Origin: Edaphobacter acidisoli
Lineage (GTDB): Bacteria > Acidobacteriota > Terriglobia > Terriglobales > Acidobacteriaceae
DNA: 64,000 nucleotides
Assembly: GCF_014642855.1 (NCBI RefSeq)
Contig: NZ_BMJB01000001.1
Span: forward strand, 2,852,001-2,916,000
Reading direction: 5' to 3'
Part shown: positions 1-64,000 of the stretch, one piece after another
Position numbering within the stretch: position 1 is the stretch's first letter
How the letters are laid out: every line of letters begins with the position of its first letter
Notes under the pieces: model-generated
Databases searched by the model: none
What the model was told of the DNA's origin: nothing
Seen by the model: the letters and a program-made list of their open reading frames with translations, nothing else
Translations under genes and position numbers: made by a program

Positions 1-249
1 CCGCTCGGCGATGTAGACGTCGTGCAGCCAGCCGCAATTGCCAACCTGCTCGGCGACCGATGGCTCAACCCCGACGGATCGCCACGCGAACCGAAGTTCG
101 CCGAAGCTCTCGCTGTACCCGGCATCAGGCTGCATCTCTACGAAAAGCACAAGCCACGCAAAGGCCGCAAGATGGGCCACCTCTCCGCAGTTGGTGCCAC
201 CGTAGATGAAGCGGTAAAGCTAGTCCAGCAGGCTGAAGGGCTTCTGTAG
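1..249 (+). CDS. purK: PurK, N5-carboxyaminoimidazole ribonucleotide synthase (3' end only)
   Basis: This is the C-terminal 82 residues of a gene cut by the left edge of the window; the frame is open from base 1. PurK carboxylates aminoimidazole ribonucleotide with ATP and bicarbonate in de novo purine synthesis in the cytoplasm. The visible tail has the family's end signature: a NLLGDRW block, then LHLYEKH and the basic RKGRKMGH turn that closes the ATP-grasp fold, then a short helix. The ATP-binding part lies outside the window. It converges on the E2 gene, with a bidirectional hairpin between them. The assignment is from family knowledge of the C-terminus alone. Confidence 0.85.
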   Translation, partial: PLGDVDVVQPAAIANLLGDRWLNPDGSPREPKFAEALAVPGIRLHLYEKHKPRKGRKMGHLSAVGATVDEAVKLVQQAEGLL

Positions 250-287
250 AGACCTCTCACTTCAACAATAGACCGTCAGAAAAACAA

Positions 288-315
288 AGCGGCGGCTCCA
301 TAAGGAACCGCCGCT
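288..315. terminator. Bidirectional terminator hairpin between purK and E2 gene
   Basis: AGCGGCGGCTCC is followed by ATAA and the near-perfect complement GGAACCGCCGCT. A-rich sequence lies on the left and a short T-run on the right. It sits between two converging genes, so it can serve both strands. Confidence 0.7.
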
Positions 316-366
316 GATGTTTGCTGCATTGGCGCACAAAGTGCGCGTCCCGCTGTCCGCGAAGCG

Positions 367-1956
367 CTAGCCGATGTCTTCGTTCCAGTTCTCCAGATAG
401 GCCTTGAAGTCCGACATAAATTTGCCCGCATCGGCGCCGTCGACGATGCGATGATCGAAGCCCAGCGTGAAGTGCTGAATCGAGCGGATGGCAATCGTGT
501 CGTTACCTTCCTTGTCCGTCAGGACAACGGCATCCTTGTTCAGTCCGCCAATGCCGAGAATCGCCGCCTGCGGCTGGTTGATGATTGGCATGCCGAATTG
601 CTCGCCGAAGATGCCCGAGTTAGTCAGCGTAAAGGTGCCACCGGCAATCTCATCCGGAGCAAGCTTCTTGCCCCGCGCACGCTCTGCCACATCGACAATA
701 GCCCGCGCCACGCCGAGGAAGTTGCGCTCCTCCGCCTGCTTGATGACCGGCACGATCAGGCCCCACTCCAGCGCAACTGCAATGCCTATATTGATGTTCT
801 TGTTGTAACGGATCGCGTCGCCCTCGACCGAAGCATTCACAATCGGGTGCTTGCGCAGCGCCGCAATCGCCGCCCGCGTGATGAAAGGCATGTACGTCAG
901 CTTGATGCCATTGCGCTGCTCGTACTTCGACTTCTCTTTTTCACGCAGCTTGACGATGCGCGTCATGTCCACCTTGAAGACCGTGTGGACGTGCGGGCTG
1001 GTGCGCTTGGACTCGACCATGCGTTGCGCAATGATGGCGCGCATCTTCGTCATCGGGACAACTTCGCCGGGCATTGGAGCAGCAGCAGGTGCGGCAGACT
1101 TAGCGGCAACGGGTGCAGCCGCCGGTGCAGATGTAGCAGCAAGAGGCTTCGCTCCACCTTCAAGATGTCCAAGGATATCGGCCTTTGTGATGCGGCCCGC
1201 AGACCCCGTACCAGCAACCGCTGAGAGATCAACGTTCGCTTCCTTGGCAATCTTGCGAACCAGCGGCGACGAACGCACGCGCTCCGCTTCCTTCGCGTCC
1301 GCAGCGGAAGCTGGAGCAGCCACCGGCGCAGGTGCAGCAGCGGGTGCGGCAGGAGCAGCAACAGCAGGTGCGGCAGCAGCTTTTGCCGCGCCTCCGCCAA
1401 TCACCGCGACCACCGTATTAACCGTGACCGTCGAGCCCTCAGCAACCTTGATCTCAGTCAGCGTACCGGCAACAGGCGACGGAATCTCCGCGTCCACCTT
1501 GTCGGTTGAAATCTCAAAGATCGGCTCATCGCGCTCGACCTTATCGCCCACCTTCTTCAGCCACTTCGTAATCGTGCCTTCCGTGATCGACTCGCCCATC
1601 TGCGGCATCAGCACATCGGTTCCAGGACCAGCAGCAGGCGCCGCGCTCGACGCGGCAGCGGGAGCAGCAGCAGGCTCAGTCTGTGCTGGAGCGGCAGCGG
1701 CAGGAGCAGACGATGCGCCCGCACCATCAATCACGGCAACAATCGTATTGACCTGCACCGTCGCGCCTTCAGCGATTTTGATCTCCTTGAGCGTTCCCGC
1801 GACCGGCGACGGAATCTCCGCGTCCACCTTGTCAGTCGAGATCTCAAACAGCGGCTCGTCGCGCTCGACGCTGTCGCCGGGCTTCTTCAGCCACTTGGTG
1901 ATGGTGCCTTCGGTGATGGACTCGCCCATCTGGGGCATAACTACGTCGGTCGGCAT
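367..1956 (-). CDS. sucB: Dihydrolipoamide acyltransferase (E2) of a 2-oxoacid dehydrogenase, two lipoyl domains
   Basis: E2 core subunit of a 2-oxoacid dehydrogenase complex (529 residues): it moves the acyl group from E1-bound thiamine to CoA. Two nearly identical lipoyl domains carry the lysine to be lipoylated in STDKVDAE (about K43 and K153), joined by Ala/Pro-rich flexible linkers. A peripheral-subunit-binding domain follows at about 225-265, then the catalytic domain with DHRIVDG near the C-terminus (His about 502). The ATG at 1956 is chosen over an in-frame start 26 codons upstream because GGAG lies about 10 bases before it and the protein then begins directly with a lipoyl domain (MPTDVVMPQMGES). 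The lipoyl sequence resembles succinyltransferase-type E2s, but the substrate (2-oxoglutarate, pyruvate or branched-chain) is inferred. It is the last gene of an lpdA-lipB-E2 group; no E1 gene is in the window. Confidence 0.9.
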   Translation of the reverse strand: MPTDVVMPQMGESITEGTITKWLKKPGDSVERDEPLFEISTDKVDAEIPSPVAGTLKEIKIAEGATVQVNTIVAVIDGAGASSAPAAAAPAQTEPAAAPAAASSAAPAAGPGTDVLMPQMGESITEGTITKWLKKVGDKVERDEPIFEISTDKVDAEIPSPVAGTLTEIKVAEGSTVTVNTVVAVIGGGAAKAAAAPAVAAPAAPAAAPAPVAAPASAADAKEAERVRSSPLVRKIAKEANVDLSAVAGTGSAGRITKADILGHLEGGAKPLAATSAPAAAPVAAKSAAPAAAPMPGEVVPMTKMRAIIAQRMVESKRTSPHVHTVFKVDMTRIVKLREKEKSKYEQRNGIKLTYMPFITRAAIAALRKHPIVNASVEGDAIRYNKNINIGIAVALEWGLIVPVIKQAEERNFLGVARAIVDVAERARGKKLAPDEIAGGTFTLTNSGIFGEQFGMPIINQPQAAILGIGGLNKDAVVLTDKEGNDTIAIRSIQHFTLGFDHRIVDGADAGKFMSDFKAYLENWNEDIG

Positions 1957-2103
1957 GTGGTTCTTTCTCCAATCAGTTGCGGCGCGCAAAACAACCTCTC
2001 CGCCCAAAGGCAGCCGGTTGCGCATTTTAGACACATCCGTATCGGATTATACGGCGACAAGCCTCTCGCCCGCCTCGAACGGTCGGTAAGCGAACGAGAG
2101 GCC

Positions 2104-2305
2104 TAACACCGATTGACACCGATTTAAAAAACCCGACCACGGATAGCGCAGAGGATCACGGATTTGGATGGAACAGGTTAAAAGAATGAAAAGACAGACC
2201 GTGCTCAGCCACGCTGTTCCGATCGACCTTTCTTTTGATCCGTACATTCCGTGAATTCCGCGGTCGGTTTTTTAAATCGGTGGCATCGGTGTAGATCAGT
2301 GTTAA
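2104..2305. repeat. Nested-palindrome repeat, copy A (full, degenerate)
   Basis: Left outer arm TAACACCGATTGACACCGAT, left inner arm ACCACGGATAGCGCAGAGGA, a spacer, right inner arm ending CCGCGGTCGG, and right outer arm with ATCGGTGGCATCGGTG and GTGTTAA. The centre is longer and more decayed than in other copies. The right end supplies the TAA stop codon of lipB on the minus strand. Confidence 0.85.
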
Positions 2306-3030
2306 GTCTTTCGCGCGACAAGCAATTCATCCAGCGACTCCCCCCACAGCATCTGCCGCTCGAAGACCCGCCCGAAGTTGCGCGCCACCGCGTGGATCGC
2401 ATCCTCCATCGTCGGCTGGCGTCCTGGCGCGGCCTCCAACTCCAGACTCGTCACCGGCTTGTCCGAGATGCCGCACGGAACGATCCACTCGAAGTCGCGC
2501 AGGTCCGTCGTCACATTCAGCGCGAAGCCATGCGACGTCACGCCCGCCGAGACATGCACGCCAATCGCCGCAATCTTTTTCTCCGGCACGCTGCCGCCGG
2601 CCAGCGTCCACACGCCGGTCAGCTTGCAGATGCGCTGCGTCATCACGCCAAACTCGCCGCATGCACGAATCAACACATCTTCGAGCATCCGCACATAATC
2701 GACCGGCCCTAGATGTGGTCCCTTTTTGCCGGGCAAATCTCCACGCAGATCAATGATCGGATAGCCTACAAGCTGTCCCGGCCCGTGATACGTCACATCG
2801 CCCCCGCGGTTGATCTCATGCAGCTCGATTCCACGCGAAGCCAGAAATTCATCCGAAGCCAGCACATTCGAGCGATGCGCATTGCGCCCCAGCGTCAGCA
2901 CCGGCGGATGCTCCAGCAGCAGCAGCGTATCGCCAATCACGCCAGCTTTCCGCGCAGCAATAACACGCTGCTGAATCGCCAGCCCTTCAGCATAAGCAAC
3001 CCGGCCGAGATGGAGGAGATAAATGTACAT
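2302..3030 (-). CDS. lipB: LipB, octanoyl-ACP:protein N-octanoyltransferase
   Basis: Transfers octanoate from acyl carrier protein to lipoyl-domain lysines, the first step of lipoate synthesis. The 242 residues carry the family signatures: HPPVLTLGR (about 41-49), RGGDVTYHGPGQ (75-86), the catalytic lysine in PEKKIAAIG (K151/K152) and the acyl-accepting cysteine in WIVPCGI (C186). It lies 65 bases after lpdA and before the E2 gene, all leftward, so the lipoylating enzyme sits next to its likely substrate protein. The stop codon falls in the outer arm of a repeat copy. The ATG at 3030 has no strong ribosome-binding site, but MYIYLLHLGR is the usual N-terminus. LipA was not seen. Confidence 0.95.
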   Translation of the reverse strand: MYIYLLHLGRVAYAEGLAIQQRVIAARKAGVIGDTLLLLEHPPVLTLGRNAHRSNVLASDEFLASRGIELHEINRGGDVTYHGPGQLVGYPIIDLRGDLPGKKGPHLGPVDYVRMLEDVLIRACGEFGVMTQRICKLTGVWTLAGGSVPEKKIAAIGVHVSAGVTSHGFALNVTTDLRDFEWIVPCGISDKPVTSLELEAAPGRQPTMEDAIHAVARNFGRVFERQMLWGESLDELLVARKT

Positions 3031-3043
3031 TGCAGAATTTAAG

Positions 3044-3083
3044 AAAACGGAAGCCCGATCATTTGACCGGGCTTCTGTTTTGA
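3044..3083. terminator. Terminator hairpin after lpdA
   Basis: GAAGCCCGATC (3050-3060), a 4-base loop, then GACCGGGCTTC (3065-3075) form an 11-bp stem with one mismatch. TTTT follows on the plus strand and CCGTTTTCTT on the minus strand. It lies between the lpdA stop and the lipB start, so lipB may need its own promoter or partial readthrough. Confidence 0.65.
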
Positions 3084-3095
3084 CTAGACAAAAGC

Positions 3096-4514
3096 CTACA
3101 CATTCACCGCCAGGCCCTCGACGCTCGAGAACCCATCCAACAGCGCCTCGGCCACCGTCGGGTGCGCGTGGATCGTGAACATCATCTCCTCTACCGTCGC
3201 CTCCAACTCAAGCGCCGTCACGGCCTCGGCGATAATCTCCGTCGCGTACGGCCCGATGATGTGCACGCCCAGAATCTCGCCGTGCTTCGCGTCTGAAACC
3301 ACCTTCACGAACCCATCATGCGCATCGAGAATCGTCGCCTTCGAGTTGCCCACGAACGGGAACTTACCCACCTTCACCTGGTAGCCCGCTTCCTTCGCCT
3401 TGGCCTCGCTCAAGCCCACGCTGCCGATCTGCGGCTCCGTGTACGTGCAGCCCGGAATGCGCGTCTTGTTGACGGCGCGCGCATACTTGCCCGCCATCCG
3501 CGCCGCAACCACCAGCCCGGCCATCGAGCCGACGTGCGCCAACTGCGGCAGTCCGGCAACGATGTCGCCAATCGCATACACGCCTGGCTCCGCCGTCTCC
3601 ATCCACTCGTTCACGACGATGTAGCCGCGGTCCGGCGTAATCTTCGTCTTGTCGAGCCCAATGTCAGCCGTGCGCGGCGCGCGGCCCACAGCCACCAATA
3701 CCTTCTCTGCCTGCTTCGACTGCGGCTTGCCGTTCGAATCTGTCCACGAGACCAGCACACCGTCCTTATTCTTTTCAATCTTCGTATCCTTGATCGACAG
3801 ATTGATATCAATGCCGCGCTTCTTGAACAGCCGCAGCAGCTCCTTGCTGATGTCCTCGTCCTCGGCGGGCACAACGCGCGGCAGCATCTCGAGCACCGTC
3901 ACGTCCGCACCAAAGGTCTTGAAGATCGACGCAAACTCCACGCCCACAGCGCCCGAGCCAATCACCACCAGCGACTTCGGCATCTCGGCAATCTTCAAAA
4001 TCTCGAAGTTCGTCAGGATCGTGTCATCAGCCTTATAGCCGGGCAGCATCCGCGCGTCGGAGCCGGTCGCCAACACCACCTTCTTCGCCTTAATCGTCTC
4101 GGCTTTGCCGTCGGCGAGCTTCACGTCCACTGTATGCACGCCATCCTTCGCCGGTCCGGTGAGGCGGCCAAATCCCTTGAAGGTCGTAATCTTGTTCTTC
4201 TTCATCAGGAAGTCGAGGCCCTTGGTGTGGCGCGAGATCACATCATCCTTGCGCGCGAGCAGTCCCTTCCAGTTCAGCTTTGGCTCGACGCCATCGATGC
4301 CGAACTTCGAGGCATGCTGCATGTGGTCCCACAGCTCGGCCGAGAACAGCATCGCCTTGGTCGGGATGCAGCCCCACAGCAGGCACGTACCGCCCAGCCG
4401 GTCGTTCGCGTCCACCAGCGCAACCTTCAGTCCATATTGCGCCGAGCGAATCGCGCACGTGTATCCAGCCGGCCCGCCGCCAACCACCACTACATCAAAG
4501 ATCGTGTCTGCCAA
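3096..4514 (-). CDS. lpdA: Dihydrolipoyl dehydrogenase (E3)
   Basis: FAD enzyme that reoxidises dihydrolipoamide in 2-oxoacid dehydrogenases using NAD+ (472 residues). The N-terminal GGGPAGY is the FAD-binding loop. The redox-active disulfide is in GGTCLLWGCIPTKAM (C44 and C49); the usual text is CLNVGCIPSK, so the two residues between the cysteines differ (LLWG) while the spacing is kept. A second nucleotide-binding loop reads GSGAVGVEFA, and the C-terminal HAHPTVAE supplies the catalytic His-Glu pair (about H451, E456). The start is TTG at 4514, with GGAG about 11 bases upstream; the product begins MADTIFDVVVVGGGPAG. First gene of the leftward lpdA-lipB-E2 group. Confidence 0.95.
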   Translation of the reverse strand: MADTIFDVVVVGGGPAGYTCAIRSAQYGLKVALVDANDRLGGTCLLWGCIPTKAMLFSAELWDHMQHASKFGIDGVEPKLNWKGLLARKDDVISRHTKGLDFLMKKNKITTFKGFGRLTGPAKDGVHTVDVKLADGKAETIKAKKVVLATGSDARMLPGYKADDTILTNFEILKIAEMPKSLVVIGSGAVGVEFASIFKTFGADVTVLEMLPRVVPAEDEDISKELLRLFKKRGIDINLSIKDTKIEKNKDGVLVSWTDSNGKPQSKQAEKVLVAVGRAPRTADIGLDKTKITPDRGYIVVNEWMETAEPGVYAIGDIVAGLPQLAHVGSMAGLVVAARMAGKYARAVNKTRIPGCTYTEPQIGSVGLSEAKAKEAGYQVKVGKFPFVGNSKATILDAHDGFVKVVSDAKHGEILGVHIIGPYATEIIAEAVTALELEATVEEMMFTIHAHPTVAEALLDGFSSVEGLAVNV

Positions 4515-4798
4515 GGTAAGTCTCCAATCTGTCTGCTCTACAAAAATTCTAGCCTACGCCGGCTGCCGAGCCACCGGCCGAGCCTGCCGCCGCCACAAGC
4601 TTTCGATGGCAGAATGCTGCATGTTTGAAATATCTTGCCGATTGACACTCCGCAACTCCTCCCTATATCGTTCGGCGCTACTCCCCGCAAGTCTCCTCAG
4701 CACTCGCTCCACGGGCCATTTGCGCCACACCGCTTCACCGGGCCATTCGGACACGCCTACTCCCCGAGGCGCACAACATACATCCAAGGAGATTCACC

Positions 4799-5542
4799 AT
4801 GTGTAAGTTCATGCTGTGTGCTCTGCTTCTTGTTCCCGCCTCCATCCTGGCGCAATCGTCGCCCGATATGGTCACAGTCGTTAACGTCACAACCGCCAAG
4901 CCGGGCATGAGCCAGCAATGGGAAGCCGGCCGGAAAGAACACTCGACCTTCCACGCCTCGCAAAAGGACGCCTGGCCTGTCTACGTCTACCAGATTCTGA
5001 CCGGGGACCTCACCGGCTCCTATGCCTCGGTAGAGCCGGAACATCACTGGAGCGACTTCGACGCTCACGAATCATTCGACAAACTCGACGAGCCCGAGAT
5101 CGCGAAGAGCATCCTCCCTTACTCAGCCGGAAACACAAGGGCACTCTACATCTTTCGCGACGATCTCAGTCTCGACAAGCCGTCTTCAACTCCTACCAAG
5201 ATGATCTCCGTCCACATCTACAACGTCCTGCCCGGACACGGGAAAGACTTCGCCGACGCCGTCAAGAAGATCAACGCGGCCATCCAGAAAACCAAATATC
5301 CAGCCAGACCCTCCCGCGTTTATGAGCTCGCCAATGGTGGCGAGGCACCCGCGTATGTGCACGTCATCGACGACGCATCCTGGGCCGCTATGCAGGCGCC
5401 CGATAAACCGCTGAGAGACGCACTCAAAGAAGCCTATGGCGACTCCGGCCCGCAAGTGCTCGATCAGCTCTACCATAGCTGCTCCAAAATCACCACCGAA
5501 CTGTGGGTCTACCGCCCAGACCTGAGCTACGTTCCGCAGTAG
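4799..5542 (+). CDS. Secreted protein of unknown function, two-half NIPSNAP/dimeric-barrel-like
   Basis: A 247-residue exported protein. MCKFMLCALLLVPASILAQSS is a typical signal peptide with cleavage after ILA. Two similar halves follow: one around TVVNVTTAKPGMSQQWEAGR and one around ISVHIYNVLPGHGKDF. Each starts with a beta strand and a GM/GHG turn leading into a helix, as in NIPSNAP or antibiotic-monooxygenase-type ferredoxin folds. This fold suggestion is inference. A clear ribosome-binding site (AAGGAG, 6-7 bases before the ATG) fixes the start. No catalytic motif was recognised. The 284 bases upstream show no other gene. Confidence 0.75.
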   Translation: MCKFMLCALLLVPASILAQSSPDMVTVVNVTTAKPGMSQQWEAGRKEHSTFHASQKDAWPVYVYQILTGDLTGSYASVEPEHHWSDFDAHESFDKLDEPEIAKSILPYSAGNTRALYIFRDDLSLDKPSSTPTKMISVHIYNVLPGHGKDFADAVKKINAAIQKTKYPARPSRVYELANGGEAPAYVHVIDDASWAAMQAPDKPLRDALKEAYGDSGPQVLDQLYHSCSKITTELWVYRPDLSYVPQ

Positions 5543-5576
5543 AAGCAGATTCTCTCCCCGCGCTGGCAAACATCGA

Positions 5577-5610
5577 TCTGCATCGGGGCATCGGTGCAGA
5601 TCGGTGTTAA
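5577..5610. repeat. Nested-palindrome repeat, copy B (right outer arm only)
   Basis: Only CATCGGGGCATCGGTGCAG and ATCGGTGTTAA remain, the right outer arm of the family. It sits immediately before the nucleoside hydrolase start. Confidence 0.7.
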
Positions 5611-5624
5611 GCTTTTGCCTGTCT

Positions 5625-6635
5625 ATGAAACTCACGTTCGGCACCGCCGCGCTGATTGCAACCCTGCTGCTCACGCTCTCCTCACGAACCAGCCCTGCAC
5701 AACCCGCGCCGTCCAGGCCAGCCGCCGAAAAGATCATCATCGACACCGACATCGGCGACGACATCGACGACGCCTTCGCCGTCGCGCTCGCGCTCTCCAG
5801 CCCCGAGGTTAAGATCGTCGGCATCACCTCAGCCTGGGGTGACACCGACCTACGCAGCCGCCTACTCGACCGCATCCTCTGCGAGACCGGCCGCGCCGAT
5901 ATCCCCGTCTACACCGGCGTCCCGACCAAAACCATGACGAAGTTCACGCAGAAGCCGTGGGCCGAAGCAGGCCGCGAACACCCGCACACCGACGCCGTCA
6001 CCTTCCTGCTCGACGAAATCCGCCACAACCCTGGCGAGATCACCCTCGTCGCCATTGCGCCGCTCACCAACATCGGCGCGGCCATCGACCGCGACCCAGC
6101 GACCTTCCGCAAGCTCAAGCGCGTCGTCATGATGGGCGGCTCCATCCATCGCGGCTACGATGACTTCGGCTACACCACAATCCACAATCCCGAACCCGAG
6201 TACAACATCTACTCCGACGTTCCCGCCGCGAAAAAACTCTTTAGCTCCGGCGTACCGATCTACATGATGCCGCTCGACTCCACGCAGCAGAAGTTCGACG
6301 AAGTGAAGCGCTCGCTGCTCGCCTCCATCAGCACACCGCTGACCGACTCGCTCCAGCTCCTCACCGCCGAGTGGCAACGCAGCACCGGCCAGACCACACC
6401 CACGCTCTACGACCCGGTCGCCATGGCCTACGCCATCGATCCCGCAACATGCCCCACCACACCGCTGCACATCGAAGTCGACGACAAGGGTTTCACGCGC
6501 GTCACACCCGGCGCGGCCAACGCAAACGCCTGCCTCAAACCCCACACCGACGCCTTCTTCAACCTGCTCATGCCGCGGCTGCTGAATCAAAAATTATCCG
6601 GTACACAAACCTGCACCGCGTCCGAAGCAAAGTAG
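5625..6635 (+). CDS. Exported inosine/uridine-preferring nucleoside hydrolase
   Basis: Hydrolyses the N-glycosidic bond of ribonucleosides, here probably in the periplasm as a nutrient scavenger. The 336-residue product has a signal peptide (MKLTFGTAALIATLLLTLSS) and then the family's calcium-binding signature DTDIGDDIDDAFA at about residues 40-51, with further typical blocks TLVAIAPLTNIGAA, VMMGGS and the MMPLD segment. The ATG at 5625 is preferred to a GTG at 5604 because the latter lies in repeat sequence and would put seven residues before the signal peptide. It converges on panE, with three bases between stops. Confidence 0.9.
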   Translation: MKLTFGTAALIATLLLTLSSRTSPAQPAPSRPAAEKIIIDTDIGDDIDDAFAVALALSSPEVKIVGITSAWGDTDLRSRLLDRILCETGRADIPVYTGVPTKTMTKFTQKPWAEAGREHPHTDAVTFLLDEIRHNPGEITLVAIAPLTNIGAAIDRDPATFRKLKRVVMMGGSIHRGYDDFGYTTIHNPEPEYNIYSDVPAAKKLFSSGVPIYMMPLDSTQQKFDEVKRSLLASISTPLTDSLQLLTAEWQRSTGQTTPTLYDPVAMAYAIDPATCPTTPLHIEVDDKGFTRVTPGAANANACLKPHTDAFFNLLMPRLLNQKLSGTQTCTASEAK

Positions 6636-6638
6636 TTT

Positions 6639-7523
6639 TTATTCCGGCGCACCCTGAGCCATCACCTGCAGCAGCGCCACCGCCATACTGTTCGCAGGCG
6701 TTGCAATCCCGTGTTTCTTCCCCATCCGCACAATCACTCCATTGCGCGCGTCAATCTCCAGTGGCCTGCCCGCGCTCCGGTCCGCAAGCAGCGAGTTGAC
6801 TCCATCCGGAGCCGACCGCCGATACGCCGCCTGCACATCCTCAGGAACCGAATCGCCAAGCACAGCACCCTCTGCCCTGCCCACAGCCACGCACTCGCGC
6901 ACCATCTCCAGCGCAACCTCGCCAATCGCCTCATCCCGCATCACGCCATTCGGCAGCAGCGTCAGCGCCGAGATTGCCCCAGCAGCGTTATGACACAGCT
7001 TGCGCCACGCCACCGTCGTCCACTCCGGCACAGTCATCGCATCCGCAGCAGTACCCGCAAACAGCGAAACAAACTCCGCGCCCAGCGCATCCTCCGGCAC
7101 CTTCAGACTCATCGGCCCACGCTGCACAATGCGCTCCGGCGACACCCGCTCCGCCGGACAATCCACAACAACAGGCACAATCTTCTCCGCAGGAACAAAC
7201 GGCGCAAACCGCTCACGATGCTCGACCCCATTCTGCAACACCGCAACCGGCGCGCCCTTTGCGCACAGCCGCTCCAGCCACTTCGCCGCACCGGCAACGT
7301 CATACGCCTTGGTCGCCACCATCACCCAATCGACAGGCCGCGCATCTTCCGGTCGAGTCAGCACTGTAGCATCGACCTTCACCGCGCCATCCGGCGTCTC
7401 AACCACAAGCTCCGCCAACGGACGCCGCACACACAACACCAGCTCATGCCGCCCCGCCAACTGCAACAGCGAAGCCACCACCCCACCAATCGCGCCCACA
7501 CCGACAATCGCAATCTTTGCCAT
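6639..7523 (-). CDS. panE: 2-dehydropantoate 2-reductase (ketopantoate reductase) family
   Basis: NADPH-dependent reduction of 2-dehydropantoate to pantoate for CoA synthesis. The 294 residues begin with the Rossmann loop VGVGAIGG, have the family lysine in MVATKAYD, and the C-terminal helical domain with AWRKLCHNAAGAISAL, where the conserved Lys-Leu and Asn lie. The ATG at 7523 starts directly at MAKIAIVG; the frame stays open for 38 codons upstream, but that part is antisense to hemB coding sequence. The start lies two bases after the hemB stop, so the two are probably one transcript. The family also holds enzymes acting on other 2-oxoacids, so the substrate is likely but not certain. Confidence 0.8.
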   Translation of the reverse strand: MAKIAIVGVGAIGGVVASLLQLAGRHELVLCVRRPLAELVVETPDGAVKVDATVLTRPEDARPVDWVMVATKAYDVAGAAKWLERLCAKGAPVAVLQNGVEHRERFAPFVPAEKIVPVVVDCPAERVSPERIVQRGPMSLKVPEDALGAEFVSLFAGTAADAMTVPEWTTVAWRKLCHNAAGAISALTLLPNGVMRDEAIGEVALEMVRECVAVGRAEGAVLGDSVPEDVQAAYRRSAPDGVNSLLADRSAGRPLEIDARNGVIVRMGKKHGIATPANSMAVALLQVMAQGAPE

Positions 7524-7525
7524 CG

Positions 7526-8515
7526 CTACGCCAGCACCTTCGCCGCATCCTTGGCAAAGTACGTCACGATAAAGTCCGCGCCCGCACGCCGAATCGAGAT
7601 CAGCGACTCCATCATCGCGCGCTCCGGCTCCAACCATCCGCGCTGAAACGCCGCGTGCAGCATGGAGAACTCGCCCGACACCTGGTACGCGCCCATCGGC
7701 ACATCGAACCGCTCCCGCGCCGCGCGAATCACATCCAGATAAGGCATCGCCGGCTTCATCAGTACCATGTCCGCGCCCTCGGCTAGGTCAAGTTCAATCT
7801 CGCGCATCGCCTCGCGCAGATTCCCGCCGTCCATCTGATAGCTGCGCCGGTCGCCAAACTGCGGGGCCGAATCCGCCGCCTCGCGGAACGGCCCATAAAA
7901 CGCTGACGCGAACTTCGACGCGTAGCTCAACACAGGCACCTGCTCATGCCCGCCCGCATCGAGAGCCGCGCGAATCGACGCCACGCGGCCATCCATCATG
8001 TCGCTCGGGGCAATCACGTCCGCGCCCGCCGCAGCCAGCGACGCAGCCGTCTTCGCCAGCAGCGCCACACTCGCGTCGTTCGCAACCTCATAGTGATTGC
8101 CATCGCGCACCACCACGCCGCAGTGCCCATGCGACGTGTACTCGCACAGACACACATCGGCCATCATCACCAGCGAGTCCAGTTTGCGATTCTTCTTAAG
8201 CTCGCGCAGCGCCGATTGCACAATCCCGTCGTCAGCCCAAGCGCCCGTACCCTGCTCGTCCTTCTCTGCCGGAAGCCCAAACAGCAGCAGCCCGCCCAGC
8301 CCCAGCGCAGCGCACTGCTCTGCCTCTTTCACAGCCTCGTCAATCGACAAGTTGAAGCATCCCGGCATCGAGCTGATCTCTTTGCGCACACTCTCACCCG
8401 GGCAGATAAACAGCGGATAGATCATCGCCCCAGGGCGCAGATGCGTCTCGCGCACCAGCGCCCGCATCGCCTCCGTGCGGCGTAGCCGGCGCATTCGCGT
8501 AACAGGAAAGCTCAT
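7526..8515 (-). CDS. hemB: HemB, delta-aminolevulinic acid dehydratase (porphobilinogen synthase)
   Basis: Condenses two 5-aminolevulinate molecules to porphobilinogen in heme synthesis. The 329-residue product is full length. The zinc-type metal site is intact: [15 protein letters not shown] gives C122, C124 and C132. The two Schiff-base lysines are in SYASKFAS (K201) and VLMKPAMPY (K254). The N-terminal arm [18 protein letters not shown] is typical. It is followed by panE two bases later. All active-site residues expected of a zinc-dependent enzyme are visible. Confidence 0.97.
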
Positions 8516-8544
8516 GCACCCAGTCTACATTTGTGTCGCGAATG

Positions 8545-9171
8545 TCAGACGATTTCTCTCTGCTTCACTCTCCATATGGCCAGGCCAGCAAGGCACGCAA
8601 GCCCGGTCCCGAGCAGCCACACGCTCGCAGCTTCCGGTACGGCAGAGGGCGCGCGCGTAACGGTAAACCTGCTCACTGAAAATGGATTCGCGACGCCAAA
8701 AGGAGTCGAGGCCCCCGGCTCATTCGGATCCACCACATCTACCTCATACCCGCCTGGGTTCTGGCTCGTCACGCCCGTGTAGTACACGTGCGCCAGGCTC
8801 GTTCCCAGCGGGCTGCCAAGATCAATCAGAAAGCCGGTCGAATCGGCATGAGCAGCGCCGCTGGCAGGGTACAGCACATTGTCGAACGTAAAGCCGAACG
8901 CATTGCCCTGCGTTTGCGTGTTCGTCGTGCCGGGGTCAACCACGCTCTGAAAGTTGTACCCGCTGGCGCTGCCCGTGATTGCAGTCACGTCAACGGCAGC
9001 GCTGTTGTATGGATCGGTTGTGCCAGTCATCGTGCCGCTGGCGCTGAACATCATGTTCGGATCGCCATTCGCAGCGGCAGCACTAATGGTGTAGTCGTAG
9101 GAATCTGCGCGCAGCGCCAGAGGCGCAACGGCGAGAGCTGCAAGAAGTAAAAACAACGATGTCTTCCGCAT
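8545..9171 (-). CDS. Exported protein with variant PEP-CTERM sorting tail
   Basis: A 208-residue protein with an N-terminal signal peptide (MRKTSLFLLLAALAVAPLALRA) and an Ala/Ser/Thr/Asn-rich beta-type body. The C-terminus reads VPEAASVWLLGTGLACLAG, then a hydrophobic helix and a basic end (WRVKQRE). This matches the PEP-CTERM layout recognised by exosortase, except that the motif is PEA rather than PEP. The ATG at 9171 is chosen because the signal peptide starts there; upstream residues of the open frame do not look exported. The ribosome-binding sequence lies in a perfect palindrome (9174-9185). No exosortase gene is in the window. The role is unknown. Confidence 0.75.
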   Translation of the reverse strand: MRKTSLFLLLAALAVAPLALRADSYDYTISAAAANGDPNMMFSASGTMTGTTDPYNSAAVDVTAITGSASGYNFQSVVDPGTTNTQTQGNAFGFTFDNVLYPASGAAHADSTGFLIDLGSPLGTSLAHVYYTGVTSQNPGGYEVDVVDPNEPGASTPFGVANPFSVSRFTVTRAPSAVPEAASVWLLGTGLACLAGLAIWRVKQREIV

Positions 9172-9173
9172 GG

Positions 9174-9185
9174 GGAGGGCCCTCC
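9174..9185 (-). promoter_or_regulatory. Perfect palindrome covering the ribosome-binding site
   Basis: GGAGGGCCCTCC is a 12-bp perfect palindrome that includes the purine-rich Shine-Dalgarno sequence just before the PEP-CTERM-like gene's ATG. It could hide the site in RNA or bind a protein; either role is inference. Confidence 0.4.
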
Positions 9186-9293
9186 TGACCTGTTGGTCAC
9201 ACTTCGTGGGATGCTCCCGGACCGAAGGAAGGATATCTAACATGCGGTACTGATGCATTTAGCCAGGCCACATCCGCCTAACTCAGGCCACAT

Positions 9294-9312
9294 CTTCGAT
9301 TCTCAATCGAAG
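9294..9312 (-). terminator. Hairpin after zinc-ribbon membrane gene
   Basis: CTTCGATT-CTC-AATCGAAG is a perfect 8-bp stem with a 3-base loop, 15 bases past the stop of the minus-strand gene at 9328. There is no clear T-run, so termination is only likely. Confidence 0.45.
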
Positions 9313-9327
9313 GCTTCGCGCGCTGCT

Positions 9328-9864
9328 TCAGCTCTGGTCGGCAATTGCTTCGTACTCCATGCCTGAAGCGCTCGACGCCAGCACCCACAATGTATAAATC
9401 CCCATTGCCGTGCCGAACGGAATTGCAATCAACGACAGCACACCCACCACAATGGCCAACACACGGCCCCATATTCTACGCGTGAGTAAAGCGTAGCCCG
9501 TCAGCAGCAGCAGCGCGGTCCACACCATAGTCGTTGTCGCAATCACCGGCACCAACGCATGCATCCACGGCGCTGGCGACGGCCCATGATAATACGACCA
9601 GTACGGCCACTCTCCCGTGAAGCCGCGCACAGTAAACGCGCTTAAAAACGTCAGAGCAAGCAGCCCCTTTACCAGGTGATAAATGCCATACACACACCAG
9701 AGAATGCCCAGTGTTCGCAGATGCCGCGAAACGCGCGACATATACATCGCCGGAGGAAACGGCGGATACCCAGGCTGCGCTTGCGGCGACACAGGTATCT
9801 GCGCTCCACACTTCGAGCAGAACGCATCCGCATTCACTTCCGTTCCACATGACTGACAAACCAT
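9328..9864 (-). CDS. Zinc-ribbon membrane protein of unknown function
   Basis: A 178-residue inner-membrane protein. It opens with a zinc ribbon, MVCQSCGTEVNADAFCSKCG (C3, C6, C16, C19), then a Pro-rich linker, then about three hydrophobic segments (TLGILWCVYGIYHLVKGLLALTFL, the VIATTTMVWTALLLLTGYALL stretch, and LAIVVGVLSLIAIPFGTAMG). The architecture is common in Acidobacteriota proteins of unknown role. GGAGG lies seven bases before the ATG at 9864, which settles the start. No enzymatic motif was seen. Confidence 0.75.
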   Translation of the reverse strand: MVCQSCGTEVNADAFCSKCGAQIPVSPQAQPGYPPFPPAMYMSRVSRHLRTLGILWCVYGIYHLVKGLLALTFLSAFTVRGFTGEWPYWSYYHGPSPAPWMHALVPVIATTTMVWTALLLLTGYALLTRRIWGRVLAIVVGVLSLIAIPFGTAMGIYTLWVLASSASGMEYEAIADQS

Positions 9865-10007
9865 CGCGCACCTCCATCGCCGCCCGAACCTGGCATCTCC
9901 GCTCAGGCAGCTCGTCTGAATCCGACATCTGCTACGCACCCACGCCCGTCAAGGTTCCCCATAACCCCCCATAACCATAGACGATTACGATAGAGCAAGC
10001 GAACTCC

Positions 10008-12665
10008 ATGAACTCCGAAGCTCTATTGCCGCATATCCCTTCGCCGCTCACTGAATCCAGCGCACAGGCGCTTGAGTGGCCGCGTCTGCGCGAACACATC
10101 GCCGGACGCACCTCGTCGTCACTGGGCCGCACCTGGGTGCTCGCGCTCGAACCCTCCACCAATTTCAATTGGATCGAGCGCCAGCAACAGCGCACCGCCG
10201 AAGTTCGAGCCTTTCTCACCAGCGGCGGCAGCTTCGACTTCCACGGCCTCTTCGATCCCACCACTCCACTCGAAGAGGCCCGCATCGAAGGCTCTGCACT
10301 CGATGCCCTCCAGATTCTCAGCCTGCTCAACCTCATCGAGCGCATCGCGCAGTGGCGCAACCTCGTCTTCCCAAATGCAGGCGCGGGCGCCCGATTTACC
10401 CCGCTCTCATCGCAATCGGCAGAGGACGTAGGCATCGTCGCACTCTCCGCTCCGCTACGCGATCACGACTTCTCCCCGCTGCTGCGTCTCTTGCGCGGCA
10501 AAATCGAACCCGACGGCTCGCTCAACGACGACGCCTCGCCCGAACTCCGCCGCATCCGCCGCACCATGGAGCGGCAGCACCGCGCCATCGAAGAGAGCCT
10601 TCGCCGCGCCGCCCGCCGCCTCCGCGAAGAAGGCAGCACCCAGTCCAGTACAGAAGATCTCATCACCGTTCGCGGCGAACGCTTCGTCATCCCCGTCAAA
10701 GCCGAGTTCAAACGCAAGGTCCCCGGCGTCATTCACGGCTCATCCTCCTCCGGCGCCACCGTCTTCGTCGAGCCGCTCGAAACCATCGAGCAAAACAACG
10801 AACTCGTCCGCCTGCTCGACGAAGAGCAAGCCGAAATCCACCGCATCCTCGTCGCCATGACGCACGCGCTCGGCGAAGACGCCGCAGCGATTCACGCCGG
10901 CGCATGCATCCTCGCCGAAGTCGAATCCCACTTCGCCCGCGCCCGCTTCGCCAACGACCTCAACTGCACCCGCCCTCAGTTCCTCCCGGTTGGCACCAAA
11001 GCTGTCATTCTGAGCGCAGCGAAGAACCCCCGCATTTCGCCGGAAGCAGCACCGATCCTGCAGGTGCCCCATCCTTCGCAGTCTCACCGCGAAGGATGGG
11101 AAGCGACAGATCTAACCCAACCACAGCTCACCCTCATCAACGCACGCCATCCGCTGCTCGAACTCCGCATGAAAGCCGAAGCGCGAGCCGCAGGCAGAAA
11201 CGAAGCATCCACACCCGTCCCGCTCACCATCACGCTCCCATCCGGCACGCGTCAGCTCATCATCAGCGGCCCCAACACCGGCGGCAAGACCGTCTCACTC
11301 AAAACCCTCGGCCTGCTCGCTCTCATGGCGCAGGCAGGCATCCCCGTCCCCGCCGACGAAGCCGCGCTGCCGCTCTTCACCAGCATCTACGCCGACATCG
11401 GCGACGCCCAATCGATCGAACGCAATCTCTCCAGCTTCTCCGCGCATGTCGTCAACCTCGACCGCATCTCGCGCGAAGCCACGCCATCCTCGCTCGTCCT
11501 GCTCGACGAACTCGGCTCCGCCACCGACCCCGAAGAAGGCGCAGCCCTCGCCGTCGCCGTCGCCGAACACTTCCTCACGCGCAACATCTGGTGCGCCATC
11601 ACCACGCACCTCACCTCGCTCAAGGTCTACGCAGCGAACCACGCCGGTGTGCTCAACGCCGCCGTCGGCTTCGACCAGCAGACACTCACGCCGACCTATC
11701 AACTCCGCCTCGGCGTACCCGGAGCCTCCGCCGGCCTCAACATCGCGCAGCGTCTCGGCCTCGAACCCGCAATCATCGCCGCCGCACGCGCGCAGATGAC
11801 CACGCAAACGGCCGACATCGGCGCCTTCCTCGACCATCTCCACGAGCAGCTCGTCGCAGCCACAGCGGAGCGCGAATCCCTCCAGCAGCGCGAGCGCGAA
11901 GTCTCCCGCGAGAAGATGCGCCTCGACCTCGAAGGTCGCGCCGAACAAAAAGCCCGCATCAAAGAACTCGAAGCCAGGCTCAACAAGCTCCTCGCCGAAT
12001 TCGAGTCGCAGCTCAAAGAGAGCGTCAAAAGCATCGGCGACAAAGCCATCGCCAAAAAACTCACGCGCGACTCCGCATCCGCAGTCGCCCGCGCCCGCCG
12101 CGAGTTCTCAGAGCAGTTCAACACGACCGTCCTCGCCCACACCACCGGCGCAGACAAAGCCGCGCCCACAGCCGAGCATCCCATCGAAGCCAGCGAAATC
12201 AAGCCCGGCGACAAGGTCAAGCTCAAATCCCTGGGCCGCGAAGCACGCGTCGAAAGAATCATCGACACAAAGACCTTCGAAGTCTCCATCGGCCCCATGA
12301 AGATGCGCGCCGCCTTCGACGACATCGCCGCGCTCGAATCATCGAAATCCGAGACCCCGCTCCAGGCCGCCCGCCGCCGAGGCGGAGTCACCATCGCCAC
12401 CGCCATCGAGCCCGACTATGTGCCCTCCGAGATCAACGTCATCGGCCGCACCGCCGACGAGGCCCACGACGAAGTCGAACGCTTCCTCGACCGCGCCTTC
12501 CTCGCCGGCCTGCCCCGCATCCGCATCGTGCACGGCACAGGCATGGGCATCCTGCGCCGCACCCTGCGCGAATACCTCCGCAACCACCCCCACGTCACCT
12601 CCGTCACCGAACCCCCACACAACCAGGGCGGCCAGGGCGCAACCGAGGTCGAGCTAAGGCAGTAG
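10008..12665 (+). CDS. mutS2: MutS2 family DNA-binding ATPase with Smr domain, carrying an inserted repeat
   Basis: 885 residues. MutS2 proteins bind branched DNA or collided ribosomes and are not mismatch-repair enzymes. Domains seen: N-terminal helical core, Walker A GPNTGGKT at about 421-428, Walker B region VLLDELGSATDPEEG near 500, a long charged coiled coil at about 620-690, and a C-terminal Smr domain with the IVHGTGMGILR motif. Between the lever region (FARARFANDLNCTRP) and the ATPase (NARHPLLEL) there is an extra stretch of about 40 residues (about 333-375). It is encoded by a GTCATTCTGAGCG-type repeat followed by a perfect 12-bp hairpin, inserted without breaking the frame. That insertion point is a surface loop in the family, so the protein is probably functional. 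Confidence 0.93.
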   Translation: MNSEALLPHIPSPLTESSAQALEWPRLREHIAGRTSSSLGRTWVLALEPSTNFNWIERQQQRTAEVRAFLTSGGSFDFHGLFDPTTPLEEARIEGSALDALQILSLLNLIERIAQWRNLVFPNAGAGARFTPLSSQSAEDVGIVALSAPLRDHDFSPLLRLLRGKIEPDGSLNDDASPELRRIRRTMERQHRAIEESLRRAARRLREEGSTQSSTEDLITVRGERFVIPVKAEFKRKVPGVIHGSSSSGATVFVEPLETIEQNNELVRLLDEEQAEIHRILVAMTHALGEDAAAIHAGACILAEVESHFARARFANDLNCTRPQFLPVGTKAVILSAAKNPRISPEAAPILQVPHPSQSHREGWEATDLTQPQLTLINARHPLLELRMKAEARAAGRNEASTPVPLTITLPSGTRQLIISGPNTGGKTVSLKTLGLLALMAQAGIPVPADEAALPLFTSIYADIGDAQSIERNLSSFSAHVVNLDRISREATPSSLVLLDELGSATDPEEGAALAVAVAEHFLTRNIWCAITTHLTSLKVYAANHAGVLNAAVGFDQQTLTPTYQLRLGVPGASAGLNIAQRLGLEPAIIAAARAQMTTQTADIGAFLDHLHEQLVAATAERESLQQREREVSREKMRLDLEGRAEQKARIKELEARLNKLLAEFESQLKESVKSIGDKAIAKKLTRDSASAVARARREFSEQFNTTVLAHTTGADKAAPTAEHPIEASEIKPGDKVKLKSLGREARVERIIDTKTFEVSIGPMKMRAAFDDIAALESSKSETPLQAARRRGGVTIATAIEPDYVPSEINVIGRTADEAHDEVERFLDRAFLAGLPRIRIVHGTGMGILRRTLREYLRNHPHVTSVTEPPHNQGGQGATEVELRQ
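11004..11037. repeat. GTCATTCTGAGCG-type repeat in frame inside mutS2
   Basis: The 34 bases here equal the reverse complement of an intergenic copy at 33572-33607. Translated, it gives VILSAAKNPRI, a peptide recurring wherever this repeat is read in this frame. Confidence 0.9.
11068..11100. repeat. Perfect 12-bp inverted repeat inside mutS2
   Basis: CCCATCCTTCGC (11068-11079), a 9-base loop, and its exact complement GCGAAGGATGGG (11089-11100). It lies 30 bases after the previous repeat and within the same extra segment of the protein, so both probably arrived as parts of one inserted element. Confidence 0.85.
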
Positions 12666-12690
12666 CGGGCAACGCAGAATTTTATCGTGG

Positions 12691-13302
12691 CTAAGGGGAT
12701 TCCGCAGCAGCCCTGCAGGCAGCGCCAAGGGAATTTTGGCAATACTTGTCGTCGATATACTTGATGGCCTCAGAGATGCGGCTGATTTTGGCGGTATCTT
12801 TCAGTTCAGCGCGTTTTACCTTCAGCGTAGTGATGGCATGAACGATGTTGAAAAATTGTGTCTGGTGCATTAAGTGAACGAAGACCGCGTTCTCCCATCC
12901 AACTCGATCACCATAGGGGTCGGATGCGATATAGTCGAGAACCGCCGGCTCGGCAACTTCGCCAAGGTTAATGAGCGCCTCCACGGCAGGATAGTAGAGG
13001 TCAGGGCCAGGAATCCTCGTAACAAATTCTGGATCTCCGTCGTTGCGCTCTGTGGGTATTCGAGCCGAAAGGAGTTCGAGCAGGATTGGGATCTTTTTCT
13101 CCGTAGGCAGAGGCAAAAAGATATTGAAGGCCGCACGGAAACAACTCTCCGATATATGGTTCTCCTTGGCTCTCTGAATGTAAGTGATCGCGGCATCTGG
13201 CGCCATCGACTTCACCGCGTCACAAGATGTCTGAGAATGGATAGGGAGACAAAAACTCACCATTACCGCAGCTGCTATGAACGTTTTTGAATAGATGCTC
13301 AT
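12691..13302 (-). CDS. Small exported protein, first member of a tandem pair
   Basis: A 203-residue product of unknown function. MSIYSKTFIAAAVMVSFCLPIHSQ is a signal peptide. The mature part is mainly helical with four further cysteines and shares a pattern with the 13635-14216 protein: a Cys and an EAI/AAI-Y-Q start, S-C-F/V-x-AAF, LYPAV/YYPAVEAL-x-N-G/L, and a C-terminal Cys pair. The ATG at 13302 overlaps the stop codon of an upstream fragment (ATGA), suggesting translational coupling in the past. The region is lower in GC than its surroundings. A HEAT-like helical repeat fold is possible but not shown. It converges on mutS2. Confidence 0.7.
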   Translation of the reverse strand: MSIYSKTFIAAAVMVSFCLPIHSQTSCDAVKSMAPDAAITYIQRAKENHISESCFRAAFNIFLPLPTEKKIPILLELLSARIPTERNDGDPEFVTRIPGPDLYYPAVEALINLGEVAEPAVLDYIASDPYGDRVGWENAVFVHLMHQTQFFNIVHAITTLKVKRAELKDTAKISRISEAIKYIDDKYCQNSLGAACRAAAESP

Positions 13303-13634
13303 TGCAGATTCCATGAGATGGCCGACGTGCCCAAGCTCGCTTTATTGTCTCCGCCTACGTCCGTTGTAGGGACTGACTGGTTGTCTGTTGAGTAATAATG
13401 GCATGAGGTTCTCGTGTAATACCTGAGAATCGGTGAAATAACCGTTTTGCTATCTGGCTCCACTACCCAAATTTCAAAATCGAATCTTGTTCGAACAATA
13501 TCCTGTGCTTGGGTGTGGAGTATAGATCCGGGTGCATCCAGATTTAAGACTTCTCCAGAAACAGGAGTTTGAGTTATCAAATTGCCCGTATCATTTATCG
13601 TGCCTAAGGGGACTCCGCTCCGGTAGAACTTTGT
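13299..13634 (-). pseudogene. Orphan C-terminal gene fragment between the tandem pair
   Basis: The frame is open from directly after the TAG stop of the 13635 gene to TGA at 13299 and encodes about 111 residues ending GTSAISWNLQ. There is no good start or ribosome-binding site, so it looks like the tail of a once longer protein whose front was lost when the region was duplicated. Sequence is AT-rich (22 of 60 bases G or C in 13441-13500). A shorter relative of its last ~33 codons lies upstream of the second pair member at 14225-14326, also ending SISWNLH. Its family was not recognised. Confidence 0.55.
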
Positions 13635-14216
13635 CTACTTAGCCGCATCCTCGCACGTCTCCCGTGGGAGACACCACTTCAACAGGGCTTGCGCGGCCGC
13701 ATGAAGCCTCTGGCTCACCGCCGGATCGGTTGTCTTGGTCCACCTGGCCTTCAGGTCTTCTATAGCTGCAGGGGTGTGTCTTAATACATAGAGCAGATAT
13801 ACGCCGCTCTTGAAACCCTGTTCATCTCCGCTGTGATCTTCTCCCAGATAGGTAATGAGCAACGGTTCTACTGCACCTCGATGGAGGCTGCCAATGTTAA
13901 AAAGAGCCTGCACTGCGGGGTATAGATTTCCCCGGTCGCTAGTTAAAAAAACTCCTTGCTTTTCAGAATCAGTGAGCGGGCGCTCATAGTCGAGGTACTT
14001 AATCAGCAAAGGAGTGGCTTGTTCGGGCGGCAACGATGCTATATCTTGAAACGCCGCGAAGACACAAGACCTAGTACGCGCGTCCCCGTTTACTGTTTGC
14101 AGATACTCAATAGCTTCCTTGCCGGAATGCGATGCAAGGGCTGTGCATTCCTCAGCCGAAGCGAGGTGCATCAACCCTCCCAGCAGCACAGCCATCAGAA
14201 TCAGCGATATCTTCAT
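13635..14216 (-). CDS. Small exported protein, second member of a tandem pair
   Basis: A 193-residue protein with signal peptide MKISLILMAVLLGGLMHLASA and a helical mature part related to the 12691-13302 product (shared SCVFAAF, NLYPAVQALFNIG, cysteine-containing C-terminus). AGGAGA lies 4-5 bases before the ATG at 14216 and fixes the start. The region past its stop (ATTTATCGTGCCTAAGGGGA on the plus strand) repeats, with two differences, the region past the first member's stop, which marks the edge of the duplicated unit. Function unknown. The gene-fragment-then-small-exported-protein order resembles effector-immunity layouts, but that is speculative. Confidence 0.7.
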   Translation of the reverse strand: MKISLILMAVLLGGLMHLASAEECTALASHSGKEAIEYLQTVNGDARTRSCVFAAFQDIASLPPEQATPLLIKYLDYERPLTDSEKQGVFLTSDRGNLYPAVQALFNIGSLHRGAVEPLLITYLGEDHSGDEQGFKSGVYLLYVLRHTPAAIEDLKARWTKTTDPAVSQRLHAAAQALLKWCLPRETCEDAAK

Positions 14217-14224
14217 AGCCTCTC

Positions 14225-14326
14225 CTAATGCAGATTCCATGAGATCGATGTAGTCCCACTACCCCAGCTATTATCTGTTGTGTTTACAGGAAGTAGCTCT
14301 GCAGTTCCGGTAGCATTGTCAACCTG
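14225..14326 (-). pseudogene. Remnant of the duplicated C-terminal tail
   Basis: Thirty-three codons closed upstream by TGA encode a tail that includes GTAELLPVNTTDNSW and ends SISWNLH, then TAG. The end matches the end of the fragment at 13299-13634. It is directly upstream of the second exported-protein gene, as the other fragment is upstream of the first. The rest of 14327-14526 shows no gene. Confidence 0.5.
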
Positions 14327-14526
14327 TCAAGTTACGGAAGCAGCATACCGGGTGATAGGAGCCTCACGCGACAAGCGCGGTACCCCAAAAGAGTACTTGG
14401 GCATCCCGGAAAATTTATGTACACTTCCTTGATTTCGTTTGTGCGGCCCTCAACCCGCTGAACTCATTCAACGGCGCGGGCCGCGGCAGCACTGTGCAGC
14501 GCAGCCTTAGGCGATCGAAGCAGAGA

Positions 14527-15063
14527 ATGCGGGACCGAGGTTATGCCTTGTTCACTGTAAGCGACTCTATCCATGTCAACGCGCCAGCCGACCGGTGTTT
14601 TCTACTCTCAACCCACGTTGGCCTGGCAGCCCTCACACTCGAAATGCAACCCGTCAGCGGCAAGGTGCAGGGAACGCTCGGCCCTGGCGATCGCGTCATC
14701 TTCGCCGGCTGGCGGTTCGGCCTGCCCCATGTGCACGAGAGCGTCGTGACCCGCTACGAGCGCCCCGGCTTCCTGCAGCACTCCATGCAGCGCAGCCGCT
14801 TCAGCCGCTATCACTACGATCACCAGTTCATCGAGATCGACGGCCAGACCCTCATCATCGACAAGCTGCGCTTCTCGCTGCCATTCGGCTGGCTGGGCAA
14901 AAAAATTGGCAAGCGGCTCGTGCTGCCCGCCATCGCCGCTCTCGTGCGCAAGCGGCTCGAACTGCTCAAGCAGGTTGCCGAGAACGGCCAGTGGCGCCTC
15001 TATCTCGCTGAAGAGAGCCACGAAGAGGCCCATCCAAGCGGAATCATTGCCGAGGCAAGCTGA
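14527..15063 (+). CDS. SRPBCC (START-like) family protein, first of two
   Basis: A 178-residue cytoplasmic protein of the helix-grip (SRPBCC/polyketide cyclase-like) type that binds hydrophobic ligands. It starts with FTVSDSIHVNAPADRCFLLS, the first strand and helix of the fold. GDRVIFAGWRFGLPHVHES and DHQFIEIDGQTLIIDKLRFSLPFG follow, and a C-terminal long helix RKRLELLKQVAE. Relatives are annotated as cell-division-inhibitor-like, but no function is established. The ATG at 14527 is chosen over GTG at 14494 as the first ATG before the conserved part; neither has a strong ribosome-binding site. It is paralogous to the next gene. Confidence 0.7.
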   Translation: MRDRGYALFTVSDSIHVNAPADRCFLLSTHVGLAALTLEMQPVSGKVQGTLGPGDRVIFAGWRFGLPHVHESVVTRYERPGFLQHSMQRSRFSRYHYDHQFIEIDGQTLIIDKLRFSLPFGWLGKKIGKRLVLPAIAALVRKRLELLKQVAENGQWRLYLAEESHEEAHPSGIIAEAS

Positions 15064-15233
15064 ACAAAGGGCAAAGCTCAAACCCTTTGTCCTCAGAATG
15101 TTACTCGCCTCCGGACGACCCACTACAACCACGACGCATCAAACTTCCTACAGCATGTCTACCTGGAGAGGACTACACTCTTCAGCGCTGCTGTTTCTGC
15201 GTACGTTGCGTCTATTTTGAATAAGGGCTCCGG

Positions 15234-15776
15234 ATGATGAAGACGATTCGCCTGCAAACACGGATTAATGCACCTGTGCCGCGCTGCTTCAAGTTGTCGT
15301 TAAGCGTGGATCTTCATCTGGTCTCTGCCCGCGGAACTCACGAGCGCGTCGCAAGCGGCGTCAAGTCCGGCCTGCTCGGCCTCGGCGATTCCGTCACCTG
15401 GACCGGGCGCCACTTCGGCATGCGCTTTCGCCACACCGCGTTGATCGACGCTCTCCGCCCGTGCGCCTACTTCCGCGACGTCATGGTCGACGGCATGTTC
15501 CGCTCCTTCGAGCACGACCATCACTTCGCCGTCATGGACGACGGCACCCGCATGAGAGATGAGGTGCGCTTCTCCGCGCCTGGCCCGTTTGCCTGGCTCA
15601 TCGAACCCCTGCTTCGCCGCTATCTCATCAAGATGCTCAGACGCCGCAACGCCATCATCAAGCAAGTCGCCGAGTCCGCCGCCTGGCGCAACTTCCTCGA
15701 AGTCAAACCAGTATCCAAGCCGCCAGCATCCGCCACGAAACACGAATGGCACCAGGGCAGGGCAGTGGCGAGCTAA
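15234..15776 (+). CDS. SRPBCC (START-like) family protein, second of two
   Basis: A 180-residue paralogue of the upstream gene: MKTIRLQTRINAPVPRCFKLSLSVDLH matches the first strand and helix, GDSVTWTGRHFGMRFRH the central strands, DHHFAVMDDGTRMRDEVRFSAP the ligand-cavity strands, and LIKMLRRRNAIIKQVAE the closing helix. Catalytic residues are not apparent; ligand binding is the likely role by family. Two adjacent ATG codons occur at 15234 and 15237. The two genes lie 170 bases apart on the same strand and are probably an old tandem duplication. It converges on the tannase-family gene. Confidence 0.7.
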   Translation: MMKTIRLQTRINAPVPRCFKLSLSVDLHLVSARGTHERVASGVKSGLLGLGDSVTWTGRHFGMRFRHTALIDALRPCAYFRDVMVDGMFRSFEHDHHFAVMDDGTRMRDEVRFSAPGPFAWLIEPLLRRYLIKMLRRRNAIIKQVAESAAWRNFLEVKPVSKPPASATKHEWHQGRAVAS

Positions 15777-15807
15777 CCCACGCCGACCGCCACTTCATCA
15801 CGCCCCT

Positions 15808-17382
15808 TCACCGCAACGCGGATATAGTATCGCGTCCACGCCGAGGAGCAACGCACGCAAAGTTCGCCGCGTCGTTCGTATCTCCCTTGCCCCGATACTC
15901 AGCCTCCTTCGGATACGCGCACAGCGGCCGAGTCATCTCCACAGCACCGTCAACAATCTTCGCCGCAAGCATCTGTCCCGGGGCCTCGCCGTTCTCCACC
16001 CATCGCTCCAGCGCCGTCACCCCATCGAACGTCGTCGCGCCCGGCCCGCCCGCGCAGTGCTGCATCCCCGGCACCATGAACAGCCGCAAAAAATTCGTAG
16101 TCTGCGGGCCCGATATCTTTTCGACCGCATCGTAGTAGTCAATCGTGCTCAGCGGAGAGATATCCGGATCGCTCCATCCGTGATACAGAATCATCTTCCC
16201 ACCCGCGCGCTCCAGCGGCAGCAGGTTGGGGTCCACAGCATCGAGCGACTTGCCCACCTTCGCCACCGTCCGCGACAGGTCCGTGTCGTAATTGAAGTCC
16301 AGCGGCTTGAACTCCGGACTGAACACCATGTACCGAAAGAACCCATCCGCCGCCCTCCAGTGCGTCGACTGGAACGGCGCGTGCCCCGTCACCCAGCTCG
16401 CCCAGCCCCCAGGCCCATCTTCGCCGCCGGGCACAAGCCCCGGATAGATCAACCTTCCCTTCGCATCATGCGCCCCACCCCAGATGTCCTTAATCGCCTT
16501 CACCTGCTTCGCCGTAAAACACCGCGAAGCATCCTCGCCCGCCCTGCACTCAAGCACCGCAGGATCAAATCTGCACGCCAGCGGATCGCTCACCACGCCA
16601 TCGCGCACACCATCGGCCGCATCGCAGGCCTTGTTCACCGCATTCGCCAGCAGCGGAACCATGCTCGCCGGAATATAACTCTCGGGGTCCTTCAGCGTAG
16701 CAATCGAATACCACAGATGCGCGCCCGCATAGTGCCCCGTCCAGTTGTAAGCAGGATCGCCCACCAGCAGCCCGTCGTAGTCCTTCGGATAGCGTTGCGC
16801 CTCCATCAGTCCCTGCCCGCCGCCCTTCGAGCAGCCCACATAATACGAGTGCGCCGCCCTGTGCCCATAGAACGCCGCCACAATCTGCTTCGCATTCACC
16901 GTCGTCATATGCAGCGCGAGATAGCCGAAGTCGGCAACCAGATCAGGCCGTCCCTCAGACCACATCGAATCAAACCCATTGCCCAGCGGATGATTCACAT
17001 GCCCCGTATCCGTACTCGCCGTCGCATACCCACGCCGCAGCGCAAGCCCCATCGCGCGATAGCCAATGAACCCAGCCATGCCGCCATTGCCCACGCCCTC
17101 GAACCTGCCATTCCATATCTGCGTCGGCAGCCACACCTCAAACCGTATCGCCGGCTTCGTCACCGCCACCACGCGACAGAACTCGGGCATGTTGAACATC
17201 GCCAGCGCCGGTGTAGTTACATGAAACGTCCCCGCCGGAACGATCATCGCCGACTCAATCGTCGTATCGGCCACCACCACCTTCGTCAAACCCACACAAG
17301 CCGCCGCGCTCTGCGCCAAAGCAGGAGAAGCAACAGCAAACGCCATCGCCAGAACGAATCCACAAAAACTTTTTCGCAGCAC
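15808..17382 (-). CDS. Exported tannase/feruloyl-esterase family protein
   Basis: A 524-residue alpha/beta-hydrolase with a signal peptide (MLRKSFCGFVLAMAFAVASPALA). The family cleaves ester bonds in gallotannins or feruloylated plant polysaccharides. Catalytic triad candidates: Ser in GCSKGGGQGL (S185), Asp in YHGWSDPDISP and His in PGMQHCAGG. The Cys next to the Ser and the Cys next to the His are placed to form the family's disulfide linking the two catalytic residues. DAADGVRDGVVSDPLACRFDP matches the calcium-binding lid segment. The substrate cannot be told from sequence. It fits the plant-polymer theme of the window (CE15 and GH127 genes). Confidence 0.88.
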   Translation of the reverse strand: MLRKSFCGFVLAMAFAVASPALAQSAAACVGLTKVVVADTTIESAMIVPAGTFHVTTPALAMFNMPEFCRVVAVTKPAIRFEVWLPTQIWNGRFEGVGNGGMAGFIGYRAMGLALRRGYATASTDTGHVNHPLGNGFDSMWSEGRPDLVADFGYLALHMTTVNAKQIVAAFYGHRAAHSYYVGCSKGGGQGLMEAQRYPKDYDGLLVGDPAYNWTGHYAGAHLWYSIATLKDPESYIPASMVPLLANAVNKACDAADGVRDGVVSDPLACRFDPAVLECRAGEDASRCFTAKQVKAIKDIWGGAHDAKGRLIYPGLVPGGEDGPGGWASWVTGHAPFQSTHWRAADGFFRYMVFSPEFKPLDFNYDTDLSRTVAKVGKSLDAVDPNLLPLERAGGKMILYHGWSDPDISPLSTIDYYDAVEKISGPQTTNFLRLFMVPGMQHCAGGPGATTFDGVTALERWVENGEAPGQMLAAKIVDGAVEMTRPLCAYPKEAEYRGKGDTNDAANFACVAPRRGRDTISALR

Positions 17383-17466
17383 TCCATCCTCCGCAGAAGA
17401 AGTGTACCCGCTGGAAGGAAGTTGTCAGTGCAAATTAGCTTCGGTGCAAGGAGACTCAACTCTCCG

Positions 17467-17507
17467 CTTTTGCATTCCGCAACGTAGCAAAGGAATCTGC
17501 TTTTGCA
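17467..17507. repeat. GGAATCTGC-type repeat
   Basis: TTTTGCATTCCGCAACGTAG followed by CAAAGGAATCTGCTTTTGCA. It is the reverse orientation of the copy at 44574-44613 and has an internal ATTCC/GGAAT inverted pair. Confidence 0.65.
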
Positions 17508-17508
17508 G

Positions 17509-17632
17509 TTTGCTACTGCTGCAACTGTTGTCGTCGCGGTTGCTGTTGCGGTTGCTGTTGTCGTCGCGGTTGCTACAACTGTTGTCGTTGCGGTTGCTGT
17601 TGTCGTTGCTCTGTCTTTGTCGTTGTCTCTGA
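17509..17632. repeat. Degenerate tandem array of six-base units
   Basis: About 120 bases of CGGTTG, CTGTTG and TCGTCG type units (GTTGCTGTTG and TCGTCGCGGT recur several times). On the minus strand a frame through it gives a Thr/Ala-only peptide. It is probably simple-sequence DNA, not a gene. Confidence 0.7.
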
Positions 17633-17638
17633 GATAGG

Positions 17639-17742
17639 CCCGGACTTCAGTCCGGGCAATACCGACGCAAAAAGAAGCAGGGGCTTTAGCCCCTGGGACA
17701 GCCTTCAATAAGGCTGCCACTTTTCAGTGGCCTCTGAAGGCC
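17639..17742. repeat. Train of five adjacent short palindromes
   Basis: In order: CCCGGACTTCAGTCCGGG (17639), CAGGGGCTTTAGCCCCTG (17678), AGCCTTCAATAAGGCT (17700), GCCACTTTTCAGTGGC (17716) and GGCCTCTGAAGGCC (17729). All have perfect or near-perfect arms. The rest of 17383-17813 contains the tandem array and one GGAATCTGC-type repeat and no gene. The train lies downstream of the minus-strand oxidoreductase gene and could act as a transcription barrier or structured RNA end. Confidence 0.75.
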
Positions 17743-17813
17743 CGCTCTCTAGATGCATGGGAGCCGCTTCCGCACCATGCGTTTGAAAAAATCCAGCCGG
17801 AGTACAAATTCGC

Positions 17814-18839
17814 TCACAACCCGGCACGCGCCGCATGTCCCCGAATCGCACCATTAATCTCAAGCGCCAGCGCCAGCGCAGCGCGCCCGTCATCGCCGCT
17901 TACAACCGGCCGCCCTCTCCGCCGCACCGCATCCAGAAACGACTCAATCTCCAGCCGCAACGGCTCGCCCTCCGTCACCGGAACCTTACGCAGCGACAAT
18001 CCCTCCGAAGGATGCGCACCCGCAACCGCAAGCTTCGCCAGCGCAGCCGGGTCCATCCCCGCAGCAGCCGTCACATCAATCATCAGCAGATCCTGCCGCG
18101 CAAAGTCGAGCGACAGATACTGATGCGGCTGAAAGAACCTCAGCTTCCGCACACGCTCCGTGCTCACGCGGCTTGCCGTGAAGTTCGCCACGCAGCCGTT
18201 CTCAAACTCCAGTCGCACATTCGCAATGTCCACCTTGTTCGAGAGCACCGGCAGCCCCACCGCCCGCACCTCGCGTACCGGCGAGCCCACAAAGCTCAGC
18301 ACAATATCGAGATCATGAATCATCAGGTCGAGCACCACATCCACGTCCAGCGAGCGCGGCGTAAACACGCTCAACCGATGCGCCTCAAAAAACATGGGCC
18401 GATTCAACACACCGCGCGCAGCCGTCACCGCCGGATTGAACCGCTCCAGATGCCCTGTCTGCACGATGCGGTTATGCTTCTTCGCCAACGCAAGAATCGC
18501 ATCCGCATCGGCAAGACTCGCCGCCAGCGGCTTCTCAATCAGCAGATCGACGCCGCGCTCGAGCAACGGCTGAGCTGCAACCGCATGATGCACCGTCGGC
18601 ACACACACCGAAGCCGCATCCACGCCACCCACCGCAGCAAAGCACGCATCCACGCTGTCGAAACCAGGAACACCGAACCGCGCCGCAGCTTCAGCGGCGA
18701 CAGCAGCATTGGCATCCACCACGCCCACCAGCCGCACATCGCGCCCCGCCTGCTCCAGCTCGCGATACACGCGCAGATGGTTGCGCCCAAACGCACCCGC
18801 TCCAACGATAACAACCCGCAGCGGCGCCGCTCCCGCCAC
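17814..18839 (-). CDS. Gfo/Idh/MocA family NAD(P)-dependent oxidoreductase
   Basis: A 341-residue dehydrogenase of sugars or sugar nucleotides. Rossmann loop GAGAFGRNH (about 13-21), VVDAN for the cofactor acidic residue, the family's EKPLA (102-106) with the catalytic lysine, and a substrate-domain motif MIHDLDIVL. The block TGHLERFNPAV is typical of members found with lipid A genes that oxidise UDP-N-acetylglucosamine, so that role is possible, but no lpx gene is in the window to support it. The start is GTG, overlapping by one base the stop of the small gene upstream, so the two are translationally coupled. Confidence 0.8.
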   Translation of the reverse strand: MAGAAPLRVVIVGAGAFGRNHLRVYRELEQAGRDVRLVGVVDANAAVAAEAAARFGVPGFDSVDACFAAVGGVDAASVCVPTVHHAVAAQPLLERGVDLLIEKPLAASLADADAILALAKKHNRIVQTGHLERFNPAVTAARGVLNRPMFFEAHRLSVFTPRSLDVDVVLDLMIHDLDIVLSFVGSPVREVRAVGLPVLSNKVDIANVRLEFENGCVANFTASRVSTERVRKLRFFQPHQYLSLDFARQDLLMIDVTAAAGMDPAALAKLAVAGAHPSEGLSLRKVPVTEGEPLRLEIESFLDAVRRRGRPVVSGDDGRAALALALEINGAIRGHAARAGL

Positions 18840-19048
18840 TACTTTTCGCCCGGCGCCTCAACCGCCTCGCGGCAGCGCGAGTACAGCGCCAGCAGCTCCG
18901 TCACATGGTCCTCAGCCTTCGCCGCCGACGCCGCAACAAACCCCGTGCTCCCCGTCGACTTCGACCCAACATTCGCCTGCGACGCAATAAACTTCAGCAA
19001 ATCCAGCGCGATGTCTTCCGTCCGCCGCGCTCCTGCATTCAATTCCAT
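18839..19048 (-). CDS. Small conserved hypothetical protein
   Basis: A 69-residue cytoplasmic protein, MELNAGARRTEDIALDLLKF onward, mainly helical, with no cysteine or membrane segment. The ATG at 19048 is preferred over the one at 19063 because GAGGGA lies seven bases before it. Its TAG stop shares a base with the GTG start of the oxidoreductase gene, so both are one operon. The protein is not recognised; its size and position suggest an accessory subunit, which is inference. Confidence 0.6.
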   Translation of the reverse strand: MELNAGARRTEDIALDLLKFIASQANVGSKSTGSTGFVAASAAKAEDHVTELLALYSRCREAVEAPGEK

Positions 19049-19139
19049 GGACTCGTCCCTCATTTCCTTCAACCGATGTTAATGTCCCCACGCCGCCCAC
19101 GCAAATCACACAGAGCCATCTGCTTTTCGCAGCAGTCTG

Positions 19140-19196
19140 TTTTGCATTTCCATTCCGAACCCTAAGCGAAGGCGTAGGGGATGGAATCTGCTTCTC
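19140..19196. repeat. GGAATCTGC-type repeat, longer form
   Basis: TTTTGCATTTCCATTCCGAA, then a central CCCTAAGCGAAGGCGTAGGGG hairpin-like stretch, then ATGGAATCTGCTTCTC. Same family as 17467, 40152 and 44574. It lies upstream of the small gene and downstream of alr. Confidence 0.65.
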
Positions 19197-19223
19197 TCTT
19201 CTCAATCCGCAAACCAACAGTGA

Positions 19224-20405
19224 CTACACCAGCACTCGCCGCTCCGCGCGCACACCACACAAAATCTCATACGAGATCGTCCCCGCCACGCGCGCATGAT
19301 CGTCCGCCGTCACGCCATCCCCCAGCACAGCAACTTCATCATCCACACTCACGCCGTCAATCCCACTCACGTCAACCACGGTGAGGTTCATCGACACGCG
19401 CCCCACAATCGCCGCCCGCTGCCCGCGCACCATCACCCATCCGCCAGCGCGCCCGTTCGTCGAACTCAACTCGCGCCGCAGTCCATCCGAATACCCAATC
19501 GGCAACAGCGCCAGCCGCATCGGCTCGTTCGCAACAAACGTCGCGTTATACCCAACCGCGTCGCCCGCCCGCACCTCGCGCACATCCATCACGCGCGTCT
19601 TCCACGTCATCACCGGCCGCAAACGCTCGCGCACCAAAGCCCGCCCCTCGCCCTCAATCGGCAGACAGTATCCATAGAGAGCAATCCCCGGCCGCGCCAT
19701 CGCCCGCGCCCCCACACTCGCCGCAAGCTCCCACAGCCAGCACAACGAATCCTCCGCCGCATCATTGTCGATCGTGGACGAATTGCCCGCATGGACCCAC
19801 TCCGGCCGCACCCCAGCCTCGGCCACCACGCGCACCGCAGCAGCAAACCGCTCCCGCTGCGCCCGCGTCTGCTCCGACCCCGCAAACTCCGCCGAAGCAA
19901 AGTGCGTCATCACGCCATCCACAACCAGGCCGTTCTCCTTCATGAGACAAAGCAGCGCAGCCACACCCTCAACCGCCGCACCCTGCCGCGTCATGCCCGA
20001 ATCCACCTCCAGATGCACCCGAACTAGCCCCGCACCACGCCGCCGCGCCGCAGCCCCAAGCCGCTCCACCTGCTCCCGCGTCCAGATCACCGGCGTCAGC
20101 CCATGCTCCAGCACAGCATCATCTTCCCCAAGCGGCCCGCACATCACCAACACCCGAGGCTGCTCCGCAACCGCAATCCCCGCAGCCGACAAAGCCCGCC
20201 GCACAGCCAAACCCTCCAAAGCATCCGCAACCCCAAGCCACTCCACTCCAGCCCGAGCCAGCACCGGCGCACACAACTCCGCACCATGCCCATACGCATC
20301 AGCCTTCACCACCGGCAACACAGCTACATCCGCGCCGGCGGCCTCCACCAGCACCTGCAGATTCCCCACCAGCCGCGCCGCAGATATCTCCACCCAGCTC
20401 TTCAC
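19224..20405 (-). CDS. alr: Alanine racemase
   Basis: PLP enzyme making D-alanine for peptidoglycan (393 residues). The PLP lysine is in VVKADAYGHG (K34), the C-terminal catalytic tyrosine region reads AVGYNATFVANEP, and RPGIALYG and VSMNLTVVDV complete the family pattern. The start is GTG at 20405 with TAGGGAG just upstream; the frame continues 21 codons further, but only into a repeat. It therefore begins VKSWVEISAARL, the normal N-terminus. Whether the organism has a second racemase cannot be seen here. Confidence 0.95.
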   Translation of the reverse strand: MKSWVEISAARLVGNLQVLVEAAGADVAVLPVVKADAYGHGAELCAPVLARAGVEWLGVADALEGLAVRRALSAAGIAVAEQPRVLVMCGPLGEDDAVLEHGLTPVIWTREQVERLGAAARRRGAGLVRVHLEVDSGMTRQGAAVEGVAALLCLMKENGLVVDGVMTHFASAEFAGSEQTRAQRERFAAAVRVVAEAGVRPEWVHAGNSSTIDNDAAEDSLCWLWELAASVGARAMARPGIALYGYCLPIEGEGRALVRERLRPVMTWKTRVMDVREVRAGDAVGYNATFVANEPMRLALLPIGYSDGLRRELSSTNGRAGGWVMVRGQRAAIVGRVSMNLTVVDVSGIDGVSVDDEVAVLGDGVTADDHARVAGTISYEILCGVRAERRVLV

Positions 20406-20443
20406 ACTCCCTATCCTAACCGCGCGAGCCGACACCAAAAACC

Positions 20444-20521
20444 AACCGCGGATTTCACGGAGCGACACGGATCAAAAGTACAAAAGGAAAAATCCGTGTC
20501 CCTCCGCGAAATCCGTGGTCG
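20444..20521. repeat. Nested-palindrome repeat, copy C (inner arms only)
   Basis: ACCGCGGATTTCACGGAG plus CACGGAT on the left pairs with ATCCGTGT plus CTCCGCGAAATCCGTGGT on the right, about 25 of 28 positions, across a short A-rich loop. Outer arms are absent. It lies between the divergent alr and SGNH genes. Confidence 0.9.
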
Positions 20522-20638
20522 ATCTTGTCCCTAGTCCGTCGACCCTTCTCTGTGATACAAAACCTCGTCCGAAGAAATGCCGCCCGGAGCACCGCAAATC
20601 CCCGCCCGCGGCGTCATAACAGGGAGCAGTGTGCCGCC

Positions 20639-21982
20639 ATGAAAATGAACGGACATTCAACACCTAGCCTCTTCCTGGCCCTCCTCGCCACGACTGCCAT
20701 CCTTGCACTCGCCGGATGCAGCAGCAGTTCATCCAACCCGCTCGCCTCCGTCCAGGCCGCGCAGCAGAAGAACATCGGCAACTTCTCCAACACCGTCTTC
20801 CTCGGCGACTCGCTCACCGCCGGCTACCAAAGCGGCTCGCTGCTCGACACCCAGCAGGTCCACGGCTGGGCCCCACTCGTCGCCACGCAGGCCAAGTTCA
20901 CCATCGTGCAACCGCTCATCGCGTACCCTGGAGCGCCCAGCGTCCTGCACCTCGTCAGCCTCGGTCCGCCGCCCGTCATCACCGCCGTCAGCGGCACCAC
21001 CACCGGCCGCGACAACTTCGCCACCCAGCCCACCGACCTCGCCGTCCCCGGCGCATACGTCAACGACGTCGCCAACACCATCCCCCTCACCAACCCTGCT
21101 CCCGGCCAACAACAACTCAACCAGCTCGTCCTCGGCTTCCCCGGCCTCGGCTACGGCCAGGACTACAGCCAGGCACAGTTCGCCATCGCCGCCCAGCCCA
21201 CCACCATCTTCCTCTGGATCGGCAACAACGACGCCCTCGTCGCCGACCTCACCGGCACGCCCAGCTCCATGACGTCGCTCTCCAACTTCACCACCCAATA
21301 CACCGCGCTCATCACGCTGCTCTCCACCAAAACCACCGCGCACCTCGTCATCGGCAACATCCCCGACGTCACCCTCGTCCCCTACCTCCAACCCGCCGCC
21401 CTCATCCTCGCCGAGTACTCCGCCGCGACGCACCTTCCCACCGCCACCCTCAGCGCCCTATTCGGCATCGCGCCCGGAGACTTCGTCACGCCCGAGGGCC
21501 TCACCGAGATCTCCGCCATCCTGAGCGGCGCGCAGAAGACCCCACTCTCCGACGCCGGCGTCCTCACCGCCGCCGAAGCCGCCACCGTCCGCACCAACAT
21601 CGCCGCCTACAACCAGGTCATCTCTCAGCAGGCACAATCCGTCGGCGCCACGCTCGTCGACATCAACTCGCTCTTCTCACAAGCCGCCGCCAACGGCGTC
21701 ACGGTCAACGGCTACACCGGCACCTTCAGCTTCCTCGGCGGCCTCTTCTCACTCGACGGCATCCACCCCACCAACACCGGCTACGCCGTCGTCGCCAACG
21801 CCTTCATCGACGCCATGAACTCATCGATGCACACCACCATTCCCGACGTCAGCCTCTCGACCGTCTCTCCCACCGACCCGCTCTGGCCACCCAACTTCAT
21901 CCCCCACGCCGAACCGGCACTGCGCCTAATGATCTCCCCAGCCGCAGCCGCCGAAGTGAAAACCATCCTCCAGCGCCACTGA
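20639..21982 (+). CDS. SGNH/GDSL-family lipoprotein hydrolase
   Basis: A 447-residue lipoprotein: the signal ends with lipobox LAGC (C27), followed by a serine-rich stretch. Block I is FLGDSLTAGY with nucleophile S58, block III is WIGNNDALV, and block V DGIHPTNTGY has the catalytic Asp-His. The middle is longer than in minimal SGNH enzymes. Likely a membrane-anchored esterase or lipase facing the periplasm; substrate unknown. The ATG at 20639 has AGGGAG about 12 bases upstream. The frame is open further 5' through repeat DNA, which was discarded because the signal peptide begins at MKMNGH. Confidence 0.85.
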   Translation: MKMNGHSTPSLFLALLATTAILALAGCSSSSSNPLASVQAAQQKNIGNFSNTVFLGDSLTAGYQSGSLLDTQQVHGWAPLVATQAKFTIVQPLIAYPGAPSVLHLVSLGPPPVITAVSGTTTGRDNFATQPTDLAVPGAYVNDVANTIPLTNPAPGQQQLNQLVLGFPGLGYGQDYSQAQFAIAAQPTTIFLWIGNNDALVADLTGTPSSMTSLSNFTTQYTALITLLSTKTTAHLVIGNIPDVTLVPYLQPAALILAEYSAATHLPTATLSALFGIAPGDFVTPEGLTEISAILSGAQKTPLSDAGVLTAAEAATVRTNIAAYNQVISQQAQSVGATLVDINSLFSQAAANGVTVNGYTGTFSFLGGLFSLDGIHPTNTGYAVVANAFIDAMNSSMHTTIPDVSLSTVSPTDPLWPPNFIPHAEPALRLMISPAAAAEVKTILQRH

Positions 21983-22000
21983 CCTTCCCGCAGCTTTTTT

Positions 22001-22036
22001 CATTTCGAGCGAAGTCGAAGGGGGAGGAATCTGCTG
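22001..22036. repeat. GTCATTCTGAGCG-type repeat, diverged copy
   Basis: CATTTCGAGCGAAGTCGAAG followed by GGGGAGGAATCTGCTG. It joins the start of the GTCATTCTGAGCG-type repeat with the GGAATCTGC word of the third family. Confidence 0.6.
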
Positions 22037-22090
22037 TTCACTGCCCAGCCATAAACGCTCGGGTGGAACCCTCACCAAACCAAATCCGCC

Positions 22091-22118
22091 GTCATCCTGA
22101 GCGAAGTCGAAGGACCCC
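22091..22118. repeat. GTCATCCTGAGCG-type repeat
   Basis: GTCATCCTGAGCGAAGTCGA followed by AGGACCCC, same orientation as the previous copy 90 bases away. The interval 21983-22218 holds nothing else that was recognised. Confidence 0.7.
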
Positions 22119-22218
22119 GAGGCCGTATCGGTAGCCCACACCTCTGCTCCCTTTTAGCCACCAACCGCGGCATGGGCGGAATGCATGAACTCTCCCGGCC
22201 TACAAAAGCTGTCATCAT

Positions 22219-22773
22219 TCACCGCCCATACTTACCCATCAACTGCCCCTGTGCGAGCACATGTCCATGCATCGCCTTCGACACCTGGCTCTCATCTGCG
22301 CCCGATGGCAGCGCAAGTACCTGGTCCAGCGCATAAACCGTAAAGAAGTATCTGTGCTGCGAATGACCCGGTGGACAAGGTCCGTAGTACCCAACCTTAT
22401 CGCCCGAATTCACCCCCTGCCGCGACCCATCCGGCAGCATCTCCTTCGCCACAACACCTCGCGCCAGGCCACGCGTCTCGGCCGAAAGGTTATAGATCAC
22501 CCAATGAATAAACGTCCCAGACGGCGCATCCGGATCACTCACAATCACCACCATGCTCCGCGTCCCTGCCGGAGGCTGGTCCCACCCCAGCGCAGGCGAA
22601 ACACCCTCCCCATCGCACGTAAACTGCTTCGGAATCTCCGTGCCCTGCTGAATATCCGCGCTCGTCACCACAAGCGTCCTCGGCGCTGACTCCGCCGTCG
22701 CAGCCTTCCTGCACCCATCCAGCGAAAGCAGCACAACCGCAACCGCCGCCACACTCATCGCCCAATTCCGCAT
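22219..22773 (-). CDS. PEBP / YbhB-YbcL family lipoprotein
   Basis: A 184-residue phosphatidylethanolamine-binding-protein family member. Lipobox LDGC (C21) after MRNWAMSVAAVAVVLLS. The ligand-site motifs are FTCDGEGVSPALGW, VVIVSDPDAPSGTFIHWVIYNL and GYYGPCPPGHSQHRYFFTVYAL, all standard for bacterial YbhB/YbcL. Function in bacteria is not settled. The ATG at 22773 is chosen because the lipoprotein signal starts there, although the frame opens 13 codons earlier. Confidence 0.88.
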   Translation of the reverse strand: MRNWAMSVAAVAVVLLSLDGCRKAATAESAPRTLVVTSADIQQGTEIPKQFTCDGEGVSPALGWDQPPAGTRSMVVIVSDPDAPSGTFIHWVIYNLSAETRGLARGVVAKEMLPDGSRQGVNSGDKVGYYGPCPPGHSQHRYFFTVYALDQVLALPSGADESQVSKAMHGHVLAQGQLMGKYGR

Positions 22774-22838
22774 AACTATCAAAGTTGCAGATTGCCCATA
22801 ACTGGTTGCCAATCCAAAGCAACTTTGGCGCTAGGATT

Positions 22839-23399
22839 CTAGGATTCCCTCGTTCCGGCACGCGCACTCACTGCTGATCGCCGAGCTCTTTTCCCCGCTT
22901 CAGCAGCCGAGCCCACATCACTCGCACGACCAGCGCCTCGCGCATCCGCCTCGCTCGTGCGGATCGAATTCATCTCCGCAAAGAATCGCACCACCGACTC
23001 CAGCTCCTCTTCAGGAACCGTCGACAGAAACGCTCCCAACCGCTGATTGATCCCGTCGTAATACGAATTGATCTTCTCAAGCTTCTTCGGATTCACCCGC
23101 ACCAGCACACTCCTCCGGTCATCCGGGTTGGCCTCGCGCTTGATATACCCAGCCTTCTCCAGCCGGTCCAGCATCACCGTTACGCCACCCGTAGTCAGCC
23201 CCGTGCATACCGCCAGCCGGCCCGGCGTAGCTGGCCCCAGAATCTCCAGCACATTAATGCACTGCATATCCGTCAGGCTAAACCCCACCTGGTCCGCCAC
23301 TCTTTGGTTGAAAAGGATCGTTCCAGCAATAAACTGCCGTATCTGAACCACAAACGCCGCATGAAGATTTGCGCGGTTTTCACTTGACTTTGTCGCCAT
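22839..23399 (-). CDS. MarR-family transcriptional regulator
   Basis: A 186-residue winged-helix repressor-type protein. The helix-turn-helix is TPGRLAVCTGLTTGGVTVMLDRLEKAGYI and the wing is REANPDDRRSVLVRV, the classic MarR pattern. The C-terminal 35 residues are Ala/Arg-rich and disordered-looking. It is divergent from a methyltransferase gene. A perfect palindrome (23413-23443) lies 14 bases before its ATG, so it probably represses itself and the methyltransferase. The ligand is unknown. Confidence 0.9.
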   Translation of the reverse strand: MATKSSENRANLHAAFVVQIRQFIAGTILFNQRVADQVGFSLTDMQCINVLEILGPATPGRLAVCTGLTTGGVTVMLDRLEKAGYIKREANPDDRRSVLVRVNPKKLEKINSYYDGINQRLGAFLSTVPEEELESVVRFFAEMNSIRTSEADARGAGRASDVGSAAEAGKRARRSAVSARAGTRES

Positions 23400-23412
23400 A
23401 GTAGACTTATTA

Positions 23413-23443
23413 AATAAGTATCTTATTTTATAAGATACTTATT
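23413..23443. promoter_or_regulatory. Perfect palindrome, likely MarR operator
   Basis: AATAAGTATCTTA (23413-23425), five bases, and its exact complement TAAGATACTTATT (23431-23443). It is the most AT-rich stretch of this region and lies between the two divergent starts, as expected for an autoregulated MarR site. Confidence 0.85.
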
Positions 23444-23468
23444 CTCCGTGATAGAAGGTGCATCCATT

Positions 23469-24137
23469 ATGGCAGTCGCAACCCAAAAAGCCTACAAAGG
23501 TATCGGCATGGAAGGCGGAATCGCCCGCTGGTACGAGAAAACCACCCGCCAATATCTCCCGGAATTCAGAAACGACGCCGACCGCTTCGCCGACATGCTG
23601 TTGTCACCCAACAGCAGCATCCTCGAAGTCGCCCCCGGCCCGGGATTTCTCTCCATCGAGCTGGCCCGCAAAAAGCAGTTCCACGTCACCGCCCTCGACA
23701 TCAGCAAGACCTTCGTCGAGATCGCCAAAACGAACGCGCAGCAGGCCGGCGTAACCGTCGACTTCCGTCTGGGCAACGCCTCCGTCATGCCGTTCCCCGA
23801 CAGCACCTTCGATTTCTTAGTCTGCCGCGCGGCCTTCAAAAACTTCACCCAGCCAGAACGCGCGCTCCGCGAGATGCGCCGTGTCCTCCGCCCCGGTGCC
23901 AGAGGTGTCATCATCGACCTCCGCCGCGATGCCAGCATGTGCAAGATTGGAAAGCACGTCCGCAGCATGGACTTGAGCACATCCAGACGCATCCTGACCA
24001 AACTGACCTTCCGCTTCATGCTCCTCAAACGCGCCTACACGATTCCGGAGTTCGAAAACATGCTCCAAAGCATCGGCTTCACCAAAACCGAGATCCACCC
24101 CAACGACGTAGGAATGGAGATCTGGTTCGAAAAATAG
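23469..24137 (+). CDS. Class I SAM-dependent methyltransferase
   Basis: A 222-residue methyltransferase of the Methyltransf_11 type. Motif I is ILEVAPGPGFLSIELA, motif II acidic end TALDIS, post-motif PFPDSTFDFLVCRAAFKNF, then the MRRVLRPGARGVIIDLR strand. The substrate is unknown; the small size suggests a small molecule. The ATG at 23469 has AAGGTG about nine bases upstream; a GTG lies 21 bases earlier. It is divergent from the MarR gene and likely its target. Confidence 0.85.
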   Translation: MAVATQKAYKGIGMEGGIARWYEKTTRQYLPEFRNDADRFADMLLSPNSSILEVAPGPGFLSIELARKKQFHVTALDISKTFVEIAKTNAQQAGVTVDFRLGNASVMPFPDSTFDFLVCRAAFKNFTQPERALREMRRVLRPGARGVIIDLRRDASMCKIGKHVRSMDLSTSRRILTKLTFRFMLLKRAYTIPEFENMLQSIGFTKTEIHPNDVGMEIWFEK

Positions 24138-24177
24138 CGGAGCCATCATCCAACACTCAATCGGATGCAGCCGTTTA

Positions 24178-24972
24178 TTAGCCCTCGGTCGCTTGACTAG
24201 TCCGCGGCAGCATCGCTCTTATGATCAGCATCAACCCCAACGACACCAGCACGCCACGCATCAACAAAAACGCGTTGTACCGATACCCAAGCGCCACGAA
24301 GGTCACAAACACGCCCCACATATAAATCTCGCCCAGAAACGCCAGCCCCCACCGCGCCCTTGTCGCCGAAGCCGCAACCCGCGGCCTCAGCGCAGGAAAT
24401 ATCCGCGGCACCAGCGAGCAATACGCCCGATAAGGCTCACCAAGCTTCGCCGAAAGAAACGCCTCTTCGCCACCAATCAGCCGAAGCTGAAACAGCGCCA
24501 GCGTCACCACGCAGAAGACCGCGCCCGTTGGCGGCATCAGCAGCGCCAACGCCAGCGAATGAATCACCAGCCCCGCATACAGCGGATTCCGCATAAAACG
24601 ATACGGCCCCGCCGCCACCAGCTCCGCGCCATGCATCGCGCCCGACTGCACCACCGGCGCTCCAATATAGGCCGAACCCCACGTCCGCAGCGCCGCCGCC
24701 ACAAACGCACAAATCGCCGCCAGGATCAGCAGCCAATTGAACGCCGCACCAATCGAAATCGTTCCAGGCGCCAGCTTATACAGATGGTCTGCCAATACAC
24801 CCCACACATGCGGGTTCGGCCCATCCGAATCCAGATGCAGCCACTTGTCCCAGGGCGCCCAGAACCCCAGAACAATAATCACGGCATGAATCAGAAGCCG
24901 AAACCGAAACTCCAGCCCCGTCGCCCGAAACGGCATCAACCCCGGCTGCTCCATCTGAACTGTCCTCTCCAT
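24178..24972 (-). CDS. Isoprenylcysteine carboxyl methyltransferase-like membrane protein
   Basis: A 264-residue multi-pass membrane protein of the ICMT/phospholipid methyltransferase superfamily. The SAM-binding signature is GPYRFMRNPLYAGL, followed by the GGEEAFLSAKLGEPYRAYC segment, both typical. About six hydrophobic segments are visible. In bacteria these enzymes methylate lipids or modify small substrates; the target here is unknown. The ATG at 24972 has GAGGAG five bases before it and is preferred to the GTG two codons upstream. It converges on the methyltransferase gene with 40 bases between. Confidence 0.8.
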   Translation of the reverse strand: MERTVQMEQPGLMPFRATGLEFRFRLLIHAVIIVLGFWAPWDKWLHLDSDGPNPHVWGVLADHLYKLAPGTISIGAAFNWLLILAAICAFVAAALRTWGSAYIGAPVVQSGAMHGAELVAAGPYRFMRNPLYAGLVIHSLALALLMPPTGAVFCVVTLALFQLRLIGGEEAFLSAKLGEPYRAYCSLVPRIFPALRPRVAASATRARWGLAFLGEIYMWGVFVTFVALGYRYNAFLLMRGVLVSLGLMLIIRAMLPRTSQATEG

Positions 24973-25023
24973 CACCACTCCTCAAACCCTTCGGCACACC
25001 CGACTCTAATCGCAGCATAAAGC

Positions 25024-25131
25024 AACCGCGGATTCCACGGATCAGCACGGATTTTCGTTTTTATCCGTGTCCATCCAGACAATCCGCGGTCGATTTTTAG
25101 ATCGGTGTCATCGGTGCGAATCGGCGTTAGG
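25024..25131. repeat. Nested-palindrome repeat, copy D (inner arms plus right outer arm)
   Basis: ACCGCGGATTCCACGGAT and CACGGAT on the left, ATCCGTGTCCATCC and AATCCGCGGTCG on the right, then GATCGGTGTCATCGGTG and AATCGGCGTTAG. The left outer arm is absent. It lies between the ICMT-like gene and parB. Confidence 0.9.
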
Positions 25132-25148
25132 CCTCCACATCCTTGCCT

Positions 25149-26051
25149 TCACCCCAGCGCGGCAATGATCGCGTCGAAGTCTTCAACATTCGCATACTCG
25201 ATCACCACCTTGCCCTTGCCGTGCTTGTCCTCAATCCGCACCTTCAGCCCCAGCTTCCGCTGCAGCTGGTCCTGCGCCTCGCGAACATTCGGGTCCTCCG
25301 GCTGAACATCCTTCTTCTGTTCAGGCTTCGGCTTGCTCTCCGGGTTGATCAGCCCCTGAACGTAATTCTCCGTCTGCCGCACCGACAGATTCAGCGCCAA
25401 TATCTTCTGCGCCGCCGAAGTCGCAGCATCGCCTTCCAACGCCAGCATCGCCCTCGCATGGCCAAACGACAGCTCACCCGACTCTACTTTCTTCTGGACA
25501 AATTCAGGCAATCGCAACAAACGAATGAAGTTACCAACCGTAGCCCGATCCTTGCCCGTTCGGTAAGCCATCTGCTCCTGGGTCAGTTTAAACTCCCGGC
25601 TCAGCCGCTCGAACGCCTTCCCTTGTTCTATCGGGTTCAGGTCAGCCCGCTGCAGATTCTCGACAATCGTCATCTCCAACGTTTGCTCATCGTTGGCCGA
25701 GCGAATCACTGCCGGAATCGTCTTCTCGCCGGCCTTGCGGCTCGCCAGCCAGCGTCGTTCCCCCGTTATCAATTGGTAACGGTCCTCGCCAATCTTCTTA
25801 ACCACAATCGGCTGCACCACGCCGGTTGCCGAGATCGACTGCGCCAGCTCGTCCAGCTGCGTCTCATCGAAGTGCGTCCTGGTCTGGTAAGGATTCCGCT
25901 CAATCGAGTCCAGCGGAAGATCAATCGGCTTGCCCAGCACCTCGACGGCAGTAGCGGCAATCTGCGGCACGACCGCAGGGCGCGAAGGCAGCAGTGACTC
26001 AAGCCCTTTCCCCAGGGCACGGCGTTTCGGATCATGCGTAGCTGTAGGCAT
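25149..26051 (-). CDS. parB: ParB, chromosome partition protein (CTPase, parS-binding)
   Basis: A 300-residue ParB/Spo0J. It loads at parS sites, spreads as a CTP-dependent clamp and is moved by ParA. The N-terminus has a basic LGKGLESLLP segment, expected to stimulate ParA. Box I is IERNPYQTR (about 51-59), box II LITGERRWLASRKAG (GERR 97-100, CTP site), and the helix-turn-helix follows at about 160-200 (TQEQMAYRTGKDRATVGNFIRLL). The C-terminal ~50 residues form the dimer domain. It starts two bases after the parA stop. Six matching parS palindromes lie 1.1-3.3 kb away, as expected. Confidence 0.97.
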   Translation of the reverse strand: MPTATHDPKRRALGKGLESLLPSRPAVVPQIAATAVEVLGKPIDLPLDSIERNPYQTRTHFDETQLDELAQSISATGVVQPIVVKKIGEDRYQLITGERRWLASRKAGEKTIPAVIRSANDEQTLEMTIVENLQRADLNPIEQGKAFERLSREFKLTQEQMAYRTGKDRATVGNFIRLLRLPEFVQKKVESGELSFGHARAMLALEGDAATSAAQKILALNLSVRQTENYVQGLINPESKPKPEQKKDVQPEDPNVREAQDQLQRKLGLKVRIEDKHGKGKVVIEYANVEDFDAIIAALG

Positions 26052-26053
26052 CT

Positions 26054-27028
26054 TTATGCTTCCTTGCTCTTCTTCGACCAGAATCTCTTCTTCTCCGGCT
26101 GCTGAAACGACTTGAGCGAACTCGCAGCCGCGGCCGCAGCAGCCTTGCGCCGCTTGACCTCAGGGCTCTCCATGCCATTCCGCGCCAGCAGCTCCAGCGC
26201 GAGCTCCCGGTAAGCCTCGGCCCCACGCGACTTGGCATCATACAGCGCAACCGGTTTGCCGTGGCTCGGCGCCTCCGCCAGCCTTACATTGCGCGGAATC
26301 GACGTCTTCAGCAGCTTGTCATCGAAAAACGCCTTCAAATTCTCTGTCACCTGCATCGCCAGGTTCGTGCGGTCGTCATACATCGTCAGCAACACGCCTT
26401 CAAGCGCCAGCTTCGGATTGAACGCCTGCGTCACTTTGTCCAGCGTGCTCATCAACTCCGAAATACCTTCCAGAGCAAAGTACTCGGCCTGCATCGGCAC
26501 CAACAGCCCATCGGCCGCAACCAAAGCATTCAGGGTCAACAAATCCAGCGCCGGCGGGCAATCCAGAATGATGAAAGGGTACTGAGCGCGAACCGGCTCG
26601 ATTGCCTCGCGCAGCCGAAACTCTCGCTTCTCAGCCGAAATCAACTCGATCGTCGCGCCAATCAGGTTCTTGCTGCTCGGAACCAGCTTCAGTTTCTCGA
26701 TCTCAGTCGGAACTGTCGCCTCGGCAATCGTGGCCTGACCCAGCAATAACTCGTATGTACTCTGCCGCGTCTCGTCGTCATCCTTCGGTCTGGCAAAACC
26801 CAGCCCGCCGGTCGAATTTGCTTGCGGATCGCAGTCAATCAGCAGAACCTGCAATCCTTCGAGCGCCAGCGACGCAGCTAAGTTGATGGCTGTGGTTGTT
26901 TTGCCCACGCCGCCCTTCTGATTGACAACAGCAAGGACCTTCGAGGGTGCAGGCGCAGCCTCAGGCTTGGCCTCGCCATTCGGTTTGGCCTCAGATGCGG
27001 GTTTATCGGCAGGATGAATGGTAATCAT
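26054..27028 (-). CDS. parA: ParA/Soj, chromosome partition ATPase
   Basis: A 324-residue Walker-type ATPase that binds DNA nonspecifically and drives ParB-parS separation. The deviant Walker A motif is [11 protein letters not shown] (about 37-47), the A' motif IILDCPPAL and the ending basic residues before EL/LA helices are all visible. An N-terminal extension of about 28 residues is Ala/Pro/Lys-rich. It starts at 27028 and is first in the parA-parB pair, transcribed left, away from the putative origin, on the leading strand. DnaA-box-like sequences lie 54-143 bases upstream of it. Confidence 0.97.
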
Positions 27029-27081
27029 CGGCGTAGAAGCAGGTTATCGGGACGTGAAAATCATGGCAACGTCCAAAGGGT

Positions 27082-27171
27082 TGTGGAGAAGTTACCACCC
27101 CTGTGGAGAACGTGTGGAAGCTCCGCTTTCCGCTGGATATAGAAGGCTTCTGCCCGAGCCAATGTGGAAAA
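27082..27171. other. Putative origin: cluster of DnaA-box-like sequences
   Basis: Four sites read TGTGGAGAA (27082-27090), TGTGGAGAA (27102-27110), TGTGGAAGC (27113-27121) and TGTGGAAAA (27163-27171), all in the same orientation with 20-, 11- and 50-base spacing. The last is the complement of TTTTCCACA, a DnaA box type known from other bacteria. They lie at the GC-skew switch, between parA and rsmG, in the longest gene-free piece of the partition region (27029-27437). The remainder of that piece holds two parS sites and one repeat copy. No strong AT-rich unwinding tract stands out. Confidence 0.6.
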
Positions 27172-27207
27172 CTTAAATGCATTTCTACCTCGTCAGCACG
27201 TCCAAAA

Positions 27208-27223
27208 TGCTCCACGTGGAGCA
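27208..27223. other. parS site 1
   Basis: TGCTCCACGTGGAGCA, a perfect 16-bp palindrome; the consensus from other bacteria is TGTTTCACGTGAAACA. First site of the left cassette. Confidence 0.9.
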
Positions 27224-27236
27224 TTCTTGAAATACC

Positions 27237-27393
27237 TAACACCGATTCACACTGATCTCACCGATAGAACAACCCAACCACGGATTTCACAGATCGGGGC
27301 GGATTCTCCTTTTCGCTTTTATCCGTGTCCATCCGCGCAAGCCGCGGTCGTCCTATGTTTTTAAATCGGTGTTATCGGTGTAAATCCGTGTAA
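27237..27393. repeat. Nested-palindrome repeat, copy E (full)
   Basis: TAACACCGATTCACACTGAT and CACCGAT on the left, ACCACGGATTTCACAGAT, a loop, ATCCGTGTCCATCCGCGC and GCCGCGGTCG, then ATCGGTGTTATCGGTG and CGTGTAA. All four arms are present. Confidence 0.9.
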
Positions 27394-27416
27394 GCCTCTC
27401 ACGGCAGGGGGCAGAA

Positions 27417-27432
27417 TGCTCCACGTGGAGCA
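27417..27432. other. parS site 2
   Basis: TGCTCCACGTGGAGCA, perfect palindrome, six bases past the stop of rsmG on the minus strand. It closes the left cassette. Confidence 0.9.
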
Positions 27433-27437
27433 TTTTG

Positions 27438-28067
27438 TCAGTCGGGAATAGACTTCATAGCCCTGATGAGATAACTGGACTGGCTCCCGGGGATAAGAAC
27501 AGGTGGCTCGACGGTAAAATCCGCTGGGAGCTCAGGATGAGCGCCCGCTAGCAAAAGGATTTCCCGGGATGCGCGCGGCACTGCAGCCGCGAAGGCAGCA
27601 GCCATATGATCGACGGCCCGCAGGGTAACGATATCGAACTGTCTTGTCTCAGGTAGAGCTTCCGCCCGTTCGGCCCACACCTCAACATTTTGAAGCCCAA
27701 GTGTCCGAACAGCCTCACGGAGAAAAGTAGCCTTCTTATTCTGCGATTCGGCCAGCGTAACAGCGATCTCTGGACGAAGCAGGGCGATGGGAAGCCCTGG
27801 GAAACCCGCTCCTGAGCCTAAATCCAGCAAAGTCTTGGTTTCGAAGCCAACGTGGCGGCCTGCAAACAAGCTCTCGCCGAAGTGGCGCTGGACTATCTGA
27901 CCCGGGTCACGAATAGCGGTCAGATTCGTGCGAGCGTTCCACTTGAACAGCAGATTGAGATACTGCGAGAGTTTTGCCGCAAGCCCGGCTGGTATTTCGG
28001 GTAGGTAAGGGGCGAGAAGTGCTTCGATTTGGGCTTCAGAGATGTCAGATTGTTCCACGTGGAACAT
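27438..28067 (-). CDS. rsmG: RsmG (GidB), 16S rRNA G527 N7-methyltransferase
   Basis: Methylates G527 of 16S rRNA using SAM (209 residues). SAM loop LLDLGSGAGFPGLP, then VTLAESQNKKATFLREAVRTL and the substrate-side VTLRAVDH motif are all present. Its N-terminus MFHVEQ is encoded by a parS site: the ATG at 28067 overlaps parS 3. rsmG next to parAB is a classic origin neighbourhood; the usual mnmG partner is not between parA and rsmG here. Ribosome-binding site weak. The gene is bracketed by two directly repeated parS cassettes. Confidence 0.96.
   Translation of the reverse strand: MFHVEQSDISEAQIEALLAPYLPEIPAGLAAKLSQYLNLLFKWNARTNLTAIRDPGQIVQRHFGESLFAGRHVGFETKTLLDLGSGAGFPGLPIALLRPEIAVTLAESQNKKATFLREAVRTLGLQNVEVWAERAEALPETRQFDIVTLRAVDHMAAAFAAAVPRASREILLLAGAHPELPADFTVEPPVLIPGSQSSYLIRAMKSIPD
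28051..28066. other. parS site 3, overlapping the rsmG start
   Basis: TGTTCCACGTGGAACA, the copy closest to the textbook parS consensus. It encodes residues 2-6 of RsmG and covers two bases of its start codon. Confidence 0.92.
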
Positions 28068-28081
28068 TTTAAGGTCAGAAA

Positions 28082-28097
28082 TGCTCCACGTGGAGCA
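28082..28097. other. parS site 4
   Basis: TGCTCCACGTGGAGCA, perfect, only 15 bases from site 3. It opens the right cassette. Confidence 0.9.
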
Positions 28098-28110
28098 TTC
28101 TCGAAAAACC

Positions 28111-28269
28111 TAACACCGATTTACTCCGACCCCACCGATAAAGGCAATCCGACCACGGATTTCACGGATCAGCGCGGATCAAATCCAAAAAGGAAAAATC
28201 CGAGGCCATCCAGGAAATCCGCGGTCGTTCTGGTTTTTAGATCGGTGTTATCGGTGTAGATCCGTGTTC
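28111..28269. repeat. Nested-palindrome repeat, copy F (full)
   Basis: TAACACCGATTTACTCCGAC and CACCGAT, ACCACGGATTTCACGGATC, a loop, ATCCGAGGCCATCC and AATCCGCGGTCG, then ATCGGTGTTATCGGTG and CCGTGTT. Confidence 0.9.
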
Positions 28270-28293
28270 AGCCTCTCGCGCCAGAGGGCAGAA

Positions 28294-28309
28294 TGCTCCA
28301 CGTGGAGCA
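28294..28309. other. parS site 5
   Basis: TGCTCCACGTGGAGCA, perfect, six bases past the stop codon of the aldo/keto reductase gene on the minus strand. Confidence 0.9.
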
Positions 28310-28315
28310 ATTTCG

Positions 28316-29305
<990 letters not shown>

Positions 29306-29355
29306 GGCTCAGTTAGATGGGTTGAAGCGCGGTGACGACTCGCGTGCTGCTGAAA

Positions 29356-29371
29356 TGCTCCACGTGGAGCA
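29356..29371. other. parS site 6
   Basis: TGCTCCACGTGGAGCA, perfect, in the short gap between the aldo/keto reductase start and the end of the next gene. Last of six sites in 2.16 kb. Confidence 0.9.
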
Positions 29372-29381
29372 TTTTTGATGG

Positions 29382-30185
29382 CTACTGGCTTTTGGCAACG
29401 GAGGTGTGGATGGCGCGAGGGGTCCAGGCGGCGGCTTCGTTGATGAAGCGGCGGAAGATGGCTTGCGAGGCGGGGCTGATGTCGTAGCTGCGCTCGGGAT
29501 GCCACTGGATGCCGAGGACCCAGTGGGGATTGCCGGTTTCGGTGGCTAAGCCACCTTCGACAGCTTCGATGACGCCATCTTCGGGGCAGCGGGCTGTGAT
29601 GCGGAGACCGTCGCCGGGGGTTTCAATGGCCTGGTGATGGCTGGAGTTGACGCGGAGGTTCAGGTGACCGGTCTGTTCGGGCGCTTCTTCAGGTGTGTCC
29701 TTTTTGAGGATGCCGCCGAGGACGGAGTCGGGTTCGATGTTGGCGGTGTGGGCGACGGGGACGTCGCGGCCTGCGCGGTGGTTGATCGGCGTATGAGTTG
29801 GGTCGATGTGCTGGACGAGCGTGCCTCCACGCCAGACGTTGAGCGACTGGGTGCCGAAGCAGATGGCGAGGATGGGTTTGTAGAGGTTGTGCGCGTCCTG
29901 GATGAGGAGCTCGTCGACGTTTTCGCGGGCCGGATCGGCGGGCGAGCACTCGGGGATGGGTTCCGCGCCGAACTTGTGCGGGTTGATGTCGGCGGGGCTG
30001 CCGGGGAGCAGGACGGCCTGACAGGTGTTAATCAAATTGACAATAGTAGCCGGGGTTCCAGTGAGAGGAATTTCGACCGGCTCGCCGCCGGAGCGCTCGA
30101 CCGCCTGCGCGTAGACAGGCCAGGAGCGCTGGTTGTACTCGGGATTGGTGCTGGTCGGAACGGGAATGGCGATGCGGGGCTTCAT
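29382..30185 (-). CDS. Class I glutamine-amidotransferase-like hydrolase (gamma-glutamyl-GABA hydrolase type)
   Basis: A 267-residue peptidase C26 family protein. The nucleophile is C109 in AICFGTQSLNVW (usual text CxGxQ), and the His-Glu pair is in GIQWHPE. PGSPADINPHKFG is typical of the PuuD-like branch, which releases GABA from gamma-glutamyl-GABA. Note that the motif has F after the Cys rather than R or L. Substrate is not certain because neighbouring genes are unrelated to polyamine breakdown. Confidence 0.82.
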   Translation of the reverse strand: MKPRIAIPVPTSTNPEYNQRSWPVYAQAVERSGGEPVEIPLTGTPATIVNLINTCQAVLLPGSPADINPHKFGAEPIPECSPADPARENVDELLIQDAHNLYKPILAICFGTQSLNVWRGGTLVQHIDPTHTPINHRAGRDVPVAHTANIEPDSVLGGILKKDTPEEAPEQTGHLNLRVNSSHHQAIETPGDGLRITARCPEDGVIEAVEGGLATETGNPHWVLGIQWHPERSYDISPASQAIFRRFINEAAAWTPRAIHTSVAKSQ

Positions 30186-30298
30186 AGGCAGGATCAGGAA
30201 CCAGTGGCTGGGAATGGTTCTATGAAGATGGTAACTCCAACTGCGATTTCGCTTGCTGGTCTAAATGATGAGAACGGCCTTTATGGTGACTAATCGGA

Positions 30299-31315
30299 CT
30301 AGAACGGGATATCGTCGTCAGAGATTTCCGCTGCTTCGGTAGCTTCGAATCTCAAATCGAGAAGTATCCTTGCTGACTGCTCGAGAAATTCCTCGCGATC
30401 CATGAAGATGATGTGTCGGCGCTGGGAGGCATCAAGCTGCTGAGCCAGCCAACTCCGAGCAGCTTTTGTAATGTCTCCCGCCGAAATCAAATACAAGTGA
30501 TCCAGCAAAACCATACGGTTGATCTCCGGATCATGGATGGGATGATCTATCGCCATGCGAGCCTGCGTAAGAATGTTCGCTACGTTTTTCTCGGCTGAGG
30601 CGTTATTGGAGTCGATCCTGTTCTTCTTGACTTGAGCACAGAAGTAAATCCAATGCCCGGTCGGCAACTGGTACTTCATCCATAAGTCCTTGCCGAACTC
30701 GAGCGATCGGTCACTATGGCCGGTCGGGGTCACGCGCCTGTATCCCAACCGTTGAAAGAGCGGAACAAGAATCTTTTCGATGAATTCGTCTTCGCTTGCT
30801 CCATCAAGAAAGATGTTGAGCTTTTTGCGTTGTTCAATCTCTTCCTGAGAGAGTGGCCTGCTGGTCTGTGAATAGGAGGCACTGCTGATTCCAGTGCCGG
30901 TGGTGCGCAGGAAACATCGGCCCGATTCGTCAAGGTATGCGGTAATGCCATGACGTTTGACGATGTTGTTAAAGCTCTCAAGAGCCTTCGCGATGTCTGC
31001 AAAGTGTTCCGGATTTGTCTCGCCCCGCCGCCGCAGTTGACGGTTGTGCCGGTCGAAATCGTCCTGCTCGAAAAGCTCCGAAATCACACGGCAAAGGTCG
31101 TCAGGCGGTAAATCAACAGAGGTAGCTGGCCCAAGATTGAGTTCTTGAAGGCGTTCGTTCGCCCATTTCGGCCGGGTCGTTCCGTCATGGGTAAAGGGGA
31201 GGCCGCAACGCTTGAAGAAACGCGTTATGTAATAGCTACTGCGGTACGGAAAGTGAGCAGCATCTCCGACGACCATTCGGGCAATCTCTTCGAGTACACT
31301 GTCTGTCAATTTCAT
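30299..31315 (-). CDS. Putative defence protein: AbiJ-NTD3-like domain fused to a Mrr-like PD-(D/E)XK nuclease
   Basis: A 338-residue protein without a named family here. The N-terminal ~95 residues (SSYYITRFFKRCGLPFTHDG, then RPKWANERLQELN and DLPPDDLCRVISEL) resemble the AbiJ N-terminal domain type 3 found in abortive-infection proteins. The C-terminal part has FGKDLWMKYQ (D210), a strand and FCAQVKKNRID (Q228, K230), the D...QxK arrangement of Mrr-like PD-(D/E)XK nucleases, followed by LTQARMAIDHPIHD and a sequence ending SAGDITKAARSWL, typical of such domains in defence genes. Base composition is lower than around it (30 of 60 bases G or C in 30361-30420), which suggests transfer. It stands alone; no partner gene is near. 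Function is inference from domain resemblance. Confidence 0.6.
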   Translation of the reverse strand: MKLTDSVLEEIARMVVGDAAHFPYRSSYYITRFFKRCGLPFTHDGTTRPKWANERLQELNLGPATSVDLPPDDLCRVISELFEQDDFDRHNRQLRRRGETNPEHFADIAKALESFNNIVKRHGITAYLDESGRCFLRTTGTGISSASYSQTSRPLSQEEIEQRKKLNIFLDGASEDEFIEKILVPLFQRLGYRRVTPTGHSDRSLEFGKDLWMKYQLPTGHWIYFCAQVKKNRIDSNNASAEKNVANILTQARMAIDHPIHDPEINRMVLLDHLYLISAGDITKAARSWLAQQLDASQRRHIIFMDREEFLEQSARILLDLRFEATEAAEISDDDIPF

Positions 31316-31457
31316 CGTGCTTCTGACTATATTGGAAAGCCGCCGCTTCTCGATTAGTCCTCATAAGTCGGCTTATGGGAAGTAATCATACCGCTCACTG
31401 ATGAGAAGCGCTTTATCAGGGCTCACGTTCTCTTCGGATGCGATAGGTTCGCTCATG

Positions 31458-32054
31458 TCAGCGATCAAGTTTTGGCGAGAGCTCGAGCCCCTGTGGTTCG
31501 CGGAACGGTTCTACAGCAATGTGCTCGTACCGCACTTCCAGCACGGTCAGGGTTTCAGTGCCGCCCGGCGCATGAAGAACAACTTCGTCACCCTCTGCTG
31601 CTCGCATGAATGTGCGGCCCAGGGGTGAGGCCCAACTGATGTGGTTGAGATCGAGATTGACTTCGTCCGTGCCGACGATGCTCACCACGCGTTCTTCTCC
31701 CGCGGCATTCGCATAGCGCACGGTGGCTCCAAAGAACGCTCTTGTTGCCCGCAGCCCCGTTCTCGGAGCTTGCGGATCTACCACCTCCGCGGCTTCTATT
31801 CGCTTCGTCAGGAAACGAATCCGTCCGTCGATCTGCCGCAGTCGCCGCTTGCCGTACTGATAGTCGGCGTTTTCACTGCGATCGCCGTTGCCCGCAGCCC
31901 ACGCCACTACCTCCACCACCGCCGGGCGATCCTTGTTGAGCAAAAAAAGGCGCTCATCTTTCAGGCGCTGGAGCCCGCCTGGAGTGATGTAGTTTTTGGC
32001 ATGATTCGCTGCTGGCTCCTCAAACTTAGGTCTTCTTGTAAACCCTTTTCGCAT
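31458..32054 (-). CDS. greB: GreB-type transcript cleavage factor
   Basis: A 198-residue Gre factor that enters the RNA polymerase secondary channel and stimulates cleavage of backtracked RNA. The N-terminal coiled coil has YITPGGLQRLKDERLFLL and the tip WAAGNGDRSENADYQYGKRRLRQID with acidic residues D58 and E61. The globular part reads FFGATVRYANAAGEERVVSIVGTDE. The tip sequence and spacing match GreB more closely than GreA. An N-terminal extension of about 20 residues precedes the family start. No partner is adjacent. Confidence 0.92.
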   Translation of the reverse strand: MRKGFTRRPKFEEPAANHAKNYITPGGLQRLKDERLFLLNKDRPAVVEVVAWAAGNGDRSENADYQYGKRRLRQIDGRIRFLTKRIEAAEVVDPQAPRTGLRATRAFFGATVRYANAAGEERVVSIVGTDEVNLDLNHISWASPLGRTFMRAAEGDEVVLHAPGGTETLTVLEVRYEHIAVEPFREPQGLELSPKLDR

Positions 32055-32155
32055 CCTGCGGCCCCTCTTCCAGCGCGCTTACCGGAGTTTCACTGTTCTA
32101 GCTTAATTGAACACCCTATTCGTTCTTGTAAGCCGGGAGGAGTAGCTTTAGGTGT

Positions 32156-32536
32156 ATGAGCTACCGTTTTACCGCGATGCTGCATATTCCTGGCGATGTT
32201 CGCGAGGCTGTCTCCTTCTATGAACGTGCGTTTGGCGCTACGACTGGGTGGAGTACGCCTCCTGCTGAAGATATGGTGGCGCAGCTTCTGGTGCATGGTG
32301 CAGAGTTCTGGGTGCATCCTGAGGGAGAAGCGATCGGCAATCCGTCGCCGGCTCAGCTCGGTGGAACAGCGGTGCGGTTGATGCTCATCGTAGACGACCC
32401 GGATGCGGTCTTCGATCAGGCCGTGGCTTCTGGTGCGGTCGTTCGTTCGCCCATGCAGGATCGTGACTATGGATGGCGTGACGGCTCAGTCCAGGACCCT
32501 TTCGGTCATCGCTGGGAGATCGGTAAGCCGCTTTAG
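32156..32536 (+). CDS. VOC superfamily protein, PhnB-like
   Basis: A 126-residue single-domain glyoxalase/bleomycin-resistance fold protein. FTAMLHIPGDVREAVSFYERAFGA is the N-terminal beta-alpha-beta unit; VDDPDAVFDQAVASGAVV and YGWRDGSVQDPFGHRWEIG form the second half, with the usual DPFGHRW end. Metal-binding residues are not certain, and the PhnB-like group often has no known activity. GGGAGGAG occurs about 14 bases upstream of the ATG. Divergent from greB. Confidence 0.85.
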   Translation: MSYRFTAMLHIPGDVREAVSFYERAFGATTGWSTPPAEDMVAQLLVHGAEFWVHPEGEAIGNPSPAQLGGTAVRLMLIVDDPDAVFDQAVASGAVVRSPMQDRDYGWRDGSVQDPFGHRWEIGKPL

Positions 32537-32588
32537 CATTGTGATGAGTGATCCAGAGAAACAATTCGCGCAAGCTGCCCAGTGATAC

Positions 32589-33380
32589 TTATTGAGCCGA
32601 GTGCTGCATGTAGGTAGTGGTGATTGCTTGGAAGAGTTGCTGGGTGAGGGTGTCGGCGTCGCGGGTGGTTAGGTTGGTGGTGGGGATTGGGTCGCCGATG
32701 ATGATGGCCAGCGGGCGCGGGTTGAGCGCGTAGGTGTGGATGGGGAGCAGCTCGTAGGTTCCGATCAGCGTGATGGGGATCAGCGGGACCTGGGCTTTGA
32801 TGGCCATGTACGCTGCGCCGGAGACGAAGGGTTTGGTTTCGCCGTCGTGGGCGCGGCCTCCTTCGGGGAAGATGACCAGCGGGAGACCGTGTTTGAGTGT
32901 GGCTACTCCGCGGTTGAGGCTGGCGACGGCGTTGCGGGCGCTGGATTGATCGACCGGCACTTGCCCCGAGCGGTTGAGATACCAGCCGATGAAGGGGACC
33001 TTCCAGAGGCCTTGCTTGGCGAGGATGCGGAACTGGAAGGGGAGATGCGAGAAGAGGACCGGGGTGTCCATGTAGCTGAGGTGGTTGGAGGCATAGACGG
33101 CGGTCTCGTGCAGGTGGAGCTTTTCTCGGTTGATGACTTTGACGCGCGAGAGGCTGAGGATGAGCAGCGTGCGTGCCCAGAGGTGCGCGATGAAGTGTTG
33201 CTGGCGACCGGATTTGTCCCAGAGGCCGCAGATGAGCGAGATGGCGCCGAAGAAGGCCGTGGCCAGGCCAATCAGCGGCAGCAGGACCAGGTACGTGAGC
33301 CAGCGCATGAAGAAGGATGGGCCACGAGGGGGCGATGGCTCGCTTGCAGGCGCGGCGGGAGCGGGCTCGGAAGAAGGCAT
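32589..33380 (-). CDS. plsC: PlsC, 1-acyl-glycerol-3-phosphate acyltransferase
   Basis: A 263-residue membrane enzyme that makes phosphatidic acid in phospholipid synthesis. An N-terminal hydrophobic region (WLTYLVLLPLIGLATAFFGAISLICGL) is followed by the acyltransferase motifs NHLSYMD (H100, D105) and FPEGGR (171-176). The ATG at 33380 is preferred although the frame stays open 103 codons upstream: that part is made of repeats. The repeat ends in GGTGTTATG, so it directly abuts the start codon and there is no normal leader sequence. Confidence 0.9.
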   Translation of the reverse strand: MPSSEPAPAAPASEPSPPRGPSFFMRWLTYLVLLPLIGLATAFFGAISLICGLWDKSGRQQHFIAHLWARTLLILSLSRVKVINREKLHLHETAVYASNHLSYMDTPVLFSHLPFQFRILAKQGLWKVPFIGWYLNRSGQVPVDQSSARNAVASLNRGVATLKHGLPLVIFPEGGRAHDGETKPFVSGAAYMAIKAQVPLIPITLIGTYELLPIHTYALNPRPLAIIIGDPIPTTNLTTRDADTLTQQLFQAITTTYMQHSAQ

Positions 33381-33738
33381 AACACCGATTTTCACCGATG
33401 ACACCGATTTAAGTGCGACCACGGATTGGAGAGGATACGAACGGATTTGCTGCCGGTGGAATGGCAGAGTTTGCGGAAGGGTCGAGTTTCCTCGTCGTGG
33501 ATGGGAAACTTTGTACCGTTTTTTGTATGGGTGTAGTCCTTCTCCAAAGCGAATATTCGTGACAGCATGGGCAAAATGCGGGGGTTCTTCGCTGCGCTCA
33601 GAATGACATAGAAGCGATGGTCGTGGGGAGAATGCTCTAAAGATTGAACCGCTGACTGGGTTGCCTTCATCCGCGCTTCTCCGCGTCATCCGTGGTTGTG
33701 CTGTTTGTCTGTGCTTGATCGGTGTAGGTCGGTGTTGC
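33379..33738. repeat. Nested-palindrome repeat, copy G (split by another insertion)
   Basis: The left half is AACACCGATTTTCACCGATG, ACACCGAT and ACCACGGATTGGAGAGGAT (33380-33449). The right half is ATCCGCGCTTCTCCGCGTC, ATCCGTGGTTGTG and GATCGGTGTAGGTCGGTG (33669-33737). About 217 bases, including a GTCATTCTGAGCG-type repeat, lie in the loop. The right half encodes the C-terminus of folC. Confidence 0.8.
33572..33607. repeat. GTCATTCTGAGCG-type repeat inside copy G
   Basis: CAAAATGCGGGGGTTCTTCG, then CTGCGCTCAGAATGAC. Thirty-four bases equal the mutS2 copy in inverted orientation. Confidence 0.9.
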
Positions 33739-35208
33739 GTTGTTTGTGAGGGCGAGGGAGCGGACTTCGCCGACGAGGTAGACGGAGCCGGTGACGAGGA
33801 TGAGGCCGTTGGAAGGGGTAAGTTCGCGGGCGCGCTCGAGGGCTGCGGCTACGTCGGGGGTGGCGTGTGCGGGAATGTCGAGGGCGCGGGCGGCTTCGAG
33901 GAGCGATTCAACGCTGGAGGTGCGAGGGCTGTTGATGGGGCAGAAGAGGATGTTGTCGTAGGGACGGTAGCTGCTGCGGTCGAAGAGGGGGAAGAGGATC
34001 TGCGCCATCTCGGTGAGGGACTTGTCGCGGAGGCAGCTGAAGATGAGGGTGCGGGGCTGGGCGTCGGGGAGCTGGGCGATGGCGGCGCGGAGTGTCCAGG
34101 CGCCGGCGGGGTTGTGGGCCACGTCGAGCAGGATGGGCGGCGCGGTGGGCAGAAGCTCAAGGCGGCCGGGCCAGCGGGTGTGGCGGATGCCGGTCTCGAT
34201 TGCCTGATGGGTGATTTTGTAACTGGTTTGGTTGCTTTTTGGGGGTAGGTTGTAACTTGGTTGGTTACGTAATTCGATGGCGGCCGCGATGGCTAAGGCG
34301 ATATTGCGCTGCTGGTGGTGGCCGGTGAGCGGGGAATGGACTTCGAGAGGCTGGTTGTCGAGCGTGAGGGTGTAGTGATTGGGGGTGAGCTGACTCTCCG
34401 GATGGACTCGCGGCTCTTCAGACAAAATGCGGGGGTTCTTCCCCTTCGTTTCACTCAGGGTCAGAATGACGGCTTGTTGGGTCTGGTTGACGGTAGTGGG
34501 TGGGATAAATTGGGCGGCGTTGATGGCGCGGATGTTCAGGCGTGTGGCAACTTCGCCGATGGCTTCGTTGGCTTCGGGGTGCTGGGGCAGGGTGATGAGG
34601 GTGCCGTTGGAGCGGAGGATGCCGGCTTTTTCGCGGGTGATTTCGGTGATGGTGTGGCCGAGGTACTCCTGGTGGTCGAGCGAGATGTCGGTGATGATCG
34701 AGAGGAGCGGGTCGACGATGTTGGTGGCGTCGAGACGGCCGCCCATGCCGACTTCGAGGACGGCGATGTCGACTTTCTGCTCAGCGTAATAAAGGAAAGC
34801 GACCGCGGTGAGGGCCTCGAAGAAGCTGGGGTGGTGGGGGAGACGGCCCTCGGTGACGAGCGCGGAGCCGGCGGAGTCGACCTGGAAGTAGAGGCGGGCG
34901 AAGTCGTCGTCGGAGATGGGAAGGCCGTTGATCTGGACGCGCTCGTTGACGCGGATAAGGTGCGGTGAGGTGTAGAGCGCGGTGCGGTAGCCAGCAGCAG
35001 TGAGGATGCTTGAGAGTGTGGCGGCGGTGGAGCCTTTGCCGTTGGTTCCGGCGATGAGGAGCGATGGGAAGCTGGCTTGCGGGTCGCCGAGGGCTTCGGC
35101 GAGGATGCGCATGTGGGCGAGATCGAATTTGCGGCGCGTAGCGGCAGAGGCCGGGGCCAGCTCGTGGCCCAAGGCGTAGAGGTGATCGACCGCAGCGGTG
35201 TAGGACAT
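33667..35208 (-). CDS. folC: FolC, folylpolyglutamate/dihydrofolate synthase, extended by repeats
   Basis: A 513-residue Mur-ligase-type enzyme that adds glutamate to folates. Motifs: AGTNGKGSTAATLSSIL (P-loop), YTSPHLIRVNERV, VLEVGMGGRLDATN and DVAHNPAGAW. The protein is longer than the usual 420-450 residues for three visible reasons: residues about 247-262 (VILTLSETKGKNPRI) come from an in-frame GTCATTCTGAGCG-type repeat; RNQPSYNLPPKSNQTSY is a small insertion from a short direct repeat; and the last ~22 residues (PTYTDQAQTNSTTTDDAEKR) come from a nested-palindrome repeat. All catalytic motifs remain intact. Confidence 0.93.
   Translation of the reverse strand: MSYTAAVDHLYALGHELAPASAATRRKFDLAHMRILAEALGDPQASFPSLLIAGTNGKGSTAATLSSILTAAGYRTALYTSPHLIRVNERVQINGLPISDDDFARLYFQVDSAGSALVTEGRLPHHPSFFEALTAVAFLYYAEQKVDIAVLEVGMGGRLDATNIVDPLLSIITDISLDHQEYLGHTITEITREKAGILRSNGTLITLPQHPEANEAIGEVATRLNIRAINAAQFIPPTTVNQTQQAVILTLSETKGKNPRILSEEPRVHPESQLTPNHYTLTLDNQPLEVHSPLTGHHQQRNIALAIAAAIELRNQPSYNLPPKSNQTSYKITHQAIETGIRHTRWPGRLELLPTAPPILLDVAHNPAGAWTLRAAIAQLPDAQPRTLIFSCLRDKSLTEMAQILFPLFDRSSYRPYDNILFCPINSPRTSSVESLLEAARALDIPAHATPDVAAALERARELTPSNGLILVTGSVYLVGEVRSLALTNNATPTYTDQAQTNSTTTDDAEKRG
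34423..34470. repeat. GTCATTCTGAGCG-type repeat in frame inside folC
   Basis: CAAAATGCGGGGGTTCTTCC, a few variable bases, TCACTCAGGGTCAGAATGAC. It is read on the minus strand as VILTLSETKGKNPRI, between the ATPase domain and the strand leading to LTGHHQQRNIALAIA. About ten more bases separate the two halves than in the mutS2 copy. Confidence 0.85.
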
Positions 35209-35417
35209 GGGGCTATTTTAGGTCAGTTACCTGTTACAGGTTGTAGGTTATTGGTTCTAAGCCGACAACCACTTACGAGCTGTCTGCGAGTGTATCGGGT
35301 AACGCACCGATGGGTGAGTTGAGCGATGGGATGCGCTGATACGAAGGTCGGTGCGATACCACCTCTGGGGGATATCGAGAGAGATACGGGCGGAGGATAG
35401 TGAGTTCAGCGGCAAAT

Positions 35418-35473
35418 GTGCAAAGTTTTGCACTAGTCGAGCGGTAAGGTTGCTGCTTTGCACTTTGTTGCAC
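35418..35473 (+). promoter_or_regulatory. TTTGCAC-type motif array upstream of small gene
   Basis: GTGCAAA-GT-TTTGCAC is a palindrome (35418-35433); TTTGCAC recurs at 35457-35463 and TTGCAC at 35468-35473. They lie 60-110 bases before the 46-residue gene and could be an operator. Outside this and the hairpin that follows, the 321-base gap 35209-35529 shows no gene. Confidence 0.4.
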
Positions 35474-35486
35474 TGCCGGTTCATCT

Positions 35487-35509
35487 CCGGGCCCCTTTTT
35501 GACGCCCGG
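35487..35509 (+). promoter_or_regulatory. Hairpin in leader of the small gene
   Basis: CCGGGC (35487-35492) and GCCCGG (35504-35509) enclose a C/T-rich loop, ending 20 bases before the ATG. It may structure the leader RNA. Confidence 0.35.
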
Positions 35510-35529
35510 TACCAGCAAAGGAGAAACAT

Positions 35530-35670
35530 ATGCGAATTGCGTTGGCAATAGCGTTTGCACTGGTCGCCATCGCCCCATTCTTCGGGCGCTGGAGGGCGAA
35601 CGTGTGGTTGAAGAAGAACATGCCTGAGCGTCTGACGGCTAAGGGCAAAAGCCTGGCGGAGGCGGCATAA
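35530..35670 (+). CDS. 46-residue small membrane protein
   Basis: A very short gene, MRIALAIAFALVAIAPFFGR onward, then WRANVWLKKNMPERLTAKGK and SLAEAA. One N-terminal membrane segment is followed by a basic amphipathic tail, the usual layout of small inner-membrane proteins. Support for expression: AAAGGAG seven bases before the ATG, one of the best ribosome-binding sites in this region, and a good terminator after the stop (35745-35779). No family was recognised. It is transcribed right, divergent from folC. Small regulators of membrane complexes have this form, but a role is not claimed. Confidence 0.6.
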   Translation: MRIALAIAFALVAIAPFFGRWRANVWLKKNMPERLTAKGKSLAEAA

Positions 35671-35744
35671 AAATCATCGGATGTTGTATCAGCAAGCTGT
35701 TGTGGCAGTAGAAGTAACCAAAGAGGTTTGATCTTCCTAGCTCC

Positions 35745-35779
35745 AGGGCTGTGCCAGCGATGGCATGGCCCTCTTTTTT
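35745..35779 (+). terminator. Terminator after small membrane protein gene
   Basis: AGGGCTGTGCCA, loop GCGA, TGGCATGGCCCT, then C and TTTTTT (35774-35779). A standard Rho-independent terminator with a stem of about 12 bp including one or two weak pairs. Confidence 0.85.
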
Positions 35780-35828
35780 GGTGTGCGGCAGGGGCGTGCC
35801 AGGTCGCAACTCATTTCCTTCAAAAGGC

Positions 35829-35990
35829 TTAACACCGATTGGCACCGATGCCACCGATCTAAAAACACAGGACGACCACGGATTTCGCGGAGTTGCACGG
35901 ATTTTATCCTTTCTTAAATTTCATCCGTGTTCTTCCACGGAATCCGTGGTCGCGTTGCTCTATCGGCGGTATCGGTGTCAATCGGTGTTA
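35829..35990. repeat. Nested-palindrome repeat, copy H (full)
   Basis: TTAACACCGATTGGCACCGA and CACCGAT, ACCACGGATTTCGCGGAG with CACGGAT, loop, ATCCGTGTTCTTCCACGG and ATCCGTGGTCG, then ATCGGCGGTATCGGTGTCA and ATCGGTGTTA. Nearly identical to copy I, 1.2 kb downstream. Confidence 0.93.
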
Positions 35991-36136
35991 GGTTTCCTGG
36001 CGGTTGAAGCTGCGCACCGAAGCGGGAGGCCGGTGCATCCAACTGATATCACATGGAGAAGTCAGGAGCGGCTTGAGGCCCCGGTGTGTCTGGCTGCCTT
36101 TGGGCAGTCTGACAGATATACTTGAATTTTGTGCAA

Positions 36137-37021
36137 ATGAGGATACGACAGGCTTTTGCGGCGGGATTGCTTGGCCTGGCTCCGGCGTTGACCGGATGCC
36201 TGACCCATACGCACGCGGTTGTGAAGACGCGGCTGCCGAGCGTTGTCATGAGCACGTCGCTGGACCAGTTGGCACTGGAGATCAATCAGCGGTTCGACTC
36301 GATCCAGAGCATGAATGCGGCGGTGGAGATTTCGGCCTCGACCGGTGGCAACCTGCAGGGCAAGGTGACGGAGACGACCAGCCTGCGCGGCTACATTCTG
36401 ATGCGCAAGCCGGCAGACCTGCGCGTGTTGCTGCTGGTGCCGGTGGTGGGAACGCGGGCGATCGACATGGTGACGGACGGCACGAACTTCAAGCTGCTGA
36501 TTCCTTCGCGGCATGAGGCGATGGTGGGGACCAACGAGGTGACGCATCCTTCGAAGAACGGGCTGGAGAACCTGCGGCCGGTGGTGTTCTTTGACTCGAT
36601 GTTTGTGCAGGGGCCGGCGTCGAACCAGATTATCTCGATGACCTCGGACACGCGCATTGTGGACGAGGGCAAGAAGAAGCATGACCTGGTGGAGGAGCCT
36701 GCGTATGCGGTGCAGATTCTGGACCAGCCCCAGGGGCAACATGCCCATACGCTGCGGGTGATTCATATCAGCAGCATGGACCTGCTGCCGTACCAGCAGG
36801 ATATTTATGACGCGGCGGGGAACATCTCGACCAAGGCGTTTTATAGCGACTACCAGTACTTCAACAACACGCCTTTTCCGATGCACATCAAGATCGAGCG
36901 GCCGCAGGACCACTATGGACTGGACGTTGTGATTACGAAGCTGACGCTGAATCAGAAGCTGGATGATGACCAGTTCGAGCTGAAGATTCCTGAAGGGTAT
37001 CCGGTGCAGACGATGAAGTAG
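36137..37021 (+). CDS. Lipoprotein with LolA/DUF4292-like fold
   Basis: A 294-residue lipoprotein (lipobox LTGC) without a named function. After the anchor there is an N-terminal helix LDQLALEINQRFDSIQSMNA, then beta strands (AAVEISASTGGNLQG, LRGYILMRKPADLRVLLLVPV, MVTDGTNFKLLIPSR) in the order seen in LolA-like, lipid-binding outer-membrane biogenesis proteins such as DUF4292. This comparison is inference. The ATG at 36137 is chosen over TTG at 36122; neither has a clear ribosome-binding site. Copies H and I of the nested repeat lie on either side of the gene. Confidence 0.75.
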   Translation: MRIRQAFAAGLLGLAPALTGCLTHTHAVVKTRLPSVVMSTSLDQLALEINQRFDSIQSMNAAVEISASTGGNLQGKVTETTSLRGYILMRKPADLRVLLLVPVVGTRAIDMVTDGTNFKLLIPSRHEAMVGTNEVTHPSKNGLENLRPVVFFDSMFVQGPASNQIISMTSDTRIVDEGKKKHDLVEEPAYAVQILDQPQGQHAHTLRVIHISSMDLLPYQQDIYDAAGNISTKAFYSDYQYFNNTPFPMHIKIERPQDHYGLDVVITKLTLNQKLDDDQFELKIPEGYPVQTMK

Positions 37022-37031
37022 CTTTGAAAAC

Positions 37032-37190
37032 TTAACGCCGATTGATACCGATAACACCGATTTAAAAGCGCAGGACGACCACGGATTTCGCGGAGTTGCA
37101 CGGATTTTATCTTTAGATTTCATCCGTGTTCTTCCGCGAAATCCGTGGTCGGTCTTTTTTAATCGGTGGTATCGGTGTCAATCGGTGTTA
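37032..37190. repeat. Nested-palindrome repeat, copy I (full)
   Basis: TTAACGCCGATTGATACCGA and ACACCGAT, ACCACGGATTTCGCGGAG with CACGGAT, loop, ATCCGTGTTCTTCCGCGAA and ATCCGTGGTCGG, then ATCGGTGGTATCGGTG and ATCGGTGTTA. It shares the words GCAGGACGACCACGG and GTTGCACGGATTTTATC with copy H nearby. Confidence 0.93.
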
Positions 37191-37223
37191 GGTTTCTCGC
37201 GATGCTGGCCGCTCGGCTCAGGT

Positions 37224-38480
37224 CTATCGCGTGAAGAGGGTGAGGGGGATGGCGTCACCCATGGCTCGGTAGCCTGCGGGAGATGGGTGCAGGTGATCGC
37301 CGGAGTCGTAGGCGGGCAGCAGGCGGTTGGGGTGTGCGGGGTCGCGGATGGCGCGGTCGAAGTCGATGACGGCGTCGAAGTGGCCGGGGGTGCGGATCCA
37401 TTGGTTGATGGCCTGGCGGTCGGCTTCGCTGAGTGGGCCGGGGTGGTAGTAATCGGAGCCGGTGTAGGGCGTGATGGTCGCGCCGATGACTTTGAGGCCG
37501 CGGTCGTGGGCGCGCAGGATGATCTGCTGGTAGGCGGCGAGGATGCGGTCGGTGAAGGCGGCGTGCTCGGCGGGGCTGACTTCGTTGAGGCGCGTGAGGC
37601 CGCCGATGTCGTTGACGCCTTCGAAGACGATAAGAAACTTTGCGCCTGGCTGGGCGAGCACGTCGCGGTCAAAGCGCGCGAGGGCGTTGGGTCCTAGGCC
37701 GTCGGTGAGGAGATGATTGCCGCCGATGCCCTGATTGAGCACGCTTAAGTTGCGTGTGGCGGGTGCGGCCTGGAGGCGGGCGGCGAGCACGTCGGGCCAG
37801 CGGTCGTTGCCGTTGGTGGTGGCGGCGTGGCCGTCGGTGATGGAGTCGCCGAGGGTGACGATGGCGGCGGTGTTGGCGGGGGCTTCGACATCGACACCGG
37901 CGAGCTGATACCAGTGATCGAATTTTTTCGCGTTGGGTAGATCTGCGGCGGAGACTTCGTCGCCGTGGACGAGGTACGACGTGGAGCGTGAGCCGGCATG
38001 GGCTGTCTCGCATGTGGGCGGCTGGTCGTAGTGGATGGTGATGGCGAGGTTCGAGAGCGGGGCTGCGGTGAAGGGGATGGGGTCGGAGATGTACTCGGCG
38101 CCAGCGGGGATGATGACGTCGGGTTTACCTGCGAAGGTGAGGGCGCGGTCGGTTGCGGGATCGATCTGCGCGGCTGCGGGTGAGAGCGGCACGGCAATGT
38201 GCGCGGCGGTAATGTGGAGCGGCTCTGTACCGAAGGCGTTCGAGAGATGCACGCGCAGCTCGGTGCCGCCGATGGAGATGTGGACGATCTGGCGGAGGGT
38301 TGCGTCGGTGAGGTCTTCGGGCGGGAGCGAGTTTACGCGGAGGGGAATTTCTTGTGATGCGGCCCAGGTGCCGACCCAGTGTGTCTGCGGGTCTGTTTGG
38401 GGATGAGGCGTCTTCGCCAGCGATGGCACGGTGAGGGCGAGTGCGGCGATCAGGGTGAAGATTCTTCCTGCTGGGTGCAT
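37224..38480 (-). CDS. Exported SGNH/GDSL hydrolase (esterase)
   Basis: A 418-residue exported enzyme: signal peptide MHPAGRIFTLIAALALTVPSLA, an N-terminal beta-rich domain of about 170 residues, then the SGNH domain: TLGDSITDG (nucleophile S213), NQGIGGNHLL (block II), FEGVNDIGGL (block III) and GDHLHPSPAGYRAMG (Asp-His). This arrangement is common in polysaccharide de-acetylating esterases from Acidobacteriota. Divergent from a CE15-type esterase gene with 12 bases between starts, so the two probably share regulation. Confidence 0.88.
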   Translation of the reverse strand: MHPAGRIFTLIAALALTVPSLAKTPHPQTDPQTHWVGTWAASQEIPLRVNSLPPEDLTDATLRQIVHISIGGTELRVHLSNAFGTEPLHITAAHIAVPLSPAAAQIDPATDRALTFAGKPDVIIPAGAEYISDPIPFTAAPLSNLAITIHYDQPPTCETAHAGSRSTSYLVHGDEVSAADLPNAKKFDHWYQLAGVDVEAPANTAAIVTLGDSITDGHAATTNGNDRWPDVLAARLQAAPATRNLSVLNQGIGGNHLLTDGLGPNALARFDRDVLAQPGAKFLIVFEGVNDIGGLTRLNEVSPAEHAAFTDRILAAYQQIILRAHDRGLKVIGATITPYTGSDYYHPGPLSEADRQAINQWIRTPGHFDAVIDFDRAIRDPAHPNRLLPAYDSGDHLHPSPAGYRAMGDAIPLTLFTR

Positions 38481-38492
38481 GGGTGTCTTATT

Positions 38493-40124
38493 ATGGGTGT
38501 CGAACTAAATCGTTTATATAGGCGCGCTCTAAAAATAGCACCGCTGGAGGCGGATTTGTCCACACTAAATTCGGGTCTTCGAGTTTTTCTGGCAGTGGCG
38601 CTGGCTGGCTGCTCCTGCGCGACGCTTGCGCAGACCGCATCGCGGAAACCACCGGTCACGTTCACTGCGGAGCAGGACCATCAGGACATGATGGAGCAGC
38701 TTGGCATTGTGGCGTTGCGGCCGGGGCCGAGCGGCGATGAGAACGCGCCGAATCATGCGAACTATGACGAGTCGAAGGCGAATCCTTATCCGGAGCTGCC
38801 CGATGTGCTTGCGCTTAACGACGGCAGGAAGGTGACGACGGCGGAGATGTGGTGGAAGCTGCGACGGCCGGAGATTGTGGAGGACTTCGAGCGCGAGGTG
38901 TATGGGCGGATTCCGAAGCACACGCCGAAGGTGACGTGGACAGTAGCTGTGACGGACCACGAGTATGTAGGGTTCACGCCGGTGATTGCGAAGCGGCTGG
39001 TGGGACATGTGGACAACTCATCGTGTCCGCAGATTCATGTCGATATTCAGATGACGCTGGTTGTGCCGGCGAATGCAAAGGGCCCGGTGCCGGTGTTGAT
39101 GATGTTTGGCCAGAGTGTGCTGCCGAATCCGACACAGCCTCCGGTGGAAGATGTGGAGAAGATTAATGCGAAGTTGAAGGAGCTGCTGGCGAAGGACGAT
39201 CCTGAGATTGCGGAGATCTTCAAGAAGTATCCGGGGTATGATCCGGTGCCTGCGAAGCTGTTGAGCTTTCCGACGCGGCTGAATCCGGGTGAGGACCGTC
39301 CGCCGCACGAAGAGCTGCTGGCCGATGGCTGGGGCTACGCGATGATCGATCCGGCCAGTATTCAGGCGGACAATGGCGCGGGGCTGACGCGCGGGATTAT
39401 CGGGCTGGTGAACCATGGGCAGCCGCGCAGGCCGGATGACTGGGGCTCGCTGCGGGCTTGGGAGTGGGGAGCGGCGCGCGGGTTGGATTATCTGGAGACC
39501 GATCCGGCGGTGGATGCGAAGCATGTGGGGATCGAGGGCGTGTCGCGCTACGGGAAGGCTGCGCTGGTGACGCTGGCGTTTGAACCGCGGTTTTACATGG
39601 GGCTGATCGGCTCGTCGGGCAAGGGCGGGACGACGCTGCTGAGGAGGAACTTCGGCGAGGCGGTCGAGAACCTGGCCAGTTCGGGCGAGTATCACTGGAT
39701 GGCGGGGAACTTCATTAAATATGCGGCGGCGAGCTTGAAGTCGGGCGCGCGGCCGCTGAATCCGGGCGATCTGCCGGTGGATTCGCATGAGCTGATTGCG
39801 CTGTGCGCGCCGCGGCTGGTGTTTGTCAGCTATGGCGTGCCGGAGCAAGGTGATGCGAAGTGGCTCGATCACGAGGGCAGCTACATGGCTGCGGTGGCGG
39901 CGGGGCCGGTGTTCCGGCTGCTGGGTGTGAAGGGACTCAGCTCAAACGGTCAGAGTCTTGGCGATGACTACAAGACGGCGAAGATGCCTCCGGTGCTCGA
40001 TGGACTGCTGGATGGCGAGCTGGCGTGGCGTCAGGATGCCGGCGGACACACGGATGCGCCGAATGTGAAGTACTTCATCATGTGGGCGGATGGGAAGATG
40101 GGGCGCGAGACGAGATTGAAGTAA
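38493..40124 (+). CDS. Carbohydrate esterase family 15-like (glucuronoyl esterase)
   Basis: A 543-residue exported enzyme. CE15 enzymes cut ester links between glucuronoxylan and lignin. The nucleophile is in IEGVSRYGKAAL (S351); most CE15s have GCSRxGK, so the Cys is replaced by Val and its disulfide is absent. Further family features: WGAARGLDYLETD, GSSGKGGTTLLRRNFGE, HWMAGNF and a C-terminal DAGGHTDAPN supplying the histidine. The signal is VFLAVALAGCSCATLAQ; the start may be ATG at 38493 or TTG near 38557. It is paired with the divergent SGNH esterase. Confidence 0.85.
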   Translation: MGVELNRLYRRALKIAPLEADLSTLNSGLRVFLAVALAGCSCATLAQTASRKPPVTFTAEQDHQDMMEQLGIVALRPGPSGDENAPNHANYDESKANPYPELPDVLALNDGRKVTTAEMWWKLRRPEIVEDFEREVYGRIPKHTPKVTWTVAVTDHEYVGFTPVIAKRLVGHVDNSSCPQIHVDIQMTLVVPANAKGPVPVLMMFGQSVLPNPTQPPVEDVEKINAKLKELLAKDDPEIAEIFKKYPGYDPVPAKLLSFPTRLNPGEDRPPHEELLADGWGYAMIDPASIQADNGAGLTRGIIGLVNHGQPRRPDDWGSLRAWEWGAARGLDYLETDPAVDAKHVGIEGVSRYGKAALVTLAFEPRFYMGLIGSSGKGGTTLLRRNFGEAVENLASSGEYHWMAGNFIKYAAASLKSGARPLNPGDLPVDSHELIALCAPRLVFVSYGVPEQGDAKWLDHEGSYMAAVAAGPVFRLLGVKGLSSNGQSLGDDYKTAKMPPVLDGLLDGELAWRQDAGGHTDAPNVKYFIMWADGKMGRETRLK

Positions 40125-40151
40125 CATCCGGCGCGAGGTGCGTTTGCCTCC

Positions 40152-40203
40152 GCAAAAGGAACAACAGATTCCTCCACTGCGCTGCGGAATGGAAATACAA
40201 AAG
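40152..40203. repeat. GCAGATTCC-type repeat
   Basis: GCAAAAGGAACAACAGATTC, then CTCCACTGCGCTGCGGAATG and GAAATACAAAA. Same family as 17467, 19140 and 44574. It lies between the CE15 gene and the GGDEF-EAL gene, which converge. Confidence 0.65.
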
Positions 40204-40219
40204 ACGATTGCAACAGAGG

Positions 40220-42385
40220 CTATTCCTGCTGGCGCCAGCGGGAGACGTACCAACGCGAGGTGAGGCGCTCGGTGATGCGGCTTTCGGTCTTCGCTGGACT
40301 GTGGAGTATCTCTTCAAACTTCGAGGCGCTGAGCGGTTTGGCGAGAAGGAAGCCTTGCAGCTCGTCGCACCTGAGACGGCGCAACTGCTCGAGCTGGCTG
40401 TTGGTCTCGACGCCTTCGGCTACAACAACCATGTCGAGTGCGTGCGCGAGTGAGATGATGGCCGAGACCATCGCGTAGCCCTCTTCGCCGTGGCGGTCGA
40501 GGCCGTCGATAAAGAAGCGGTCGATCTTCAATTGCTTGACGCGGAACTGCTGGAGGTGGGCGAGGCTGGAGTAGCCTTTGCCAAAGTCGTCGATAGCCAC
40601 GTCGAAGCCAGCTTTCTGGAACTGGCGCACGACTTCAGAGGTCAGCTCGGCGTCGCGCATGGCTACGGTCTCCGTCATCTCAAACATGATCCAACTGGGG
40701 TCGACTCCCGCGGGGTTGGTGATGTCGAGGACCTGACGGACGTAATCGGGCTGGCGAAGCTGCTCGCGAGAGAGGTTGATGGCGATCTTCATGACGGGCA
40801 CGCGCGCCTGCTTCCAGCGGCCGATATAGCGGCAGACTTCGGCGATGACCCAGTTGCCGATGGGAATGATCTGGCCTGTGCGCTCAGCGATGGAGATGAA
40901 CTCGAGCGGCGAGATCTCGCCCAGGACGGGATGACGCCAGCGGATGAGCGCTTCGGCACCGAGCATCTCGCGCCTCATGCCAAACTTTGGCTGGAAACGG
41001 AGGGAGAGCTGGTTGTACTCGAGCGCTTCGGAGAGCCCGCGCTGGATCATGAGGGTCCTGCTGAGCGCTTCGCTCATCTTGATGTCGAAGAAGCTGCATG
41101 CGTTGCGCCCGCTCTGCTTGGCATCGTACATGGCGGTGTCGGCGTTCTTGAGCAGATCATCCACTGTGGCGCCGTCTTGCGGATAGGTTGCGCTGCCGAG
41201 GGACGCGGTGAGCCGGAGGGGCGAGCCGTTGATGAGGAAGTCCTGCCGGGTCCGCTCGAGAATACTTTCGGTAATCTGCTCGATGTCGCTGCGCTGGTTG
41301 AGTCTTTCGAGCAGGATGACGAACTCATCTCCGCTAAGGCGGGCCACGGTGTCTTCTTCGCGCACGCAGCGGATGAGGCGGCGGGAGAATTTGCGGAGCA
41401 GCTTGTCGCCTGCGGGGTGGCCGAGTGAGTCGTTGACGGTCTTGAAGCCGTCAAGGTCGATGAACAGCAGGGTGAAACTGCTGTTGGTGCGTCGGGCCTC
41501 GCCAATCGCTATCTCGATGCGTTCGATCAGGGAGTTGCGGTTGGGCAGGCCGGTCAGGGCGTCTTCGGTGGCCATGGCGAGAAGACGTTCATTGGCTTCA
41601 GCCAGCGAAGCATTGAGGCGGGCCTTTTCGAGTGAGGCATTGAGTTGAAACTCCTGCAGGTCGTAGCGTGCGTCGAGCATGGAGTACATCAGCGTCATGG
41701 GCAGGACGAGCAAGGTTGCGCCTGCGACTGTGAATGCCAGCCAGCCTGTACTGACGCCGTTGGCTGCATCACAGACAGACCCCATGGGAAAGTTCGCCGC
41801 GGCCATGCCCAGATAGTGCATGCCGGCAATGGCTAGTCCCATGACGAGGCCAGCAGCACAGCGTTTCAACAAAACATAAGACTGTTGGCCGTCACGCAGC
41901 TGGAAGGCGATCCAAAGCGCGACCCAGGATGCGACGATAGCGACACCGATGGATGCCCACAGGAGAACAGGCGTGTAGACGATGGCAGGACTCATGCGGA
42001 GCGCGGCCATGCCGGTGTAGTGCATGGCGGCAACGCCGAGACCCATGATCACGCCACCGATAGCGAGTCGTGTCCGGCTGAGTTCGTCGCGCGTGACCAC
42101 AAAGAGCGCGAAACCCGAGACGACAATGGCGATCAGCATTGAGCAGATGGTGATGGGCGCATCGTAGCCGAGCTGGATCGGCATCCGAAAGGCGAGCATG
42201 CCGATGAAGTGCATCGACCAAATGCCCATGCCCATTGCCACGGCGCCGCCGCAGAGCCAGAAAAATCGCTTTCGGGAGCCGTGCAGCGAGCCGATGCGGC
42301 CAGCTAGGTCGAGCGCCGTGTAGGAGGCGAACATCGCCACCAGCAGCGAGAGAGCGACGAGATAGTAGTTATACGAACCTTGCAT
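40220..42385 (-). CDS. MHYT-GGDEF-EAL cyclic-di-GMP signalling protein
   Basis: A 721-residue inner-membrane protein. The N-terminal ~250 residues form the MHYT sensor with seven membrane segments and the repeated MHFIGM, MHYTGM and MHYLGM motifs, thought to bind metal for gas or redox sensing. The GGDEF domain reads RLSGDEF (about 348-353): S replaces the first G, which is usually tolerated. The EAL domain has GAEALIRWRHP (about 474) and DDFGKGYSSL, with metal and catalytic residues intact. So both synthesis and breakdown of c-di-GMP are possible. Start at MQGSYNYYLV (42385), where MHYT proteins begin; GGAGAG precedes it, inside a palindromic GGAGCTCC context. Confidence 0.92.
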   Translation of the reverse strand: MQGSYNYYLVALSLLVAMFASYTALDLAGRIGSLHGSRKRFFWLCGGAVAMGMGIWSMHFIGMLAFRMPIQLGYDAPITICSMLIAIVVSGFALFVVTRDELSRTRLAIGGVIMGLGVAAMHYTGMAALRMSPAIVYTPVLLWASIGVAIVASWVALWIAFQLRDGQQSYVLLKRCAAGLVMGLAIAGMHYLGMAAANFPMGSVCDAANGVSTGWLAFTVAGATLLVLPMTLMYSMLDARYDLQEFQLNASLEKARLNASLAEANERLLAMATEDALTGLPNRNSLIERIEIAIGEARRTNSSFTLLFIDLDGFKTVNDSLGHPAGDKLLRKFSRRLIRCVREEDTVARLSGDEFVILLERLNQRSDIEQITESILERTRQDFLINGSPLRLTASLGSATYPQDGATVDDLLKNADTAMYDAKQSGRNACSFFDIKMSEALSRTLMIQRGLSEALEYNQLSLRFQPKFGMRREMLGAEALIRWRHPVLGEISPLEFISIAERTGQIIPIGNWVIAEVCRYIGRWKQARVPVMKIAINLSREQLRQPDYVRQVLDITNPAGVDPSWIMFEMTETVAMRDAELTSEVVRQFQKAGFDVAIDDFGKGYSSLAHLQQFRVKQLKIDRFFIDGLDRHGEEGYAMVSAIISLAHALDMVVVAEGVETNSQLEQLRRLRCDELQGFLLAKPLSASKFEEILHSPAKTESRITERLTSRWYVSRWRQQE

Positions 42386-42680
42386 CGGGAGGAGCTCTCC
42401 GAGGAAGAATCCAATGCAATGCCACCCAAAACTGAGGGCTACCACTGGGATAACAGAGGAATGTGCCGAAACGGATACAACTGAAGTGTCAAAGGGGGTA
42501 TCGAGAGGGGCCGGTACTTGCCCCAAAGCGGGTGGGAAGGCTGGACTGCTATACTTTGGCCGCGAGGAGCGGAGCAGGATTTCCGGTTGTGAAATCGTTT
42601 ACTCACACGGAGTTGCCTGCTGTCTGCGCTTTAGACTTCAGCCATATTCATGGGTCTCATCCCGGTAAGGACACAGCACG

Positions 42681-44513
42681 ATGTCGTTCCAGCAGAATAG
42701 TTTCCGCCTTGATCGCCGCGAATTTCTTCGCGCCTCTGCCGTTGCAGCAGCGGCGGGTGTCGGAGCACGGATGGTTCCTTCCGCGCTTGCGGCCGAGCCC
42801 GCAGCGAATACCGCTCCCGAGCTGCTCGAGACGTTCGGCTACGGTGAGGTCTCCTTCGAGCCGGGCGTCCATGAGACGCAGCTTCTGGAGACGCAGGCTG
42901 TGCTGATGAGCCTGGGGATGGACGAGTTATTGAAGCCGTACCGCGTGCGCGCAGGCCAGCCTGCTCCAGGGGCGAACCTGGGCGGTTGGTATGACGCCGA
43001 TGCCTTCTGCCCTGGACACACCTATGGCCAGTGGCTCTCGGCGCTCTCACGTTCTTACGCGATCAGCGGAGATGCGAGCACGAAGGCAAAGATTAGGAGC
43101 ATGGTGCAGGGGCTCAGGCAGGTCAAAGACCTGGACGTGTTCTTCAAGGGGAATGGTTTTGGCAATCGCTTCCCGGCGTACATCTTCGACAAGCTGAACT
43201 GCGGGCTGAGCGATGCGTACACGTTTGGAGACTGCCATGAGGCAGCCGATACGCTGGACTATGTGCTTCGGTCGGCGCAGCCTTCGCTACCGGGCAAGGC
43301 GTTGACGCGACCTGAGCAGGCGGCGCGTCCGCATAAAGACGTCTCGTACACGTGGGACGAGAGCTACACGCTGGGCGAGAACCTTTTTCTGGCGTGGCAG
43401 CGCACGGGCGACAAGCGCTATCGGGAGATGGCGGTGGCTTATCTGTATGACGAGTTCTTCAAGCCGCTGGCGGCGGGCGATAACGTGCTGCCGGGGAACC
43501 ATGCGTACAGCCACCTGAACTCGATGAATTCGGCGGCGATGGCTTACATCGTGTTGAAGGACCCAACGTACTTGAAGGCCGCGGTGAACGGCTTCAACTT
43601 TGTGCAGCAGCAGAGCTATGCGACCGGCGGCTGGGGACCGCAGGAGGCGTTCGTCACACCGGGCAAGGGTGAGCTGGCGACGAGCTTGACGAAGACGCAT
43701 GCGAGCTTCGAGACCCCTTGTGGTGCGTATGGCGAGTTCAAGCTGACCAGGTATCTGCTGCGCATCACAGGTGACGCGAGCTACGGCGACGCGATGGAGA
43801 CGGTGATGTACAACACCATTCTCGGAGCCAAGCCATTGCAGACAAGCGGGCAGGCGTTTTACTACTCGGACTACAACCCTGAGGGGCAGAAGGTGTACCA
43901 CCCGGACAAGTGGCCTTGCTGCTCGGGGACGATTACGCAGATCGCCGCGGACTATCGCATCAGCACGTATCTGCGGGATTCAGATGGCGTGTATGTGAAC
44001 CTCTATATTCCTTCGACGCTCAAGTGGAAGCACGCGGGCCACGAGGTTTTGCTGCGGCAGACGGGGAGCTATCCGTTCGATGAGCGCGTGTCGATCGATG
44101 TGCGGGCGGCTGGGCCTGCGCGGTTTGCGCTGCGGTTGAGGATTCCGGCGTGGGCTAAAGGTGCGCGCGTCACCGTCAATGGCAAACATGTGCGCGGGGT
44201 GACAGCGGGAAGGTTTGCCGTGATCGATCGCACGTGGGGCGCGAATGATCGCGTTGAACTTACGTTGCCGTTGACGACACGACTCGAGCAGGTCGATCCG
44301 GAGACGCCGAACATGGTGGCCCTGATGCATGGGCCGCTGGTGCTGTTTGTGCTGGGTGGCGGATTGCAGAAGCTGCCGGAGAAGACGCTGCTGGGCGCGG
44401 AACAGACTGCTCCGGCGGAGTGGCTTGTTCATGCGCCTGCTGGGGATGTTCACCTGCGGCCGTTCACGGCGATCAAAGAGGAGAAGTACAGCACGTATGT
44501 GCAGCTTGTGTAG
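42681..44513 (+). CDS. GH127-like (beta-L-arabinofuranosidase) exported protein
   Basis: A 610-residue enzyme of the DUF1680/GH127 superfamily that removes L-arabinofuranose from plant glycans. The N-terminus LDRREFLRASAVAAAAG is a twin-arginine signal, so it is exported folded. Zn/catalytic region: FETPCGAYGEFKL and KWPCCSGTITQIA. Characterised GH127 enzymes use Glu-x-Cys plus Cys-Cys; here the first pair is spaced by two residues (E-T-P-C) rather than one, which may change function. The C-terminal part is a beta-sandwich (LRLRIPAWAKGARVTVNGK). Together with the CE15 and SGNH genes it supports hemicellulose breakdown. Confidence 0.85.
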   Translation: MSFQQNSFRLDRREFLRASAVAAAAGVGARMVPSALAAEPAANTAPELLETFGYGEVSFEPGVHETQLLETQAVLMSLGMDELLKPYRVRAGQPAPGANLGGWYDADAFCPGHTYGQWLSALSRSYAISGDASTKAKIRSMVQGLRQVKDLDVFFKGNGFGNRFPAYIFDKLNCGLSDAYTFGDCHEAADTLDYVLRSAQPSLPGKALTRPEQAARPHKDVSYTWDESYTLGENLFLAWQRTGDKRYREMAVAYLYDEFFKPLAAGDNVLPGNHAYSHLNSMNSAAMAYIVLKDPTYLKAAVNGFNFVQQQSYATGGWGPQEAFVTPGKGELATSLTKTHASFETPCGAYGEFKLTRYLLRITGDASYGDAMETVMYNTILGAKPLQTSGQAFYYSDYNPEGQKVYHPDKWPCCSGTITQIAADYRISTYLRDSDGVYVNLYIPSTLKWKHAGHEVLLRQTGSYPFDERVSIDVRAAGPARFALRLRIPAWAKGARVTVNGKHVRGVTAGRFAVIDRTWGANDRVELTLPLTTRLEQVDPETPNMVALMHGPLVLFVLGGGLQKLPEKTLLGAEQTAPAEWLVHAPAGDVHLRPFTAIKEEKYSTYVQLV

Positions 44514-44573
44514 GGACGATGGCTGGTGAGTGTGTACATTCCCACCCGAGCTATGGTGGCGGATTGGGAGAAA

Positions 44574-44613
44574 AGCAGATTCCTTCGCTACGCTACGGAA
44601 TGGAAATGCAAAA
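44574..44613. repeat. GCAGATTCC-type repeat
   Basis: AGCAGATTCCTTCGCTACGC, then TACGGAATGGAAATGCAAAA. Clearest copy of the third repeat family; the reverse of 17467. Confidence 0.75.
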
Positions 44614-44652
44614 GGGAGAGCGCTCGGGGTTCAGAGTGAAAATTCAATGAAG

Positions 44653-44676
44653 AGGCCCGGCGTGATTGCCGGGCCT
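44653..44676. terminator. Terminator hairpin between GH127 gene and dnaN
   Basis: AGGCCCGGC, loop GTGATT, GCCGGGCCT is a perfect 9-bp stem, followed by TTGTGTTTGT. It can end transcripts from the left and, less well, dnaN transcripts from the right. Confidence 0.75.
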
Positions 44677-44724
44677 TTGTGTTTGTCTTTGCGCCGGAGG
44701 CGCGTCTCGCCCTCCGCGAAGGAG

Positions 44725-45876
44725 TCAGATGCGCATGGGCATGAGGATGTAACGGTACTTGATGTCTTCGTTCGAGTCTTCGGGACGCATCTGGCCGGCG
44801 CTCTGGGCGTCCTTGAATTCGAGGCGCACTTCGCCGCTGTTGCCGATGGCCTTCAGGAAGTCGATCAGGTACTGGCTGTTGAAGCCGACGACGAGCGGGT
44901 CGTAGTTGTATGGCGTCTCGATGGAGTCTTCTGATTCACCTGAGTCGGTCGATGACGACGACAACTTCAGCTCGTTCTGTTCGAGACGGATCTTGATGGC
45001 GCCGGAGCGTTCGTCGGCGAACTGGGCGACGCGCTGGATGGAGCCCATGAGGTCTTCCGAGCGGACGATGACGAACTTGTTGTTGTCGCGCGGGAGCACG
45101 GCTTCGTAGTTGGGGAACTGGCCGGTGAGCTTGCGGCTGGTGAGGACCCGGCCGCCGACGCGGAAGTAGAGCGTCTGCTCATCGTCTGCGAAGTCGATGG
45201 TCTCGGCGTCGGTTGCGCCGAGCAGCGAGGCAAGCTCGTTGAGGGCCTTGCGCGGGATGAGCGTCTTCTTCTCGCCGGAGATGCCGTCGAGCGTCTCGCC
45301 GAGTTTTTCGATGTGCGCCAAGCGATGGCCGTCGGTGGCGACCATCGTCATCGACTCGGCCTTGAGGACGAGCAGCGCGCCGTTGAGCGTGTAGCGGCTC
45401 TCTTCGTTCGAGATGGCGAAGGTGGTCTTGGCGACCATGTTTTTTAGCGATGCGACGGAGAGCTTGACTGCGCCTGAGGCGGGAAATTCGGGGACCTGCG
45501 GGAAGTTGGCGCGGGCCATGCCGACCATCTTGGTGTTGGAGCGACCGGCGCGAATCTGGACCCAGTGGTTGTCCATCAGCTTGATGGAGATATCGCCGTC
45601 GGGCAGCAGCTTGATGTAGTCGTAGAGCTTGCGTGCAGGAATGGTGCAGGCGCCGGGCTTCTTGACCTTCGCCGAGCAGCTTGTCTTCATGCTCTGGTCG
45701 AGATCGGTTGCGGTGATGGTGAGCTGATCGTCACTGGCTTCGAAGAGAAAGTTCGACAGGATGGGAATCGTGGTTTTGCGTTCGACAACGCTCTGCGCGG
45801 CGGTCAGCTCCCGGAGCAGTTCCGCGCGCGAAACAGAGATTTCAAGGTTGCCGGTGGGGGCTGCGGTCTCGGTCAT
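44725..45876 (-). CDS. dnaN: DnaN, DNA polymerase III beta sliding clamp
   Basis: A ring-shaped processivity factor of 383 residues, three similar domains of about 125 residues each. N-terminal LEISVSRAELLRELTAAQSV and C-terminal KYRYILMPMRI are typical. The ATG at 45876 has AGGAG six bases upstream; GTG nine codons earlier also has GGAG before it and cannot be ruled out. It is not next to dnaA in the window, and it is transcribed left, that is, towards the putative origin at 27 kb. Its 633-base upstream region carries several DnaA-box-like sequences. Confidence 0.96.
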   Translation of the reverse strand: MTETAAPTGNLEISVSRAELLRELTAAQSVVERKTTIPILSNFLFEASDDQLTITATDLDQSMKTSCSAKVKKPGACTIPARKLYDYIKLLPDGDISIKLMDNHWVQIRAGRSNTKMVGMARANFPQVPEFPASGAVKLSVASLKNMVAKTTFAISNEESRYTLNGALLVLKAESMTMVATDGHRLAHIEKLGETLDGISGEKKTLIPRKALNELASLLGATDAETIDFADDEQTLYFRVGGRVLTSRKLTGQFPNYEAVLPRDNNKFVIVRSEDLMGSIQRVAQFADERSGAIKIRLEQNELKLSSSSTDSGESEDSIETPYNYDPLVVGFNSQYLIDFLKAIGNSGEVRLEFKDAQSAGQMRPEDSNEDIKYRYILMPMRI

Positions 45877-46018
45877 CTGGGACTCCTGGGTCGCTGTCGT
45901 CACGGTTCACTCCAGAATTGGGCTGTTGCCAAACTGTACACCGAATGGGCGTTTCAGTGCACGTAGGTCTTCAGGTTGATTCTAGGGGTCAGGCGTGGTT
46001 TCCTGCGAATGAATTGTC

Positions 46019-46421
46019 TGTGGAAAGTTTGTACCTTGTGTGAGACATGGGGACTGGAGTCTTTAGACAATGTTGCGGTGGGTGATGGTCAGAGTGCGAA
46101 TACTGCTTCTAAGTATTAAGACTTAAAAGAACAAAAAACTAGTAGCAGTAGTCGTTGTCGCTGGAAAAGTGGATAAAGGGTGGATGTGCTTGCAGGAAAC
46201 GGAGTTGAGTGGGTGACGGGATTTAGAAAAGTGGGTTGTGGAGAAACTGAGAAGTGGGAAGAGATGTGAGCGGCGAGGCTTTCGGTCCCAGGTTCTCCAA
46301 CTTCTTCACAACTGCCCAGGTTCTGACGGCGAGAAGACTAGCTGTGTTTCGTGGGAATAGTGGCCAAGTTTGTGAGATTGAAGGAGCTTAGCGAGTCCGC
46401 ATTTTTCACAGATGTGGATTG
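46019..46421. other. DnaA-box-like cluster upstream of dnaN
   Basis: TGTGGAAAG (46019-46027), the complement of TTATCCACT (46168-46176; 8 of 9 to TTATCCACA), TGTGGAGAA (46237-46245), TTTTTCACA (46402-46410) and TGTGGATTG (46413-46421). An A/T-rich stretch (46101-46142) lies between the first two. The whole gap 45877-46509 has no gene. It could be a second DnaA-binding region, dnaN control, or part of a split origin; no skew switch occurs here. Confidence 0.5.
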
Positions 46422-46509
46422 AGGCGAAGGAAAAGTCGTCCGGATGTGCGGGTTGTCAGTTTGGGCTTTCATGCCGACAACCCGCAGATTCGATCTGTGA
46501 CGGGTGAAC

Positions 46510-47523
46510 CTACGCTTTGGTGGCAAGCACGAGCGGGGACGGGCCAGGCGAGTCGAGCAGGCGCGGGTTGGTGAAACCGGCCTCTTTGAGCCAGGTGGAG
46601 ATCTCCTCGAATGAGTAGGTGTCGCCGTCATCGGTGTTGACCAGCATGTTGGCGCCGAAGATCAGGCCGCCGACCGGGCCGGTGCGGTCCTGATTGACGA
46701 GGAACTCCTGGATGGCGATGGTGCCGCCTGAGGCCAAGGCGGCAGCGGTCTTCTGGAGCAACTTGCGGCTGCGCGTTTCGCCTTCGCTGTGCAGGATGTG
46801 GCCGAGTGTGGCGAGGTTCTGGCCGGAGCCGAAGTCGGCGGTGAGCAGGTCTCCGGCGACGAAGTTGTAGCGGTCGGAGAGGCCGAAGCGGGCGACGGTC
46901 TTCTTGGTGGTGGGTAGGACGCCGGGCCAGTCGACGGCCGTGACCGTGACGCGAGGAGAGCTTTGCGCAATGGCGATGCCCCAGACACCGGAGCCGGCGG
47001 CGAGGTCGAGCACGCGGAAGGGCGCGCCGGTGTCGCCGATGGCCAGATGTTTGCCCAGCGCAGTTGCCGCAGGGTAGCTCATGGGAAAGATGTCGGTGAC
47101 GAACTCCTCGAAGAAAGCTGTGCCGGTGCTCTCCTGGTTGACGGACGCGGATGGCTTGCCGGTGCGGACGATCTCGGTCAGGCCAAGCCACTTGGGCAGC
47201 AACTGCGAGCTGGTGTGCCGGAGCAGGCCGCCCTGGAAGCTGGGCTTTGTGCTGACGAGGAATGCGCTGCTCTCCGGCGTGAGCGCGTATTTGTCGCCTT
47301 CGCGGGCAAGAAAGCCCAGGCCGACGAGCACGTTCATGATGGAGCGCAGGCCGCGCACGGATGCTCCGGTGACGGCTGCGGTTTCGTCGAGGGTTTTGGG
47401 ACCGGAGTCGAGCACGTCGAAGACGCGAAGGCGGATGGCGCTCTCGAGCGCCAGAGGCGGAACATATCCCCAGGCAAATTGCATGATGCGTTCAGGTGTG
47501 ACAGGTTGAGCGGGTGTGCTCAT
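46510..47523 (-). CDS. SAM-dependent O-methyltransferase, winged-helix type
   Basis: A 337-residue enzyme of the acetylserotonin/hydroxyneurosporene O-methyltransferase family, acting on small hydroxylated compounds. The N-terminal dimerisation winged helix (RVFDVLDSGPKTLDETAAVTG) is followed by the SAM domain: RVLDLAAGSGVWGIAIAQ, VTAVDWPGVL, FVAGDLLTADFG and the C-terminal ending typical of this group. GH-IL-HSE is the region of the catalytic His. The ATG at 47523 has AAGGAG five bases upstream. Substrate unknown; neighbours (dnaN, ribD) give no clue. Confidence 0.85.
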   Translation of the reverse strand: MSTPAQPVTPERIMQFAWGYVPPLALESAIRLRVFDVLDSGPKTLDETAAVTGASVRGLRSIMNVLVGLGFLAREGDKYALTPESSAFLVSTKPSFQGGLLRHTSSQLLPKWLGLTEIVRTGKPSASVNQESTGTAFFEEFVTDIFPMSYPAATALGKHLAIGDTGAPFRVLDLAAGSGVWGIAIAQSSPRVTVTAVDWPGVLPTTKKTVARFGLSDRYNFVAGDLLTADFGSGQNLATLGHILHSEGETRSRKLLQKTAAALASGGTIAIQEFLVNQDRTGPVGGLIFGANMLVNTDDGDTYSFEEISTWLKEAGFTNPRLLDSPGPSPLVLATKA

Positions 47524-47641
47524 AGCGGCTCCTTGGTTGAATCGATTTATTGATTTGGACTGGCGAGCAATTCTACGCTGTGTGCTCGTGGGCTGGGCAG
47601 TATGAAAACAGTTGCAGAATATCGATTGCTTGCTGCTCCGG

Positions 47642-48778
47642 CTAGCGCACGGAACTTGCGGGCCATGGATCGTGCAGGTAGCCGGTGGTGCAGGTGTCGG
47701 GTGCATATTGCGCGCGCGTGGTGCGGATCAGACGCGCTTCGAGGGCTTGCGAGGTTTCGTCAGCGAAGGGGATGGAGCCTGGGCCTAGTTTTGTTGATGA
47801 GTGGAAGAGGACGGCTTTGTCTACGAGGTCTTCGCGAAGCAGTGTGGAGTTGAGGCGCTGGCCCGCCTCGACGAGAACGCTGATGATGTTGCGCGCGGCG
47901 AGTGAGCTGAGTACAACGCGAAGATCAATGCGGTTTGGTGCGATGATCTCGACGGCGGCGCCTTTTCGCTGGAGCGCCTGGACTTTCTCCTGCGGGGCGG
48001 CGCTGGTGGTGAAGAGAACGAGGTCGTCTGCTGCCGATGCGACGAGCGCGGAGTCGAGCGGGATGCGGAGGCGGGTGTCGAGTATGGCGCGGAGCAGAGG
48101 TCGGCGGCGTGGCTGGCCAGTGCGGTCGGTGAGGGCGGGGTTGTCGGCGAGCACGGTGCCGATGCCGGTGAGGATGGCGTCGGATGCGTGACGAAGCTGC
48201 TGCACCTCGGCGCGCGCGGCGGGGCCGGTGAGCCAGTACGGCTCGGTGGCGGTGCGGGATGCGGGCGGGGGCGCGAGATAGCCGTCGGCGGAGAGCGCGG
48301 CCTTAAGCGTGACGAATGGCGTGCGGTGCTGGATGAAGTGCGCGAAGGCGTCGTTGAGGTTGTGTGCCTCTTGCTGCAGGATGCCCACTTCGACTTCGAT
48401 GTTTGCTGCGCGGATTTTGGCGAAGCCCTGACCGCTGACGAGCGGGTTGGGGTCTTCGGTTGCCGCGACGACGCGGGCGACTCCTGCTGCGATGAGCGCG
48501 TCGGCGCAGGGGCCGGTGCGGCCGTGGTGGGCGCAGGGCTCGAGCGTGACGTAAGCGGTGGCTCCTCGCGCCGCGTCTCCTGCTTGTTTGAGAGCGACGA
48601 TCTCGGCGTGGTCGCGGGTTTCGTAACGGTGCGCGCCTTCGGTGAGGATGCTGCCTTCGCGGACGAGCACGCAGCCGACTTGCGGGTTGGGGCTGGCAAG
48701 CGCCGTCGTTTCGCGCGCAAGCTCAAGCGCTCGGAGCATGAAGCGCTCGTCTTGCTCTGGGTTGCGATCGGGCGGCAT
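47642..48778 (-). CDS. ribD: RibD, bifunctional riboflavin deaminase-reductase
   Basis: A 378-residue enzyme for two steps of riboflavin synthesis. The N-terminal deaminase has the zinc site HAE (H57, E59) and EPCAHHGRTGPC (C82, C91). The C-terminal reductase has LKAALSADGYLA and the GIGTVLADNPALT segment with an NADPH-binding ISVLVEAG. The ATG at 48778 is used; the frame extends 15 codons upstream into repeat-like DNA. No other rib gene and no FMN riboswitch leader was seen. Confidence 0.94.
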   Translation of the reverse strand: MPPDRNPEQDERFMLRALELARETTALASPNPQVGCVLVREGSILTEGAHRYETRDHAEIVALKQAGDAARGATAYVTLEPCAHHGRTGPCADALIAAGVARVVAATEDPNPLVSGQGFAKIRAANIEVEVGILQQEAHNLNDAFAHFIQHRTPFVTLKAALSADGYLAPPPASRTATEPYWLTGPAARAEVQQLRHASDAILTGIGTVLADNPALTDRTGQPRRRPLLRAILDTRLRIPLDSALVASAADDLVLFTTSAAPQEKVQALQRKGAAVEIIAPNRIDLRVVLSSLAARNIISVLVEAGQRLNSTLLREDLVDKAVLFHSSTKLGPGSIPFADETSQALEARLIRTTRAQYAPDTCTTGYLHDPWPASSVR

Positions 48779-48793
48779 GCTTTGAGGATATAG

Positions 48794-48887
48794 CGACCGC
48801 GGATTACACGGATTTGTATGCATTCAGAAACGAGGGAGAGAACGGTGTGTGCTTCTCATCCATGTCGATCCGCAGAGTCTGTGGCTG
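48794..48887. repeat. Nested-palindrome repeat, copy J (decayed inner arms)
   Basis: GACCGCGGATTACACGGAT on the left and ATCCATGTCGATCCGCAGAG then TCTGTGGCTG on the right: the inner arms with many substitutions. No outer arms. Confidence 0.6.
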
Positions 48888-48900
48888 CTGTCTTCTGTCC

Positions 48901-50220
48901 TTACTGCCCCAGGGCGATCTGGCCCAGCAGGACAACGTTGAGCACAACGATGATGGCGACTGTGACCCATCCGGCGATGCGGGTGCGGCGGGCGCTGGCG
49001 AAGCTGTGCATGACGGAGGTGCGGTTGGTGAGGATGAGCAGCGGCACCAGGGCGAATGGCAGGGCGAAGCTCAGCACGACTTGCGAGAGGATGAGGATCT
49101 TTAGAGGGTCGAGGCCGACAGCGATCACGATGAGCGCGGGGATGATGGTGATGAGGCGGCGGAGGAAGATGGAGAACTTAATGTCGAGAAAGCCTTCGAT
49201 GATGACCTGGCCCGCCATGACGCCGACGGTGGACGATGACAGCCCCGAGCAGAGCAGCGCTACGGCAAAGACGGTGGCTGAGGCTTCGCCGAGTAGTGGG
49301 CCGAGTGTCTGGTGCGCACCTTCGATGGTCGTGACCGGGTTGGCGAGGTGGCCGAAGGCGACAGCGGCCATGACGATCATGGCGGAGTTGATGAGCCAGG
49401 CTCCGTTCATGGCGGCGAAGACGTCGATGAGTTCGAAGTGCAGGTAGTTGCGCCGGCGCGAGCCGCCCTCGATCAGGGGCTGCTTGAGGACCTCGCTGCG
49501 TCGCGGCTGCACCAGCGCGGAGTGAAGATAGACGACATGCGGCATCACCGTCGCTCCCAGCATGCCAACAGCGACGTAGAGGCTTGCGTGGATGTGCTTG
49601 GGGTCGAGCGTGGGCAGGAGCGTGTAGAGTGCGGTCTGCTTCCAGTCGGGGTGAACGAGGAATATTTCGAAGGCGTAGCAGATGCCGATGGCGCCGACGA
49701 AGACCATGATGCCGCGCTCAAGCCACTGGTATCCGGCGAGATCGAGCGCGAGGATGACGAAGACGAGCACGGCGGAGATAAGCGCGGCGATGACCATCGT
49801 CTCGGTGCGTGACCAGCCGTGAGCCATCATCGCGGGGCCGAAGAGCAGATAGAGGCCAAGTGCTGCGCCGAGGAATTCGGCGAGGTCGGTGGCGACGGCG
49901 GCGATTTCGGCCGTGATCCAGAGAAAGAGATTCACGGGACGCGAGAAGTGCTTGCGGCAGTTTTGCGGCAGGGTGAGGCCGGTGACGATGCCGAGCTTCG
50001 CCGAAAGATATTGGATCAGGATGGCCATGACGTTCGACCACAGCAGCACCCAGAGCAGCCGATAGCCGAAACGGCTGCCGCCTTCGATGTTGGTGGCGAA
50101 GTTGCCTGGATCGATGTAGGCGACCGAGGCGACGAAGGCGGGACCGAAGTAGGCCCAGATTTCATTGCTCCGGAAGCTCTTCCAGAACTTCTTCTCTTCG
50201 CCAATTAATAAATTAGCCAC
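48901..50220 (-). CDS. mntH: MntH, Nramp-family Mn2+/divalent metal transporter
   Basis: A 439-residue inner-membrane H+-coupled metal importer. Metal site motifs: DPGNFATN (D37-N40, first helix) and MLGATVMPHVVYLHS (Met/Pro/His in helix 6). About eleven hydrophobic segments. The start is GTG at 50220 (MANLLIGEEKKFWKSF). Divergent from a DtxR/MntR-type regulator 43 bases away, so it is likely repressed when manganese (or iron) is plentiful. Confidence 0.93.
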   Translation of the reverse strand: MANLLIGEEKKFWKSFRSNEIWAYFGPAFVASVAYIDPGNFATNIEGGSRFGYRLLWVLLWSNVMAILIQYLSAKLGIVTGLTLPQNCRKHFSRPVNLFLWITAEIAAVATDLAEFLGAALGLYLLFGPAMMAHGWSRTETMVIAALISAVLVFVILALDLAGYQWLERGIMVFVGAIGICYAFEIFLVHPDWKQTALYTLLPTLDPKHIHASLYVAVGMLGATVMPHVVYLHSALVQPRRSEVLKQPLIEGGSRRRNYLHFELIDVFAAMNGAWLINSAMIVMAAVAFGHLANPVTTIEGAHQTLGPLLGEASATVFAVALLCSGLSSSTVGVMAGQVIIEGFLDIKFSIFLRRLITIIPALIVIAVGLDPLKILILSQVVLSFALPFALVPLLILTNRTSVMHSFASARRTRIAGWVTVAIIVVLNVVLLGQIALGQ

Positions 50221-50249
50221 ACCTAAATAATATCGGAGTGGTAGGCTAA
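50213..50249. promoter_or_regulatory. Likely MntR operator between mntH and its regulator
   Basis: TTAGCC (50213-50218) and GGCTAA (50244-50249) are inverted repeats with further partial matches inside (CACACC / GGTAG). They flank an AT-rich TAAATAATAT that could hold the promoters. The left arm overlaps the mntH start codon. Confidence 0.45.
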
Positions 50250-50263
50250 GTCAAGAGAGAGCC

Positions 50264-50977
50264 ATGACAAAGCGAGCGAACAAGCTCTCGGCGCCGCCGG
50301 AGACGAAGGGCGGCAGCGAGGCGATGGACGACTACCTGAAGGCAATCTTCACGCTTGGCGGCGCGGAGGAACGGCAGGTCTCGTCGACTGAGATTGCGGC
50401 GCATCTGGAAATTAGCGGAGCTTCAGCTACGAACATGCTGCAAAAGCTGGCTGGACTTGATCCTGCGTTGGTCGTCTACAAAAAACATCATGGTGTGTAT
50501 CTGTCGAAGGCTGGCAGGAAGCGCGCGCTTGAGATTGTGCGGCATCATCGGCTGATTGAGACGTTTCTGCATCTGGTGCTGGGGTATCCGTGGGACGAGG
50601 TGCATGAGGAGGCCGAGCGGCTGGAGCACTTCATCTCGGAGAGATTTGAAGAACGCATCGCGGCGAAGCTTGGCAATCCGGAGTTCGACCCGCATGGGCA
50701 CGCGATTCCGGCGCTTGATGGCTCGCTGCCGATGGCGGAGAGGAGGTCGCTGGTGCATCTGAAGCCGGGGCAGTCGGCGAAGGTGGCGAGCGTGTCGGAC
50801 AAAGACCCGGAGATGCTGCGGTATCTGGCGGCGCAGGGGATTCGGCCGGGTGTGAAGCTCACGCTCACTGAGCAACTCCCCTTTCAGGGCGCGTTCCACG
50901 TTCGCATCGGCACGCAGAAAAAAACTGCGCTGCTGAGCCATCCGCTGGCTGAGGCGATCTCGGTTGCGGTGAAGTAG
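50264..50977 (+). CDS. mntR: DtxR/MntR-family metal-dependent regulator with FeoA-like domain
   Basis: A 237-residue repressor. N-terminal winged helix: EAMDDYLKAIFTL, STEIAAHLEISGASATNMLQKLAG and YKKHHGVYLSKAGRKRALE. The metal-binding dimerisation domain has HRLIETFLHLVLGYPWDEVHEEAERLEH with His/Glu ligands and the CPHG-type turn as DPHGHAIP. A C-terminal FeoA-like SH3 domain starts near KPGQSAKVASVSD. Divergent from mntH, its presumed target. Mn versus Fe response cannot be decided from sequence. Confidence 0.85.
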   Translation: MTKRANKLSAPPETKGGSEAMDDYLKAIFTLGGAEERQVSSTEIAAHLEISGASATNMLQKLAGLDPALVVYKKHHGVYLSKAGRKRALEIVRHHRLIETFLHLVLGYPWDEVHEEAERLEHFISERFEERIAAKLGNPEFDPHGHAIPALDGSLPMAERRSLVHLKPGQSAKVASVSDKDPEMLRYLAAQGIRPGVKLTLTEQLPFQGAFHVRIGTQKKTALLSHPLAEAISVAVK

Positions 50978-51016
50978 CACGAGCGGGATGAATGTGAAGT
51001 TCGTGACATCCTTTGC

Positions 51017-51084
51017 GAAAAACAACCGCAGATCCTTCGACTCCGCAACCCGCAAAAAACGCGGCTAGCTCCGCTCAGGATGAC
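51017..51084. repeat. GTCATCCTGAGCG-type repeat, long form
   Basis: CCGCAGATCCTTCGACTCCG on the left and CTAGCTCCGCTCAGGATGAC on the right flank a GCGAAAAACAACC / CGCAAAAAACGCGG centre. Same family as the mutS2, folC, 22091 and 33572 copies. Confidence 0.7.
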
Positions 51085-51164
51085 AACTTGATTTAGGTTA
51101 CGAAGTTCAGAGGCAGGACACCAGCACCCGGAAATGACCCAGAACGGAGAGTATACTGACGCCT

Positions 51165-51512
51165 ATGCGAAGGCTTGCCGGCATCGTCGCTTTGCTTGTG
51201 CTTTTGGGCGCGACGGGGCCGATTATGGCCTGTGTGACGGGTCAGGCTATGAGCCAGCAGGAGAGCGCGTGTTGCCGGGCCATGCATCACCAGTGCGGCG
51301 AGATGGCCAGTATGGGGTGTTGCCGGAAGGTGGTTCGGCATGACCTCCAGCAGCTTGCTACTGCAACGGCAGCTTTACCGATCCACTGGTTTGTCGCTCT
51401 GCGCGTAGCTTCTGGTGTGCCGACACCGGTGACGGTTACCGTGAGTGAAGCGCCGATGTCGCATTCGCCGCCTGGGTTGCTGGCGGCGCAAAGTACCGTA
51501 CTCCGAATCTGA
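51165..51512 (+). CDS. Small exported Cys/His-rich protein
   Basis: A 115-residue protein: signal peptide MRRLAGIVALLVLLGATGPIMA, then a cluster ACCRAMHHQCGEMASMGCCRKVVRH with five cysteines, three methionines and three histidines, followed by an unstructured-looking Pro/Thr tail. Cys-Cys, Met and His clusters of this kind bind copper or other soft metals. First gene of a four-gene rightward run with an outer-membrane-type protein, an HMA-domain protein and a MerT-like protein, which supports a metal role by context. A TATACT promoter-like word lies about 15 bases before the ATG. Confidence 0.65.
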   Translation: MRRLAGIVALLVLLGATGPIMACVTGQAMSQQESACCRAMHHQCGEMASMGCCRKVVRHDLQQLATATAALPIHWFVALRVASGVPTPVTVTVSEAPMSHSPPGLLAAQSTVLRI

Positions 51513-51597
51513 TTCTCCTTCGATCCCAAGACTGACGGGGCGCATGTTTGTGTGCGCCTGACGCTGTTCACGCTTGATTGGATTGAAGGAGTTTTTT

Positions 51598-52455
51598 ATG
51601 AAATCACTGATGGTAGTTCTCTGGGCGCTGGCTTTGCCCGGAGCGGCGCTGGCTGCCGATCATGGGCCGGTCTTCAGCTATGCGACGCCGGTGAATTCGG
51701 CGCGTGAGTTCAGCTTTGATACGGGAGTGATTGGCCGGTATGGGTCGCTGGGGACGCAGGCGACTTCGGTGTCGCAGATTGGATACGGAATTACGCCGCA
51801 GATTACGGTGACGGCGGTGTTGCCGGGAACGATTGGGAGCGGGTCGTTGCCGGAGACGCGCATGGCGGGCGGTGGCGAGTGGGAGGCGGGTGCGTCGTGG
51901 CGCTTTCTGCACTCGGTGACGTCGGTGGGCAAGCGGCTGGAATCGACGGCGTCGCTGGGCCTGGTGGTGCCGGGGCCGCAAAGTGATTCGGGCGTGCTGG
52001 CGGGGCTGCATCGCGCGCCGGGGGTTGCTGCTACGGTGGCTTCGGGGCTGGCTTCGCGGAGCCAGTACCTGTGGCTGGGCGGCGGCTATACGCGGTTTGC
52101 CGAGGCGGACCAGGACCGCAGACCTTCGACGGTCTCGTGGAGCGCGGTTTATGGATATCGTCCGGCGCGGCTGAGGCGCGGTGTTGACCAGTGGGACTAT
52201 CGCGGCTTCGCCGAGCTGACGGGAGAGCATACCGGCGGCGTGCTTCGTGGCGGCAGCTCGGTTCCCGACAGCAGCACGACGACGCTTTGGCTGGGGCCTT
52301 CGGTGCTCGCCATCTTCAAGGATGTGGCAATTGAAGGCGGCGTGCAGGGGCCGCTGTATCGCGATGTTTCGACATCGCTGTACGGGCACGAGCGGATTCG
52401 CTTCGCGATCAATATCAGCTACCTGAAGTATTCCTCCCATGCGAGTTCTCGCTGA
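51598..52455 (+). CDS. Exported outer-membrane-type beta protein
   Basis: A 285-residue protein with signal peptide MKSLMVVLWALALPGAALA and a mature part of alternating strands and Gly/Ser/Thr turns (FDTGVIGRYGSLGTQATSVS, ITPQITVTAVLPGTIGS, FAELTGEHTGGVLRGGSS), as in phenol-degradation MetA-type or small outer-membrane barrels. It ends KYSSHASSR without a terminal aromatic, so a barrel is not certain. AAGGAG is 6-7 bases before the ATG. Second in the putative metal operon; the HMA gene follows 43 bases after its stop. Confidence 0.65.
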   Translation: MKSLMVVLWALALPGAALAADHGPVFSYATPVNSAREFSFDTGVIGRYGSLGTQATSVSQIGYGITPQITVTAVLPGTIGSGSLPETRMAGGGEWEAGASWRFLHSVTSVGKRLESTASLGLVVPGPQSDSGVLAGLHRAPGVAATVASGLASRSQYLWLGGGYTRFAEADQDRRPSTVSWSAVYGYRPARLRRGVDQWDYRGFAELTGEHTGGVLRGGSSVPDSSTTTLWLGPSVLAIFKDVAIEGGVQGPLYRDVSTSLYGHERIRFAINISYLKYSSHASSR

Positions 52456-52498
52456 CAATTCTTTTGCTGACACGTTTTTCGCTGAAAGGAGCGATGTT

Positions 52499-52996
52499 AT
52501 GAAAGCTATCAAGATGATTGCCGTTTTGCTGTTTGCCGTGTCCGCTGCCGCGGGGCGGGCGGAGTACAGGCAGGTGAATATGACCGTCTTTGGCATGGAC
52601 TGCGCGCCGTGCGCTCATGCCATTCACGTATCGATGATGGGAATTCAGGGTGTGACGGCGGTCACGGTCGATCTGAATACGGGACTGGTGGACATTACGC
52701 TGGCGCCGGGCAACGGGGCGGACATGCGCCAGTTCAACAAGGCCGTCGAGGAGAACGGGTTCACGCACAGGGACGCGAAGGTGGTGGTTCGTGGCACGAT
52801 TTCGGGCACTGCTGCTGCGCCGTATCTGGAGATTTCGGGAACGAAGGACCGCTATGCGCTGAGTCCGCTTGGCGCGAGCGCGGATATCTCGGGCCTGCTC
52901 GGCAAAACGGTGACGGTGGAGGGAACGGTGCCGCAGTCGGGGCGGGGCAAGGTGTCGGGCACGCTGCGCTACACGGCGATTAAGGAGGCGCAATGA
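52499..52996 (+). CDS. Exported heavy-metal-associated (HMA) domain protein
   Basis: A 165-residue exported protein. The signal peptide (MKAIKMIAVLLFAVSAAAGRA) is followed by an HMA domain with metal-binding MDCAPCAHA (C35, C38) and the usual VSMMGIQGVTAVTVDLNTG second strand. A C-terminal OB-like beta part contains GTISGTAAAPYLEISGTKD and GKTVTVEGTVPQSGRGKVSG. It is thus MerP-like with an extra domain. AAAGGAG lies six bases before the ATG. Its stop overlaps the MerT-like gene start (ATGA), so the two are made together. Confidence 0.8.
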   Translation: MKAIKMIAVLLFAVSAAAGRAEYRQVNMTVFGMDCAPCAHAIHVSMMGIQGVTAVTVDLNTGLVDITLAPGNGADMRQFNKAVEENGFTHRDAKVVVRGTISGTAAAPYLEISGTKDRYALSPLGASADISGLLGKTVTVEGTVPQSGRGKVSGTLRYTAIKEAQ

Positions 52997-53430
52997 GCAC
53001 GAGACCTTTGTTGCCGGACGTGAAGCGGCGTGCGCGCAGGGCGGCGCTGTTGAATTACTTCTCGTTGTTTGGCTCGTTCAGCACGTTGATCTGCTGTGCG
53101 CTGCCTTCGGTGCTGGTGCTGCTGGGCATGGGGACGGCGGTGGCTTCGCTGCTCTCGGCCGCGCCATGGCTGGTGGGCTTTTCCAGGCACAAGGTGTGGA
53201 CGTTCAGCATCGCCGGGGCACTGATTGCAGCGAGCTTTGTTGTGACGTATGTTGTCGCGCCGCGATTACGGCAGGGAACGGTCTGTGATGCGGACGATCC
53301 GGCAACGTGCGTCGAGGTGAGCCGTTTGAGCAAGGTCCTATTGTGGGTGTCGGCGGTGGTATGGAGCGCGGGATTCTTCGTCGCGTATCTGCTGGGGCCG
53401 ATTCTGGTGCATTTGGATCGGTCGCGGTAG
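52993..53430 (+). CDS. MerT-like four-helix membrane protein
   Basis: A 145-residue inner-membrane protein with about four hydrophobic segments. The first has a vicinal Cys pair, TLICCALPSVLVLLGMG (C34, C35), the hallmark of mercury-type transporters that take metal from a periplasmic Cys protein. A further Cys pair lies in VCDADDPATCVE between helices. The usual MerA reductase is absent, so the substrate may be copper or another metal. Overlaps the HMA gene by four bases. Confidence 0.65.
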   Translation: MSTRPLLPDVKRRARRAALLNYFSLFGSFSTLICCALPSVLVLLGMGTAVASLLSAAPWLVGFSRHKVWTFSIAGALIAASFVVTYVVAPRLRQGTVCDADDPATCVEVSRLSKVLLWVSAVVWSAGFFVAYLLGPILVHLDRSR

Positions 53431-53487
53431 ATGACGGAGAGATGGCGGAGGCAGGTGGGGGATTCCGGGCTTCGTTCATAATGGGGC

Positions 53488-54699
53488 GTGGCCTTCAAGG
53501 AAATGACAAATCCCTCCCACGGCTGGACACGGCTTGATGGTGTCGATCTTCTCCGTGGCTTCGCCATCTTCTTTGTGCTGATGAACCACGTGAACATGCG
53601 GCTGCTGGGTGCGCATGTTCCGTATATGCATGGCCTGCGGCTTCAGGTTGTCTATTCGCTGTTCTGGAACGGGCAGTTTGGCGTGCAGATGTTCTTTGCG
53701 GTCTCCGGATTTTTGATTACAGCGATGACGTTGCGGCGCTGGGGTTCGCCCGCCACTGTGAATCTGCGCGGCTTCTATTGGCTGCGTTTTGCGCGTATCG
53801 TTCCGCTGCTGCTATTGCTGCTCGCGGTTTTGAGTGCGCTGCACCTTGCTCATGTGCGGGACTTTGTCGTTTCGTCGAAGACCGGTGGCCTGGGTAGAGC
53901 GCTTTTTGCCGCGCTCACATTTCACGTCAATCTGCTGGAGGCGCGTCGAGGATATCTTCCGGCGGGGTGGGACATTCTCTGGTCGCTCTCGGTGGAAGAG
54001 GTGTTCTATCTTTTCTTCCCGCTGGCCTGTCTGCTTTTTCGGCGAACACGATTTCTGGTTGCACCGTTACTGCTGTTTGTTGTGCTGGGGCCGTTTGCGC
54101 GGTCTCATGCCTTTAACCACAACCCGGTCTGGCGCGAGTACTCGTATCTGGGTGGGATGGATGCGATTGCGCTCGGCTGTCTTACCGCGCTGGTTTTGGC
54201 GGGGCGGCGCGTGTCGCGGGCGGCGCTTTGGATATGTGGAGCTGGCGGCGCAGTGCTGACGATCTTCAGCCTGTGCTTCTCGGTTCGCGCTTATGCCTGG
54301 GGCCTGGGACGCAACGGGCTGAATATGACGGTGCTTGCTGTGGGTACCTGTATGCTCATCGCGGTGTTTGCGCAGAGTGAATGGAAGGCGCCGCGCGCGT
54401 TTGCGCCTCTGCTGGTGCTTGGCAGGCGCAGCTATGAGACGTACCTCACACACTTGCTTGTGGTTCTGGGGCTCTTCTCTCTGTTTCTTGCGGCGGGCAA
54501 ATCCGTGCGCTATGTTCCTGTTCTGTTCATTGGATCGATTGTCTTCTCTGGCGTGCTTGGCGAGGTGGTCGCGCGCTTTTACTCCGAACCGATCAACCGC
54601 TGGCTGCGCAGGCGCTGGAACGGCGTTCCGACGCCGCGCTTCGCTGAAACAAGCGATAATCAGAGAGATACGGCATACGGGAGCAACGTTACTCAATGA
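53488..54699 (+). CDS. Acyltransferase 3 (OafA-like) membrane protein
   Basis: A 403-residue multi-pass protein of the acyltransferase-3 family, which O-acetylates surface sugars. Motifs: RLDGVDLLRGFAIFFVLMNH (RxxxLxGxA-type start with the catalytic His), FGVQMFFAVSGFLI, RFARIVPLLL and SLSVEEVFYLFFPL. About ten hydrophobic segments. The start may be GTG at 53488 or ATG at 53503. The stop overlaps the purD start (ATGA), so purD is co-translated, an odd functional partner that probably reflects operon sharing only. Confidence 0.85.
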   Translation: MAFKEMTNPSHGWTRLDGVDLLRGFAIFFVLMNHVNMRLLGAHVPYMHGLRLQVVYSLFWNGQFGVQMFFAVSGFLITAMTLRRWGSPATVNLRGFYWLRFARIVPLLLLLLAVLSALHLAHVRDFVVSSKTGGLGRALFAALTFHVNLLEARRGYLPAGWDILWSLSVEEVFYLFFPLACLLFRRTRFLVAPLLLFVVLGPFARSHAFNHNPVWREYSYLGGMDAIALGCLTALVLAGRRVSRAALWICGAGGAVLTIFSLCFSVRAYAWGLGRNGLNMTVLAVGTCMLIAVFAQSEWKAPRAFAPLLVLGRRSYETYLTHLLVVLGLFSLFLAAGKSVRYVPVLFIGSIVFSGVLGEVVARFYSEPINRWLRRRWNGVPTPRFAETSDNQRDTAYGSNVTQ

Positions 54700-55964
54700 A
54701 GGTACTTGTCATCGGCGGCGGTGGCCGCGAACATGCGCTGGTCTGGTCGCTTAAGAAGTCGCCTGCGGTTACGGAGGTGCTGTGCGCGCCCGGTAACGGC
54801 GGCATCGCTGAGATTGCGCGCTGCCTGCCTGTGGATGTGAACAGTCTTGCGGCGATGGTTGCGTTGGTCGAAGCTGAGCGGCCGGAGCTGACCGTGATTG
54901 GGCCTGAGGTTCCGCTGGCGCTTGGGCTGGTCGATGAGCTGGAGCGGCGCGGGCTGCGTGTCTTTGGGCCCACGAAGGCGGCTGCGCGGCTGGAGTCGAG
55001 TAAGGCGTTTGCGAAGTCGTTCATGCAGCGCCAGGGGATTCCTACAGCTGCGTATGCGGTGTGCTCGACGCTGGATGAGGTGCGGGAGCAGCTTCGCCGC
55101 TTTGCCGCGCCGGTGGTGGTGAAGGCGGATGGGCTGGCCGCGGGCAAGGGCGTCGTGATTGCGAATACGCACCTGGAGGCCGAGCAGGCTGCGGCGGAGA
55201 TGTTTTCGGGCGCGCTGCTGGGCACGCACGAGCGCGAGGTTGTGATTGAAGAGTTTCTGACTGGCGACGAGCTCTCGTTCTTCGCGCTGTGCGATGGCAA
55301 GCGGGCTGTGGAGATCGCTTCGGCGCAGGACCATAAGCGCGTCGGCGAAGGCGACGCCGGGCCGAACACGGGCGGCATGGGCGCGTATTCGACCGATGGG
55401 CTGGCGACGCCTGCAATGCGCGAGTGGCTGCTCAAGAATGTTGCGCAGAAGGTGGTCGATGGCATGGCGTCGGAGGGTACGCCATTTCGCGGGATTCTCT
55501 TCTGCGGGCTGATGATGTCGCAGCATGGGCCGATGGTGCTGGAGTTCAACACGCGCTTTGGCGATCCTGAGACGGAGGCCATTTTGCTGCGCATGGAGAC
55601 GGACATCGTTGATCTCGTCAATGCCTCGATCGATGGCACAGCCAGCCAGCTTGCCGTGAAGATGAAACCCGGCGCGAGTGCGTGTGTGATTGCGGCGAGC
55701 GGTGGGTATCCGGGGAAGTATGTCCCGGGCAAGGTGATTGAAGGGCTTCGGCCGAATGGCTCGCGCGAGGACCTCGTCGTGTTTCATGCGGGCACGGCGG
55801 CGAAGGATGGGCAGATCGTTACTGCCGGAGGCCGCGTGCTTGCTGTGACTGCTGTGGCTGCGGATCTGCGCGCTGCGCTGGACAAATGCTATGCAGAGAT
55901 GGGGAAGATCAGCTTCGATGGGATGCACTTCCGCCGCGACATCGGTCATAGGGCGCTGAGGTAA
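54696..55964 (+). CDS. purD: PurD, phosphoribosylamine-glycine ligase
   Basis: ATP-grasp enzyme that joins glycine to phosphoribosylamine in purine synthesis (422 residues, full length). MKVLVIGGGGREHALVWSL, IGPEVPLALGLVD, VVVKADGLAAGKGV, AQDHKRVGEGDAGPNTGGMGAYS, LEFNTRFGDPETEAI and ASGGYPGKY are all standard. It overlaps the acyltransferase gene by four bases. The other purine gene seen is the fragment of purK at the left edge, 54 kb away. Confidence 0.97.
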   Translation: MKVLVIGGGGREHALVWSLKKSPAVTEVLCAPGNGGIAEIARCLPVDVNSLAAMVALVEAERPELTVIGPEVPLALGLVDELERRGLRVFGPTKAAARLESSKAFAKSFMQRQGIPTAAYAVCSTLDEVREQLRRFAAPVVVKADGLAAGKGVVIANTHLEAEQAAAEMFSGALLGTHEREVVIEEFLTGDELSFFALCDGKRAVEIASAQDHKRVGEGDAGPNTGGMGAYSTDGLATPAMREWLLKNVAQKVVDGMASEGTPFRGILFCGLMMSQHGPMVLEFNTRFGDPETEAILLRMETDIVDLVNASIDGTASQLAVKMKPGASACVIAASGGYPGKYVPGKVIEGLRPNGSREDLVVFHAGTAAKDGQIVTAGGRVLAVTAVAADLRAALDKCYAEMGKISFDGMHFRRDIGHRALR

Positions 55965-55968
55965 GGCA

Positions 55969-56062
55969 GGCCGCGGATTTCGAGGATCAACACGGATAAG
56001 AAGCACACCAACATGCTCTCTTCCGTTTTTAAATTTGTGCCCAATCCACAAATCCGTGGCCG
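55969..56062. repeat. Nested-palindrome repeat, copy K (decayed inner arms)
   Basis: GGCCGCGGATTTCGAGGATC and CACGGAT on the left, CCAATCC, AATCCGTGGCCGG on the right, with a 60-base centre. No outer arms. Between purD and the DinB gene. Confidence 0.6.
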
Positions 56063-56146
56063 GATGGCTTGGACGAGGTCGCGCAAATTTTGCGCCTTCA
56101 TCCACAGCGCTGTCATCGAATCTGCAAATCATTCAAGGAGACGTTC

Positions 56147-56662
56147 ATGACGCAGCCTGTATTGACTGTCGAAGATGTGATGGCCTGGAACGAGCGCACG
56201 CACGCTGAGTGGCGCAAGCTTTTCACCGAACACCCTGAGGCATTGGCGATTCCCTGCGATATTACAGGGACGAAGAACGTTGCGGAGCTGATGCAGCACA
56301 TCATTGCGCCAGAGATTCGCTACGCGCAGCAGCTTTCCGGCCTGCCCATCGCCGACTACAAGGATATTCCGTACGATTCGGTTGATGCGATCTATGCAAC
56401 GCACGAGCATGCCATGACGCTCTTCCGCGAGCTTCTCGCTTCGGACACCATCGATTGGGATGCGAAGTTTGAGTTTACGACACGCTCATTTGGCCAGGCG
56501 CGGTCTACGCGCAAGGCGGTGCTGTTTCATGCTCTGACGCACGGCATTCGGCACTATGCGCAGCTTACGACGCTGGTGCGGCAGCACGGTATCAGTCACA
56601 AGCTACCGCAGGATTATCTCGTGATGCACCTGGAGATCGTCAATAAATCACTTGCGGGTTGA
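56147..56662 (+). CDS. DinB-family (DUF664-like) four-helix protein
   Basis: A 171-residue DinB superfamily protein, a four-helix bundle that uses three histidines to bind a metal. The histidines are seen in NVAELMQHIIAPE and in LFHALTHGIRHYAQL. Members include thiol-dependent transferases, but many are uncharacterised. CAAGGAGA lies about eight bases before the ATG at 56147; the frame is open 26 codons upstream and this part was discarded. Confidence 0.85.
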   Translation: MTQPVLTVEDVMAWNERTHAEWRKLFTEHPEALAIPCDITGTKNVAELMQHIIAPEIRYAQQLSGLPIADYKDIPYDSVDAIYATHEHAMTLFRELLASDTIDWDAKFEFTTRSFGQARSTRKAVLFHALTHGIRHYAQLTTLVRQHGISHKLPQDYLVMHLEIVNKSLAG

Positions 56663-56785
56663 TAGTTTGCAGGTCGTCAGTTGAAGCTGTGTCATCTCAA
56701 CTTAAAAATCTGTAGCTAGCAGCTTTCTCGTCCTATAACGTTTTAGTTTTGACTTCGGCCTTGACCTGCGCTAAAGTGGCCGCCT

Positions 56786-57673
56786 ATGCGAAGAGTTGGA
56801 TTTCTCCTCCTTCTAATGGCGGCCACGTGCTTTGCGCAAACAAAGCGGCCTGCCATCACCGGTATTGCGTTCGTGCGGATGTATGCGTCGAACATGGCTG
56901 CGTCAGAGGCCTTCTACGGCCAGACGCTGGGCTTCGACCACACCATGCAGAACGGCATCCTGACCTATCCGGTCAACGATCAGCAGTCGCTGGAGTTAGT
57001 GCCGCTGCCTACGCCTGCGCCTGAAGCGCGTGTGGCAGCTATCGGTTTTACAACGCGCGATGCGGGCGGGTTGGAGAAGTATCTGGAGGCGCACTCGGTC
57101 AAGATCGTCGAGCCGCTCAGGCATGGGGACTTCGCTGTGCGCGATCCGGAAGGTCACCTGGTTTATTTCGTGCAGCAGCGGGCTGGTTCGACGAAGACGA
57201 TCTCACCGCGTGGGGCGTCGCATCGCATCATCCACACGGGCTTCATGGTTCACGACCGCACGGCGGAAGACCGCTTCTGGCGCGACATTCTTGGCTTCAA
57301 GCCATACTGGTACGGGGGCCGCGTCAATGGCGAGCTTGATTATGTCTCCAGCCAGGTGCCCGATGGTACGGACTGGATTGAGTACATGATGCGCGACCCG
57401 AAGGCACCTGCGCCGAACGCGCATCAGCTTGGCAGCGACTATCACTTCTCGCTTGGCATTGACCACATGTCTGACGCTGTTGCCGCGCTCGCACGCAACC
57501 ACTGCGAAGGCCCAAATTGCACGAAGACGCAGATGGGACGCGATGGCAAAGTGCAGCTCAACCTGTTCGATCCCGACCTGACGCGCGTTGAGTTTATGGA
57601 GTTCAAGCCCTCGGGTACTACCTGCTGCTCGCCGTTTACCGGCAAGCAACCCGGCGATGTTGAAGACCGATAG
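56786..57673 (+). CDS. Exported two-domain VOC protein
   Basis: A 295-residue exported protein, signal peptide MRRVGFLLLLMAATCFA. It has two vicinal-oxygen-chelate halves: IAFVRMYASNMAASEAFYGQ with DPEGHLVYFVQ, and HTGFMVHDRTAEDRFWRDILGF with NLFDPDLTRVEFMEF. Dioxygenases and glyoxalases have this form, but metal ligands were not assigned and the activity is unknown. Its TAG stop is part of the TAGGAG ribosome-binding site of the next gene, so the two form an operon. Confidence 0.8.
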   Translation: MRRVGFLLLLMAATCFAQTKRPAITGIAFVRMYASNMAASEAFYGQTLGFDHTMQNGILTYPVNDQQSLELVPLPTPAPEARVAAIGFTTRDAGGLEKYLEAHSVKIVEPLRHGDFAVRDPEGHLVYFVQQRAGSTKTISPRGASHRIIHTGFMVHDRTAEDRFWRDILGFKPYWYGGRVNGELDYVSSQVPDGTDWIEYMMRDPKAPAPNAHQLGSDYHFSLGIDHMSDAVAALARNHCEGPNCTKTQMGRDGKVQLNLFDPDLTRVEFMEFKPSGTTCCSPFTGKQPGDVEDR

Positions 57674-57684
57674 GAGTTCGATAG

Positions 57685-58545
57685 ATGACGACGCGCCGCA
57701 AATTTCTCCGCCTCTCTGCGCTTGCTGCTGCTGCTGGATGCACGCTGCGTGCACCTCGCGCGTTTGCCGATGAGGGCCACCTGATTTATGGGGTGCAGCT
57801 CTTCATGGTGCGGCGACAAGCAGTGAAGGACCTTGCCGGGATTCTGAAGGCGATTCATCAGATTGGCTATACGCAGATTGAGCTGTATCCCATTGTGTAC
57901 AACCATCCTGCGGCGGAGTTGCGGCGCATCGTCGCGGATGCGGGGCTGGGTGCGGTCTCGGGCCACTTCGACTATGACGGTTTTGAGACGAAGGTGAGCT
58001 ACGCGCGCGAGCTTGGGCTGAAGTATATGGTGTGCCCCATGCTGCCGCGCGCGCAGTGGAACTCGGTGGAGGGATTTGAGGAGGCAGCGCGCAAGTTCAA
58101 TCAGTGGGGCAAGCTGGCGAAGGACTCTGGGCTGACCTTTGCGTTTCACAATCACGATTACGAGTTCAAACCGCAGGGCTCGACCACCGGCTTTGAAGTC
58201 CTGATGAAGAACACAGACCCGGCGCTGGTCAAGCTCGAATTTGATATGTACTGGCTGACGCAGGCGGGGCAGAATCCGCTGGAGATGCTGAAGCGGCATG
58301 CGGCGCGTGTGCGGCTGATTCACTTGAAGGATCGGCTTCCGAACGTTCCTATCAGCTACACGCCTGACCCCGATGCAGACCACTTCATCGAGCTGGGCAA
58401 GGGCACGATCGACTGGCCAGCCATTCTTAATCAGGCGAAGCGGCAGGGCATTCGCTATGCGTTTGTCGATCAGGATGAGACGGCGATTCCTGTGCTCGAC
58501 AGTTTGAAGGAGAGCTATAGCTATATTAGGAAGCTGAATATTTGA
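57685..58545 (+). CDS. Exported sugar phosphate isomerase/epimerase-like TIM barrel
   Basis: A 286-residue protein of the AP-endonuclease-2/xylose-isomerase-like barrel family. The N-terminus TTRRKFLRLSALAAAAG is a twin-arginine signal. Barrel motifs include YGVQLFMVR, QIELYP, AFHNHDYEF (metal His and Glu), LEFDMYWL and LIHLKDR. The substrate is unknown; exported members act on sugar derivatives outside the cytoplasm. TAGGAG is eight bases before the ATG, overlapping the stop of the VOC gene. Confidence 0.85.
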   Translation: MTTRRKFLRLSALAAAAGCTLRAPRAFADEGHLIYGVQLFMVRRQAVKDLAGILKAIHQIGYTQIELYPIVYNHPAAELRRIVADAGLGAVSGHFDYDGFETKVSYARELGLKYMVCPMLPRAQWNSVEGFEEAARKFNQWGKLAKDSGLTFAFHNHDYEFKPQGSTTGFEVLMKNTDPALVKLEFDMYWLTQAGQNPLEMLKRHAARVRLIHLKDRLPNVPISYTPDPDADHFIELGKGTIDWPAILNQAKRQGIRYAFVDQDETAIPVLDSLKESYSYIRKLNI

Positions 58546-58603
58546 AGTTCTTCGCGACTGAGCGTGCGATAGTCTGTTCAGCACAGTCACTGAGGAAGAA
58601 CTT

Positions 58604-60142
58604 TTGCTTCTGCTCCTTCGCCGATCTGCCGCGCTCATCACTGTGGCCTGTGCCGTAGTGTTTGCAGTTATGTCGCTGCACTGGCCGCTGGTGGGTGACG
58701 CTTCGCTGATGCACTACGTTGTTTTCCTCGCTGGGCGTGGGCTGACGCCTTATAAGGACATCGTCGATGTGAACCTTCCAGGCACGTACGCTGTGAATTG
58801 GTTGGTGATGCATATCTTCGGCACGGGCGCGCTGGCGTGGCGTTTGTACGATATTGCGCTTGGGTTGGCTGCGGCTGGCGCGATGACCTGGATTGCGTGG
58901 CCAGTGGACCGGCTGGCAGGGCCGCTTGCTGGTGCGCTCTTTTTTCTGATTCATGGACGCGATGGCATTGCAGAGTTGGGTCAGCGCGATCTGCTGATGG
59001 CTGTGCTGCTGCTGTGGGCGGTGGCGCTTGTGCTGGCGGCGATGCAGCGTGGACGGATTGCTTTCGTTGCTGTCGCGGCTGTGCTTGCTGGATTTGCGGC
59101 AACGGTGAAGCCAACGGCTGCGGTCTTCTGGCTGGTTACGTTGATTTTTGTGGCGCTCTCGCCGACGGCGCGGATGTGGCGGCGCGTGTGGCTTTGGGGT
59201 ATGGGACTTGCGCCGTTTTTGATTGCTCCTGTGGTAGAGCTGCTGGTAATTGATCGCGAAGGAGCGTGGAGCAGGTTCTGGTTTGTTGTGGCGAGGCTTG
59301 ATCCGCTGCACAACACGCTGCTGCGTGTGCCAGGCCGGTATTTTCTGGCGCACCCGCTACCATCGACGCTGCTACCGCTTACGGTGATTGGTGTGGTTGC
59401 CGTTGCGCTTCGGCGGCACGAGGGCAGTAGGCTCTTCAGTGCGATTGAGGCGCTGGTTGGGATCAATTTTCTCTGTGGGCTGTTCTCGTTTTTTATTCAG
59501 CGCAAGGCGCTGCCGTATCATCGTTATCCTGCCGATGCGTTTCTGATTCTGCTCCTGTGCCTGATCTTCTTTCACGCCGTCAATGAGCGGCAGGTATCGA
59601 AGGCACTGGTGTTTACCGGAGCGGCTGGGCTGCTGTTTGCCTCGCTTGTCATTGCGCCGCAGTCGCTTGCGCGCACGCTGCGGCTTCGCGCCAGTGCTGA
59701 CGACTTCAGCACACTGCTCCAGGGCGACCTCACGCATCTTGAAGGCGCGTCTTTCGGCGGAGCTTCGCTTGATGGGCAGGTGCAGTGCATCGACTTTACC
59801 GCCGGATGCGCGACGACGCTCTATCGCATGAGGCTTCGAGAAAGCACCGGATTTCTCTATGACTGCTATGCTTTCCAGCCGGCTGCGAATGCTGTCGTGC
59901 GCGAGTACCGCGAGGAGTTTCACGCGGCATTGCTGGCGCGTCCGCCTGAGGTCATCGTTTTGAGCGATCAGGACTGCGGCCATCCAGATAGTTTTGGCGA
60001 CATCGATCGCTGGCCTGCGCTTGAGCAGTTTATCCAAGATGACTATGTTCTGGTGAAGCAAGTCACTCCACCCGGGCCGGTTCGCTGGGCGGATAATTCT
60101 GCAGTCCCGTACAGCTATCGGATCTATGTGCGGCGCAGATGA
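58604..60142 (+). CDS. GT-C-like polytopic membrane protein (putative glycosyltransferase)
   Basis: A 512-residue protein with about ten hydrophobic segments and a C-terminal non-membrane domain. The first loop LVGDASLMHYVVFLAGRG then LTPYKDIVDVNLPGTY has the early acidic residue and aromatic pattern of GT39/GT83-type enzymes that use polyprenyl-phosphate sugars. The C-terminal soluble part has paired cysteines (QVQCIDFTAGCATTLY). The donor and acceptor are unknown. The start is TTG at 58604 with GAGGAAG upstream. It converges on the mutarotase gene. Confidence 0.7.
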   Translation: MLLLLRRSAALITVACAVVFAVMSLHWPLVGDASLMHYVVFLAGRGLTPYKDIVDVNLPGTYAVNWLVMHIFGTGALAWRLYDIALGLAAAGAMTWIAWPVDRLAGPLAGALFFLIHGRDGIAELGQRDLLMAVLLLWAVALVLAAMQRGRIAFVAVAAVLAGFAATVKPTAAVFWLVTLIFVALSPTARMWRRVWLWGMGLAPFLIAPVVELLVIDREGAWSRFWFVVARLDPLHNTLLRVPGRYFLAHPLPSTLLPLTVIGVVAVALRRHEGSRLFSAIEALVGINFLCGLFSFFIQRKALPYHRYPADAFLILLLCLIFFHAVNERQVSKALVFTGAAGLLFASLVIAPQSLARTLRLRASADDFSTLLQGDLTHLEGASFGGASLDGQVQCIDFTAGCATTLYRMRLRESTGFLYDCYAFQPAANAVVREYREEFHAALLARPPEVIVLSDQDCGHPDSFGDIDRWPALEQFIQDDYVLVKQVTPPGPVRWADNSAVPYSYRIYVRRR

Positions 60143-60151
60143 GCGGCCGTT

Positions 60152-61051
60152 CTAGACCTTCTCGACGGAGATGTGCGCCTGCATGGAGTGAACTGCGCCT
60201 GGAGCGAGGGTGATTGTGTTGACGCCTGCATTGACGGTTTCGCAGCAGAGAAACTCGCGCCACTCGGTCGGTTCGAGGTCGGTGAAGGCGGACGAACCGT
60301 TGTCCCATGGATTCCAGACGACGGTAGTATTTGAGCCGGTCTTCTCGACTGTGATGCGGCGCTTCCCTGCTGCGTCGTGCAGCACGCAGGTGGCTGCGGT
60401 GTTCTGGTAGACGCGGTCGGTCATACCCGCCATGATGACGGGGCCGTGCTGCACTTTGGGCGCGAAGTGGTCGTTCTTATCGAGGTAGGTCACACCGTCG
60501 AGACCGGTGATGGTGGCTTCGCGCACATCGGCCATGGCGTAGTAGGTGTGCATGGCTTCTTCAAAGACGAGTGGGGTGCTGGCTTCGTTGGCCACGGTGA
60601 GCTGCAATGTGAGTGTGCGGCCAACGGTGACTTTGTAGGCGAGACGGAAGTTGTCGAAGCCGAGGTCGCGGCTCATCTGCGTGGGCCCGAGGGTGAAGGT
60701 CAGGTGCAGCTCGTCGCCGGTGAGCGCGGCGAAGGCGAGCGTCCAGGGCTGGATGCGGGCGAATCCGTGCGAGGGGCCGGTTTTGCCGTCGTGCCGCGTG
60801 GCGAACCAGGGAAAGGCGAGAGGTACACCGCCACGGATGGGCTTGCCGGGAGCGAAGTCGCTCTTGTGGCCGAGGAAGATGACGGGCCGCTCGCCGACGG
60901 GCTGCCAGTGCGCGACGTGCGCTCCCAGCAGATAGATAGTGGCGCTGGCAGCGGGCGTGGTGATCGAAGCGTAGATAAGGCCGGTGGGGGTCTGGTTGAA
61001 GGCGAGCACGCCGGGGATGGCAAAGTGTTCAACGAGCTGGGCGAGGTCCAT
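60152..61051 (-). CDS. D-hexose-6-phosphate mutarotase-like (YeaD family)
   Basis: A 299-residue aldose-1-epimerase-superfamily protein. YLLGAHVAHWQPVGERPVIFLG, KPIRGGVPLAFPWFATRHDG, GFARIQPWT, EEAMHTYYAM and the C-terminal CCETVNAG are characteristic of the glucose-6-phosphate 1-epimerase branch, with the catalytic His in HGFARI and HTYY and a Glu near the C-terminus. It interconverts anomers of hexose 6-phosphates in the cytoplasm. Divergent from the following gene. Confidence 0.88.
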   Translation of the reverse strand: MDLAQLVEHFAIPGVLAFNQTPTGLIYASITTPAASATIYLLGAHVAHWQPVGERPVIFLGHKSDFAPGKPIRGGVPLAFPWFATRHDGKTGPSHGFARIQPWTLAFAALTGDELHLTFTLGPTQMSRDLGFDNFRLAYKVTVGRTLTLQLTVANEASTPLVFEEAMHTYYAMADVREATITGLDGVTYLDKNDHFAPKVQHGPVIMAGMTDRVYQNTAATCVLHDAAGKRRITVEKTGSNTTVVWNPWDNGSSAFTDLEPTEWREFLCCETVNAGVNTITLAPGAVHSMQAHISVEKV

Positions 61052-61083
61052 GCTGACCAGTGTAGACGAGGGCGACAGCCGTT

Positions 61084-61707
61084 ATGCTTAAACTCGACAT
61101 GCGCCGCACTCTGAATAGCCTGCTGTTCGTCTTTGCATTGCTCCTGATCCTGCTTGCGGCTGCGCGCCCGGCTGCGGCGGTTGAAGTGAAGATCTCCGCC
61201 AGCGCGCTTGAGCGCACGCTCGTCACGCAGCTCTTCAATGGGCCGGATGGGCGATATTATCTGCGGGGCAATCCACATTCGAGTTGCTATGTGTATGCGG
61301 ATTCGCCACACGTGAGCTTCGCTGATGACCGCATCGTGGTTGATGTACACACGCGGTCGAGGCTCGGTGCGTCGGTGATGGGCAGGTGCCTGGGCGTCTC
61401 GCTCTCGACCAACGCGCGGGTGTCGCTGGTCCCCGATGCGGAGGAAGAGTCGATCGGCTTTCGCGACGCGCGCATCGAGCACATGAGTGAGTCCCGCGAG
61501 CTTAACTTCCTTCTGGTTCCCTTCCTCAGCGGCAAGCTGCCCGCGCAGATGAAGGTGAACGCTGCGGACCTGGTGCGGCAAGTCCTGGCGCGTTCAAAAG
61601 AAGTCACAGGCTATAGCTGCACGCTCGGCACGCTCAAGATGCATTCACTGTTGGTTGAGGGCGATGCGCTGGTGATGGATGCAGATGGGGACCTGAACGT
61701 GGACTGA
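61084..61707 (+). CDS. Exported lipid-binding-like protein of unknown function
   Basis: A 207-residue protein with signal segment LNSLLFVFALLLILLAAARPAAA. The mature part alternates strands and one helix (VEVKISASALERTLVTQLFN, HVSFADDRIVVDVHTRSRLG) like DUF2993 or tubular lipid-binding proteins; this is a resemblance only. It has three cysteines after the signal. The ATG could be 61084 or 61099. It converges on the next gene, with two bases between stops. Confidence 0.6.
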   Translation: MLKLDMRRTLNSLLFVFALLLILLAAARPAAAVEVKISASALERTLVTQLFNGPDGRYYLRGNPHSSCYVYADSPHVSFADDRIVVDVHTRSRLGASVMGRCLGVSLSTNARVSLVPDAEEESIGFRDARIEHMSESRELNFLLVPFLSGKLPAQMKVNAADLVRQVLARSKEVTGYSCTLGTLKMHSLLVEGDALVMDADGDLNVD

Positions 61708-61709
61708 CT

Positions 61710-62699
61710 CTATTCGGCAGCGGGCACAAGTACGGGAGCCGAAGGCTTCTCCGCAGGCTCGCCCGGCACAAGGACGCGCTCGGCGTTCTTCGGAATCTTG
61801 AAGCGACCATCGGTGAAGTAAGCAATTGCCATACCTGCTGTCACGTGGGGGCTGAGCACGGCCAGCGGCACCACATATTTTTTCGACTTCATCATCGATT
61901 CGACCACCCCATACACAGGATGACTGCGCGGAATGGTGCCGGGAACCTGCGGGATCACAAAGGTGGTGAACTCGAGGCCAGGGTTACGGTGCGCGTACCT
62001 GGTAAGCGAGCGGGCTACCTGCTTCGGCGTCGTGATGCCGAGATCGACGAGGAAGTTGCGCCGGACGGCGTGCGGGTAATACATATTGAGCACGTTGCGC
62101 GAGAAGTCGGCGCAGTTGCGGTAGAGCAGGTTGAAGCCGGCAATGTTGCGCCGGTCATTCAGCAGCGCGACCAGGCGCTCGTCCTGCTCGCGCGTGGTCT
62201 CGATCTGGAAGCCGTATATTTTGCGGTCGTAGGAGGCGCCGACGAGTTGTGTCCAGTCACCCGGCGGCGGCTCGCCAGCCGCTTCGGCTGCCGTGGTGTT
62301 GGGCGCAATATTGAGCAGGTACTGGCGGCGGTAGTCGTCGCGGAGTTGCGCTTCGAGCGCGGGCGTTGCTTCGGAGGGGATGTCCTCTACGCGCTCGACC
62401 GAGTAAAGATAGGGGACGATAGGAATGGCAATCCAGTCGTAGCCTCCTACGCGATGGTAGCGGCTGATGACGACACCGTCTTCGTCGGGCGCGCACATGC
62501 GCAGCTCAGTCGGCGATTGTGCGCAGATGCGGTCGAGATAGATGGCGGCGTGCCCGGTGGGGTTCATGGCGCCAAACTGCCCGTAGGGCTGCTCCATCAG
62601 CAGCGCGGCATCGGCCACTGCGTGAGTTCCTCCTGCTGCGATGCTCAATAGAGCAAAGACAATCAGGACAGCCCGCAGACTCTTGGTCGAAATGCACAT
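61710..62699 (-). CDS. Exported protein with permuted NlpC/P60-like (papain-fold) signature
   Basis: A 329-residue exported protein. After a signal peptide (RAVLIVFALLSIAAGGTHA) it has NPTGHAAIYLDR (H50) and, 146 residues later, LLYRNCADFSRNVLN (C196). In that order, His before Cys, they match the permuted papain-like fold of the LRAT/DUF4105-type group. Many members are cell-wall hydrolases or acyltransferases; the substrate is unknown. The C-terminus is Pro/Val-rich. The gap to the YciI gene has a terminator-like hairpin. Confidence 0.65.
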   Translation of the reverse strand: MCISTKSLRAVLIVFALLSIAAGGTHAVADAALLMEQPYGQFGAMNPTGHAAIYLDRICAQSPTELRMCAPDEDGVVISRYHRVGGYDWIAIPIVPYLYSVERVEDIPSEATPALEAQLRDDYRRQYLLNIAPNTTAAEAAGEPPPGDWTQLVGASYDRKIYGFQIETTREQDERLVALLNDRRNIAGFNLLYRNCADFSRNVLNMYYPHAVRRNFLVDLGITTPKQVARSLTRYAHRNPGLEFTTFVIPQVPGTIPRSHPVYGVVESMMKSKKYVVPLAVLSPHVTAGMAIAYFTDGRFKIPKNAERVLVPGEPAEKPSAPVLVPAAE

Positions 62700-62848
62700 A
62701 CCTGGTTAGAGCAGCGGGCGAGAGGAAATGTTGTGGTGCGAAAGCAATTTTCATACGGCGAAAATGGTTGCTTCGACGGGAAATTAAGAACAATCAGGTT
62801 CCTGATTTTTGCCAAGTCGAATGTTTTGAAGCTTGTGAAAAATGAATA

Positions 62849-62880
62849 GACCCATGCCGCGAGTTGTTGCGACATGGGTC
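62849..62880 (-). terminator. Hairpin after the YciI gene
   Basis: GACCCATGCCGC (62849-62860), an 8-base loop, GCGACATGGGTC (62869-62880): a 12-bp stem with one mismatch, 18 bases past the stop of the minus-strand YciI gene. Confidence 0.65.
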
Positions 62881-62897
62881 GACAGATGACATGTAGC

Positions 62898-63314
62898 CTA
62901 TTGGTTGGCTAACTGCTCGCGCAGCTTCTTGTCTTTCTCCTTGAGTTCCGGGGTCAGCACTTCGCCGAAGTCGGCGGGATCGAAGATCTCGCGCAACTCG
63001 ATCTCTGTGCCTCCATCGAACGGAGCGCGTTTGAGCCACTCGACTGCCTCTTCCATCGATTTCACCTTCCAGAGCCAGAAACCCGCAATCAGCTCCTTCG
63101 CCTCGGCAAAGGGTCCGTCGGTCACTGTCCGCTTGCCGCCGGAAAACTTGACACGCTTTCCGTGTGAGCTGGCTTTCAGGCCTTCACCAGCCTGCATGAT
63201 GCCGGCCTTCACCAGCTCTTCGTTGTACTTCGTCATTGCAGCGAGGATCTCAGTGTTGGGAAGCACGCCTGCTTCAGAGCTCTTGTCCGCTTTTACGATT
63301 ACCATTACGCGCAT
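62898..63314 (-). CDS. YciI-family (DGPF domain) protein
   Basis: A 138-residue protein with the YciI/DGPF fold. VMVIVKADKSSEAGVLP, TVTDGPFAEAKELIAGFWLW and a lysine-rich C-terminus are characteristic. In Acidobacteriota such genes often stand near ECF sigma factors, but none is adjacent here. Function is not established. AGGAGATGTGCA precedes the ATG at 63314, so the start is firm. Confidence 0.88.
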   Translation of the reverse strand: MRVMVIVKADKSSEAGVLPNTEILAAMTKYNEELVKAGIMQAGEGLKASSHGKRVKFSGGKRTVTDGPFAEAKELIAGFWLWKVKSMEEAVEWLKRAPFDGGTEIELREIFDPADFGEVLTPELKEKDKKLREQLANQ

Positions 63315-63545
63315 TGCACATCTCCTGTTGATTCAGTAGTAGGGCAGGGTTTGCCGGAGGCTTGCCGCGGCTAAAATTCCTGCTTCTGCCTATACGTCGA
63401 ACGAGTTTTCTGTCATTCGACATTTTTGATGCATCTTTTTTCGCGGCATCACCTGACCGAAAGGTAAATCTTAGAGAGACGGTTTGCTTAGTCCTCTCAG
63501 TACGCCTTTGCCCGCTCTAACCGGTACAATAGGCAGGGCATACTC

Positions 63546-64000
63546 ATGAGCTGGTTTAAGCGCGAAGACAACGAGATCGTCAACGATGACCGCAAGACCG
63601 TCCGTACAGAGGGACTGTGGGTGCGCTGCGAAGGTTGCGGCCAGGTCATTTTTAAGGCAGACCTTGAAGCCAACCTGCGGGTATGTCCCAAGTGCGGCCA
63701 TCACTTCCGCATCGACGCGCGCTCGCGTATTGAAAGCCTGCTGGAACCGGGCTACGAGCTGGTTGATCTGAACCTGGTCTCGACTGATCCGCTCCAGTTT
63801 ACCGATCTGAAGCCTTACAAAAAGCGGCTGGCCGAGGCACGGAAGAAGACCGGGCTGAACGACGCCATCATCAATGCAGTTGGCAGGATCGGTCCGCACG
63901 ATGTGGTGCTGAGCGTGATGGAGTACAGCTTCATCGGCGGCAGCATGGGCGCGGTGGTCGGCGAGACGATCGCGCGCGCGGTGGACCGCTCGCTTGAGTC
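63546..64000 (+). CDS. accD: AccD, acetyl-CoA carboxylase carboxyltransferase beta subunit (5' end)
   Basis: The first 151 residues of the beta subunit, which with AccA moves the carboxyl group from biotin to acetyl-CoA in fatty acid synthesis. The N-terminal zinc ribbon is complete: CEGCG and CPKCG give C28, C31, C47 and C50. Then YKKRLAEARKKTGLNDAI and GGSMGAVVGETIARAVDRS start the carboxyltransferase domain. The frame runs off the right edge. The upstream gap (63315-63545) has an inverted pair GTCGAA/TTCGAC near 63396-63420 that may be regulatory; nothing else was recognised. Confidence 0.95.
   Translation, partial: MSWFKREDNEIVNDDRKTVRTEGLWVRCEGCGQVIFKADLEANLRVCPKCGHHFRIDARSRIESLLEPGYELVDLNLVSTDPLQFTDLKPYKKRLAEARKKTGLNDAIINAVGRIGPHDVVLSVMEYSFIGGSMGAVVGETIARAVDRSLE

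Follow-up and report, generated by a model that had tools for sequence, protein, structure and literature searches.

The gene at positions 30299-31315 (minus strand) of the 64,000-nucleotide stretch of DNA analyzed here (the window) encodes a protein of 338 residues in which a helical N-terminal domain is followed by a predicted PD-(D/E)XK nuclease and a disordered linker that carries an SSB-like tip. We propose, with a probability of roughly 55%, that this protein is a stand-alone mobile anti-phage effector made of an exchangeable N-terminal module, an Mrr-like nuclease and a tip that docks as the SSB tail does, with an abortive outcome as the likely result. The observation is more than chance, because 19 relatives could be aligned with the window protein at 39-71% identity.

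The gene and its genomic setting

An earlier note on this DNA had placed an open reading frame at these coordinates, and the reanalysis returned exactly the same frame, on the minus strand, with an ATG start and 338 codons for amino acids. The GC content of the gene was 51.8% as against 60.0% for the window, in agreement with the patch of about 50% GC that had been described. The proximity to the replication origin claimed in that note also fitted the surroundings. Genes of the parA, parB and rsmG types occupy 25-28 kb of the window, about 2 to 5 kb from the ORF (rsmG was assigned by Pfam, parA and parB were named from sequence reading), and the cumulative GC skew had its minimum within the window near 27 kb. 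Adjoining the parAB/rsmG-type genes are four palindromes, TGTTCCACGTGGAACA and TGCTCCACGTGGAGCA variants, at 28047-28073, 28078-28104, 28290-28316 and 29352-29378, which we take to be of the parS type. On account of these genes, the skew minimum and the palindromes, the origin is probably near the ORF.

Within its own 4.2-Mb genome the gene itself was the sole match to the protein. It lies together with greB and a VOC gene in the interval between PlsC and C26 (30186-32588). To describe this site in the genus, 30 C26 loci returned from 58 matched genomes were used, of which one was the window's own. The PlsC-C26 distance was below 400 bp in 20 of the remaining 29 relatives, that is, the site was empty; the gap was 700-820 bp in 4 of the 29, and 5 had no PlsC within 1.5 kb. 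In another genome of the genus (G692), where the neighbourhood is rearranged, an AIPR/AbiU abortive-infection gene (L100:516-2246) was observed 5' of C26.

Two further ideas about the site were rejected. A fixed partnership with greB was dropped, since 0 of the 8 other window genes tested lay within 1.5 kb of greB in 8 same-genus relatives (loci L055-L062), a close greB being present in 9 of 41 genomes including the window's own. An imperfect 16-nt inverted repeat, TTATGNNGACTAATCG, brackets the gene at 30281-30296 and 31351-31366 and, allowing at most one mismatch, was found only at these two places genome-wide. A transposon-like cassette was nevertheless discarded, as the flanking repeat was seen around no homolog read; its score was 12, the highest of 30 shuffles being 10.

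The predicted nuclease domain

The back half of the protein had been proposed in the earlier note to be an Mrr-like nuclease with a D...QxK signature, and the predicted structure bore this out. Residues 153-323 (30347-30859, minus strand) formed a nuclease fold in the model, with the alpha-beta-beta-beta-alpha-beta core required for PD-(D/E)XK. The full-length model, built from an alignment of 18 sequences, reached a pLDDT of 83.5 and a pTM of 0.51, so that the mutual placement of the domains is not fixed by the model. Comparison of residues 153-323 with known structures by VIA-align gave FokI (Z 9.7, rmsd 4.5, 148 aligned), MspJI (Z 9.3, rmsd 3.7, 137 aligned), SduA (Z 7.9, rmsd 4.7, 151 aligned), Avs4 (Z 7.8, rmsd 3.5, 132 aligned) and Cap4 (Z 7.2, rmsd 4.2, 126 aligned), Z values of 7 to 8 being common by the tool's own warning. 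The assignment persuades because nearly all top structural rows share the PD-(D/E)XK fold. Plain Foldseek searches revealed weak matches in the PDB (best E 0.009, FokI) and a best value of 1.9e-4 among viral proteins, to a restriction endonuclease.

Profile searches agreed in part with a restriction-endonuclease assignment: Mrr_cat (PF04471) was the lone Pfam match, spanning residues 177-311, but its 18.6 bits lay below the cut-off of 21, and it was found in 0 of the 19 other aligned sequences. On the other hand, E175, E206, K209, D210, Q228 and K230 did not vary across the 20 aligned sequences, which comprise 19 relatives besides the window protein, D210 and K230 being at the positions given before. 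D210 (30686-30688) is the putative catalytic acidic residue, Q228-V-K230 (30626-30634) constitutes the QxK motif, and E175 (30791-30793) opens the second helix (residues 175-189) of the domain, all three on the minus strand. Residues 153-323 are thus predicted by the model to form a PD-(D/E)XK nuclease fold with invariant catalytic-type residues, and we infer from the sequence that this half would cleave DNA. In L011 a domain weakly related to the nuclease half (E 2e-5 to the family profile) precedes a NACHT NTPase.

The N-terminal domain as an exchangeable module

Residues 1-150 (30866-31315, minus strand) form a helical domain with a beta hairpin in the predicted model, and the alignment revealed the conserved motif FPYRSSxxITxFF...HDGSTRxxW. 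Modelled alone, the domain was compact and helical (pLDDT 94.5, pTM 0.88). With the isolated domain Foldseek found no PDB entry at E 0.001 (best 0.66) and the best VIA Z was 3.2, which does not make the fold new.

This part of the protein had been called AbiJ-NTD3-like. PF18860 (AbiJ_NTD3, gathering score 32.5 bits) was undetected in the window protein and appeared in 1 of 20 family members (E 0.031), so that what survives of the claim is a weak and partial profile-profile similarity. The comparison of the domain with AbiJ_NTD3 by hhalign gave 60.1% (57 columns) when 12 sequences were used and 8.7% when 4 were used, while no column shuffle out of 40 exceeded 3.9% and reversal of the profile gave 1.1%. 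A TIR-like set, which scored 87.5%, was rejected as a control of this comparison because it contains L008, itself a bearer of the domain. From these profiles it seems plausible that the second half of the domain is distantly related to AbiJ_NTD3. The HEPN effector domain (AbiJ, HEPN RNase) gave no Pfam match in the window protein or the family.

L008 is an acidobacterial open frame of 310 residues with the same N-terminal domain (E 2e-28) and a different C-terminal part, which matched the PADLOC TIR effector model at 9e-5 and Nuc_deoxyrib_tr at 0.23. Plasmid relatives of this C-terminal part carry other N-termini, in one case AbiJ_NTD5 (PF18865, 1.2e-27). Since L008 has the same domain on a TIR/deoxyribosyltransferase-like effector, the N-terminal domain is, to judge from these architectures, a swappable module. 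According to the available text of PMC3710099, AbiJ-NTD modules are N-terminal units of about 100-160 residues joined to interchangeable effectors, among which an Mrr-type REase is listed with AbiJ-NTD1 and NTD2 and a deoxyribosyltransferase with AbiJ-NTD1. Because AbiJ-NTD1 is thus reported there as fused to both, it would suit the present fusion partners best, as a candidate only.

The SSB-like C-terminal tip

The window protein ends in ...EISDDDIPF, an SSB-like tip absent from the earlier note. Residues 333-338, DDDIPF (30302-30319, minus strand), stand directly before the stop codon and are identical to the SSB-Ct hexapeptide, given as DDDIPF in the accessible part of PMC5872125; E. coli SSB ends in -MDFDDDIPF in that of PMC3290774. 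The tip is preceded by a variable linker (residues 318-332; 30320-30364, minus strand), delimited by low model confidence and column identities, which differs in length and sequence across the family. In the full-length model the tail had a mean pLDDT of 53 at residues 321-330 and of 45 at residues 331-338. A search of the window protein for the OB fold (PF00436) was negative at E 1, and apart from its end the protein showed no resemblance to SSB.

A PF terminus was present in 34 of 39 distinct homolog ORFs in which the nuclease half was present and the frame ran to a stop; the exceptions were L005 (ADLEIT), L007 (SLPRV), L041 (EDDIQF), L042 (SDFSF) and L049 (DDNLSF). Among representatives under 80% identity, 21 of 25 ended in PF and 16 of 25 in [DE][DE]xPF, compared with 3 and 2, respectively, of 1388 background ORFs, these being the remaining distinct ORFs of the loci with 150 residues or more, taken stop to stop in all frames and in many cases not genes. 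The terminal Pro-Phe was the best-kept part of the tail (100% in the 19 rows of alignment A1, a count that leaves out L007, whose row is incomplete at the C-terminus and whose true tail lacks PF).

Both background ORFs with a [DE][DE]xPF end were read. The first, on a viral contig (L035:8802-9335), encodes a DUF6511 protein whose family match reaches the end, FDDEIPF. The second (L002:9005-9802) is deoxyribosyltransferase/TIR-like, lies convergent with the homolog L002 and ends in LDPDDIPF; as both it and the homolog end in this way, two neighbouring and unrelated genes have a common tip there.

The tips were compared with the best-scoring SSB in nine distinct carrier genomes, G634/G778 and G645/G777 being counted once each. 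The endings of the nuclease and of the genome's own SSB were ISDDDIPF and ITDDDIPF in the window genome, ITDEDIPF and ITDEDIPF in L001, ITDDDIPF and ITDDDIPF in G600, SFDDIPPF and ITDEDIPF in G624, GIDDFPF and ITEDDIPF in L002, SDSLPF and SDDDVPF in L003, ADEMPF and DEDDIPF in L004, TDDNLSF and SDDDVPF in G550, and SLPRV and SDDDIPF in G383, where the nuclease tip is lost. The nuclease kept PF in 7 of the 9 genomes and was identical to its own SSB over eight residues in 2 of 9, in related lineages. Lower-scoring SSB paralogs of the carrier genomes mostly had different tails. The C-terminus is PPF in three of four plasmid homologs from Actinobacteria (TTDEPPF in M. lentiflavum), and the fourth ends in NNELPF; PPF occurred in 1 of 17 other PF-ending representatives (Fisher p 0.012, kinship ignored). 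The mycobacterial SSB peptide is FGGGDDEPPF in the available text of PMC7847540. These pairs suggest that the tip resembles the SSB end of its own host.

Such likeness would also suit a bait. If phage proteins of recombination or replication that hold on to the SSB tail of the host also bound the tip, they could trigger the effector, as in a guard model; lambda Orf has been proposed to act on ssDNA covered by SSB (PMC4118853, in part). However, the phage partner is hypothetical and the same facts are covered by docking on host proteins, so that a decoy role appears doubtful. The tip could otherwise control the protein level by offering a place to grip to ClpX or a different protease adaptor: in the accessible text of PMC7847540, ClpX is activated by the mycobacterial SSB tail and the final Phe is needed for this. 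The same text reports that SSB itself is not degraded by ClpXP1P2, and the case concerns a single lineage; we regard a protease handle as very unlikely. Docking into the pockets of proteins that read the SSB tail is the reading we prefer for the tip.

The same tip on other proteins

Ends of the form D-[DE]-[FILMV]-P-F were scanned in 62 genomes of the genus, a pattern with a high chance rate at the DNA level according to the control columns. Excluding the target's own match and four matches with TGG in place of the stop, 86 distinct ORFs were read, 68 SSB-like and 18 not, and 6 of the 18 had an open frame of at least 100 residues. One tip-scan ORF, in G603, combined AbiJ_NTD3 (147.6 bits) with TIR_2 (65.7 bits) and ended in SNDEIPF.

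PF18860, which had earlier given 0 matches in 149 genomes of the phylum, was found in 10 of 397 genomes of the order, at 11 places. All five AbiJ_NTD3-TIR ORFs of the order (L233, L234, L235, L237 and L243) carried an SSB-like tip, their tails being SNDDIPF, DDEIIPF, SNDEIPF, SDDDIPF and DDDDIPF. Of AbiJ_NTD3, L243 retains just the terminal portion; it and L242 are probably the two parts of a split gene, L243 being the second. Since G603 was the case that raised the idea, the independent count is 4 of 4. The tip was present in 0 of 5 AbiJ_NTD3 ORFs without TIR that reached a stop, among them L239, which has an internal stop and whose true end was unread. Three plasmid AbiJ_NTD3 proteins had no SSB-like tip, nor had L232, a plasmid TIR protein matching mainly the TIR part of the G603 protein, nor L008 and seven plasmid relatives of its effector part. 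The tip is therefore required by neither module, given its absence from L008, its seven effector relatives and L232.

We see about an even chance that these proteins represent an unrecognised class of immune effectors that employ two or more unrelated enzymes (an Mrr-type nuclease and TIR, perhaps once a deoxyribosyltransferase-like one), in which a counterfeit, host-like SSB tip plugs into the SSB hub to sense or reach phage-disturbed replication.

An acidic tip on a flexible linker might instead serve as an internal brake, lying over the basic DNA-binding groove of the protein itself and being pushed aside by DNA or a phage factor, an arrangement that works without a partner. However, tips of this kind are also found on TIR proteins, which lack a nuclease groove of that sort. 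Moreover, conservation is highest at Pro-Phe (all 19 A1 rows), as expected for pocket docking, 3 of 4 actinobacterial members end in PPF like mycobacterial SSB, and the tail falls under a pLDDT of 50 in the model. A brake is thus unlikely, and these observations agree better with docking of the tip in a pocket of another protein.

Other proteins with such ends were also seen. A second non-SSB tip protein of the window's genome (L145:1170-1646; G000:C1:318169-318645) ends in ITDDDIPF and has no Pfam match; its homolog L165 (G564) keeps the tip. L150 (G217), L148 (G297) and L155 (G585) end in EDEIPF, SDDIPF and EDDVPF and have no Pfam match.

Distribution, mobility and neighbouring genes

The family has members in Acidobacteriota, a planctomycete, Proteobacteria and Actinobacteria, and these include plasmid- and prophage-borne copies. 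The genome search gave five loci with relatives, the plasmid search 46 records (36 of them covering at least 80% of the query) and IMG/VR 15 loci, some partial or broken. A first IMG/VR scan with the single protein as query gave no match, and no match to the window protein was obtained in PHROGs, in the PDB sequence search or in phage records. The survey of the phylum matched 6 of 396 genomes, partial matches counted in, and that of the class 10 of 399, a number that includes partial matches and at least one chance match (L053, a long TPR/regulator-like protein rejected on reading its sequence). In the genus, 4 of 62 genomes matched, namely the full copy of the window, two N-terminal pieces and one distant match to the nuclease half. 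With the nucleotide sequence of a homolog from an E. coli plasmid as query, 191 of 5426 complete E. coli genomes matched, at 191 chromosomal and 2 plasmid places. The distribution indicates a horizontally moving family. Two copies are damaged, that of L027 by IS21-family genes that interrupt it and that of L043 by being scattered over several reading frames; intact copies occur elsewhere.

Beside or near homologs we found a DRT-type RT-Toprim gene, HsdR, a PLD-helicase about 2 kb off, a DrmD-like SNF2 gene with a methylase, an ABC-three-component system, S-4TM and Abi-family genes, in loci chosen by similarity and readability and listed without control frequencies. Other loci had metabolic neighbours of the ordinary kind. 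In the protein PADLOC returned nothing beyond two short matches to HEC-01B, of 30 and 25 residues (E 0.012 and 0.035, respectively), and no model of a known system was matched. A defence role exercised by a single gene would fit many gene contexts.

The gene might, however, serve plasmid or prophage maintenance or exclusion and not act against phages. This role keeps some weight because the enterobacterial plasmid neighbours are toxin-antitoxin genes: among the enterobacterial plasmids read, vapBC adjoins the gene on six, and likewise a broken copy. Both E. coli chromosomal copies inspected lie within prophage genes, as remnants or cargo; one of them adjoins a cytosine methyltransferase and a type II restriction enzyme. 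Yet vapBC was annotated beside the homolog in none of the other annotated loci read, and several of these have R-M or ABC-three-component neighbours. A maintenance or exclusion nuclease is for these reasons quite unlikely, and an anti-phage effector is the function we favour.

Proposed mechanism

As an anti-phage effector the protein would work as follows. The N-terminal helical module, of AbiJ-NTD type, would regulate or sense and would be exchangeable among effectors, and the Mrr-like PD-(D/E)XK domain would be the DNA cutter. The flexible linker and the DDDIPF tip would dock into pockets of SSB-tail-reading proteins, such as exonuclease I, RecO, RecG, DnaG and HolC in E. coli. Such reading of the SSB tail is described for exonuclease I and HolC in the accessible parts of PMC3290774 and PMC11981726, respectively, and for RecO, RecG and DnaG in literature abstracts. 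Docked in this way, the nuclease may be held at, or may monitor, replication and repair complexes. Takeover of replication by a phage would disturb this hub, and the nuclease, freed or engaged, would degrade DNA and probably abort the infection. To our knowledge, no phage-sensing cue of the Abi-type N-domain fusions is established. If the mechanism is correct, it would join orphan Abi-fusion effectors to an SSB hub that several defence systems already watch, and an SSB-type tip common to two unrelated effectors would be a search motif for more of them.

Comparison with known systems

Lists of proteins in which an Abi-type N-domain is fused to a nuclease or a TIR go back to 2013 (Anantharaman et al. 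2013, PMC3710099), and the architecture of an Abi-NTD with Mrr is known in print from sources available in part. A search of the open-licence literature, outside which most subscription papers and preprints lie, revealed no publication in which a defence effector is connected with an SSB-type tip; the terms 'SSB-Ct' and 'anti-phage' occurred together there in the available text of a review of DinG-like proteins and a drug-target review. The window protein has in common with the AbiJ-NTD fusions of PMC3710099 an N-terminal module on interchangeable effectors, in genes of defence type. It differs in that its domain misses the Pfam cut-off of AbiJ_NTD3 and in its SSB-like tip, which the accessible text of that paper does not describe.

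With FokI, MspJI, SduA of Shedu, the N-terminal region of Avs4, Card1 and Can2 the protein shares the predicted fold and D...QxK, whereas the other domains of these Mrr_cat/PD-(D/E)XK nucleases were not found in it and its match to PF04471 is sub-threshold. With bacterial SSB it shares the last six residues, which are identical, and a disordered linker, but it has no OB-fold match. According to the available text of PMC10732053, phage SSB triggers Retron-Eco8, Hachiman, ShosTA, Nhi, Hna and AbpAB; the mechanism of Hna is treated in PMC13381803. Hna, AbpAB, Retron-Eco8, Hachiman and Nhi resemble the system proposed here in tying replication and SSB biology to abortive defence, but they respond to phage SSB, and the accessible parts of both papers describe no SSB tail of their own. 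A further parallel in architecture is with the AbiJ_NTD3-TIR proteins of the same order, which likewise have an Abi-type N-domain, an effector and an SSB-like tip; in those proteins a true AbiJ_NTD3 is joined to TIR, whereas the effector of the window protein is a predicted nuclease.
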